Below are positions 1 to 37,366 of a DNA stretch of 37,366 bases, piece by piece. The position numbers and the translations under genes are program-made. Under the pieces are notes generated by a model, which saw only the letters and a list, made by a program, of their open reading frames with translations, was not told where the DNA came from and made no database searches. Source of the stretch: Psychrobacter piechaudii (GTDB lineage: Bacteria; Pseudomonadota; Gammaproteobacteria; Pseudomonadales; Moraxellaceae); assembly GCF_900162825.1 (NCBI RefSeq), contig NZ_FUGE01000172.1, forward strand, positions 1-37,366. The letters are read 5' to 3'. Positions within the stretch are counted from its first letter, which is position 1. Every line of letters begins with the position of its first letter.

Positions 1-110
1 TGCTCAAAACTTAACGCATTGACATAGTTCCACACGAAGTTTACCGAACCGCTTAGACGATTCAGCTCTTTTATGTGGTTGTCTTTAATGCGTAGCTTGA
101 GTGTTTTCAT
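1..110 (-). CDS. tnpB: TnpB (RNA-guided nuclease of IS200/IS605-type element), N-terminal fragment
   Basis: Reading the minus strand from the ATG at 108-110 gives MKTLKLRIKDNHIKEL followed by NRLSGSVNFVWNYVNALSFE, then the window edge. The pattern of a basic first strand and then a VNFVWNYxN segment is typical of the N-terminus of TnpB/OrfB proteins, which are RNA-guided DNA endonucleases of IS200/IS605 and IS1341-type elements. Only about 36 codons are visible, so the RuvC-like and zinc-ribbon parts cannot be checked. A hairpin typical of this family's ends lies just upstream, at 176-217, with no room for a tnpA gene between. That fits a tnpB-only element, or one whose tnpA lies elsewhere. 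Confidence 0.75.
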   Translation of the reverse strand, partial: MKTLKLRIKDNHIKELNRLSGSVNFVWNYVNALSFE

Positions 111-175
111 GCCTTTAGTATGGCAAGTTTAATTTTGACTTACAACCCTTTAACGACTTCTTACGACAGTGTGTG

Positions 176-217
176 TCGCCTTATATCCACCCCCTGAAGT
201 GGGTGGTTTTACGGCGA
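176..217. repeat. Subterminal hairpin of the IS end
   Basis: Nested inverted repeat with outer 5-bp arms TCGCC/GGCGA and inner 6-bp arms CCACCC/GGGTGG around an 8-base loop. The two stems are separated by 6 bases on each side. In IS200/IS605 elements such hairpins are bound by the Y1 transposase as single strands; that role is inferred here from its position beside tnpB. Confidence 0.6.
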
Positions 218-267
218 CTGGTGATAAAAAATAATAAATTTTTATTAAAATTCTGGGTCTGTTGCCC

Positions 268-295
268 TTGCATTCATTCGAAAAATGCTTATAAT
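268..295 (+). promoter_or_regulatory. Sigma-70 promoter of tRNA-Ser
   Basis: A TTGCAT -35-like hexamer at 268-273 and a perfect TATAAT -10 at 290-295 are separated by 16 bases. The mature tRNA begins 12 bases after the -10, a normal distance for a stable-RNA promoter. The IS end lies only about 50 bases upstream and leaves the promoter intact. Confidence 0.7.
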
Positions 296-307
296 AGTCA
301 ACCTATT

Positions 308-398
308 GGAGTCGTGGCAGAGCGGTTGAATGCACCGGTCTTGAAAACCGGCAAGGGTTCATAGCCCTTCGAGAGTTCGAATCTCTCCGACTCCGCCA
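308..398 (+). tRNA. tRNA-Ser (anticodon UGA)
   Basis: A 91-base class II tRNA including the encoded CCA. The acceptor arm is GGAGTCG (308-314) paired with CGACTCC (388-394), then discriminator G and CCA. The anticodon stem CCGGT/ACCGG encloses the loop CTTGAAA, giving anticodon TGA, which reads UCA/UCG serine codons. A long variable arm and the T-loop sequence GTTCGAATC are present. It has its own promoter and terminator, so it is a single-gene unit. Confidence 0.97.
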
Positions 399-404
399 GA
401 TATT

Positions 405-440
405 AAAAGGGCCAACTTAGTGATAAGTTGGCCCTTTTTT
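405..440 (+). terminator. Rho-independent terminator of tRNA-Ser
   Basis: A 15-bp stem (405-419 with 424-438) around a GTGA loop, GC-rich in the middle and ending in a run of T. It lies 6 bases after the tRNA CCA end. Confidence 0.9.
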
Positions 441-527
441 ATGGTCTAGATTTTAGCAATCATTGTCATTAAAGAACGTTTCTTTTTTAGAGCGTAAGCA
501 AACTTGAACCCAACCCTATTTCGTCCG

Positions 528-1631
528 CTATTTAGCCTGATGTAAGTACAAACACATGTCTAGCAGACGATTGGCATAACCCCACTCATTATCATACCAA
601 GCAAACACTTTCACCTGCGATCCGACTTGCATCAACTGCTGACCATCTACAATGAGCGACTCAGGCTGGTGTATAAAGTCACTAGAGACCAACGGCAGGT
701 CGGTATAGCCCATAATGCCATAAAGAGAGCTTTCTGGCTCACAGGCAGCTTTTAATACCGCTCTTACTTGCTCTAAAGTGACCTGCTTTTCAAAAAGAAA
801 GTTAACATCGATTGCGGCCACATCGATGGTCGGCACTCTAATCGAATGACCATTAATTTTGCCCATCATATTGGGCAAGGTGCGCTCTGTGGCAGCGATA
901 CTACTGGAAGTAGTGGGAATGATATTATGACCTGAAGCTCGCGCCCTACGCTTATCTCGGTGTGGTTGGTCCAGCACATTTTGGTCAGCAGTTACCGCAT
1001 GAATCTCGGTCATCATCACTGACTGAGTACCAAAGGCCTTATCCAGCACATAAATCAGCGGTACCAGTGCCTGTGTGGTACAGGAGACACTGGAGATAAT
1101 AGGCAGGTTTCGAGTCAAGAAGTCATCGTTGACGCCCATGACGATACTGGCATCGACTTTATCAAAGGGGGCAGCGCCAATGATAACCTGCTTGGCACCG
1201 GCACTAAGGTGACGACTGGCATCCTCATAAGATCTAAAATGACCGGTACACTCAAGCACCACGTCTACCTTCAAAGCTTGCCAAGGCAGCTGTTCTGGAG
1301 CCGATAGCCCCAGTAAATCTATGCAGTAGGTCTCACCCTCTTTAGTTAGACACAGTTGAGCCGTACCTGACTCAGTTGACTGTAAGCTTGCTTCTACCCC
1401 TAGCCTACTGAGTCTGCCATGGGTACTGTCAAACCTCAGCAAATGTAGCAAGGTATCGGCATCTGCAATATCATTAATGGCCACAATATGTACCAAGGTA
1501 CCTAGCACTTCAAAACGCTCAATTAGAGCCCGAAGCACATTACGCCCAATACGTCCAAAGCCATTGATGGCAACGCGTAAAGGCGCTTTTTTATTAGTAA
1601 GGTTAACCGCTGATACTGCAGAAAATGACAT
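528..1631 (-). CDS. Glyceraldehyde-3-phosphate / erythrose-4-phosphate dehydrogenase family protein
   Basis: A 367-residue NAD(P)-dependent phosphate-aldehyde dehydrogenase of the GapA/Epd family. The Rossmann motif INGFGRIGRNVLRAL lies at residues 22-36. The catalytic Cys is C184 in SVSCTTQ and the catalytic His is H211 in EIHAVT. The C-terminal signature WYDNEWGYANR is intact. Features such as DKRRARASGHNIIPT and YTDLPLVSSDF resemble E. coli Epd (erythrose-4-phosphate dehydrogenase, vitamin B6 route) at least as much as glycolytic GapA, so the substrate is left open. The usual SCTTN is SCTTQ here (Q187). The family domain begins near residue 17, so the N-terminus carries a short extension, but no better start is visible. 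Transcribed alone, with the helicase gene 57 bases upstream on the same strand. Confidence 0.88.
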   Translation of the reverse strand: MSFSAVSAVNLTNKKAPLRVAINGFGRIGRNVLRALIERFEVLGTLVHIVAINDIADADTLLHLLRFDSTHGRLSRLGVEASLQSTESGTAQLCLTKEGETYCIDLLGLSAPEQLPWQALKVDVVLECTGHFRSYEDASRHLSAGAKQVIIGAAPFDKVDASIVMGVNDDFLTRNLPIISSVSCTTQALVPLIYVLDKAFGTQSVMMTEIHAVTADQNVLDQPHRDKRRARASGHNIIPTTSSSIAATERTLPNMMGKINGHSIRVPTIDVAAIDVNFLFEKQVTLEQVRAVLKAACEPESSLYGIMGYTDLPLVSSDFIHQPESLIVDGQQLMQVGSQVKVFAWYDNEWGYANRLLDMCLYLHQAK

Positions 1632-1688
1632 AGAAGCTACTTAAAATTAAGAAGTAAACAAAACAACAAAGCCATGAAACACTGAGAA

Positions 1689-3692
1689 TTAATCAATAAA
1701 AATTAGAGCCAGGCGAATAGTATTATAGTCTATTTGCTCTTTTAAATATTCATAGATAGGACGAAGCTTAATTCTGTCTTTACTAAACGGATTGATATCC
1801 TGCTTACGGTCAGCAGTAGCGCTACTGTCTTCAGAACCTTCTTGAAAGTCATTGGGATCAGCGGCGGCTACAATCGCTTCTACGGCCTCACTCACTTTAT
1901 CTAAGGTCAGCACATCAGGACGTAAGTGTTCACAGTTTAACTCTGGATATTGACGCTTTAAGCGAGCAACATGTCCCATAATGGTCGCCTGAGCCAGACC
2001 TCTAGCTTCAGCAATCTCAGCAATAGTTAAACTCTCCTCTAACAACAGCTTGGTAGCCATTAAGGTACTGTCTGAGTGATCATTTAACTGATTACTCAGT
2101 TTGTCTTTTTGTGCCAGCATTTGAGCTTGTTTCTTTTTACGGCTTTTCAAACTCTTCTCAAAAGCTTCAATATAAGCTTTATTCAAAGTACCACCTGATA
2201 CCAAGACAAATCGCTCATGTGACTCTTCTAACACTTCCGACTTAATTTTCTCAAAAGTTTGCTCCGCCTCGCAAGAGAGTACTTTAAATCTTGCATCTGC
2301 TCCTCGAGCCAGAGGATCTAAACGCAAACTTAAATCATTCATGCCCAACAGTTTTAACCCTTCCAAAGATTTAAGACGGGACAGGGCTACATAGCCTTGG
2401 CCCAGTTCAAAAGTCTTAGACAAATCAATTTCAGCGGCATCCAAGGTCATCCCTTGAGACTTATGAATGGTAATCGCCCAAGCCAGTGTCAGCGGTATTT
2501 GGGTATAGCTGGCTAAAATCTCGCCATTTTCATCCTCTACTACCCACTCCTCTCCTTCAGCGATAACTTGCCGGCCATTGTTGAGCTTAATAACAGGATA
2601 GCGATCTGTAGAGACCAAAGCCGTGCTCTCTGACTCATCCTCGCCATCGATCGCAACTATCGTCTCGTCTGTCTCTTCAATATCAATATCCGTAGTCTCA
2701 GCTTCTAGGTCATCAGACTCTGAGTCCTCACTTATGGCGCTATGGTCATTACTAGACTTCAACGGCTTTATGGTGGTAAATCCTACCAACTCCCCCATGG
2801 TACCGTTAGAGACGCCAAGCTCGTTGTTATTTTTGATAAACATAACTTTAGCGCCCACCTTTAAGGTCAGCTCATCACTAGTTCGCACTGACTTCTTAAG
2901 GGTTTCGACCAGCTTATTATCCCCATGAGCTATCGCATTATAGGTAACCGTCTCTCCGTTTAATAAAGCCAGCTCATGCTCATTAATCTTATTGACGTTA
3001 ACGTTGTGGGTGAATAGTCGAGTTCTATTGATGTCCACGTCCTGATAAAAGGTATTTTGTAGAGCTTCAATGGCTTCAAAGCTTACCCCTTCCTCACCTC
3101 GTATTTGATTCAAGATATTATCTAGACTAATGGCATTTTCTTCTTCATCAGTATTTTGACGATGCTGCTCACTCAGATAGCAAATTTTAAACCCCGCCTC
3201 TAACCAAGCCTCAGACATGAAGGCAAACTTTTCACGGTTGGTCTCGCCGCGATTGCCCACAGGAGGTAACTGAAAGAAGTCTCCCGCGACGACCAACTGA
3301 ATACCGCCAAAAGGCTCTTCGCTTTGGCGCATATGCTTCAACACTTGATTGACCGCATTCAATTGCTTGGCATGCAGCATGGAGATTTCATCTATGATAA
3401 GCACCGCTGTCTCTCTCAAGCGGTCTTTTAGAATCTTCTTACGTGATAGATTGGCAAGATCTCGCTCACTTAGCTCATCTTTAATACCAATACCCGACCA
3501 GCTGTGAATAGTGATTCCGTTCATGTGCGTGGCAGCAATACCGGTACTCGCTGTTGTGGCTACTGGCACACGTCGGGCGCGTAGATAATGGATGTACTCA
3601 TTTAGCGTATAGGTTTTTCCGGAGCCTGCAGAACCTGTCAAGAATACGTTTTTACCGGTTTTTAAGATATCGAGTGCGGTCGCTTGTTTCAT
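1689..3692 (-). CDS. PIF1-like AAA ATPase / DNA helicase with C-terminal helix-turn-helix
   Basis: A 667-residue superfamily 1 helicase of the PIF1/RecD-like group, predicted to unwind DNA using ATP. Visible motifs: Walker A GSAGSGKT (20-27), motif Ia TASTGIAATHMNG (47-59), Walker B LIIDEISML (98-106), motif III GDFFQLPPVG (137-146), the C-terminal motif TIHKSQGMTLD (408-418), and motif VI GQGYVALSRL (431-440). A strongly acidic insertion (about 313-363, many D/E/S) interrupts the second RecA-like domain. The C-terminus (about 540-590, LTIAEIAEARGLAQATI) looks like the HTH_40 domain also seen at the ends of some RecQ-type helicases. No strong ribosome-binding site precedes the ATG. Likely a single gene; role in repair or replication is inferred from the family. 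Confidence 0.88.
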   Translation of the reverse strand: MKQATALDILKTGKNVFLTGSAGSGKTYTLNEYIHYLRARRVPVATTASTGIAATHMNGITIHSWSGIGIKDELSERDLANLSRKKILKDRLRETAVLIIDEISMLHAKQLNAVNQVLKHMRQSEEPFGGIQLVVAGDFFQLPPVGNRGETNREKFAFMSEAWLEAGFKICYLSEQHRQNTDEEENAISLDNILNQIRGEEGVSFEAIEALQNTFYQDVDINRTRLFTHNVNVNKINEHELALLNGETVTYNAIAHGDNKLVETLKKSVRTSDELTLKVGAKVMFIKNNNELGVSNGTMGELVGFTTIKPLKSSNDHSAISEDSESDDLEAETTDIDIEETDETIVAIDGEDESESTALVSTDRYPVIKLNNGRQVIAEGEEWVVEDENGEILASYTQIPLTLAWAITIHKSQGMTLDAAEIDLSKTFELGQGYVALSRLKSLEGLKLLGMNDLSLRLDPLARGADARFKVLSCEAEQTFEKIKSEVLEESHERFVLVSGGTLNKAYIEAFEKSLKSRKKKQAQMLAQKDKLSNQLNDHSDSTLMATKLLLEESLTIAEIAEARGLAQATIMGHVARLKRQYPELNCEHLRPDVLTLDKVSEAVEAIVAAADPNDFQEGSEDSSATADRKQDINPFSKDRIKLRPIYEYLKEQIDYNTIRLALIFID

Positions 3693-3948
3693 GAGTACGA
3701 TCTTATGTTATGGGGTATAAAATATTTCTACTTGACCTCCCTCTCAAAAGTGAGGATTTCGCCGACAACGTATAGCGCCAAGGGCTAGGTTATAAGGGCC
3801 TAGTAGTCAATGATAGGTTTTAGGGAAAAGTCCATTTTAAAGCACTAAGTCTAAAGTACAAGCTATAAAGCCAAATCTTTAAATCGTTATAAAGCTTATA
3901 ACACTAACCTCATAGGCTTTATATATTGGCCGGTACTGTTGGCCTTTG

Positions 3949-4608
3949 CTAAGGCAATAACTGTCTAAAAGTTAAAAAACAGTTATCACCTTCTCCATCG
4001 ATACACCAACGCATTTTATTTTTTTCTGGCTGATAATCAACGTAAGCAATGATAGATTCACCCTTTTGATCCACCTGCATGCCAGAGCAATCAGGTTCAT
4101 TATTATCATAAGTGGTGGTAATGGCAATAATGGGTAGGCCCTCTTCTTGATGGTGATATACATACTTACCATAAGTCCACTCGTCACCGCTGGTAGTCAG
4201 TACCACATTATCGGCCCCAAAATTATAACGCTCACGGCACTGTGTATTTTGGGCAGTGCTGTTAATTTCATCCACCCTATCCTCAACATCACCCTCCTGG
4301 TAACCACTCATAGCCTCTGCCTCATCAGCGGCCGCTTGAGCCTCATAGGCAATACGACTGGACTCTTGAATGGCCAGTATTAGATTTTCTAAATCTTCAT
4401 TTTTAGCATTGCTTTTATTATCTTGACTCTTAATGGTGGGATTAGGCAAAGCAAAATCAGGCGCGGCCGTAAGATCCAATTCCCACACCCCTGCAATTTC
4501 CGGACTTACATGAGTGCTAATAACCGCCTCTTCTATATTGGCACTGTCTGTCGAAAACGATGCTAAGACCGATGCTAGAGTCATAGGGATGAATGAAAGT
4601 AATTCCAT
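3949..4608 (-). CDS. Unrecognised protein with four conserved-looking cysteines
   Basis: 219 residues, not recognised. The first 20 or so residues are hydrophobic (MELLSFIPMTLASVLASF) but lack the positive charge of a standard signal peptide, so secretion is only a possibility. Residues about 65-110 are charged, Ala/Glu/Asp-rich and probably helical. The C-terminal half forms a compact domain with the cysteines in NTQCRERY, PDCSGM, RWCIDG and DNCFLT, which could make two disulfides if periplasmic. An AAGG Shine-Dalgarno lies about 7 bases before the ATG. It is flanked by about 250-base gaps on both sides, so it is a single-gene unit. Confidence 0.6.
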   Translation of the reverse strand: MELLSFIPMTLASVLASFSTDSANIEEAVISTHVSPEIAGVWELDLTAAPDFALPNPTIKSQDNKSNAKNEDLENLILAIQESSRIAYEAQAAADEAEAMSGYQEGDVEDRVDEINSTAQNTQCRERYNFGADNVVLTTSGDEWTYGKYVYHHQEEGLPIIAITTTYDNNEPDCSGMQVDQKGESIIAYVDYQPEKNKMRWCIDGEGDNCFLTFRQLLP

Positions 4609-4855
4609 AGTTTAGCCTTATCTTTTTTTATTATTTCGTATTATTAACCTTACGAATGGCTATCAGGTTAAGCAATTTCTAACTAGTAAACAAGAGAACA
4701 ATCGTTAACTTTGGTTTATTTGCGTCAGCAAGTGTCGTCAGAAATAACTCAAGATTTATTTGACCTTAAGGCAAAACTGGGCAGTCATTACCCTAAAAAA
4801 ACTGTTACAAAAATGTTATGGTTACTAACCCCACTAATAAACTTTAATTATATAG

Positions 4856-6237
<1,382 letters not shown>

Positions 6238-6263
6238 TTGCTTAAGTTAGGTAGAATTAATTA

Positions 6264-6290
6264 AAAAAGCAGCCTTTATGGCTGCTTTTT
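6264..6290 (+). terminator. Rho-independent terminator after the monooxygenase gene
   Basis: GCAGCC (6269-6274) pairs with GGCTGC (6280-6285), extended by A-tract/T-tract pairing. The T run 6286-6290 completes it. It lies 27 bases after the stop codon and could also work in reverse for the putA-side genes. Confidence 0.85.
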
Positions 6291-6375
6291 CTTGCTTAGG
6301 CTATTTATTAAGCTTGTCCAGTCTTGCGACCTCAGCTTAATAAATAGCCTAAAAACAAATCATTTCCTAAGACCT

Positions 6376-7068
6376 CTAGCCCATACCCAGCTCAATTAAG
6401 CTCGCATTACCCCCAATGGCTGTAGTATTCACAGTCTTAACGCGCTCGGTACAAAAGCGTTCTAGATAATCTGGCTGAAACATTTCACTACAGCTCCCCA
6501 AATCTGTTACCGCTACCAGCTGCGTTAAAATTCCATCTGTTTCAGAAAGATCTTTGCCAATCTGTAATAGCTCTTGCGGCGTACCCACAGCACCCACAAC
6601 GGCCAAACGACTGATATTGAGTAGCGTGGTCAGCTCTGAGTCGTTGGTAATGCTCATTACACCGGCATAAACCCCAGACTCATTAAGAACAGCCATAGCA
6701 TCTTCGCAAAGCTGCTGACGACTTGGATAACGTAAAAACACTTCGTTTCCGGTCAATAAGGCTGCGACCAGGGTGCCTAAGAAAGCAATAGGATTGGCCG
6801 ATTCAGTGGCCAACACCATAGTTTTTCCGCGAGGAGCTAAATACAAGTCATTAGACTCCCCTGTGGCACCCTCTAAGCGCATAACTTCTTCCAGTTTTTG
6901 GGCTTGAGCCAACAAATGATTAAATAAATATTGCGCCTGCTCACCATTAGGGCTGATATCGGCTAACTTTCTACTCGCTTCTGTTAAAATAATGCTGCGC
7001 TTTACAGCCCCTAATTGCGCCCAAGCTTCACACTGCTGGGCCTGATTTTCTTTAAATACTTTATTCAT
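6376..7068 (-). CDS. Stand-alone C-terminal (ALDH-superfamily-like) domain of PutA
   Basis: A 230-residue protein resembling the extra C-terminal domain of long PutA enzymes, which has an aldehyde-dehydrogenase-like fold without catalytic function and ends in a conserved motif. Visible features: an ALDH-like stretch PIAFLGTLVAALLTGNEVFLRYPSRQQ (about 92-118) and the C-terminal segment TAIGGNASLIELG, which matches the kind of motif that ends type B PutA proteins. It has no ALDH catalytic Cys or Glu motif. It follows putA by 73 bases and has its own AAGGA ribosome-binding site 7 bases before the ATG. It therefore looks like a separate translated gene rather than a readthrough remnant. Probably works with the PutA encoded upstream, perhaps closing its substrate channel. 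Confidence 0.75.
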   Translation of the reverse strand: MNKVFKENQAQQCEAWAQLGAVKRSIILTEASRKLADISPNGEQAQYLFNHLLAQAQKLEEVMRLEGATGESNDLYLAPRGKTMVLATESANPIAFLGTLVAALLTGNEVFLRYPSRQQLCEDAMAVLNESGVYAGVMSITNDSELTTLLNISRLAVVGAVGTPQELLQIGKDLSETDGILTQLVAVTDLGSCSEMFQPDYLERFCTERVKTVNTTAIGGNASLIELGMG

Positions 7069-7141
7069 GAGCTTATCCTTAATGTCATTGCTTATTGTTA
7101 TGAGATATCTTGTGTCACATCAAAAGTGGATTGGCGTTGTT

Positions 7142-10100
7142 TTAAACGTTTTGCCACTTCATCAGTCTAGCCACATAACGTGGACCCCCTGCTTTAGGCC
7201 CTGTCCCTGATAACCCACAACCACCAAAGGGCTGCTCACCTACTACGGCCCCGATTTGGTTACGGTTTATATAGGTGTTGCCCACTTTAGTGCGGCTTTC
7301 AATATGATCAGCCACGGTTTCAATACGACTGTGGATGCCTAAAGTTAAGCCATAACCTGTGGCATTGATTTCCTCTATAAGCTCATCTAGCTTACTAGCC
7401 TCATAACGTAAGATATGCAAGATGGGTCCAAAATGCTCACCGCCAATCACATCAATACCGTCCACTTCAATAGCCGTCGGTAAGACAAAAGTACTATTAC
7501 TTAGGTTGTTTGCAGACTCTGAGCTGATAGGAGTTTGGGCAATTATACGGGCTCGACTGTCATTACGCATGGCTTCAATATGAGCACGTAGACCTTTTTG
7601 AGCATCCTTATCAATAACTGGGCCCACATCAGTGGTCACATTGGATGGATTGCCCACCACCAACTCAGCCATGTTGCCTTTTAGCAGCTCAATGACAGAA
7701 TCAGCAATGTCCTGTTGTAAACACAACACACGACACGCTGAACAACGCTGACCTGCTGAACCAAAGGCTGATAATACTGCATCTTTCACCACTTGCTCAG
7801 GCAGTGCGGTTGAGTCAACAATCATCGCGTTTTGACCCCCAGTTTCTGCAATCAAAATAGGCAATTCTTTAGCCGTATTTTGCTCAGAGCCCGCCTGCAC
7901 CACTCGCTCAGCAGAATACAGCGACTTATTAATGTGCTGTGCGGTCTGGGTAGAACCCGTAAATACCACCCCATCAATCAAGGGTGATGAGGTCAATGTT
8001 GCGCCTACCTCGCCTGCCCCAGTGACAAACTGTAAGGCATATTCAGGCACACCCGCTTGATACATCAGCTGTGCACCAAAATAGGCAATCAAACTGGTCT
8101 GCTCAGCAGGCTTAGCAACCACAGTATTCCCTGCAGCCAAGGCACCAACAATTTGCCCAGTATAAATTGCCAAGGGGAAGTTCCAAGGACTAATACAGAC
8201 CACGGTACCGCGAGCAGTGCGCTTTTGAGTAACTTCATTGCCTGCAATATCGGTAAAAGTATGGGTTTGTTGACTTAAGCGCTCAGCCTCATTGGCGTAA
8301 TAACGACAAAAATCTACGGCCTCACGAATCTCATCAATACTGTCTTGTAATGTCTTACCCGCCTCTTTGTGACACATAGCCACCAGCTGGCAGTAGTTTT
8401 GTTCATACAAGTCAGCGATGCGTTTTAAGATAGCACTGCGTTCAGCGACAGGCACTTGCTGCCACTGACTTTGACCGGCTATTGCGGCCTCGATCGCTTG
8501 GCTTGCAAGCTGCGCGTCAGCGTAGACTACTTCACCAGCTACTACCTCATGATCCCAAGGAGCTACTACAGTATGAGCGGTTAACTGTTGCGCTACCGTC
8601 TTATCAATTTGTTGACCATTAACAATAGGATTAGCCGACCAAGTATGTTGTAAGTAGCTGTCTACTTGCGCTCTGAACGGCTGCCACTGCGAATCAACGA
8701 AGATATTAGGGCCAAAGCTTGCCTGCCTATCAGCATAAATCTCCAGTGGCATTGCAATACGCGGGTTATGCAGCGTCTCATGCTGGATCAGCGTGTCATA
8801 CGGGTGCACAGTCAACGGCCCTATTGGGTGACTTTTATCTAATAACTGATGCACAAATGAGCTGTTAGCGCCATTCTCTAATAGACGACGTACCAAATAA
8901 GGCAGCAAGTCTTTATGTGCACCGACTGGCGCATAGATACGCACCGGAATGTTATAGGCTTGCAAAATGTGGTCATAAAGAGCATCGCCCATGCCATGCA
9001 GTCGCTGAAATTCAAAATCTCTGTGCGGACTCATGGTCATCACCGAGGACAAAGTATGAGCGTTATGAGTAGCAAACTGTGGCCAAAGTACCCCACGAAT
9101 TTGCTCGGTCAATAAGAATCTGGCACAAGCTAGATAAGCCACGTCCGTACCCTCTTTACGGGTCCACACCGGATAGCCAGTAATTCCTTTTTGCTGCGCC
9201 AATTTGATTTCATAGTCCCAGTAAGCGCCTTTTACCAAGCGTACTGGAATACGGTCGCCCACTTCTTTTGCCAAGCTGGCCAACCAAGTTAAGACAGACA
9301 GAGCTCGTTTTGAATAGCCTTGTACCACCAGTCCTAAGCCATCCCAACCTTGAGTCATGGTGTCACGATATAAAGATTCAAATAGCTTTAAAGATACCTC
9401 AAGACGATCCGCCTCTTCTGCGTCGATACTGATATCAACATCGACTTCACGCGCAGCTTCAATCAGCAAGATACAGCGTTGGCGCAATAAGCCTAAGACC
9501 TGATCGATCTGTGTGGCTTCATAACGAGGGTGTAGTGCCGACAGTTTGATAGATACTGAAGGCTTAGGCATACCCTCTTTAACTTTGATATTGGCAGTAG
9601 AGCGAATGGCGTGTAGATAGTCACTAAAGTACTTCTCAGCATCTTTATGAGTAACCGCAGCCTCCCCAAGCATATCGAATGAATAGGTATAGCCTTTATT
9701 TCGATAAGGCTGGCTGTTGCGGTTGGCCTCTTCAATAGATTCACCCAATACAAACTGGTGACCCATAATTTTCATAGCCCTTTGCATGGCGCTACGAATC
9801 ACCGGCTCACCCATTTTCTTCGTCATACGATCCAAGAAGCCAGCTGCTGTGGTAGAGCTATCAATACTCACCACACGGCCTGTCATCATCAAGCCCCATG
9901 TTGAAGCATTGACGATAAAGCCGTTGTCATCTTTTAGATGTTTTTTCCAGTCTGCCACACTCATTTTGTCACGAATCAAGGCATCTGCAGTGGCGTTATC
10001 TGGCACCCGAATCAAAGCCTCGGCCAGACTCATCAATAGGATACCTTCTTGGGTATCAAGGCTGTATTCTAATAATAATGAATCTACCATTTTCACAGCT

Positions 10101-10357
10101 TTATCATTGCTGCGAACATGCTCAACCAAGCTTTTGGTTTGCTCACTAATGGTCTCGCGTTCACTAACGCCATTATTAACTCTAGGCTCTGCTAAAGGCA
10201 ATAAATGACCCAACCACTCATCTTCATCGGCACTATAAAGAGGCGATATTAATTTAAATAACTCCCTTGAGGGGCGGTCGATGAATTCTGGATTCAATAC
10301 TTCCTGCGCTGAAAACTGAATAGGGTTTTGTGGATAAAAAGGATTGTTCAAACTCAT
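7142..10357 (-). CDS. putA: Bifunctional proline dehydrogenase / glutamate semialdehyde dehydrogenase PutA
   Basis: Oxidises proline to glutamate in two steps, with FAD in the proline dehydrogenase (PRODH) part and NAD in the dehydrogenase part, passing electrons to the quinone pool. The start chosen is the ATG at 10355-10357, which has GGAG 5 bases upstream (1071 residues); an upstream in-frame start at 10399 has no such site. There is no ribbon-helix-helix DNA-binding domain at the N-terminus. PRODH motifs: KLSALHPRYE, RLVKGAYWDYEIK and RRLLENGANSSF (about 490-501). ALDH motifs: ISPWNFPLA, GNTVVAKPAEQ, AETGGQN (E838) and GQRCSACR (C872). The protein stops soon after the ALDH domain (PRYVARLMKWQNV). 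The C-terminal domain usual in long PutAs is encoded by the next gene. Confidence 0.95.
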   Translation of the reverse strand: MSLNNPFYPQNPIQFSAQEVLNPEFIDRPSRELFKLISPLYSADEDEWLGHLLPLAEPRVNNGVSERETISEQTKSLVEHVRSNDKAVKMVDSLLLEYSLDTQEGILLMSLAEALIRVPDNATADALIRDKMSVADWKKHLKDDNGFIVNASTWGLMMTGRVVSIDSSTTAAGFLDRMTKKMGEPVIRSAMQRAMKIMGHQFVLGESIEEANRNSQPYRNKGYTYSFDMLGEAAVTHKDAEKYFSDYLHAIRSTANIKVKEGMPKPSVSIKLSALHPRYEATQIDQVLGLLRQRCILLIEAAREVDVDISIDAEEADRLEVSLKLFESLYRDTMTQGWDGLGLVVQGYSKRALSVLTWLASLAKEVGDRIPVRLVKGAYWDYEIKLAQQKGITGYPVWTRKEGTDVAYLACARFLLTEQIRGVLWPQFATHNAHTLSSVMTMSPHRDFEFQRLHGMGDALYDHILQAYNIPVRIYAPVGAHKDLLPYLVRRLLENGANSSFVHQLLDKSHPIGPLTVHPYDTLIQHETLHNPRIAMPLEIYADRQASFGPNIFVDSQWQPFRAQVDSYLQHTWSANPIVNGQQIDKTVAQQLTAHTVVAPWDHEVVAGEVVYADAQLASQAIEAAIAGQSQWQQVPVAERSAILKRIADLYEQNYCQLVAMCHKEAGKTLQDSIDEIREAVDFCRYYANEAERLSQQTHTFTDIAGNEVTQKRTARGTVVCISPWNFPLAIYTGQIVGALAAGNTVVAKPAEQTSLIAYFGAQLMYQAGVPEYALQFVTGAGEVGATLTSSPLIDGVVFTGSTQTAQHINKSLYSAERVVQAGSEQNTAKELPILIAETGGQNAMIVDSTALPEQVVKDAVLSAFGSAGQRCSACRVLCLQQDIADSVIELLKGNMAELVVGNPSNVTTDVGPVIDKDAQKGLRAHIEAMRNDSRARIIAQTPISSESANNLSNSTFVLPTAIEVDGIDVIGGEHFGPILHILRYEASKLDELIEEINATGYGLTLGIHSRIETVADHIESRTKVGNTYINRNQIGAVVGEQPFGGCGLSGTGPKAGGPRYVARLMKWQNV

Positions 10358-10476
10358 ATCAACTCCATTGATACTAAAAAATATTGATATTACAGGCAAA
10401 ATGCCAAGCTATTTTTACAGCTAATAAGAGAATCACTAAGGCTAATTTCTTAAATCAAGTAGAATGCCCATAAAGA

Positions 10477-10523
10477 AACCGCCAGACTCATACCCAACCT
10501 AATTAGGAGGTAAGACGGCGGTT
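10477..10523. promoter_or_regulatory. Large inverted repeat with a central palindrome upstream of putA
   Basis: Arms AACCGCC (10477-10483) and GGCGGTT (10517-10523) enclose a perfect 10-bp palindrome CCTAATTAGG (10498-10507). It lies about 120-166 bases upstream of the putA start. It could be an operator for a proline-responsive regulator or a folded leader. No U-run follows on the minus strand beyond a short TTTCTTT, so a simple terminator is less likely. Confidence 0.4.
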
Positions 10524-10823
10524 CTAGTTCATTCTAAGGGAAATTAAAAACAGGGAATTAAGAATGTTGCGGCTTAGTGAACTCAAGCTGTCTTACTTTT
10601 TAACCACTGGGTAATTAATACAATATCGTAATAAATACTCAAAGGTGAATAGGTAATAACAAACTCACTAATGCCTTCTTCTTTTTTTGATGAAGGTTAA
10701 GTTATCAACAGGACGTCAAAACTTACCTAAAAAGAAAAACCTCTACGGCGTTGCTTGAGGTTATGAGCTTGATAACCAAATATTAGCATAGTTACCAAGC
10801 CCATGGCTACAAAAGGCTATTGA
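10524..10823. other. Intergenic region between putA and the permease gene
   Basis: Three hundred bases between the inverted repeat and the permease stop. I see no open frame and no convincing terminator. There is a weak imperfect inverted repeat, CTTGATAAC with GTTACCAAG, near 10768-10800. Confidence 0.4.
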
Positions 10824-12119
10824 TTATAAAAATACAATTTTCGCCAATAAGATAATGGTCAGTACCCAGACTGCCACACTTACTTGATTAAATTTACCAG
10901 TTAATACTTTTACCACGGTATAAGTGATAAAGCCTAACGAGATACCATCCGCAATTGAGTAAGTTAATGGAGTCAACAGCAGGACTACTGCCACAGGAGC
11001 CGCTTCAGTCAAGTCTTCCCAATCAATGTCTTTCAGGGTATATAACATCAGTACCGAAACATAGAAAATAGCGCCTGCAGTGGCATAAGCGGGAATCATG
11101 CCAGCCAATGGAGCAAAGAAGATACTTAATAGGAACAATACGCCTACAGTCACAGCCATAAGACCTGTACGACCACCAGCCGCCACACCTGCTGTACTTT
11201 CAACAAAGCTCGTGGTTGATGAAGTCCCTAGTAACGAGCCGGCCACGGTCGCTGTAGAATCCGCTAATAAAGCTTTATCTAAGTTGGGGATGTCGCCATT
11301 TTTATCCACTAAGCCTGCTTTGTTAGTTACCCCAATTAGGGTGCCTGAGGTATCAAACAAGTCGACGAATAAGAAAGCAAAAATCACACTGATCATGCCA
11401 ATATCAAACGCACCCGCAATGTCTAGCTGCATAAAAGTAGGTGCAATAGGAGGTGGCATGGACATTACACCATCAAAGGGCACATTTCCAGTAATAACCG
11501 CAATAACGGTCACTGCCAAAATACCAATAGTTACCGCACCTGGGATATTACGATAGACCAAACCAATGATTAAAAAGAAGCCCAAAGCCGCCATCATAGG
11601 AGAGAACTGTTGTAAGTCCCCTAGACTGACAAAAGTGGCTTCATTAGCTACGATAACGCCTGAACTCTTCAAGGCAATAAAAGCCAAGAAAGCACCAATA
11701 CCAGCAACAATACCTTGCTTTAAGCTATTTGGAATGGCATTAATAACCCACTCACGAATTTTGAATAAGCTTAAGAAAACAAAGATACAGCCTGATAAGA
11801 AGACCGCCCCTAAGGCCGTCTGCCAGGTATACCCCATACCCAGTACTACGCCATAGGTAAAGAAGGCATTTAGCCCCATACCTGGCGCCAAAGCTACTGG
11901 AAGACGGGCATAAATACCCATAATGAAACAGCCTACTGCTGCAGCCAAACAAGTGGCCACAAACACTGCCCCTCTATCCATGCCTGCATCTGCAAGAATG
12001 TTTGGGTTAACAAAAATAATGTATGCCATCGTTAAAAACGTAGTAAGTCCTGCTAGGACTTCGGTTCTTATCGTGGTGTTTTGACCGTCAATGCCAAAAT
12101 AGCGCTCAATTGCATTCAT
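10824..12119 (-). CDS. Nucleobase permease of the AzgA-like (adenine/guanine/hypoxanthine) group
   Basis: A 431-residue integral membrane protein of the NCS2/AzgA-like group (COG2252; relatives PbuG, AdeP, GhxP), which import purine bases with protons. Typical signatures: RTEVLAGLTTFLTMAYIIFVNP near the N-terminus, PGMGLNAFFTY (about 79-89), the FVDLFDTSGTL motif in the middle, and ADSTATVAGSLLGTSSTTSFVESTAGVAAGGRTG. About a dozen hydrophobic segments cover the chain. The exact substrate cannot be told from sequence. Single gene, divergent from tolQ across a 497-base gap. I do not see a purine riboswitch in front of it. Confidence 0.93.
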   Translation of the reverse strand: MNAIERYFGIDGQNTTIRTEVLAGLTTFLTMAYIIFVNPNILADAGMDRGAVFVATCLAAAVGCFIMGIYARLPVALAPGMGLNAFFTYGVVLGMGYTWQTALGAVFLSGCIFVFLSLFKIREWVINAIPNSLKQGIVAGIGAFLAFIALKSSGVIVANEATFVSLGDLQQFSPMMAALGFFLIIGLVYRNIPGAVTIGILAVTVIAVITGNVPFDGVMSMPPPIAPTFMQLDIAGAFDIGMISVIFAFLFVDLFDTSGTLIGVTNKAGLVDKNGDIPNLDKALLADSTATVAGSLLGTSSTTSFVESTAGVAAGGRTGLMAVTVGVLFLLSIFFAPLAGMIPAYATAGAIFYVSVLMLYTLKDIDWEDLTEAAPVAVVLLLTPLTYSIADGISLGFITYTVVKVLTGKFNQVSVAVWVLTIILLAKIVFL

Positions 12120-12616
12120 AGGTAGTAGCCTGAGTATATTTGCGTTGAAAAACCAAAAGGTGGTGCTGCTTAGGGAAAATAAAATAACCTTACTTTTTGA
12201 TTAACCAAAAACAGACAATGAGAAATACTGCATTAATATAATAAAAAAAGGACAGATTATATAGGATTCGCGTTAAAACTAGTACACCTTTGACCCACAA
12301 TTCATCAAATTCTATGCAAATTTTTATATTATTAATCAGTAGGAGCAGTATTTGAAGGGAATCTAATTATTGCTTTAGTTTATAAGGTTATTTGAAAGTA
12401 GTAGAATCAGCGCTGGTTAAGGTATAATGTAGCCCTGCTATATTAGACCCGCTTGTATTTTTATTTATATTTATACTAACGTTTATAAATACAACCGATA
12501 CTTAAAAAAATCATATTTAAAATGATACTAGCAGCTACTCCAAATTTAGCCTTATCTCCACTATTTTCCCTTACGTTCTATTTTATTTAGCCTTTATAAC
12601 CTCAAGTGAGTTATTC
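12120..12616. other. Divergent promoter region between the permease gene and tolQ
   Basis: AT-rich gap of 497 bases with no supported gene. A perfect TATAAT at 12423-12428 is a candidate -10 for tolQRAB, but the matching -35 position (about 12400-12405) is poor. If it is used, the tol messenger would have a leader of roughly 180 bases. No conserved RNA structure was recognised. Confidence 0.4.
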
Positions 12617-13357
12617 ATGTCAGAGCTGTCAGATTCTATCAACCTTATTAGTCTTATCACCAATGCCAGCTTATTGGTTCAAATTGTTATGGGTATCTTA
12701 TTATTAGCCTCCATTATTTGCTGGGTGCTAATTTTCCGTTTGAGCGCACGACTGGGGACAGCCAAACGCCAAGATCAGCATTTTGAAAACTGGTTTTGGT
12801 CAGGAGAAGATTTGGCGAAGTTATATCAAGGCATTCAGAACTCACCGGATCGTCATGGTCTGGCCAATATATTTTATGTGGGCTTTTCTGAGTTCTTACG
12901 CATGAATAAAAAACGTCAACCTAAAGATCATATTATTGATGGGGTTGAGCGTAAACTTCGTGTAGGACTTGGTCGTCAGCAACAATCACTCGAATCAGGC
13001 TTAGGCGTGTTGGCCAGTATCGGTTCAGTGTCGCCTTACATTGGTTTGTTTGGGACCGTTTGGGGGATTATGAATGCCTTTATTGGTTTATCTGAAGCCT
13101 CTCAAGTTAGTCTTTCTGCGGTTGCCCCAGGTATTGCCGAAGCTTTGATTGCCACTGCTATGGGCTTATTTGCGGCTATCCCAGCGGTTTTAGCTTACAA
13201 CCATTTTACAGGTAAGGCTGCTGGTATTTATGACAGCCGTGCCCTATTCTGTGATGAGATGACGGGTATGCTACAGCGTGAGACTCACGAAACAGCTACT
13301 TCTACTCAAGATGATCCTGCGGTTGCTGCTCAAAATGTTCAGTCCCCTCTGGTATAA
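12617..13357 (+). CDS. tolQ: Tol-Pal system proton channel subunit TolQ
   Basis: 246 residues, MotA/TolQ/ExbB family. With TolR it forms the inner-membrane proton channel that powers TolA, needed for outer-membrane constriction at division and for envelope integrity. Three membrane segments are visible: about 22-44, about 130-155 (GVLASIGSVSPYIGLFGTVWGIMNAF) and about 165-190 (APGIAEALIATAMGLFAAIPAVLAY). The last two carry the family signature. The usual ybgC gene is not upstream. First gene of tolQ-R-A-B, 12 bases before tolR. Confidence 0.95.
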   Translation: MSELSDSINLISLITNASLLVQIVMGILLLASIICWVLIFRLSARLGTAKRQDQHFENWFWSGEDLAKLYQGIQNSPDRHGLANIFYVGFSEFLRMNKKRQPKDHIIDGVERKLRVGLGRQQQSLESGLGVLASIGSVSPYIGLFGTVWGIMNAFIGLSEASQVSLSAVAPGIAEALIATAMGLFAAIPAVLAYNHFTGKAAGIYDSRALFCDEMTGMLQRETHETATSTQDDPAVAAQNVQSPLV

Positions 13358-13369
13358 AAGGAGCACGTT

Positions 13370-13822
13370 ATGAAAGCCAGCCCCTTTTCAAGACATAAAA
13401 AAGAGCTAAATGCCTCAATGAATGTGGTGCCCTACATTGATGTGATGTTGGTGTTACTGGTCATCTTTATGGTGACCACCCCCATGCTGACCACAGGCGT
13501 TGACGTTGACTTGCCTAAAGCCAGTACCGAAAATATTGCCACAGGGGCTCAAATGCCGGTGATTATCTCTCTAAAAAGTAATGGGGAGATTTATATGAGC
13601 TATGAAAATAATATTGATACGCCTGTGCTTGAAGAAGCATTAATTGAAACCCTTATTGGTTTACAAAACAATTCGCAAGGCAATGAGGTGCAAGTCATGA
13701 TTAATGCTGACCAAAATAATCAGTATGGTATGGTGATGCAATTAATGGCTAACCTTCAAAAAGCAGGGGTAAAAAAAGTAGGCTTATTAACCGGTCAGCC
13801 CCTACCTAGTAATATAAACTAA
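13370..13822 (+). CDS. tolR: Tol-Pal system protein TolR
   Basis: 150 residues, ExbD/TolR family. A short cytoplasmic N-terminus is followed by one membrane helix (about 20-42) carrying the essential Asp at D24 in VPYIDVMLVLLVIFMVTTP, the proton-path residue equivalent to E. coli TolR D23. The periplasmic domain ends with NADQNNQYGMVMQLMANLQKAGVKKVGLL, the typical ExbD/TolR fold end. A GGAG ribosome-binding site precedes the ATG. Confidence 0.95.
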   Translation: MKASPFSRHKKELNASMNVVPYIDVMLVLLVIFMVTTPMLTTGVDVDLPKASTENIATGAQMPVIISLKSNGEIYMSYENNIDTPVLEEALIETLIGLQNNSQGNEVQVMINADQNNQYGMVMQLMANLQKAGVKKVGLLTGQPLPSNIN

Positions 13823-13840
13823 AACTTTGAGACTATTACC

Positions 13841-14743
13841 TTGCTAAATCGAGCGCCCAGTGTTTACGTTCCTGTAGAGCCTGAAGATAATGGCATCGCC
13901 CTGCCAGCTATCTTAAGCTTAATCGTGCATGGCTCTATATTGGCATTTATTGCTTTGTCTTACCAAGTGCCTAAAATTGAAGACAACCAGGCTATTGAGA
14001 CTACTATCATCACCCCTGAGGAATTGGCAAGCTTGCAAGCGGATATTCAAGCCAACCGCGAGACTCTTGCTGCTGGCGGTATTCCTGCGACTCCCGAAAT
14101 TAGCCAGCAACAGCCAGCTACCCAAAATGACCCATCTTATATTGGTAGTGAGTCTGCCTTCTCAAGAGGCATATCTTCTATTTTTAATAGATCAGTAGAG
14201 CCTACCCCTGAGCCTATGGGTGCTAATGACAGTAGTGACCCTGTCTTTACTGAATTAAATGAACTTCCGGATATTGGCGGCGCAGAAGATTTTTCAGATA
14301 CTACGGAAGTAACCTCTACTATTGAGGAGTCAAAACCGATAAACAGCGCCCCAAAAGTGACCGCCAACACCACTAACCAAGGTCAGCTTAGTGCCACCTT
14401 CCCCTCTGGGACTGATAGCAATAAAAACAAATCCACTTCTGGCACAGGAACCGCCTCACAATCAACAGGCAGTGGTAACAGCAAAGCCAGTAGTGGTGAT
14501 GTTAGTGGCGCGTTGGTAAGTTTAATTGAACCACATTGGAACCCACCAGTAGGCAAGGTTGGCGCTGCTGTCTCGGTTTCAGTGACCGTAGATGAAAACG
14601 GGAATGTGTTAAGTGTCAATGCCAATACTTCTGATGCAGCACTAAAGGAGTCTTTAGAATCTGCAGTCAACCGAGCAAGTCCACTCACCCCAGTTATCGG
14701 CACCAACAAACGCAGATTGAAACTTAACTTCGTCGTTCGATAA
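13841..14743 (+). CDS. tolA: Tol-Pal system protein TolA with atypical central domain
   Basis: 300 residues from a TTG start 18 bases after tolR. TolA links the TolQR motor to TolB and Pal across the periplasm. One membrane helix (about 20-42) contains S26-LIV-H30, matching the SxxxH motif TolA uses to engage TolQ. The C-terminal domain (about 225-300, VSLIEPHWNPPVGKVGAAVSV and KRRLKLNFVVR) is the TonB/TolA-like fold. The middle (about 60-220) is rich in Ser, Thr, Pro, Gly and Asn (for example SATFPSGTDSNKNKSTSGTG), not the long Ala/Lys/Glu helix of E. coli TolA. The ribosome-binding site is weak, so translation may be coupled to tolR. Confidence 0.88.
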   Translation: MLNRAPSVYVPVEPEDNGIALPAILSLIVHGSILAFIALSYQVPKIEDNQAIETTIITPEELASLQADIQANRETLAAGGIPATPEISQQQPATQNDPSYIGSESAFSRGISSIFNRSVEPTPEPMGANDSSDPVFTELNELPDIGGAEDFSDTTEVTSTIEESKPINSAPKVTANTTNQGQLSATFPSGTDSNKNKSTSGTGTASQSTGSGNSKASSGDVSGALVSLIEPHWNPPVGKVGAAVSVSVTVDENGNVLSVNANTSDAALKESLESAVNRASPLTPVIGTNKRRLKLNFVVR

Positions 14744-15052
14744 ATCAGTTAAATGGAAAGTTTGAATATTTCAATAATAACTGAGGGTTTAGGCTTAGCT
14801 TTAACCTTTAATATTTAACCTTTAAAAGATTTATCCTCAATCAGACTGTCTTTAACTGCTTATCTGACCAAGTCAATTTTCTTGATAAGCTACTTTGCTA
14901 AAGCGGGTAATATTAAGGAGCTATAACACATCCTTAGCATGTGGATTGATTAACGCCGATGGCTGTTGTAAGTTACTGTTTTTAGCTTTACTTCTTGCTC
15001 TGTCCTTTATATGCTCCTCTTATCCAAATTTTAAGATAGGCTTTATAACTCC
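14744..15052 (+). other. Gap between tolA and tolB
   Basis: 309 bases without a supported gene. An interrupted hairpin, GCTTATC (14858-14864) with GATAAGC (14884-14890) and an inner CAAG/CTTG, has no T-run and is not a clear terminator. A tolB-specific promoter could lie here; I cannot identify one with confidence. Confidence 0.35.
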
Positions 15053-16384
15053 ATGAAAAAAAATAAAATGATAAATGCTGAGCCCCTAACCCCTCGCTCT
15101 CAAAAACAATTAACTACCAGCTTGTCTTGTGCCCTCTTGGCATCACTAGGCCTGTTGGTCGGCGTAACCGCCCATGCAGAAGAAGACTACGACTTAGAAG
15201 TTACCATCTCCAAAAAAGGAGAAGTAAGTCAAAACCAAGTGGCCTTCGTCCCTTTTGCTGGTGATAGCAACACCTCTCAAATTATCCAAAAAGATTTACA
15301 GGCCACTCCCTTAAAAGTGACCAGCGAAGGCTTGATTGGTCAGCCCCATACCCGCGATGATTTAGCGGCAACGCTACCGGCTTGGCAGCAACTGGGCATT
15401 CCGTATATGGTCATTGGTAGCAGCAAAAGCGTTGCTGGTAATACCACCATTACTTTTGAAGTGATTGAAGTGGCCAAAGGTAGAATTATCAAAGGCACTC
15501 AGACAGTCACAGCAGCCGACAGTAAGACAGCCGCTCATAAAGCCTCAGGCCTTATTTATGAGTTAATTACCGGTAAGAAGTTAGACCTAAATGCTCGAAT
15601 CATCTATGTAGAGGAACAAGGCAGCGGTAAATCAAAAACTTCTGCTTTAGTATTAGTAGATGCTGATGGTAGTAACAAACGCGTTCTAACCCGCGTCACT
15701 GATGCCACTATTTATAGCCCCGCTGTGTCTCCTGATGGTCGTTCAGTCGCCTACTCTGTACAGTTAAAAAACAACAGTGCTCACTTATGGAAGTATAACC
15801 TTCAGAACAGCCAACTGACTCGCTTAGTCGACATGAAAGGCAGTAGTTTGAACCCTAGCTTCTCCTCCGATGGCTCAAAGATTTTATTCTCGAGCACCGT
15901 AAATGGGGATGCAGACATTTATCGCGTTAATAGCAATGGCGGTAAACCAGAATTAGTGATGTCTGGTCCTTATGAGCAGGTTACACCAAGCTACGCGCCT
16001 AATGGTAGCTTCGTCTATGCCTCTGATCACGCCAGCCCTAACCGTCCAAGCATTTATCGCTATAACTTCTCCGGATCACCGGTAAGAATCTCACGAGGCG
16101 GCTATGCTACCAACCCCAGTTACAGTCCTGATGGCACAAAGATTGGCTTCTTAAGTGGACGCAGTGCAGCCATCATGAGCAATAATGGTTCTATTATTGC
16201 CAACTTTGGAGCTACTGGATTGGACGAAGCGCCTAGGTTCTCACCGAGTGGGGAACGAGTGGTGTATTCTCAAGGGGCCAAAAAAGGTAATTTGGTTATC
16301 CGTTATGTAGACGGGGGCAAAGTAATTACCCTACCTACTGAGGGTATTGCCAAATCTCCAATTTGGGTTCCTAGCGCCAAATAG
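15053..16384 (+). CDS. tolB: Tol-Pal system periplasmic beta-propeller TolB
   Basis: 443 residues. An unusually long, basic N-terminus leads into a signal peptide (hydrophobic core about 24-40, ending AHA before EEDYDLEV). Then comes the N-terminal TolB domain (VAFVPFAGD) and a C-terminal propeller with WD40-like PD40 repeats: SPAVSPDGRSVAYS, NPSFSSDGSKILFS, TPSYAPNGSFVYAS, NPSYSPDGTKIGFL and APRFSPSGERVVYS. It relays between TolA and Pal. A shorter start at the ATG at 15068 is possible. A strong terminator follows, so the transcript ends here without pal. Confidence 0.95.
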   Translation: MKKNKMINAEPLTPRSQKQLTTSLSCALLASLGLLVGVTAHAEEDYDLEVTISKKGEVSQNQVAFVPFAGDSNTSQIIQKDLQATPLKVTSEGLIGQPHTRDDLAATLPAWQQLGIPYMVIGSSKSVAGNTTITFEVIEVAKGRIIKGTQTVTAADSKTAAHKASGLIYELITGKKLDLNARIIYVEEQGSGKSKTSALVLVDADGSNKRVLTRVTDATIYSPAVSPDGRSVAYSVQLKNNSAHLWKYNLQNSQLTRLVDMKGSSLNPSFSSDGSKILFSSTVNGDADIYRVNSNGGKPELVMSGPYEQVTPSYAPNGSFVYASDHASPNRPSIYRYNFSGSPVRISRGGYATNPSYSPDGTKIGFLSGRSAAIMSNNGSIIANFGATGLDEAPRFSPSGERVVYSQGAKKGNLVIRYVDGGKVITLPTEGIAKSPIWVPSAK

Positions 16385-16425
16385 CTAGTATTTCCCTTTT
16401 TACATATACTCGTTTTCAGTTAAGT

Positions 16426-16460
16426 AAAAAAAATCTCAGTTTTAAACTGAGATTTTTTTA
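16426..16460 (+). terminator. Rho-independent terminator after tolB
   Basis: ATCTCAG (16433-16439) pairs with CTGAGAT (16447-16453), flanked by an A-run and a T-run that extend the stem. It lies about 40 bases after the tolB stop. Confidence 0.9.
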
Positions 16461-16603
16461 TTTAATCAGACTTTTATTTAATGAGACTAGGAGAAAGCCA
16501 TTGCACTCTATCTTACTTAACGCTTACTATGTTCAATGGTTGCAGGATTAAAATATTTTTTGATGCTGCAACATCCTTCAATAATCTATGATAGTGATTC
16601 TTT

Positions 16604-16816
16604 ATGTTTTTATTGCTAAAAAAATCTATATTATTACTAGGACTAACGGGTTTAACCGTCATTATGAGTGGGTGTCAAAACATTCAAATGGCAGAAAGCC
16701 CCATTCCTGTTACTGCCGATTTTCCTCGTCCTTTAATCGTCAGTAGTCCATCAAATCCAAATCTAACTCCTACTGACAACCAAGAAATACCGCTAGTTTC
16801 TAGCTCTAAGCCATAA
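16604..16816 (+). CDS. Small putative lipoprotein
   Basis: 70 residues. A lipoprotein signal peptide (KK, then a hydrophobic run) ends in the lipobox IMSGC with the lipidated Cys at C24. The remainder is a short Pro/Ser/Thr-rich tail (PVTADFPRPLIV, SSPSNPNLTPTDNQ) with no OmpA-like domain, so it is not Pal. The ribosome-binding site is weak. It sits behind the tolB terminator and ends 7 bases before the convergent flavodoxin gene. Function unknown. Confidence 0.6.
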   Translation: MFLLLKKSILLLGLTGLTVIMSGCQNIQMAESPIPVTADFPRPLIVSSPSNPNLTPTDNQEIPLVSSSKP

Positions 16817-16823
16817 CTAGAGA

Positions 16824-17390
16824 TTAGTCTTCTTTATTCAGCTGCAGTTTTGGGGGCTGATTAATCAAGGTTTGTGCCAGATGTTCGCCGAATAACTTGG
16901 CTGAATTAATATCTCCCTCCCCTGGCGTCACCTCTGGTGAATCATTACCCGATTGGGTCATTAAGCCCATAAAACTTGATAAGCGGTTGATGTCTTGCTC
17001 GCTATGGCCCGTAGGCATTACCGGAAAGCCTGCCCAGTTCATACCATGCTGCATGCTAAAGCCACAAATCTGTTGTAGCGCCGCTAGCTTATCTCCGCTT
17101 AGTCCACCCGAGTTGGCAAATCCTGCTGCCCACTTACCATGCCATTTACGATGAAACCAGCGCTTAGAAGTACTGTCCATAAAGGTCTTAAACTCAGCGG
17201 TAATACTGCCCATATAAACTGCACTACCGAAGACCATCATTTGGGCAGCATCGGCAAACTCCCAGTCCATATCATCTACATCTAACGCTCGGACTTCTAC
17301 TTTATCTTGGGCATAGTCTCGGGCACCTTGTTCGATAGCCAGGGCAACTTTACGGGTATGTCCATAATTACTATGGTAGATAACAGCCAT
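16824..17390 (-). CDS. Flavodoxin-family protein (WrbA/NADPH-FMN-reductase-like)
   Basis: 188 residues from the start chosen (ATG at 17388-17390, preceded by AAGGA 6 bases away). It begins MAVIYHSNYGHTRKVALAI, the phosphate-binding loop for FMN right at the N-terminus as in flavodoxins. FGSAVYMGSITAEFKTFMD and WAAGFANSGGLSGDKLAALQQI are the other flavin-contacting loops. An upstream in-frame ATG at 17444 would add 18 residues without a well-placed ribosome site. Likely a quinone or FMN reductase; substrate unknown. The Asp/Glu-rich C-terminal tail is variable. Confidence 0.82.
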   Translation of the reverse strand: MAVIYHSNYGHTRKVALAIEQGARDYAQDKVEVRALDVDDMDWEFADAAQMMVFGSAVYMGSITAEFKTFMDSTSKRWFHRKWHGKWAAGFANSGGLSGDKLAALQQICGFSMQHGMNWAGFPVMPTGHSEQDINRLSSFMGLMTQSGNDSPEVTPGEGDINSAKLFGEHLAQTLINQPPKLQLNKED

Positions 17391-17586
17391 CTTCAGTCCT
17401 TCATCCAGCGGACTGGAGTTTACAATACTAGCTTTATCAGTCATGAGTGGTAAACATCCTAATATTAGATAAAGGGCCTATTTAACCTAACCTAGACCCA
17501 ATTTGCAAATTTAGCCAACAATCTACAACACAATAGGCTCAAGTATGTGGCTGGTTCTCTTTGTAATAACTGCATAGACTAGAAGC

Positions 17587-18555
17587 CTAGCTGTTAAGTT
17601 TAACAATTAATAGCGCCATACGGCCGGTATTGGCCTCGCCTAAATGAGTCTTTCTACGATAAGAATAATAGCTGCTATCCTGATAGCTACAAGCCAAAGC
17701 AGGACTAGCTTTTGATTCATCACCCAATATTGTAGATTGTTCAACTGCTATACCTAATTGCTTAAGCTGCAACTGCGCCAGTCTAGGCAAATCCAACCAA
17801 GCTTTATTGGCCTCCTCAAGCTCCGCAACAATTTTAGACCTAACATCTTCTGTCTTCATGCCCATTTTTTCACAGCCAAGCAGCAGCTTATCGACCACAT
17901 CATAAGACACTTCATAACAGGGTTGAGTGATACAGGCGCCTATCCAAGCTTGTAAAGGCTGAGCTTCCCCTCTCTCAGAGGATGAGTTAGAGTTTAGTGA
18001 TTGAAATTTAATAAGCTCATTATAAGTCTCAAAAACCACCCCATTGGCCAGCCCCTGCCAGCCGGCATGAATGGCTGCAACTTGCTGCGAGTTTGGATCA
18101 TAAATCACAATGGGTACACAGTCTGCAGTCATAATGGCCAAGGCTTGATTGGGCTTAGCTGTGACCAAAGCATCCGCTGCAGGGGGAGTTAAAGACAAGT
18201 TGTCTAAGTACTCATCCTCGATACGAATCACTTGGTTACTGTGAATCTGACTTAACCAATAAATAGCTTCAACCCCAGAGCCTTTGTTTTGCTGAGCCAA
18301 ATACTCATTGATTAGACTAAGTAGCTGCGCTCTGTTATGTAGCACTTGAGCCGGATCATCATTGACATGCAGACCTAAATTAAAGCCACCGTAACTGTTG
18401 TTCTGGCCTTTTTGTTTGTTAGCCGCTGTTTGTGTATCAGTGGCAGCCAAGTCAGCTCCAGCATTGGTTTGAATGATTAATATCTCATCGGTATGAGCCA
18501 ACACTTGAAACGGCTTTTCATGGCTGGTATTTAATGTAATGGGATTGGGCGTCAT
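17587..18555 (-). CDS. pgeF: PgeF/YfiH, purine nucleoside phosphorylase-like peptidoglycan editing factor
   Basis: 322 residues of the former 'multicopper polyphenol oxidase/laccase-domain' family (E. coli YfiH/PgeF), a zinc protein that prevents wrong amino acids entering peptidoglycan and whose relatives cleave purine nucleosides. Metal-site residues are visible: H105 in LSQIHSNQV, C146 in MTADCVPIV and H163 in AIHAGWQGLANGV. WIGACITQPCYEV and SYRRKTHLGEANTGRMALLI are the C-terminal signatures. Residues about 30-55 form a polar insertion before the SYGGFNLGLHVNDDP motif. It starts 5 bases after the rluD stop, so the two are co-transcribed, as in E. coli. Confidence 0.92.
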   Translation of the reverse strand: MTPNPITLNTSHEKPFQVLAHTDEILIIQTNAGADLAATDTQTAANKQKGQNNSYGGFNLGLHVNDDPAQVLHNRAQLLSLINEYLAQQNKGSGVEAIYWLSQIHSNQVIRIEDEYLDNLSLTPPAADALVTAKPNQALAIMTADCVPIVIYDPNSQQVAAIHAGWQGLANGVVFETYNELIKFQSLNSNSSSERGEAQPLQAWIGACITQPCYEVSYDVVDKLLLGCEKMGMKTEDVRSKIVAELEEANKAWLDLPRLAQLQLKQLGIAVEQSTILGDESKASPALACSYQDSSYYSYRRKTHLGEANTGRMALLIVKLNS

Positions 18556-18560
18556 AAGCG

Positions 18561-19832
18561 CTACTCACTCAAGATTTCTGCCAGCGCAACGATATCATCC
18601 GGTAAAGGCGCTGTGACCTCGATATCTTCCCCAGTCTCTGGATGTATAAACCCTAATTGATACGCGTGTAGCGCTTGACGGGGAAAGTTTTGAATGGCAT
18701 CACGCTGCTCTTGGGTCAATCCTGCTCTAAGCTGCTGACGGTTGCCATAGACATCATCGCCAATGATGGGATGGCCTATGTGACTTAAATGGACGCGAAT
18801 TTGATGGGTACGGCCCGTCTCTAGCTGCACATCAAGCAAACTATAGTTTTCATTTAACGGAGTAATAGTCATGATATGGGTGACAGCAGGCTTGCCCATG
18901 CTGGTCACTGTCATCTTCGTACGCTGGGTACGGTGGCGACCAATTGGGGCATCGATTGTACGCTGGCGGGCTAGACTTGCTGCATCCCCTGCGACAATAC
19001 ACTGATAGTGACGATAGACACTCTTATCTTTTAGCTGTTCTTGTAGCTCAAGCTGCGCCGCTTTGGTTTTACCAATAACCAACAATCCTGACGTATTTTT
19101 ATCGATACGGTGTACCAAGCCAGCCCTTGGCAAATGAGCTTGGTTGGGATAATGAAACAGCAGTCCATTAACTAAAGTTCCTGTCCAGTTACCAGCACCA
19201 GGGTGAACCACCATACCCACTGGCTTATTCACCACCAGCACACTGTCATCTTCATAGACAATATCTAAGGCTATGTCTTCCGGCTGATCATTACCATGTT
19301 GCTCAAGCTTAGCTTGTAGCAACAAGCTATCATCGGCCTTGACCCGATATTTCGGTTTTTCAACACTACCATTAATGGTCAAGTTACCCGACTTCATCCA
19401 TTCTTGCAGCTGAGCACGAGAGTGATCGGCAAAAAGCTCTGCTGCCAACTTATCAATACGCTGACCGGCTTCGTCTTTAGTCACTATATGCTCAGCATGT
19501 ACTTCTAATATCTGATTATCGCTGCTCTCTTCTTCGTCTTCGTCGAAATCTTCCAGCTCACTCTCTGCTTCATAATCTGCCATTGATGACAGTTGAGAGG
19601 ACTCTGAATTTTCAATTGCCGAGCTTGGCATAGAGTTGGCTTTATCCTCCATAGCTTTACCCTCTATAGTATGGTTAGCAAGGGTTGACTGACTATCCGG
19701 CTCATTCTGAGCTGTATTATCTACAACTCCTGCTTGATTGTTGCTCAGGTTTGGGCTATTTTCCGAAGGTATAGATGACGCTTCAGAAGACATATTAGAG
19801 GAGAGGGTTTTAGAGGACATATTAGACGACAT
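18561..19832 (-). CDS. rluD: 23S rRNA pseudouridine synthase RluD
   Basis: 423 residues from the ATG at 19832 (a TTG 5 codons upstream is possible; neither has a clear ribosome site). RluD makes pseudouridines at 1911, 1915 and 1917 of 23S rRNA. After an S4-like RNA-binding domain (about 115-165, DEAGQRIDKLAAELFADHSRAQLQEWM) comes the RsuA/RluA catalytic domain with D244 in LVHRIDKNTSGLLV. The first 110 residues are a Ser/Asn/Glu-rich, probably disordered extension ending in the acidic patch ELEDFDEDEEESSD, absent from E. coli RluD. First gene of the rluD-pgeF unit, divergent from bamD as in many gammaproteobacteria. Confidence 0.93.
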   Translation of the reverse strand: MSSNMSSKTLSSNMSSEASSIPSENSPNLSNNQAGVVDNTAQNEPDSQSTLANHTIEGKAMEDKANSMPSSAIENSESSQLSSMADYEAESELEDFDEDEEESSDNQILEVHAEHIVTKDEAGQRIDKLAAELFADHSRAQLQEWMKSGNLTINGSVEKPKYRVKADDSLLLQAKLEQHGNDQPEDIALDIVYEDDSVLVVNKPVGMVVHPGAGNWTGTLVNGLLFHYPNQAHLPRAGLVHRIDKNTSGLLVIGKTKAAQLELQEQLKDKSVYRHYQCIVAGDAASLARQRTIDAPIGRHRTQRTKMTVTSMGKPAVTHIMTITPLNENYSLLDVQLETGRTHQIRVHLSHIGHPIIGDDVYGNRQQLRAGLTQEQRDAIQNFPRQALHAYQLGFIHPETGEDIEVTAPLPDDIVALAEILSE

Positions 19833-20049
19833 AGTTATTTGGACCAAATTGAGTTTTTTATTAATAAGCTAAGTGTAGCATGGTTTGACTTATTCTCCTT
19901 ATTTTAGCGTAATAACCGTCCCCCTAAACACAGTGTATTTAGTACCCAAAATCTGTTAATTATGTCCGCAATAACGCCTTATAGCTGTCAAAATTGAAGC
20001 GCTAACAACATTAAGGTAGCATTCACTCTACAATCCTATACCAAAATAT

Positions 20050-20069
20050 TAGTGTAGCGTGCTACACTA
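20050..20069. promoter_or_regulatory. Perfect palindrome in the bamD leader
   Basis: TAGTGTAGC and GCTACACTA are 9-bp arms around a GT spacer, 41 bases before the bamD ATG. The half-site AGTGTAGC occurs again at 19872-19879, just upstream of rluD, in the same divergent gap. This fits an operator for an unidentified dimeric regulator, or a hairpin in the bamD mRNA. Confidence 0.5.
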
Positions 20070-20110
20070 GAGCCACTAAAATTTTACTAAAATATTCTGC
20101 GGAGATTTCC

Positions 20111-21280
20111 ATGCAGCGTGCTTCAACTTCTTTATTTACTGCATTAACCCCTAATCCCTCTCATTCTTCTCGTAAGACTAAGTTCACTTTGGCACTATTA
20201 GCTGCCGGTATGCTTAGCTTATCTGGCTGTCAGACTCTAAAAAATATTACTGGCAAAGACACTGACGCAGTAGCTTCTGCAGAGAAGTCGGATGCTCAGT
20301 ACTATAAAGAAGCGGTAGAGTCTATGGAAAAAGGACGCTATATTTATGCCTCAGAGCAATTATCGGAACTGCGTACTTTCTATCCTACTGGCCCGTATGC
20401 CGAGCAAGCTTTATTAGATTTAATGTACAGCCAGTTCCAGTCGGATGAATATGGCTTAGCCGTGACCAGCGCTGAACAGTTTATTAAGCTATATCCTCGT
20501 AATCCTCAAGTAGATTATGCTTACTATGTTCGCGGCGTAGCCAATATGCAAACCGGCACTAGTAGCTTATTAAATGCGGTGAAATTGCAGCAAGCCCATC
20601 GTGATACTTCTTACTATCGTTTGGCTTTTAGCAACTTCCAAGAGTTACTGACCAAATTTCCAAATAGTAGCTACGCTCCAGACGCAGCTCAGCGCATGAT
20701 TTATATTTATAATCAATTTGCCGAAAGTGAGCTAACAGCAGCACGCTGGTATATTAAACGTGAAGCTCATGTTGCCGCTGCTAACCGTGCAAGATGGGTA
20801 TTCCAATACTATCCTCAAAGCCAACAAATTCCCGAAGCCATTGCAATTTTGGCTTATAGCAATGAGCAATTAGGTCTAAATGATTTGGCACAGCAATACA
20901 AGACTTTGCTACAAATCAACTATCCTGAATGGCTAACTGCTGATGGTAAAGTACGTATTAGCAATAACCGTGCTGGTAGCTTATTAAGCAGAATGACTTA
21001 TGGCAAGCTAGGTCGCTCAGACAAGCGCACAGACTCTAATGCTACTCAAAATTCTGAATATACGGGGCCGACTAAGCAGCAAGTCATTTATGAAGCGGCT
21101 AAACTACAGTTGCCTACAGACAATGCTACTTTATCTGACCAAACTTTACCGACGATCAATACCGGTCGTCGCGGGGTTAACTTAGGTCTTGGCTTACCTG
21201 ATGAGGCAACAGGCACTCAGCCACAGACTCGCATTTCTAGTCCAAAAGAGATGTATCCCGATAGCAGCAACAATGAATAA
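20111..21280 (+). CDS. bamD: Outer membrane assembly lipoprotein BamD
   Basis: 389 residues, essential lipoprotein of the BAM complex that inserts beta-barrel proteins in the outer membrane. A long N-terminus leads to a lipoprotein signal with lipobox LSLSGC (C40). TPR-type helical repeats follow (YYKEAVESMEKGRYIYASEQLSEL, QALLDLMYSQFQSDEYGLAVTSAEQF, RLAFSNFQELLTKFPNSSYAPDA). The C-terminus beyond about 300 is a polar tail, which makes it longer than E. coli BamD (245 residues). A GGAG site precedes the ATG. Confidence 0.95.
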   Translation: MQRASTSLFTALTPNPSHSSRKTKFTLALLAAGMLSLSGCQTLKNITGKDTDAVASAEKSDAQYYKEAVESMEKGRYIYASEQLSELRTFYPTGPYAEQALLDLMYSQFQSDEYGLAVTSAEQFIKLYPRNPQVDYAYYVRGVANMQTGTSSLLNAVKLQQAHRDTSYYRLAFSNFQELLTKFPNSSYAPDAAQRMIYIYNQFAESELTAARWYIKREAHVAAANRARWVFQYYPQSQQIPEAIAILAYSNEQLGLNDLAQQYKTLLQINYPEWLTADGKVRISNNRAGSLLSRMTYGKLGRSDKRTDSNATQNSEYTGPTKQQVIYEAAKLQLPTDNATLSDQTLPTINTGRRGVNLGLGLPDEATGTQPQTRISSPKEMYPDSSNNE

Positions 21281-21336
21281 GTAACTGCTTAGCTAAAAAC
21301 ACTTAGCTAAAATTACATTGTTTAAGCAATACCTTG

Positions 21337-21370
21337 AGCCACTTTATAAGCTAACCCCTTTAAAGTGGCT
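21337..21370. repeat. Inverted repeat between bamD and dnaG
   Basis: Perfect 10-bp arms AGCCACTTTA (21337-21346) and TAAAGTGGCT (21361-21370) around a 14-base loop, ending about 48 bases before the dnaG ATG. No T-run follows, so it is not a standard terminator. It could act as an mRNA processing or attenuation structure. Confidence 0.5.
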
Positions 21371-21417
21371 TATCCGTCTAAAGAATCCGTTTTTATTTGG
21401 TAAGGCCAAACGCAATT

Positions 21418-23700
21418 ATGAGCATCCCTAACCATATTCTTGATCAACTAAATAGCCAAGCCGATCTGGTAGGGATTATTGGGAAGCACACTACTTTAAA
21501 ACGCGCCGGAAAAGAGTTTAAAGGCAACTGCCCTTTTCACGGTGAAAAAACCCCTTCTTTTTATGTCAATCCCCAAAAAAACGTCTATAACTGCTTTGGT
21601 TGCGGTGTGGGTGGCAATGCCATTAGCTTTTTGCGTGACTACGAAAACCAAACCTTTATGGAGGCCGTAACAGAGCTGTCACGTCAGACAGGCATTGAGA
21701 TCCCCAAAGAAGACAATAGAAATTTACGCTATAAAAGAACGCCCAAGAAAAGTGTGCCGCCACCTCAGCCGTCAGTCGCACAGCCTAAAGCACCTTCTAC
21801 GACGAGTAGCTCAAGTAATTCAAACGGTAATAGCATCACCTTTGAGACTAATAATGGGCCTAATAATAACAATCTAAATAATAACAGTCCAAGTAATAGC
21901 GGCTCGAATAACCCTAACTCAGCCCCTATCCCTGATGATAGCGCCAGCGCCGGCTACTTTGATGAGGCCAGTTATTACAACTCCGCGCCTCTTGCTGACT
22001 GGGATTCAGGCTTCTATCCTGAAGACTTTGACCCTGGCATGGGCTCTGCCCCTGACTATCATTCCGGTTCTCCCTACAGCCAGCCTCAAGACAGTCAACA
22101 AGATAGTCAAGAAGGGGATCTGTATGACCTATTGATGAGTATCAGTGAGTTTTATCAGTACAACTTGCGTAATAACTCACGGGCCATGGCTTATTTTAAA
22201 GAGCGGGGTTTAACCGATAGCATCATCGAAGAATTTAAGCTGGGCTATGCTCCAAGCGGTTGGCAGCATTTAGAACAGGCTTTCCCTCGAGATATAGAGG
22301 GTCTTAAAGCTTTGGGTTTGGTGCGTAATTCTGAAAAAGGACGGGATTATGATTTGCTACGTGATCGGGTTATTTTCCCCATTCGAGACAATCAAGGCCG
22401 AGTAATCGCGTTTGCCGGACGCGCCCTAGACAATGAGGTAAACCCTAAATATATCAACTCTAGTGACTCCCCTATCTTCCATAAGCAACATGTGCTTTAT
22501 GGCTATTATGAGTCTAGGCAACATAGAGCCAACGACTGGTTAGTGGTCGAAGGCTACATGGATGTCATTGCTCTATACCAAGCAGGTATCTACGGCGCGG
22601 TCGCTTCTATGGGAACGGCCATTAATGAAAGCCAAATCTCGCGTTTATTGCAATTAAACCCTACCCTAACTTTATGTTTTGATGGGGATAGTGCGGGTCA
22701 AAAAGCTGCATGGCGTACCCTAGAGGTTGCCCTGCCGGTGCTAAGTGATGACAAAGAGCTGCGCTTTTTGACATTGCCTGGTGGGCATGATCCAGATACT
22801 TATATTGCCCTGCAAGGCGTGGAAGCCATGCGTGAGCAGATCAAAAATGCCATGCCTTTGTCACAATATATTTTCGCCTACTTAAGTGAGAGATATGATT
22901 TAAGCTTGGCTGAAGGTAAAGCCAAACTGATGTCTCAAGTTAGGCAATTGACCAATAACTTGCCCAAGGGCTCAAGTTTTAAATACTTACTTAACAATGA
23001 CATCTATCAAAAGCTAGGGGGCCGAAAAGGTCAAAAGAACTCAGCTCATGATGTGTTGTTAGATTTTGATAGCGACATGACAGTCAGCCGCATGCTTGAG
23101 CTGTGCTTGTTGTTTTCACCAAATTTAATGCAAGAAGACCCCATCGCACGTATATGGCAAGAGTCTGGCGTGGCAGATATTGAACTGTATCCTCCACGCC
23201 CAAAACAAAAAAATAAGAATACTGATGAGGCTGATAAAGCTTCTGCTGAGGCGCCTGTCAAGCCAGCAGTCAAAGTCTCTGCCTCTGCCACTAAGTCTCC
23301 TGCTAAAGGGGCTATTCAGCCACCGCCTCTACCAAGTTGGCAGGATTTTGACAGTCCAAGCTTGGTACAGCTCACTGAGACCATAAATGCTCTAGCGCCT
23401 CATCTACCCAAAGATACCAATGCTGCTGCCCATTTCATCCTAGCCAATTTACCGGCCAATCAGCAGCATACTTTGGCCAAGCGTTGGTTTCCTTTTTGGT
23501 CCAATTTAAATAAGCGCGGTATCATTGATGTCGATGAGCTATTCGATGATTTATTGGTTCAGCTGATGCTACAAGCCCTATCGAAACAAATGTCACAATT
23601 TAAAAATATTATCATTACCTCTTATCTAAACCGTCAACGCCAGACCTTACTAAACTGGTCCAAGCAGCAACAGGCTGAGCAATCAAGTAAGATGGCTTAA
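21418..23700 (+). CDS. dnaG: DNA primase DnaG with long low-complexity linker
   Basis: 760 residues from the ATG at 21418 (a TTG at 21397 would add 7). It makes RNA primers for replication with DnaB. The N-terminal zinc domain has CPFH and CFGC ligands (C38, H41, C59, C62). The polymerase domain includes the TOPRIM motifs VVEGYMDVIAL and CFDGDSAGQKAAWR. The C-terminal DnaB-interaction domain ends at NRQRQTLLNWSKQQ. Between zinc and polymerase domains lies a linker of about 125 residues rich in Asn, Ser and Pro (about 108-233, for example NNGPNNNNLNNNSPSNSGSN), far longer than in E. coli. A second Lys/Ala/Pro linker precedes the C-terminal domain. Between bamD and rpoD, the macromolecular-synthesis arrangement without rpsU. 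Confidence 0.95.
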   Translation: MSIPNHILDQLNSQADLVGIIGKHTTLKRAGKEFKGNCPFHGEKTPSFYVNPQKNVYNCFGCGVGGNAISFLRDYENQTFMEAVTELSRQTGIEIPKEDNRNLRYKRTPKKSVPPPQPSVAQPKAPSTTSSSSNSNGNSITFETNNGPNNNNLNNNSPSNSGSNNPNSAPIPDDSASAGYFDEASYYNSAPLADWDSGFYPEDFDPGMGSAPDYHSGSPYSQPQDSQQDSQEGDLYDLLMSISEFYQYNLRNNSRAMAYFKERGLTDSIIEEFKLGYAPSGWQHLEQAFPRDIEGLKALGLVRNSEKGRDYDLLRDRVIFPIRDNQGRVIAFAGRALDNEVNPKYINSSDSPIFHKQHVLYGYYESRQHRANDWLVVEGYMDVIALYQAGIYGAVASMGTAINESQISRLLQLNPTLTLCFDGDSAGQKAAWRTLEVALPVLSDDKELRFLTLPGGHDPDTYIALQGVEAMREQIKNAMPLSQYIFAYLSERYDLSLAEGKAKLMSQVRQLTNNLPKGSSFKYLLNNDIYQKLGGRKGQKNSAHDVLLDFDSDMTVSRMLELCLLFSPNLMQEDPIARIWQESGVADIELYPPRPKQKNKNTDEADKASAEAPVKPAVKVSASATKSPAKGAIQPPPLPSWQDFDSPSLVQLTETINALAPHLPKDTNAAAHFILANLPANQQHTLAKRWFPFWSNLNKRGIIDVDELFDDLLVQLMLQALSKQMSQFKNIIITSYLNRQRQTLLNWSKQQQAEQSSKMA

Positions 23701-24066
23701 GCTGGCTTATTTGGCTTTTAAAAACTTTATCAACCTATTGTTTACGCAAACAATGAGCTCTAAGGCTTTAAAAATCGGGGGATGGCCCCATATCATTAGT
23801 ATCACCGGGTAGTACCTAAGCAAATATTAACCCCCTATCAGCGTTAGTTTTTCTCACTGAGGGTCGTATTTGCGGTGCTGATTTGGATATTATGTTATAA
23901 TATCGGACTAAAATCTTTTAATCTTTGGCTGCAGATTTGGTTGCTCAACCTACAGTAAATAGCTTTTGCAAAAACTAAAACAATAAGACAACAATCTGGC
24001 CTACTAAAAAGCGAATGCACCCCCACTCTACCTTTAACCCACATCTTCTATTGCAAGCGAGATATT
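23701..24066 (+). promoter_or_regulatory. dnaG-rpoD intergenic region
   Basis: 366 bases without a gene. An inverted repeat ATTGTTT (23737-23743) / AAACAAT (23748-23754) lies just after dnaG and lacks a T-run. A TATAAT within TTATGTTATAATATCGG near 23896 is a good -10 candidate for an rpoD promoter; its -35 is not clear. The remaining leader of about 165 bases shows nothing else. Confidence 0.45.
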
Positions 24067-25926
24067 ATGACCGATAAGGCAGCCTCTCAATCTACCTCTC
24101 AACTAGCCACCCTAATTCAAATGGGTAAAGAGCAAGGCTATTTGACTTATGCTGAGGTGAACGACCAACTTCCCGCCTCAATTACCGAAAGCGACCAAAT
24201 TGAAGACATCGTTCAAATGCTTACGGATGTTGGTATTAAAATTTTTGAATCAGCACCAGATGCTGATGATATCTTGATGAACGATGGGGCCAATGATGAT
24301 GAAATGGCCACTGACGAAGCAGCCGCTGTATTAGCCGCTGTAGAAACTGAACCAGGCCGCACCACTGACCCTGTGCGTATGTACATGCGTGAAATGGGTA
24401 CCGTTGATTTGTTAACCCGTGAAGGCGAGATCGTTATCGCTAAACGTATTGAAGAAGGTATCCGTGACGTTCAGCATGCTATGGCTTACTGGCCTGGCAC
24501 TGTACAGTTTATTCTTGATGAATATGACCTAGTAGAAGCTGGCGAGAAGAAGCTTTCTGACGTAATCACTGGTTTTTTAGATCCAGAAGAGCTTGAGCCG
24601 GTTGAAGAAGACGAAGAAAAATTACCCGTTATTACCACCAAATCTAAAGCTAAAGATGTGGATGATGACGAGGAAGAAGACGCTGAAGAAGAGGAAGAAG
24701 AAGAGGCTGGTGGTCTAGACCCAGAGCTTGTGCGTCAGCGTGTCGAAGAGATTCGCGAGCTATTCACTACTGCCAAACAAGCTTTAGAAGAGTATGGCCG
24801 TGGCAGCCCGCAAGCGGAAGAAGCCTATGCCAAAATGGCCGATCGCTTCATGCTATTAAAGCTCAATAACCGTATGTCTGATAACGTAATGGCCATCATG
24901 CATGATGTGTATGATGATGTGCGTAAACAAGAGCGTCAAATCATGCGTTTGGTTATCCGCCGCGGTAAAATGCCACGTGCAGAATTCCGTAAGACCTTCC
25001 CAAGCAACGAAACCAACGTTGACTGGCTAACCGACCGTTTAAAAGGCAACCCTAAATTTGCTGATAGCTTAGCCAAAGTGGTTGACGATGTGGTGGTATT
25101 GCAGCGCCGTATCAAAGACCATGAAAACAGACTGGGCATGCAAATTAGCGAGATGAAAGAAGTAGCTCGCCGTATGGCCATTGGGGAAGCAAAAGCGCGC
25201 CGTGCCAAAAAAGAAATGGTTGAAGCCAACTTACGTCTGGTAATCTCTATTGCCAAAAAATACACCAACCGTGGTTTGCAGTTCTTGGATTTAATTCAAG
25301 AAGGTAACATTGGTTTGATGAAGGCTGTAGACAAGTTTGAATACCGCCGCGGTTATAAATTCTCAACTTATGCTACTTGGTGGATTCGTCAGGCCATTAC
25401 CCGTTCAATCGCTGACCAGGCTCGTACTATTCGTATCCCGGTACACATGATTGAAACCATAAACAAAATAAACCGTGTGTCACGTCAGTTGCTACAAGAG
25501 ATGGGCCGTGAACCTACTCCTGAGGAATTAGGCGAACGTTTAGAGATGGATGAAGGCAAGGTTCGTAAAGTCTTGAAAATTGCCAAAGAGCCCATATCTA
25601 TGGAAACACCAATCGGTGACGATGAAGATTCACACTTAGGCGACTTTATTGAGGACCAAACCATCTCAAGCCCCGTTGAAGATGCTACTTCAGCCGGCCT
25701 ACAAGAAGCCACTCGTGATGTATTAAGCAATCTAACCGAACGTGAAGCCAAAGTACTGCGTATGCGTTTTGGTATTGATATGCCAACCGATCATACTTTA
25801 GAAGAGGTCGGTAAGCAGTTTGATGTTACCCGTGAGCGTATCCGTCAGATTGAGGCCAAAGCTTTACGTAAGCTACGCCATCCTTCACGCTCTGAGCACC
25901 TACGCTCATTTTTAGAAAATGACTAA
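24067..25926 (+). CDS. rpoD: RNA polymerase primary sigma factor RpoD (sigma-70)
   Basis: 619 residues. Region 1.1 occupies the N-terminus ([19 protein letters not shown]). Region 1.2 is [22 protein letters not shown]. An acidic stretch (about 196-215, [15 protein letters not shown]) lies in the non-conserved region. Region 2 ([39 protein letters not shown]) binds the -10 element and region 4 ([32 protein letters not shown]) the -35. Full-length housekeeping sigma factor, own terminator downstream. Confidence 0.98.
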
Positions 25927-25954
25927 GTATTAGCCACACCATTACTTATTCACT

Positions 25955-25985
25955 AAAAAAAGCTGGGGGTTCTCAGCTTTTTTTT
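25955..25985 (+). terminator. Rho-independent terminator after rpoD
   Basis: A-run plus AGCTG (25961-25965) pairing with CAGCT (25974-25978) around GGGGTTCT, followed by eight T. It lies about 30 bases after the rpoD stop. Confidence 0.9.
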
Positions 25986-26013
25986 ACTTTAAAAACAATG
26001 GGAGATGCCAATT

Positions 26014-26355
26014 ATGGCTAACAAAAAAATCGATATGACTCAAAGCCTAACTCTTAACAGAAACCCTTTTGCCAAAAAGACCGATATCCAAAATCTACAC
26101 TTATGGGAATTCCCAATGGACTACCCTATGAGTATTATTGGTCATGAAGGTGAGCATGACACTCTACTGAATGAGGTTAAGCTTATTTTAGGCACTCAGT
26201 TCCCTGACTTTGATACTGAAAGTCTAACCGTGAAAAAATCAAGTACCGGTCGTTTTACGTCAGTCCGTGCCAAGTTATACTTTACTGAAGCAGACCAAGT
26301 GAATGAGCTTTACGCGGCTCTAGACAAGGCAAAAACAGTTCGTACTGTGGTGTAA
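26014..26355 (+). CDS. DUF493 (YbeD-like) family protein
   Basis: 113 residues from the ATG at 26014, which has GGGAG 9 bases upstream; an ATG at 26005 directly abuts that site and is less likely. The family signature LWEFPMDYPMSIIGHEG and the SSTGRFTSVRAKLYFTEADQVNELYAALDKAKTVRTVV end match DUF493/YbeD, a small ACT-like fold protein of unclear, possibly regulatory, role. It is preceded by the rpoD terminator and followed by its own, with its own promoter presumably in the short gap. Confidence 0.88.
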   Translation: MANKKIDMTQSLTLNRNPFAKKTDIQNLHLWEFPMDYPMSIIGHEGEHDTLLNEVKLILGTQFPDFDTESLTVKKSSTGRFTSVRAKLYFTEADQVNELYAALDKAKTVRTVV

Positions 26356-26444
26356 ATATTTTACGTCTACAACACATTATCTGAGTCACTATTTTATTTA
26401 TTAGCCACGGCTGAACTTCCAAAACATAGCTTCAATATATAGCT

Positions 26445-26477
26445 AAAAAAAGAGCAGGCATCCTCCCTGCTCTTTTT
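26445..26477 (+). terminator. Rho-independent terminator after the DUF493 gene
   Basis: AGAGCAGG (26451-26458) pairs with CCTGCTCT (26466-26473), flanked by an A-run and five T. Confidence 0.9.
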
Positions 26478-26792
26478 ATTTGGATGTTATTTAGGTTCTA
26501 TTTTAGCCACTCAAACTGAATTAATTTACAGGTTAAAACTTTTACCTGAACAAATCTAAACCCATTTACTCTCGTTTACAATTTAGTAAAAAAAGTTTTT
26601 CTCAGCTTTTTTTAGCAACTAAATTTCTTGACATAACCGCTAAGCAATAGCCTATCGGTAGTTGCAAATTTGCAAGCATTTTTCATGGCTAATTATTCAT
26701 TTCAATTCTCTCAATTGAACTAGTAACTGCCAATTTGTCAAGATAGTAAATTTTCTTTTTTTCCTTTATATTGTGCCTACATCATAGAAACC

Positions 26793-26840
26793 ACCCTATA
26801 TCTTGTGTTTTATCTGAAACACAGGCACTATAGGTACCAG
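26793..26840 (+). promoter_or_regulatory. Candidate tandem NrdR boxes
   Basis: NrdR represses ribonucleotide reductase genes through two 16-bp boxes spaced about three helix turns (consensus near ACACTATATATAGTGT). ACCCTATATCTTGTGT at 26793-26808 matches well. A second, weaker site at 26825-26840 keeps the left half GCACTATA, with its start exactly 32 bases after the first. Position upstream of nrdA supports the call; the second box's right half is poor. Confidence 0.55.
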
Positions 26841-26856
26841 GTAATATTTTTTAGTG

Positions 26857-26879
26857 GTGAGACGATATAATCGTGTCAC
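26857..26879. promoter_or_regulatory. Imperfect palindrome over the nrdA -10 candidate
   Basis: GTGAGACGAT, ATA, ATCGTGTCAC: 10-base arms with one mismatch. The TATAAT at 26866-26871 lies at its centre. It ends 25 bases before the nrdA ATG. It could be an operator in addition to NrdR, or a leader hairpin if transcription starts upstream. Confidence 0.45.
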
Positions 26880-26904
26880 TTAGCAATAACTAGCGGAGAC
26901 AGCA

Positions 26905-29181
26905 ATGACAAATATGGATAAGATTAAAGTAATGAAACGAGACGGCCGCCTGGAGCCAATCGATTTAGATAAAATCCATAAGGTCATCACTTGGGCCGCA
27001 GAAGGATTGGTTAACGTCTCCGTTTCTCAAGTAGAGTTAAAATCTCATATCCAGTTTTACGATGGTATTAAGACTCGTGATATTCATGAGACCATCATCA
27101 AAGCGGCTGCAGATCTTATTTCAGAAGACACTCCAGACTATCAGTATTTGGCTGCCCGTTTGGCGATTTTCCACTTACGTAAGATTGCCTACAATCAATT
27201 TGAGCCGCCACATCTATACGACCATGTGGTTAACTTAACTGAGTCTGGCAAATATGATGAGCATATCTTGCAAGACTACTCTCGTGAAGAGTTTGACGAG
27301 CTAAATGAGTATATCGATCACTGGCGTGACATGACTCTAGCTTATGCTGCTGCTGAGCAAATGACTGGTAAATACTTGGTACAAGACCGTGTTACCAAGA
27401 AAGTTTACGAAAGCCCTCAGTTCTTATACGTGCTAGTGGGTATGTGTCTGTTTGCCTCTTACGATAAGTCTGAGCGTATGGACTACGTCAAACGCTTTTA
27501 TGACGCTGCCTCTACCTTCAAGATTTCACTGCCAACCCCAATCATGGCAGGTGTGCGTACCCCATCACGTCAATTCAGCTCATGTGTACTGATTGAGTGT
27601 GGTGACAGCTTAGACTCTATCAACGCTACCACCAGTGCCATCGTACGTTACGTATCACAGCGCGCTGGTATCGGTATTAACGCCGGTAACATTCGTGCCC
27701 TAGGTAGTCCTATCCGTGGCGGTGAAGCACAGCACACCGGCTGTATTCCCTTCTATAAGCTGTTCCAAACGGCGGTTAAATGCTGTTCACAAGGCGGTGT
27801 CCGTGGTGGTGCAGCGACCTTATTCTATCCACTGTGGCATTTAGAAGTAGAGTCACTACTGGTGCTAAAAAACAACCGTGGTATAGAAGACAACCGTGTG
27901 CGTCACATGGACTACGGAGTGCAAATCAACCGTACTCTATATACCCGCTTGATTAAAGGTCAGGACATTGCCTTATTCTCACCGTCAGACGTGCCAGGTC
28001 TATACGAAGCTTTCTTCGCTGATCAAGACAAGTTTGAAGAGCTATACACCAAGTATGAGCAAGATGAGAATATCCGTAAGCGCCATGTACCTGCCGCCGA
28101 CTTATTCAGCTTATTAATGCAAGAGCGTGCCAGCACCGGTCGTATCTACATCCAGAACGTTGACCACTGTAACACCCACAGTCCGTTTGACCCAAGCGTG
28201 GCCCCTATCCGCCAGTCAAACTTATGTATGGAGATTGCTCTACCAACTAAGCCACTAGACAACATCAATGATGAAAAGGGCGAAATCGCTCTATGTACTT
28301 TATCTGCGGTGAACTTAGGTGAAGTTGAAGACTTACAAGACATTGAAGAGCCAGCAGAGCTAATCGTACGTGCCCTAGATGCGTTACTTGATTACCAAGA
28401 CTATCCAGTAAAAGCCGCTGAAAATGGCAGTATGAACCGCCGCACCCTAGGCGTTGGTGTGATCAACTACGCTTACTACTTGGCTAAAAATGGGGTGAAA
28501 TACTCAGATGGCTCAGCCTTAGGTCTAACCCATCAGACTTTTGAAGCGCTTCAGTACTATTTACTAAAAGCGTCAAACAAGTTGGCAAAAGAAAAAGGCG
28601 CTTGCCCTGCGTTCAATGAGACCACCTACTCACAAGGTATCCTACCGATTGATACCTATAAGTCTGACTTAGACCAGATTTGTAATGAGCCATTGCAGTT
28701 AGACTGGGAAGCTTTGCGTAGTGAGATTAAAGAGCATGGCCTACGCAACTCTACTCTATCAGCGTTAATGCCTTCTGAGACTTCAAGTCAGATTGCCAAC
28801 GCAACTAACGGTATTGAGCCACCACGTGGTCTGGTATCGGTAAAAGCATCAAAAGACGGTATCTTGAAGCAAGTAGTGCCTGATATCTTAAACTTAAGAG
28901 ACAACTACGAGCTGTTATGGCAGATGCCAAATAATGACGGCTACTTAAAGCTAGTGGCAATCATGCAGAAGTTTATTGATCAGAGTATCTCTGCCAACAC
29001 TAACTATGACCCAACTCGTTTTGAGGGCAACCGTGTGCCAATGAAGGTGCTATTAAAAGACCTACTAATGGCTTATAAGTTCGGGGTTAAGACTCTGTAC
29101 TATCACAACACTCGTGATGGGGCCAACGATGCTCAGGCCGATATCGATGACGGCTGTGCCAGCGGTGCTTGTAAGCTTTAA
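26905..29181 (+). CDS. nrdA: Class Ia ribonucleotide reductase alpha subunit NrdA
   Basis: 758 residues; reduces ribonucleoside diphosphates to deoxy forms together with NrdB. An ATP-cone allosteric domain occupies the N-terminus (VMKRDGRLEPIDLDKIHKVI). Active-site residues are in place: C227 in FSSCVLIECGDS, N439-L-C441-M-E443 and C464 in ALCTLSAVNLG. The C-terminal redox pair is in DDGCASGACKL, as in E. coli NrdA. A GGAG site lies 7 bases before the ATG. Normally followed directly by nrdB; here 3.5 kb of accessory DNA intervenes, so nrdB may depend on another promoter or long readthrough. Confidence 0.98.
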   Translation: MTNMDKIKVMKRDGRLEPIDLDKIHKVITWAAEGLVNVSVSQVELKSHIQFYDGIKTRDIHETIIKAAADLISEDTPDYQYLAARLAIFHLRKIAYNQFEPPHLYDHVVNLTESGKYDEHILQDYSREEFDELNEYIDHWRDMTLAYAAAEQMTGKYLVQDRVTKKVYESPQFLYVLVGMCLFASYDKSERMDYVKRFYDAASTFKISLPTPIMAGVRTPSRQFSSCVLIECGDSLDSINATTSAIVRYVSQRAGIGINAGNIRALGSPIRGGEAQHTGCIPFYKLFQTAVKCCSQGGVRGGAATLFYPLWHLEVESLLVLKNNRGIEDNRVRHMDYGVQINRTLYTRLIKGQDIALFSPSDVPGLYEAFFADQDKFEELYTKYEQDENIRKRHVPAADLFSLLMQERASTGRIYIQNVDHCNTHSPFDPSVAPIRQSNLCMEIALPTKPLDNINDEKGEIALCTLSAVNLGEVEDLQDIEEPAELIVRALDALLDYQDYPVKAAENGSMNRRTLGVGVINYAYYLAKNGVKYSDGSALGLTHQTFEALQYYLLKASNKLAKEKGACPAFNETTYSQGILPIDTYKSDLDQICNEPLQLDWEALRSEIKEHGLRNSTLSALMPSETSSQIANATNGIEPPRGLVSVKASKDGILKQVVPDILNLRDNYELLWQMPNNDGYLKLVAIMQKFIDQSISANTNYDPTRFEGNRVPMKVLLKDLLMAYKFGVKTLYYHNTRDGANDAQADIDDGCASGACKL

Positions 29182-29603
29182 GTGCACAAGATGAGCCTCA
29201 GGATGGGAGCTTTTTAGACATTGAGAAATATGCGAGGCATGGGTAGTTTATTTTTAATGGCTATGTCCGTGCCTCGTCCCTCGGCGGAGAGCGGTTCATT
29301 TCAAGATAAATATTACGAATTTGTTTTAACGAAATTTATTGTTTGTTAAATGACAGGCAATAAAATGGCAAAGACGATAAATCATCTTTGCCATTGGAGA
29401 TATTAAATATTGGCGTATTTAATACCTGAAAGTTAAGACTATCCACTTTCACAAGGGAAATTTGAATAGACTGTACTTCTTCATAAAGGTATATTCTAAA
29501 TCAAATATTCGTACTTGTCCAAATTATTCTCCAAGTGATGGTCATCTATAGCTATTTAAAATTATAATTAAATCGCTATAGTATTCTGTATAGGAGACTC
29601 CTA
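29182..29603 (+). other. Region between nrdA and the first accessory gene
   Basis: 422 bases without a supported gene. It contains two hairpins. CGAGGCATGG (29233-29242) pairs with CCGTGCCTCG (29267-29276) with one G-U. ATGGCAAAGA (29365-29374) pairs with TCTTTGCCAT (29385-29394). Neither is followed by a T-run. The second could act as a weak terminator or an mRNA-stabilising structure after nrdA. Confidence 0.45.
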
Positions 29604-30170
29604 ATGGACTCTTTATCTTTATTTAATACCTTTTTATCAGTTATTGGTTTATTAGCTAATTTTCAGTCATCAAGAGAGCATGCGAGTTTAGAAGATTTTA
29701 TAGAATGGTTATATGAAAATGATAATAGAAATACTGCTGATATTATCAAAAATAACATTGAGTTAAAAAATCAGATTGCACTCTTTATGAATCAAAACCA
29801 CGAGGAAACTTTAAAGCAGTTATCGAATCTTAATAATCTAATGGTTTCGATTGCTCAACGAATTGATGGATTAAGTGGAATTGCAAACAACTTTAAAACA
29901 GAGTATCAGTTATCAGAACAAGCATTAAGAGTTCTCAGAGAATTCGTTAATTCCGAAGGTCTCCACATCTGGCGACTACCGTCATTAGGTGGCACAACCT
30001 ATGCTATTGATGCAAACCAAACGTTAGAAATAAGTGAGCCTAGATTTATTGATGATGATTTCAGTACTATGACTGAGTTGGGGTTGTTAAAACATGATAT
30101 TAACCCTCAAGGATATCATAGATATAAAATTACAAAACTAGCCGTAGAATATATCAATTCAATAAAGTAG
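29604..30170 (+). CDS. Unrecognised accessory protein (island gene 1)
   Basis: 188 residues, not recognised. The N-terminus has a hydrophobic stretch (SLFNTFLSVIGLLANF) that could be a membrane anchor or an amphipathic helix. About 40-100 is probably helical or coiled coil (IIKNNIELKNQIALFMNQNHEETLKQLSNLNNLM). The C-terminal third (LRVLREFVNSEGLHIWRLPS to TELGLLKHDINPQGYHRYKITKLAVEYI) looks like a winged-helix-type domain. A GGAG site precedes the ATG. DNA is AT-rich compared with nrdA. The TAG stop is the TAG of the GTAG that starts the following palindromic repeat, so the original C-terminus may have been altered by that insertion. Confidence 0.6.
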   Translation: MDSLSLFNTFLSVIGLLANFQSSREHASLEDFIEWLYENDNRNTADIIKNNIELKNQIALFMNQNHEETLKQLSNLNNLMVSIAQRIDGLSGIANNFKTEYQLSEQALRVLREFVNSEGLHIWRLPSLGGTTYAIDANQTLEISEPRFIDDDFSTMTELGLLKHDINPQGYHRYKITKLAVEYINSIK

Positions 30171-30230
30171 GGTGCGTCTCATGCATCAACCAAACATTAA
30201 GATTAAATCGGTGCGCGGGGCGCACCCTGC
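30167..30230. repeat. REPIN-like repeat A, copy 1
   Basis: 64-base element with the shared structure of repeat A: GTAGGGTGCG at one end and its (here slightly mutated) inverse at the other, each end folding as a short hairpin around a constant AT-rich centre containing AAACATTAAGATTAAATCGG. This copy has CATGCATC for CACGCACC and ends CCCTGC instead of CCCTAC. It overlaps the stop codon of the gene before it. Confidence 0.85.
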
Positions 30231-30250
30231 CAAATAAAAACGGCTTTAAA

Positions 30251-30333
30251 ATTAACAGTTAAACAAACCCAAAAAACAAAAGGTGAAAAAGGTAAAATCA
30301 CGACACATTTAATCTTTTTCCAAACAAATAATG
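30251..30333 (+). pseudogene. Decayed copy of the nrdB leader and first codons (copy 1)
   Basis: From ATTAACAGTTAAACAAACCC through AAGGTGAAAAAGGTAAAATC this matches the real nrdB leader (32704-32754) almost base for base. It continues into the coding part with ATG changed to ACG, then AATCTTTTTCCAAAC against AATCTTTTGCCAAAC. Similarity fades after about 33 bases of nrdB coding sequence. It cannot encode anything. It marks an old junction: nrdB, or a duplicate of its start, once lay here. Confidence 0.85.
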
Positions 30334-30371
30334 GCGTGCTATAAACTACGGCCTATTTTTAAAATGATCTT

Positions 30372-30530
30372 GTAGGTTGGGTGAAGCTAGCGACACCTAA
30401 CAATTTAAATATTAAGCATTGTTGGATCTCGCTCCTCGACACCAACCTACTGTAAGCTAATAAGCCGTAGGGTGCGTCTCACGCACCAATCAAACATTAA
30501 GATTAAATCGGTGCGCGAGGCGCACCCTAC
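30372..30530. repeat. Composite repeat B1-A2 (REPIN-like)
   Basis: 159 bases: repeat B (30372-30450), a 16-base spacer TGTAAGCTAATAAGCC, then repeat A copy 2 (30467-30530). Repeat B has GTAGGTTGG at one end and CCAACCTAC at the other, with inner hairpins such as GGTG...CACC. Repeat A has GTAGGGTGCG / CGCACCCTAC with hairpins GGTGCG-TCTCA-CGCACC and GGTGCG-CGAGG-CGCACC. Both kinds begin with GTAG, the tetranucleotide that precedes REP hairpins mobilised by RAYT (TnpA-REP) enzymes. No RAYT gene is in the window. Confidence 0.85.
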
Positions 30531-30642
30531 CTCTCTCAATAATTGATTTAGGCTTTAAAAGTTACGCAGGATGCACTATACACAAATAATAGTTAAGACT
30601 TGAATTACGCGTTTCATTTAAAAATTATAAAAAGGTCTTCAG

Positions 30643-31173
30643 ATGACTGATATCCCATATTTAGGTAGCCTAGAAAAATACCAATTTGATAACTGGCTAA
30701 TTAGTCAGCCTGTAACCGTTAAAGCTTTAGATGATAAAAAATATCGCTTTGTTTTAGAAGATTACGAACAAGACCAAAATAAAGAAGAGTTTCATCAGGC
30801 CGTAGCTAATTTTTTGACATTAGATAATAGCGTTCTAAAACAAGCACAAGATGATATCTATCGATATTATAAAGATGTAGAAGCGTCATTGGATGGGGAG
30901 GATATTGTTAAGATTGATGATCTAAATGATGTCTGGCGTCATATACAAATAGAGTGCACCCCTTTAGTCACACGTCGCCCATATGGTGACAAGGCGATTT
31001 ATATATCACTAGAGTGTGAATGTGATTGGGAACCAGAACACGGCTTACAGATTGTGTTTAAGCAAGGACTATCAATTAATAAAGTAGGTGAATATGATGG
31101 TCATCTTTCTTATGTTGATAGTTATGCAGACCCTAAACTTGAAAATATTGTGTATCATTCATTTTCTAACTAA
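30643..31173 (+). CDS. DUF6985-like accessory protein (island gene 2)
   Basis: 176 residues. The start IPYLGSLEKYQFDNWLIS and the later block RRPYGDKAIYISLECECDWEPEHGL with VGEYDGHLSYVDSYAD resemble, from memory, a family of small soluble proteins annotated as DUF6985. This was not checked against a database. Acidic, no signal peptide, no membrane segment. Proteins of this style often occur as single genes in variable loci and some are suspected immunity proteins; no toxin partner is seen here. An AAAAAGG ribosome site precedes the ATG. Flanked on both sides by near-identical 159-base composite repeats. Confidence 0.65.
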   Translation: MTDIPYLGSLEKYQFDNWLISQPVTVKALDDKKYRFVLEDYEQDQNKEEFHQAVANFLTLDNSVLKQAQDDIYRYYKDVEASLDGEDIVKIDDLNDVWRHIQIECTPLVTRRPYGDKAIYISLECECDWEPEHGLQIVFKQGLSINKVGEYDGHLSYVDSYADPKLENIVYHSFSN

Positions 31174-31200
31174 TAGAGCTGACACCCTCATAAAAGAATC

Positions 31201-31359
31201 GTAGGTTGGGTGAAGCTAGCGACACCCAACAATTTAAATATTAAACCATGTTGGGTCTCGTTCCTCGACACTAACCTACTGTAAGTTAATAAGCCGTAGG
31301 GTGCGTCTCACGCACCAACCAAACATTAAGATTAAATCGGTGCGCGGGGCGCACCCTAC
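31201..31359. repeat. Composite repeat B2-A3 (REPIN-like)
   Basis: Same 159-base architecture and orientation as 30372-30530: repeat B copy 2 (31201-31279), spacer TGTAAGTTAATAAGCC, and repeat A copy 3 (31296-31359). A few substitutions distinguish the copies, for example CACCCAAC for CACCTAAC and GTTGGGTCTCG for GTTGGATCTCG, mostly in stems or loops. The two composites bracket island gene 2 as direct repeats. Confidence 0.88.
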
Positions 31360-31505
31360 CTCTATCTATAATTGAATTATTCATTCAAAGAAACGGTCTA
31401 TTGTCATTTAATCTCAACTAATATATTTGAATAACTATTAATTCTGACACGCTTTAAATAATTTATGATTATTTATATTTCTTGACTTTTATTTAGGTAA
31501 ATAGC

Positions 31506-32180
31506 ATGACAGACTTTAATACACTTATTGACCTTGATAGTATTTTATCTTCATTAGATAGTATGAAGCATCTAAAAGATATAGCTAAAGATGCTCTTAT
31601 AGGTATAAATAAATATAAAGAATATAATCTACTAGAGTTTTTTAAATGTATTGACACTAATTTAGATACTATGAAGGAAGAGGAAAGAATTAAATTAAGA
31701 GATCGAGTTAATTCTGAAGAAGGAAAGATTCTTTTAGCCAAGTACGTTGATGAAGCGACACATGTAGATAGTAAAATAGCACGTATGGCTTTAGCTTTAT
31801 TATTCTGCGAAGATCCCGATTTTATATTTGAAAACTACTATGAAAGAGTAGTATTAACTAGTTTAAAAGACTTAGATGATACTACAATTGAATTTTTTAT
31901 TGATGCTACTACCAATATAGAAATTCATAAAATAGACAAACTACCATATGATCGAGTGGTGATCAGTAATGAGAGTAAGTTAATTCTTAAGGGCTGGAAT
32001 CCTGAAGATATTGGTATATTAGTTAATTACCTCAAAAGTCTAAGCTTGCTTTTACCAGATCCATGTTCTTCATCTCCTTATGCGGGTAGAGATGATAATT
32101 GGATGGTTGAATATGGTATCAGCGATAATACAAAAAAAATTGCGAGCCTATTTGATAAGGCTAGATCACTTTGTAGATAA
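31506..32180 (+). CDS. Unrecognised accessory protein (island gene 3)
   Basis: 224 residues, not recognised. Mostly helical, acidic, no membrane segment or signal. The middle block (about 40-105, LLEFFKCIDTNLDTMKEEER, EGKILLAKYVDEATHVDSKIARMALALLF) recalls helical cytoplasmic proteins found in variable loci, but I cannot name a family. The C-terminus carries SLSLLLPDPCSSSPYAGRDDNWMV. Codons are strikingly AT-rich (AGA arginine, ATA isoleucine, TTA leucine), unlike nrdA or nrdB, suggesting acquisition. The ATG context AGGTAAATAGCATGACAGACT resembles the nrdB start AGGTAAAATCATGACATACT. Confidence 0.6.
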   Translation: MTDFNTLIDLDSILSSLDSMKHLKDIAKDALIGINKYKEYNLLEFFKCIDTNLDTMKEEERIKLRDRVNSEEGKILLAKYVDEATHVDSKIARMALALLFCEDPDFIFENYYERVVLTSLKDLDDTTIEFFIDATTNIEIHKIDKLPYDRVVISNESKLILKGWNPEDIGILVNYLKSLSLLLPDPCSSSPYAGRDDNWMVEYGISDNTKKIASLFDKARSLCR

Positions 32181-32210
32181 CAATTTTAAGAAAAGTAGAA
32201 GCTTGATAGC

Positions 32211-32243
32211 ACTGAATCTTTCGTCAAACTCCAAAAGATCAGC
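32211..32243 (+). pseudogene. Decayed fragment of the nrdB 5' end (copy 2)
   Basis: Thirty-three bases matching nrdB coding positions 32762-32794 with four mismatches (for example CAAACTCCAAAAGATCAGC against CAAACTCCAAATGATCAGC). A weaker match continues upstream (GCTTGATAGCACT against TCATGACATACT), with the start codon lost. It follows island gene 3 by 31 bases. Confidence 0.75.
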
Positions 32244-32346
32244 ATTTTGATATCAATCCTCGATGCTAACGTATCAAAAGCGTAATGTAGACAAGGGTTT
32301 ATTAAACCCATATGAAATATTTAAACACTTAGTTTTAGAGATAATT

Positions 32347-32589
32347 ATGAGTATTTTTTCACGTTTTCAAGAATTAGAAAGCAAGCATAAAATTAGGTTG
32401 CATGAGGGTGAGAGCTTTAAACAAGCTTTGTATAACGGAAGAATGACAGACTCAGTAGACTGCATTATTGATAAAATTGAATTAATTATAAAACACTATC
32501 CTGATAGCAAAGGTATTTCTTTATCCACATATAGTTCAGATGAAACTTCTGATGAGACATTTTGCTATGCTGTAGTAATACCGTCATAA
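32347..32589 (+). CDS. Small unrecognised accessory protein (island gene 4)
   Basis: 80 residues from the ATG at 32347, which has GAGA about 6 bases upstream; an in-frame ATG at 32263 would add 28 residues but has no ribosome site and lies next to the nrdB fragment. The sequence begins MSIFSRFQELESKHKIRLHE, then has a helix DSVDCIIDKIELIIKHYP and a final strand-like block FCYAVVIPS. No motif recognised. AT-rich like gene 3. Size and style would suit an immunity or antitoxin-type protein, but that is a guess. Confidence 0.5.
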   Translation: MSIFSRFQELESKHKIRLHEGESFKQALYNGRMTDSVDCIIDKIELIIKHYPDSKGISLSTYSSDETSDETFCYAVVIPS

Positions 32590-32606
32590 ACGACTATCAT
32601 CCAGCC

Positions 32607-32671
32607 GTAGGGTGCGTCTCACGCATCAATGCAAACATTAAGATTAAATCGGTGCGCGGGGCGCACCCTAC
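32607..32671. repeat. REPIN-like repeat A, copy 4
   Basis: 65 bases, same structure as the other A copies, with GTAGGGTGCG and CGCACCCTAC ends. One extra base lies in the constant centre (AATGCAAACATT against AATCAAACATT). It is 83 bases before the nrdB ATG, just upstream of the native nrdB leader. Confidence 0.87.
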
Positions 32672-32754
32672 CCACAATTAAAAACTACTTCAAGATTTAA
32701 GAAATTAACAGTTAAACAAACCCAAAAAAAACGAAAGGTGAAAAAGGTAAAATC

Positions 32755-33888
32755 ATGACATACTCAATCTTTTGCCAAACTCCAAATGATCAGCTCAAAG
32801 AGCCGATGTTCTTTGGTCAGCCGGTAAACGTGGCACGTTACGACCAACAGAAGCATCCTATCTTTGAACAGCTTATCGAAAAGCAGTTATCATTTTTCTG
32901 GCGTCCAGAAGAGGTTGATGTCTCAAAAGACCGTATCGATTACAGCAATTTATCGAGCCATGAACAACACATCTTTATCAGTAACCTAAAGTATCAAACC
33001 TTGCTTGACTCGATTCAAGGTCGTAGTCCAAACGTAGTGCTATTACCACTGGTGTCTATCCCTGAGCTTGAGACCTGGATTGAGACCTGGTCATTCTCAG
33101 AAACCATTCACTCACGCAGTTATACCCACATTATTCGTAACATCGTTAACGACCCAGGCATAGTCTTCGACGACATTATGCAGAACGAGCACATTCTACA
33201 ACGGGCTTCAGACATCGCTTTTTACTATGATGACTTGTATCAGCATTCACAGCTATACAGCTTGTTTGGTGCAGGCACTCATATGGTCAATGGTGAAGAG
33301 AGGTATGTTGACTTAAGAAAACTAAAAAAACAGCTATACCTATGCTTGATGGCGGTTAACGTTCTCGAAGCCATTCGCTTCTATGTGTCATTCGCTTGTT
33401 CGTTCGCTTTCGCTGAGCGTAAGCTTATGGAAGGTAACGCCAAAATTATTAAATTAATTGCTCGTGACGAAGCGCTACACCTAACCAGTACCCAACACAT
33501 GATCAATATCTTAGCCTCAGGTAAAGATGATCCAGAAATGGCTGAAATTGCTGAAGAGTGCTACGAAGAGAGTATCGACATCTTCCGTAAAGCGGCTGAG
33601 CAAGAGAAGGAATGGGCCGGCTATCTGTTCAAAGATGGTTCTATGATTGGTCTGAACAAAGACATCTTGTGTCAGTATGTTGAGTACATTACCAACTTAC
33701 GTATGGAGGCTGTGGGTCTGCCTGCTCTTTTCCCAAACTCTAAGAGCAACCCTATCCCTTGGATCAACACTTGGTTGTCATCGGACAACGTACAAGTTGC
33801 ACCCCAAGAGACTGAGATCAGCTCCTACCTAGTGGGTCAGATTGACTCTGACTTATCAGACAGTGACTTTGATGATTTCGAACTGTAA
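32755..33888 (+). CDS. nrdB: Class Ia ribonucleotide reductase beta subunit NrdB
   Basis: 377 residues; holds the diferric-tyrosyl radical cofactor. Iron ligands and radical residue line up with E. coli: D85, E116 and H119 with Y123 in [15 protein letters not shown], then E205 in VLEAIRFY and E239/H242 in ARDEALHL. The acidic C-terminal tail [14 protein letters not shown] is the part that docks on NrdA. The leader AGGTGAAAAAGGTAAAATC supplies the ribosome site. Intact despite two decayed copies of its 5' end lying upstream. Confidence 0.98.
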
Positions 33889-33953
33889 TTTGTGACAGAG
33901 GTGATAAGCATGTCAGAGCTATCCGTACGACATGCTTTATAACTTTCAAAATT

Positions 33954-33990
33954 AGCGTGCCGTTGTTATAAAATGACCGCACGCTTTTTT
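33954..33990 (+). terminator. Terminator after nrdB
   Basis: AGCGTGC (33954-33960) pairs with GCACGCT (33979-33985) around an 18-base loop, followed by T-run to 33990. It precedes the ferredoxin gene, so part of the transcript probably stops before it. Confidence 0.7.
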
Positions 33991-34059
33991 GCCCTATTTT
34001 TTTATCTAAGCTAAGAAGCATCACTCTATAAATAAACAATTACTAAGTGACTCAACACT

Positions 34060-34317
34060 ATGACTTGGGTATTTACCTCAAAAAAACGTTTTTATCTGCA
34101 TGATGATGAAACTTTATTAGATGGTTTATTACGTACTGGGCATGATATTAATTATCAATGTCGTGAAGGCTACTGCGGCAGCTGCCGAGTTACCTTGAGC
34201 CACGCCTCTTTTCCAGTGACTTATGCAGAGCCCCCTTTAGCAATGATTGAGCAAGGAGAGATTCTAGCCTGCTGCTGTAAAGTTAAAGGATTGATTCATC
34301 TAAAAGAAGTAAAGTAA
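34060..34317 (+). CDS. yfaE: YfaE-like 2Fe-2S ferredoxin
   Basis: 85 residues, plant-type ferredoxin fold. Cluster ligands C34, C39 and C42 in QCREGYCGSCR and one of C71-73 in ACCCKV give the CX4CX2C...C pattern. In E. coli YfaE follows nrdB and reduces the NrdB iron site to maintain or rebuild the cofactor. The same gene order here supports that role. The ribosome site is weak; the gene lies 171 bases after nrdB, behind a terminator-like hairpin. Confidence 0.9.
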   Translation: MTWVFTSKKRFYLHDDETLLDGLLRTGHDINYQCREGYCGSCRVTLSHASFPVTYAEPPLAMIEQGEILACCCKVKGLIHLKEVK

Positions 34318-34372
34318 TAGCTTGGCGATATGCTTTATAAAGTAAGGAAACATAAACCAAAAATCATAAAGC

Positions 34373-34405
34373 CAAAAAAAAGTCCGCCTTATAGCGGACT
34401 TTTTT
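34373..34405. terminator. Bidirectional terminator between yfaE and the protease gene
   Basis: AGTCCGC (34381-34387) pairs with GCGGACT (34394-34400) with a six-base loop, A-run on the left and T-run on the right. The symmetric A/T flanks let it serve both converging genes. Confidence 0.9.
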
Positions 34406-34443
34406 GTACTTACAGCTTTAACTTTTCAGCTGTTCACAAAGTT

Positions 34444-35760
34444 TTATTGCGGTAACGGGTCTACTTTTGGTCGAGCCCCATTCTCAAATAACTCAATTAA
34501 CTCTTCTCTAAGCTGGGCGCGTTGCTCATCTGTTAATGGGGGCCCATTTTCAGGCTCAACTAACAGCTCTGGATCTGTTGGCATTTCCATAGGCGCTACC
34601 ACATCGGTTTGGGTAGGACGTTCCGCCAAAGCGATATCAATATTCATGTTTTCTGAACCGCGTAACACTTGTACCTTCAATACACTATTGGGCATTTTGC
34701 GAGCCACATGCTGAATCAGTGCGTTAGAATCGGTCATCTCTACCCCATCTATAGATAGAATAACATCGCCTACCTTCAGTCCACTTTTAGCAGCAGGGCT
34801 ACCTGGGATAATGTTACGCACCACAACTCCCGTGGTAGTTTCAAGTTGTGAAGGATCACGCAGTTGAGACAGTACTTCGATACCTAGCCAGCCCCGACTG
34901 ACTTTACCATCTTTGATAATGGCATTCATAACTTGTTCTACTAAAGCTGTTGGAATCGCAAAGCCAATTCCCATAGAGCCGCCTGAGCGTGAGAAAATTA
35001 AGGTATTAATACCCACCAATTCACCGCGAGCATCTACTAAGGCACCACCAGAGTTACCTGGGTTAATGGCCGCATCAGTTTGGATAAAGTCTTCAAAGGT
35101 GTTAACTCCCAGACCGGTACGTCCTGTAGCCGAGATGATACCTTGAGTCACGGTTTGTCCCACACCGAAGGGGTTACCAATGGCCAAGGCCACATCGCCT
35201 ACTTCAATGGGCGTTTCTCTAAATGTCAAGGGCTCTAGCCCTGTCATATCGACTTTAATAACCGCCAAATCACTGTCAGGATCAGTGCCCACTACTGTAG
35301 CCACAGCTTTGCGACCATCGTTAAGTCCCACAACAATCTCATCCGCTTTGGCAATCACATGAGCATTGGTTACAATATAGCCATCTTTTGAGACAATAAC
35401 CCCTGAGCCTAAGTTGGTTTCTTGGCCAGCTTGAGGGTTTTGGCCATGAAACTCATAGAAACGACGCAAGATAGGATCATTCATATAAGGGTTTTGAATG
35501 GTCTGCGTAGTATAGATATTAACTACCGAGCGTGACGCCTTAGCAACCGCATTGTGATATGACACAATAGGCTCAGGCTTATCAGAGTCTCTACCGGTGT
35601 TCAGCGCAATAGAGTCAGACTCATTACGTGGCGGCTCCCAAGCGGGTTGTTGACTGGTTTTTTGCCCAATATAGACCCAGATAAATGCTGCTAATACAGC
35701 AATCAATAATAACCAGGGTAGAATCTTCCAGATAACGCTGGTTTTTGATGATGCAGACAT
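34444..35760 (-). CDS. Membrane-anchored DegS/AlgW-type serine protease with PDZ domain
   Basis: 438 residues from the ATG at 35758-35760, which has GAGGAG 5 bases upstream; a TTG 9 codons earlier is less likely. HtrA family, periplasmic with an N-terminal anchor (about 11-31). Trypsin-like triad: H134 in TNAHV, D164 in DSDLAVI and S237 in NPGNSGGAL. A single PDZ domain (about 285-380, LGIEVLSQL, GSPAAKSGLKVGDVILSIDG) makes it DegS/AlgW-like rather than DegP-like. DegS cleaves the anti-sigma factor RseA/MucA under envelope stress. A Pro/Glu-rich tail of about 55 residues follows the PDZ and is unusual for DegS. Divergent from the Nif3 gene, as algW is next to a ybgI homologue in Pseudomonas. 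Confidence 0.9.
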   Translation of the reverse strand: MSASSKTSVIWKILPWLLLIAVLAAFIWVYIGQKTSQQPAWEPPRNESDSIALNTGRDSDKPEPIVSYHNAVAKASRSVVNIYTTQTIQNPYMNDPILRRFYEFHGQNPQAGQETNLGSGVIVSKDGYIVTNAHVIAKADEIVVGLNDGRKAVATVVGTDPDSDLAVIKVDMTGLEPLTFRETPIEVGDVALAIGNPFGVGQTVTQGIISATGRTGLGVNTFEDFIQTDAAINPGNSGGALVDARGELVGINTLIFSRSGGSMGIGFAIPTALVEQVMNAIIKDGKVSRGWLGIEVLSQLRDPSQLETTTGVVVRNIIPGSPAAKSGLKVGDVILSIDGVEMTDSNALIQHVARKMPNSVLKVQVLRGSENMNIDIALAERPTQTDVVAPMEMPTDPELLVEPENGPPLTDEQRAQLREELIELFENGARPKVDPLPQ

Positions 35761-36102
35761 GTCACTCCTCAATGTCAAAACGTGCAAATAGCACGAACAC
35801 CAAACCTTAAATACATTTAGATGACTTTAGCGACAACCAATATTTTACGTTTTAAGGCGATGGTGGATATTTAGATGGTTTAATGGATTAAGAATCACTT
35901 AAAATGGTATTAGTTTAACATTTGTTAGCCATTTACTGGCCCACCCCTTTCTATTTTTCACCGCTATATTGTTCAATTCATGTTACTTGCAGCCTACCAA
36001 GCCCATTTTGAACGGCTCATTTTATAAAATAATTCTAAGTTAAGTCCTTTATTATTTGATTGAAAATTTATTAACACAGTATTTCTAATTAAGGAGTTTG
36101 TA
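35761..36102. other. Divergent gap between the protease and Nif3 genes
   Basis: 342 bases without a gene. A small hairpin CGTGC/GCACG lies about 25-40 bases upstream of the protease start. Near the right end, TAAGGAG about 6 bases before the Nif3 ATG is its ribosome site. Promoters for both directions must lie here; none is clear. Confidence 0.4.
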
Positions 36103-36864
36103 ATGACCGAACTAAGCCCAGTAGCCCTCGAGCAATGGTGCAATGATTACTTAAAGGCCAAAGAATTCAAAGACTACTGCCCTAATGGCTTACAGGTAGA
36201 TGCTGATGCTCCTATCAAAAAAATCATTACCGGAGTTACCGCCACTCAAAATCTTATTGATGCGGCTATAGAGCAAAACGCTGACGCTATATTGGTGCAC
36301 CATGGTTATTTTTGGAAAGGTGAGCCTGAGCCACTAACGGGTATGAAGGGCAAACGTATCCGTAGCCTACTCCAAAATAACATATCTTTATTGGCGTACC
36401 ACCTCCCCCTAGATGCTCACCCTGTCGTTGGTAATAACGCGGTGCTAGCAAATCTTTTGGATCTGCAAATCATGGGGGCTTTATACCCTGATGAAAAGCA
36501 TCCGGTGGGGAATATTGCCCAGTGTGACCCTATCTCTATTGAAGACTTTATTAAAAAAGTTAGTGAAAAACTACAGCGAACCCCCACCCATATTAGTGCT
36601 GGCAACTCAGTAATTTCAAAGGTGGGGATCTGCACTGGCGGCGCCCAAGACATGATTGAACAAGCTGCCCATATGGGCTGTCAATTGTATATCTCTGGAG
36701 AGATTTCAGAGCGTACTACGCATTCAGCCCGAGAGTTAGGGATTGATTATCTGGCTTGTGGTCATCATGCCACCGAAATGGGCGGCATCCAAGCCTTAGG
36801 AGAGGTGATTGAAAGCACTTTGGGGGTGCAAGTTAGCTTTGTTGATGACCCTAACCCTGCTTAA
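36103..36864 (+). CDS. Nif3-like dinuclear metal centre protein (YbgI family)
   Basis: 253 residues of the Nif3/YbgI/DUF34 family, ring-forming hexamers with a two-metal site. E. coli YbgI has been described with cyclohydrolase-like or housekeeping metal roles; function is not settled. Predicted metal ligands: H66-H67 in ILVHHGYFW, D104 in LPLDAHPVVGNN, and H221/H222 with E225 in CGHHATEMGG. The length matches the single-domain bacterial form without a PII-like insertion. The ribosome site TAAGGAG is strong. Confidence 0.92.
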   Translation: MTELSPVALEQWCNDYLKAKEFKDYCPNGLQVDADAPIKKIITGVTATQNLIDAAIEQNADAILVHHGYFWKGEPEPLTGMKGKRIRSLLQNNISLLAYHLPLDAHPVVGNNAVLANLLDLQIMGALYPDEKHPVGNIAQCDPISIEDFIKKVSEKLQRTPTHISAGNSVISKVGICTGGAQDMIEQAAHMGCQLYISGEISERTTHSARELGIDYLACGHHATEMGGIQALGEVIESTLGVQVSFVDDPNPA

Positions 36865-37366
36865 CTTGATCTTATTAACCTGTGATTTATGTGATCTAAG
36901 ATTTGTGCGGCTAGAGCTTATGGAATAGCATTTATGTAGCTATATTAAAAAATTAGAATAGGCTGATAAATATTATCATACATACCTGAAACCTAATTTT
37001 TAGTATAATATGCGCCTTTCTAAATGTGACGCCCCTCATTAAATCAACAATTGTTGGTAACTTTTGATATTTTCATCAGTAATTGACGATTTAATGTTGA
37101 ATTTTTATCTTAATAGCACAATATAACTAAGATAAGACCGCCAAATTTAATAAACTATCGCAAGCGCGGATTTAGACTGGCTTAAATAAAATTGCATCTC
37201 GACACTTAGCTTCATAAGGTGCTGTCTCTTATAAATTATAAAATGACGTACTTATCTTAGAGCCTCGGGGTTGAGCCGGATTTTCTTTAAGCAAGTTTGT
37301 GATTGTTGATGCCTAGCACTGCTCATAAGTTAATTAAATCTAGCTTATATAGTCAGTGCCTAAATC
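36865..37366. other. Intergenic region at the right edge
   Basis: 502 bases with no supported reading frame on either strand. There is a TATAAT in TTAGTATAATATGCGCC near 37005, a perfect palindrome CAACAATTGTTG (37045-37056), and a GC-richer stretch GAGCCTCGGGGTTGAGCCGG near 37261. This pattern fits a promoter and long leader of a gene starting beyond the window. Confidence 0.4.

Follow-up and report, generated by a model that had tools for sequence, protein, structure and literature searches.

The nrdA–nrdB interval of Psychrobacter as a probable hotspot of gene exchange, with worn copies of the nrdB start in Psychrobacter piechaudii

The window analyzed here, the whole stretch of 37,366 nucleotides from Psychrobacter piechaudii, encodes the two subunits of a class Ia ribonucleotide reductase, identified by Pfam matches to Ribonuc_red_lgC (1e-140) for nrdA and Ribonuc_red_sm (3e-51) for nrdB, with a gap of 3.57 kb between the two genes (Table 1). 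The GC content of the gap is 0.337, compared with 0.455 for nrdA and 0.435 for nrdB, and the four open reading frames (ORFs) in the gap, which the first-pass annotation had rightly described as AT-rich, are at 0.30-0.35. The NrdR-box-like sites at 26761 and 26793 score 11 and 14 out of 16, respectively, against ACACWATATATWGTGT, which we take to be the NrdR-box consensus; the best such site upstream of nrdA scores at least 12 in 81 of 87 genomes, against 6 of 87 mononucleotide-shuffled sequences and 3 of 87 for the 350 bp before nrdB.

Table 1. Features of the nrdA–nrdB region, with positions in the window; the worn copies of the nrdB start are called fossils 1 and 2
Feature	Position	Strand	Remarks
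Two NrdR-box-like sites upstream of nrdA (26761, 26793)	26761..26808	+	32 bp apart
nrdA, class Ia ribonucleotide reductase large subunit, 758 aa	26905..29181	+	Pfam ATP-cone, Ribonuc_red_lgN, Ribonuc_red_lgC
LEFT element, upstream of cargo	29354..29524	+	short inverted repeat and the sequence after it
Cargo gene 1, 188 aa	29604..30170	+	function unassigned
R2 hairpin (GTAG-type REP/BIME), copy 1	30167..30231	+	
Fossil 1, copy of nrdB leader and start	30232..30345	+	ACG at 30300 replaces ATG
R1-R2 hairpin block, copy 1	30360..30561	+	89.6% identical to 31191-31390
Cargo gene 2, DUF6985 protein, 176 aa	30643..31173	+	PF22481 3e-41
R1-R2 hairpin block, copy 2	31191..31390	+	R1 begins 27 nt past DUF6985 stop
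Cargo gene 3, 224 aa	31506..32180	+	mostly helical, function unassigned
Fossil 2, degraded nrdB-start copy	32191..32243	+	
Cargo gene 4, small ORF, 108 aa	32263..32589	+	80 aa from ATG at 32347
R2 hairpin ahead of living nrdB leader	32603..32672	+	
nrdB leader	32673..32754	+	
nrdB, class Ia small subunit, 377 aa	32755..33888	+	Pfam PF00268

The protein of cargo gene 1 contains no Pfam domain above the cut-off and has no PADLOC match at 0.01, and a search among 5.8 billion proteins finds four members of the family, itself included. Its AF2 model (pLDDT 72) predicts an N-terminal helix, a coiled coil and a C-terminal winged-helix-like region, and the structure matches are weak ones to MarR-like winged-helix or ribosomal proteins, at E 6e-3 or worse, with none at E 0.001. 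Cargo gene 3 likewise lacks a Pfam match above the cut-off (Phage_int_SAM_6 is sub-threshold, E 0.026), belongs to a family of nine proteins including itself in the same 5.8 billion, and yields a model (AF2 pLDDT 81) without a PDB match at E 0.001 or any better than E 0.18, so that structure modeling gave no function for either protein. Homologs of the 188-aa and 224-aa proteins are encoded at the same locus in L122 and, directly 3' of nrdA, in L115, respectively, and in L114 a DUF6985 gene directly precedes R1-R2-leader-nrdB. Thus, for three of the four genes a related gene occupies the locus in another species, a different one each time, and the nearest relative, L111, has none of the four. 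Searched by tblastn, the remaining 89 gaps that reach 400 bp contain no homolog of cargo gene 4 (one chance-level match, E 4.1). The LEFT element is present in 16 gaps, the window's counted, where it precedes several cargo families. No integrase or transposase domain scores above the cut-off among the seven window proteins scanned against Pfam; with no integrase domain between nrdA and nrdB, an integrase-borne island is rejected, and the same scan of seven proteins shows no integron integrase.

R1 and R2 each consist of a GTAG head followed by a palindrome, occur in inverted head-to-head pairs, with folds of -33.0 and -38.7 kcal/mol. In these traits they resemble the GTAG-type REP/BIME elements treated together with REP-associated tyrosine transposases (RAYTs) in passages of PMC2817692 and PMC3733652. 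The two copies of R1 and four forward copies of R2 detected in this genome at up to 3 mismatches all lie inside the gap, with no genome-wide dispersal, and the copies in the window form direct repeats of 65-202 nt with 84-96% identity. Relatives contain 0-5 copies of R1 per genome (15 genomes) and up to 17 R2-like matches (in G023). In G055, G036 and G011, three relatives, R1 lies some 0.2 kb or less from a Y1_Tnp gene, in keeping with the REP-RAYT association; in the P. piechaudii genome no R1 is beside such a gene. The differences from typical REP/BIME elements are the confinement of R1 and R2 to one locus of their own genome and their position at the edge of exchanged cargo. Full-length R1 matches lie at most 60 nt past a cargo stop in 20 of 29 cases, involving 15 families, compared with 16% under a random intergenic null, and REPs number 18 in 68,072 bp of gap versus 8 in 365,118 bp elsewhere (22 loci, coding content uncorrected). 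According to the passages cited, GTAG repeats are located downstream of coding regions (PMC3733652), and a permissive tool predicts 2,260 putative REPs in Psychrobacter arcticus (PMC12306157); given this abundance and downstream habit, the usual placement of REPs may account for some of the edge signal.

A self-BLAST comparison aligns 30167-30325 with 32607-32780 at 83.9% identity over 174 columns (E 9e-49). The first-pass annotation had recognized this copy, correctly, including the decay of its ATG to ACG, and had placed it at 30251-30333; the alignment enlarges it to a whole block of hairpin, leader and nrdB start, beyond the leader and a few coding bases, and stops at 30325, with the in-frame likeness fading by about 30345. 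The second copy, first seen as 29 of 33 identical bases (88%) at 32211-32243, a count that holds, is widened by BLAST to 32191-32243, which matches 32743-32794 at 79% over 53 columns (E 2e-6); no hairpin adjoins it. Smith-Waterman scores against nrdB positions -25 to +70 are 72 and 49 for the two copies, and equally sized tiles cut from other genomes' gaps, 1958 and 3368 of them, never score above 25. With 96 nrdB starts in a BLAST scan, the copies reach 66.2 and 43.7 bits, compared with up to 32.8 bits in gaps randomized by a Markov chain and 28.3 in nrdA coding sequence. Both copies exceed all controls and thus withstand the comparison with randomized sequence, and chance is rejected as their source. 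The first 60 nt of nrdB are 93%, 90% and 80% identical between the window and L114, L117 and L112, respectively, and over 45 nt the coding part of fossil 1 resembles TKNDA-type starts (73%) more than the nrdB of its own genome (67%); with differences of two to eight bases, these similarities provide hints only as to possible donors.

One way in which such copies could arise is duplication within the genome, with the R1 and R2 hairpins recombining unequally and little new DNA entering. The restriction of R1 and R2 to the gap as direct repeats is compatible with this possibility, as is the contiguity of fossil 1 with a copy of R2, but the absence of a hairpin next to fossil 2 counts against it, and the genes between the repeats are mutually unrelated by BLAST clustering. 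Together with the relatives that three of them have in other species, this indicates an outside origin of the genes, whatever help the repeats gave, and within-genome duplication appears an unlikely explanation.

The same interval was compared across the genus. Among 99 entries, 8 without nrdA on the fetched stretch were dropped, leaving 91 measured gaps, which span 204-9452 bp (median 2409) and reach at least 1 kb in 89 of the 91 genomes; near-empty sites exist in L112 (204 bp) and L162 (423 bp). In the named Psychrobacter loci the flanking intervals are short, namely 44-327 bp for nrdB-fer2 (21 loci), -2 to 177 bp for fer2-degP (20 loci) and 417-589 bp, with a single case of 1383 bp, for DUF493-nrdA (20 loci measured), but the rpoD-DUF493 interval is variable as well as the gap. 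Outside the genus, nrdA and nrdB are at most 100 bp apart in 36 of 51 measurable loci. The cargo table covers 90 of the 91 gaps (those of at least 400 bp), with mechanically called ORFs: 331 ORFs of at least 80 aa, 295 of them co-directional, and 70 families of at least 120 aa, of which 83 of the 90 gaps hold one to three. GC content is below that of nrdB in all 87 gaps compared. Fifty-six distinct cargo sets among 89 genomes, between conserved flanks, make this a highly variable site of the kind called a hotspot, and the earlier proposal of a recurrent landing site for small gene sets holds at the level of the genus. An rve integrase-core (transposase-type) domain is detected in one of 80 pooled cargo proteins, among the 25 of 74 families listed.

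Fragments of the nrdB start are found by the BLAST scan in one of the 91 gaps, that of the window, with none above control level in the other 90 at the sensitivity used; two strong matches in L205 belong to the living nrdB of that genome, whose start a split match put in the wrong place, and its gap length is overstated. In related genomes, then, the gap is common, the cargo mostly differs and extra nrdB pieces are absent. The first-pass annotation had proposed that each insertion duplicates the nrdB 5' end, and old 5' ends are indeed present in this genome; as a general rule the proposal fails, given that one gap in 91 implies that the usual route does not involve a duplicated nrdB start. These data weaken the idea of a mobile cassette that targets the nrdB start and duplicates it on each insertion. 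In the window the two copies each close a gene-bearing segment, and the living nrdB also has a gene and a hairpin in front of it, as this idea predicts, but the other 90 gaps lack fragments, the cargo edge in 73 genomes lies upstream of a conserved block and not at nrdB, and the integrase or transposase expected of such a cassette is missing from the window proteins scanned. We consider a cassette of this kind improbable.

Known or candidate anti-phage families are encoded in 26 of the 90 gaps (24 without two partial KAP matches), a count made via sequence clusters of which the representatives were scanned; in the PADLOC search, sixty proteins, four of them from the window, were scanned singly and the other representatives were pooled, with 25 of 315 families listed. 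The figure of 26 is likely to be a lower bound, and a recognized defense gene is absent from 64 of the 90 gaps. The families include components of CBASS (cyclase, E1-E2, JAB, NucC), a fused PARIS AriAB (2e-193), Drt8 (2e-138), PD-T7-4, PD-T4-6, PDC-S15, PDC-S20, PDC-S31, AbiU, AbiH, and TIR plus caspase-like proteins. Among 100 genomes, the CBASS E1-E2 family is encoded beside nrdA or nrdB in all six that have it; PDC-S31 lies within the gap in 7 of 17 genomes, and AriAB in 2 of 5. These three families were chosen for genome-wide placement because they are present in the gap; together with the 26 gaps, their placements hint that anti-phage systems may be over-represented in the cargo. The window's own cargo does not match a known defense system, yielding DUF6985 and, for the 224-aa protein, one PADLOC match at 0.003 that is not convincing, with no match at 0.01 for the other genes; the four genes may nevertheless be defensive.

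This content bears on the most mundane interpretation, that non-coding DNA has simply expanded here or that the operon is decaying, with ORFs that are chance or leftovers. Moraxella-like genomes often have nrdA and nrdB at a distance from each other or on separate contigs, as would be expected under decay, but the strong co-directionality of the ORFs, the multi-gene defense systems at the site and the consistent location of E1-E2 CBASS at this site are not. The defense content refutes expansion or decay as a full account, and we regard it as hardly credible.

The right edge of the cargo could be placed in 73 genomes, where it precedes the conserved block ahead of nrdB, which in many genomes carries relBE and a 122-aa gene. 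The edge is at most 60 nt past the last cargo stop in 46 of the 73 genomes and carries GTAGG in 29, against 3.3 expected. In eight genomes with seven cargo families, the segment from R1 to nrdB is 85-97% identical over about 800 bp and homology is lost at the same base, before CGTAGG. Five of the eight, with four cargo families, have bases to the left of the edge that are not common to gaps with other cargo; in the other three (L136, L139 and L142) these bases are pieces of other locus-typical repeats and not cargo, which suggests that a REP-headed right-hand block may be what moved. The cargo shared by L141 and L205 recurs in L128, where the first 42 nt past the stop are 97.6% identical and a different right-hand block follows. 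Among R1-bearing pairs with different cargo, 167 of 206 also lose homology within 50 nt to the right of R1, so that R1 is tied to one right-hand block only within a subgroup. No fixed site is seen at the left end in the 12 genomes with a left block. Long-tract homologous replacement is unsupported: in a flank-homology test on 80 of the 90 genomes (after removal of eight whose loci were odd, split or very long and of two in which nrdA was incomplete), 22 pairs with left cargo matching at 85% or above have no aggregate excess of identity in the nrdA or nrdB flanks.

A base-exact edge of this sort, the same cargo joined to two right-hand blocks, the excess of GTAGG and the presence of R1 near Y1_Tnp in three relatives would all fit a RAYT (of the HUH tyrosine type) whose cutting at the REP would set the point where cargo meets the right-hand block. 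This is nonetheless doubtful, at a low probability, considering that the left end lacks a fixed site, the edge lies off the cargo in three of the eight genomes, REPs are generally found downstream of genes (PMC3733652, passage cited above) and no R1 lies beside Y1_Tnp in the P. piechaudii genome. A broader version, in which the interval is a REP-edged slot where REPs, with or without a RAYT, fix base-exact joins, defense genes change places with no integrase involved and expression of cargo from the NrdR-controlled nrd promoter ties defense to dNTP supply, seems very unlikely.

The observations are best compatible with the nrdA–nrdB interval being a hotspot of gene exchange in which, in the lineage of the window, segments were stacked and old right ends stranded, an interpretation that we consider likely. 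Small AT-rich co-directional genes, often including known or candidate anti-phage genes, occupy the space between the nrdA stop and the conserved right-hand block, vary among species and usually end shortly before an edge at which a GTAG-type REP hairpin is frequently found. The lineage of the window would several times have gained an incoming segment next to the one already there, with no replacement, probably through recombination while related DNA was being taken up; nrdB would have supplied the homology on one side, and a short or illegitimate match, such as a REP, on the other. Each addition would strand the previous right end (hairpin, leader and nrdB start), which would then decay, and the worn nrdB starts were probably left by such earlier rounds of gene gain. 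The order of stacking, the source of the DNA and the route of recombination are putative. Fossils are known from one genome, a 300-contig assembly, so stacking relies on a single case; an assembly error is an unlikely source of the gap, since 90 other genomes show it. ComEC is split in this genome into two pieces that lie on different contigs, and one piece contains a stop, so that competence is uncertain.

Homology-facilitated illegitimate recombination has reportedly been studied in Acinetobacter baylyi. As described in PMC3240628, this process requires homology at one end and short or no homology at the other, and it could add DNA beside a resident gene; the stranded nrdB starts suggest that it may have acted at the Psychrobacter nrd site. 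Conserved flanks, variable cargo and small anti-phage systems also characterize the core defense hotspots of Pseudomonas aeruginosa and the defense islands of Escherichia coli, in the passages cited (PMC10250203, PMC10121019). Unlike these, the Psychrobacter site splits the genes for two subunits of one essential enzyme, receives mostly co-directional cargo, in 83 of 90 gaps of one to three families of at least 120 aa, has a REP-marked right edge in part of the genus and lacks an integrase in the window copy. In another gammaproteobacterium, E. coli, the nrdAB transcript also contains a REP element, although the passage concerned deals with translational regulation and mentions no cargo between the genes (PMC12306157), and in Acinetobacter baumannii a hypothetical gene, A1S_3563, is placed between nrdA and nrdB in a passage of PMC7273328.

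Other comparisons are more distant. At toxin loci such as those with orphan rhs, CdiA and MafB tips or orphan T6SS immunity genes, the displaced end of a conserved gene persists as a decaying fragment beside a new module; in Psychrobacter, what persists is the 5' end of a housekeeping gene, next to cargo that bears no relation to nrdB. Phage nrd genes host insertions of homing endonucleases, within or between them; in contrast, the window cargo has no homing endonuclease domain by Pfam and the site is on a bacterial chromosome.

A search of the open-license PMC literature found no description of this Psychrobacter hotspot. The site interrupts an operon whose genes lie close together in most of the relatives measured beyond the genus, and the hairpins and stranded nrdB starts are a natural record of a possible integrase-free swapping of genes. 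Mutations in ribonucleotide reductase let phages escape two defense systems, Clover (PMC12265719) and DRT9 (PMC12483538), as stated in the sections cited, which makes a link between host reductase and defense genes of interest; here, the link is one of physical position alone. As a single short and easily amplified interval, many of whose cargo families match nothing named, the nrdA–nrdB gap could be mined for new defense genes.

The 3.57 kb that separate nrdA and nrdB in the window contain four AT-rich, co-directional ORFs of 188, 176, 224 and 108 or 80 aa. Searches against Pfam and PADLOC identify a DUF6985 match (3e-41) among these cargo proteins and nothing above the cut-off for the others; among 5.8 billion proteins, the family of the 188-aa protein numbers 4 and that of the 224-aa protein 9, each count including the protein itself. 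No integrase above the cut-off is found in the interval. A short inverted repeat with the sequence that follows it, common to 16 gaps (the window included), precedes several cargo families and may represent a shared promoter or a left edge.

The same gap contains hairpin blocks R1 and R2, which combine a GTAG head with a palindrome, as in REP elements, and two degraded pieces of the nrdB start, fossil 1 and fossil 2. In fossil 1, the ATG of nrdB is replaced by ACG at 30300. The alignment scores of the two fossils, 72 and 49, compare with at most 25 for control tiles (1958 and 3368 tiles from the gaps of other genomes), and the bit scores, 66.2 and 43.7, with 32.8 for random gaps and 28.3 for nrdA coding sequence, so that both matches are far above chance. 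Thus, the two nrdB-start copies reported in the first-pass annotation are genuine, and self-BLAST extends them. The accompanying proposal, that each insertion duplicates the 5' end of nrdB, is not supported as a general route: no such fragment above the control level was found in the other 90 gaps, and the duplication is a special feature of the window's genome.

Features of the nrdA-nrdB region in the window
Feature	Position	Compared with	Similarity	Detection
rpoD-DUF493 interval	25927-26004			
nrdA	26905-29181			
Inverted repeat and following sequence	29354-29524			
R2 hairpin block, four copies	starts 30167, 30467, 31296, 32607			repeat finder and self-BLAST
Fossil 1 (R2-leader-nrdB start)	30167-30325	32607-32780	83.9%, 174 columns	repeat finder and self-BLAST
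R1-R2 block, two copies, each about 200 nt	30360-30561, 31191-31390	each other	89.6%	
Fossil 2 (nrdB start)	32191-32243	32743-32794	79%, 53 columns	repeat finder and self-BLAST
nrdB	32755-33888			

The idea of a recurrent landing site is borne out across the genus, but the nrdB start is not the usual place; cargo normally follows the nrdA stop and ends ahead of a conserved right-hand block that precedes nrdB (edge placed in 73 genomes). Of 100 genomes of the genus, 98 have an identifiable nrdB; 98 upstream stretches from 97 genomes were fetched and, with the window, yield 91 measurable gaps. These range from 204 to 9452 bp, with a median of 2409 bp and quartiles of 2037 and 3087 bp, and 89 of them are at least 1 kb long. 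Across 23 named Psychrobacter loci, distances are 1117-8106 bp for nrdA-nrdB (22 measured), 44-327 bp for nrdB-fer2 (21 measured), -2 to 177 bp for fer2-degP (20 measured), and 417-589 bp, plus one of 1383 bp, for DUF493-nrdA (20 measured). The next interval upstream, rpoD-DUF493, is variable too (163-2649 bp in the 10 measurable loci); in the window, it is 78 bp. One genome, G048, has two nrdB loci, on contigs C14 and C30: one is split after residue 37; the other has diverged (84%), and the stretch fetched with it contains no nrdA.

Outside the genus, nrdA and nrdB are within 100 bp of each other in 36 of 51 measurable loci and more than 500 bp apart in six, the largest gap being that of Pasteurella canis (L096, 2204 bp), far above most of its relatives. 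In Moraxella-like genera (g7, g10 and g14), the two genes are often unlinked, mostly distant, on opposite strands or on separate contigs; in genomes G181, G189 and G112 of these genera, they are less than 300 bp apart. The hotspot may be earlier than the operon break-up in Moraxella-like genomes. In genus g15, Acinetobacter by inference, the reductase is only about 26-31% identical, and in one genome with this different reductase (G204, contig C6) the nrdA and nrdB matches are about 19.6 kb apart. Two records titled Streptomyces cinereus (L060) and Pseudomonas stutzeri (L089) encode NrdB 79% identical to that of the window, within the Moraxella/Pasteurellaceae range, and may be mislabelled or contaminated.

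The cargo is highly diverse. In the 90 gaps that reach 400 bp, mechanical calling of ORFs of at least 80 aa gives 331, of which 295 are in the nrdA/nrdB direction; the 331 form 96 clusters including 54 singletons. When the cluster of a common 122-aa gene is set aside, 89 genomes have a co-directional ORF of 120 aa or more, and these genomes contain 56 distinct cargo sets and 70 families. GC content is lower in the gap (mean 0.357) than in nrdB (0.444) in all 87 genomes compared. The 122-aa gene, which in many genomes (e.g., loci L118, L119 and L157) is located about 100 bp upstream of nrdB, encodes a conserved lysine- and alanine-rich protein and is often preceded by a RelBE-like pair. Its cluster, which includes a RelB-like antitoxin, has members in 73 of the 90 gaps; none was found in the window or in loci L111-L117. 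RelE-like genes occur in 35 gaps.

The right-hand edge of the cargo is often marked by a REP-like hairpin. R1 is present in 32 gaps, and 20 of 29 full-length copies, next to 15 cargo families, begin within 60 nt past the cargo stop, compared with 16% of random intergenic places. In 46 of 73 genomes, no more than 60 nt separate the last cargo stop from the leftmost right-hand edge; GTAGG is found at this edge in 29 of the 73 (3.3 expected). The left side of the cargo is less clear (12 genomes). Of 206 pairs with different cargo, 39 have homology that extends at least 50 nt rightwards beyond R1, and none has homology of that length on the left; in the remaining 167, it stops less than 50 nt beyond R1 on both sides. 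A set of eight genomes, with seven cargo families among them, shares about 800 bp from R1 to nrdB at 85-97% identity and loses homology at one identical base, before CGTAGG. In five of these genomes, representing four families, the few bases left of this edge are absent from gaps with other cargo; those of L136, L139 and L142 are a fragment of repeats found in 17 to 24 other gaps, which weakens the exact-edge argument. The cargo of L141 and L205 recurs in L128, where near-identity continues for 42 nt past the stop and a different right-hand block then follows, so that cargo and block have been re-paired at the CGTAGG edge. Part of the edge signal may be ordinary, given that REPs are described as generally located downstream of genes (PMC3733652) and that 2,260 REPs are reported for Psychrobacter arcticus by a permissive tool (PMC12306157). 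A search of the window's genome that allows up to 3 mismatches places every R1/R2 copy it detects inside the gap; in relatives G055, G036 and G011, R1 is about 0.2 kb or less away from genes for Y1_Tnp (RAYT-type) transposases.

Comparison with related loci suggests how the window's stack might have formed. L114 carries a single contiguous segment, DUF6985-R1-R2-leader-nrdB; L115 has a homologue of the 224-aa protein immediately after nrdA, and L122 carries one of the 188-aa protein. The window joins relatives of these genes in series, with right-end pieces between them. The simplest account is that a new segment would be added beside the resident one, leaving the right end of the latter stranded, a step that we infer from the window's genome alone. 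Turnover is fast, since L111 lacks all four genes but has an nrdB 95-100% identical to that of the window in 60-nt windows and shares the leader, the end of nrdA and one R1-R2 block. The 22 pairs with shared cargo display no excess flank identity, which argues against long homologous tracts; the sharp edges are compatible with recombination or breakage at REP hairpins. The ComEC competence domain of the window's genome is in two pieces, on contigs C265 and C55, one with an internal TGA, and the competence of this strain is uncertain.

Against the NrdR-box consensus, two NrdR-box-like sites 32 bp apart are found upstream of nrdA in the window; the two best sites have this spacing in 36 of 87 genomes, and sites with a score of at least 12 are rare before nrdB (3 of 87). 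Scanning the + strand of the window's gap with a consensus reveals no terminator-like site. Taken together, these patterns make it possible that the cargo and nrdB are expressed by read-through from the nrd promoter.

A PADLOC and Pfam scan of family representatives assigns known or candidate defence families to 26 of the 90 gaps, or to 24 if two partial KAP matches are discounted. These include CBASS with cyclase, E1-E2, JAB and NucC (L117, L156 and L175), other CBASS (L130, L145 and L191), fused PARIS AriAB (L138 and L149), Drt8 (L160), a TIR and caspase-like pair (L137), and PD-T7-4, PD-T4-6, PDC-S15, PDC-S20, PDC-S31, AbiU and AbiH. E1-E2 CBASS is present in six of 100 genomes and adjoins nrdA or nrdB in all six: three systems lie between the two genes, two lie about 1.05 kb past nrdA on contigs in which no nrdB was detected, and that of G037 is split over two contigs, its larger piece being at a contig end and upstream of nrdB. 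PDC-S31 is found in 17 of 100 genomes, in the gap in seven, and AriAB in five, the two strongest matches in the gap and three weaker ones elsewhere, set against a gap that makes up about 0.1% of a genome; these three families were chosen as already seen in the gap, so that the figures overstate the general preference. We classify the nrdA-nrdB gap of Psychrobacter as a probable defence hotspot bounded by core genes.
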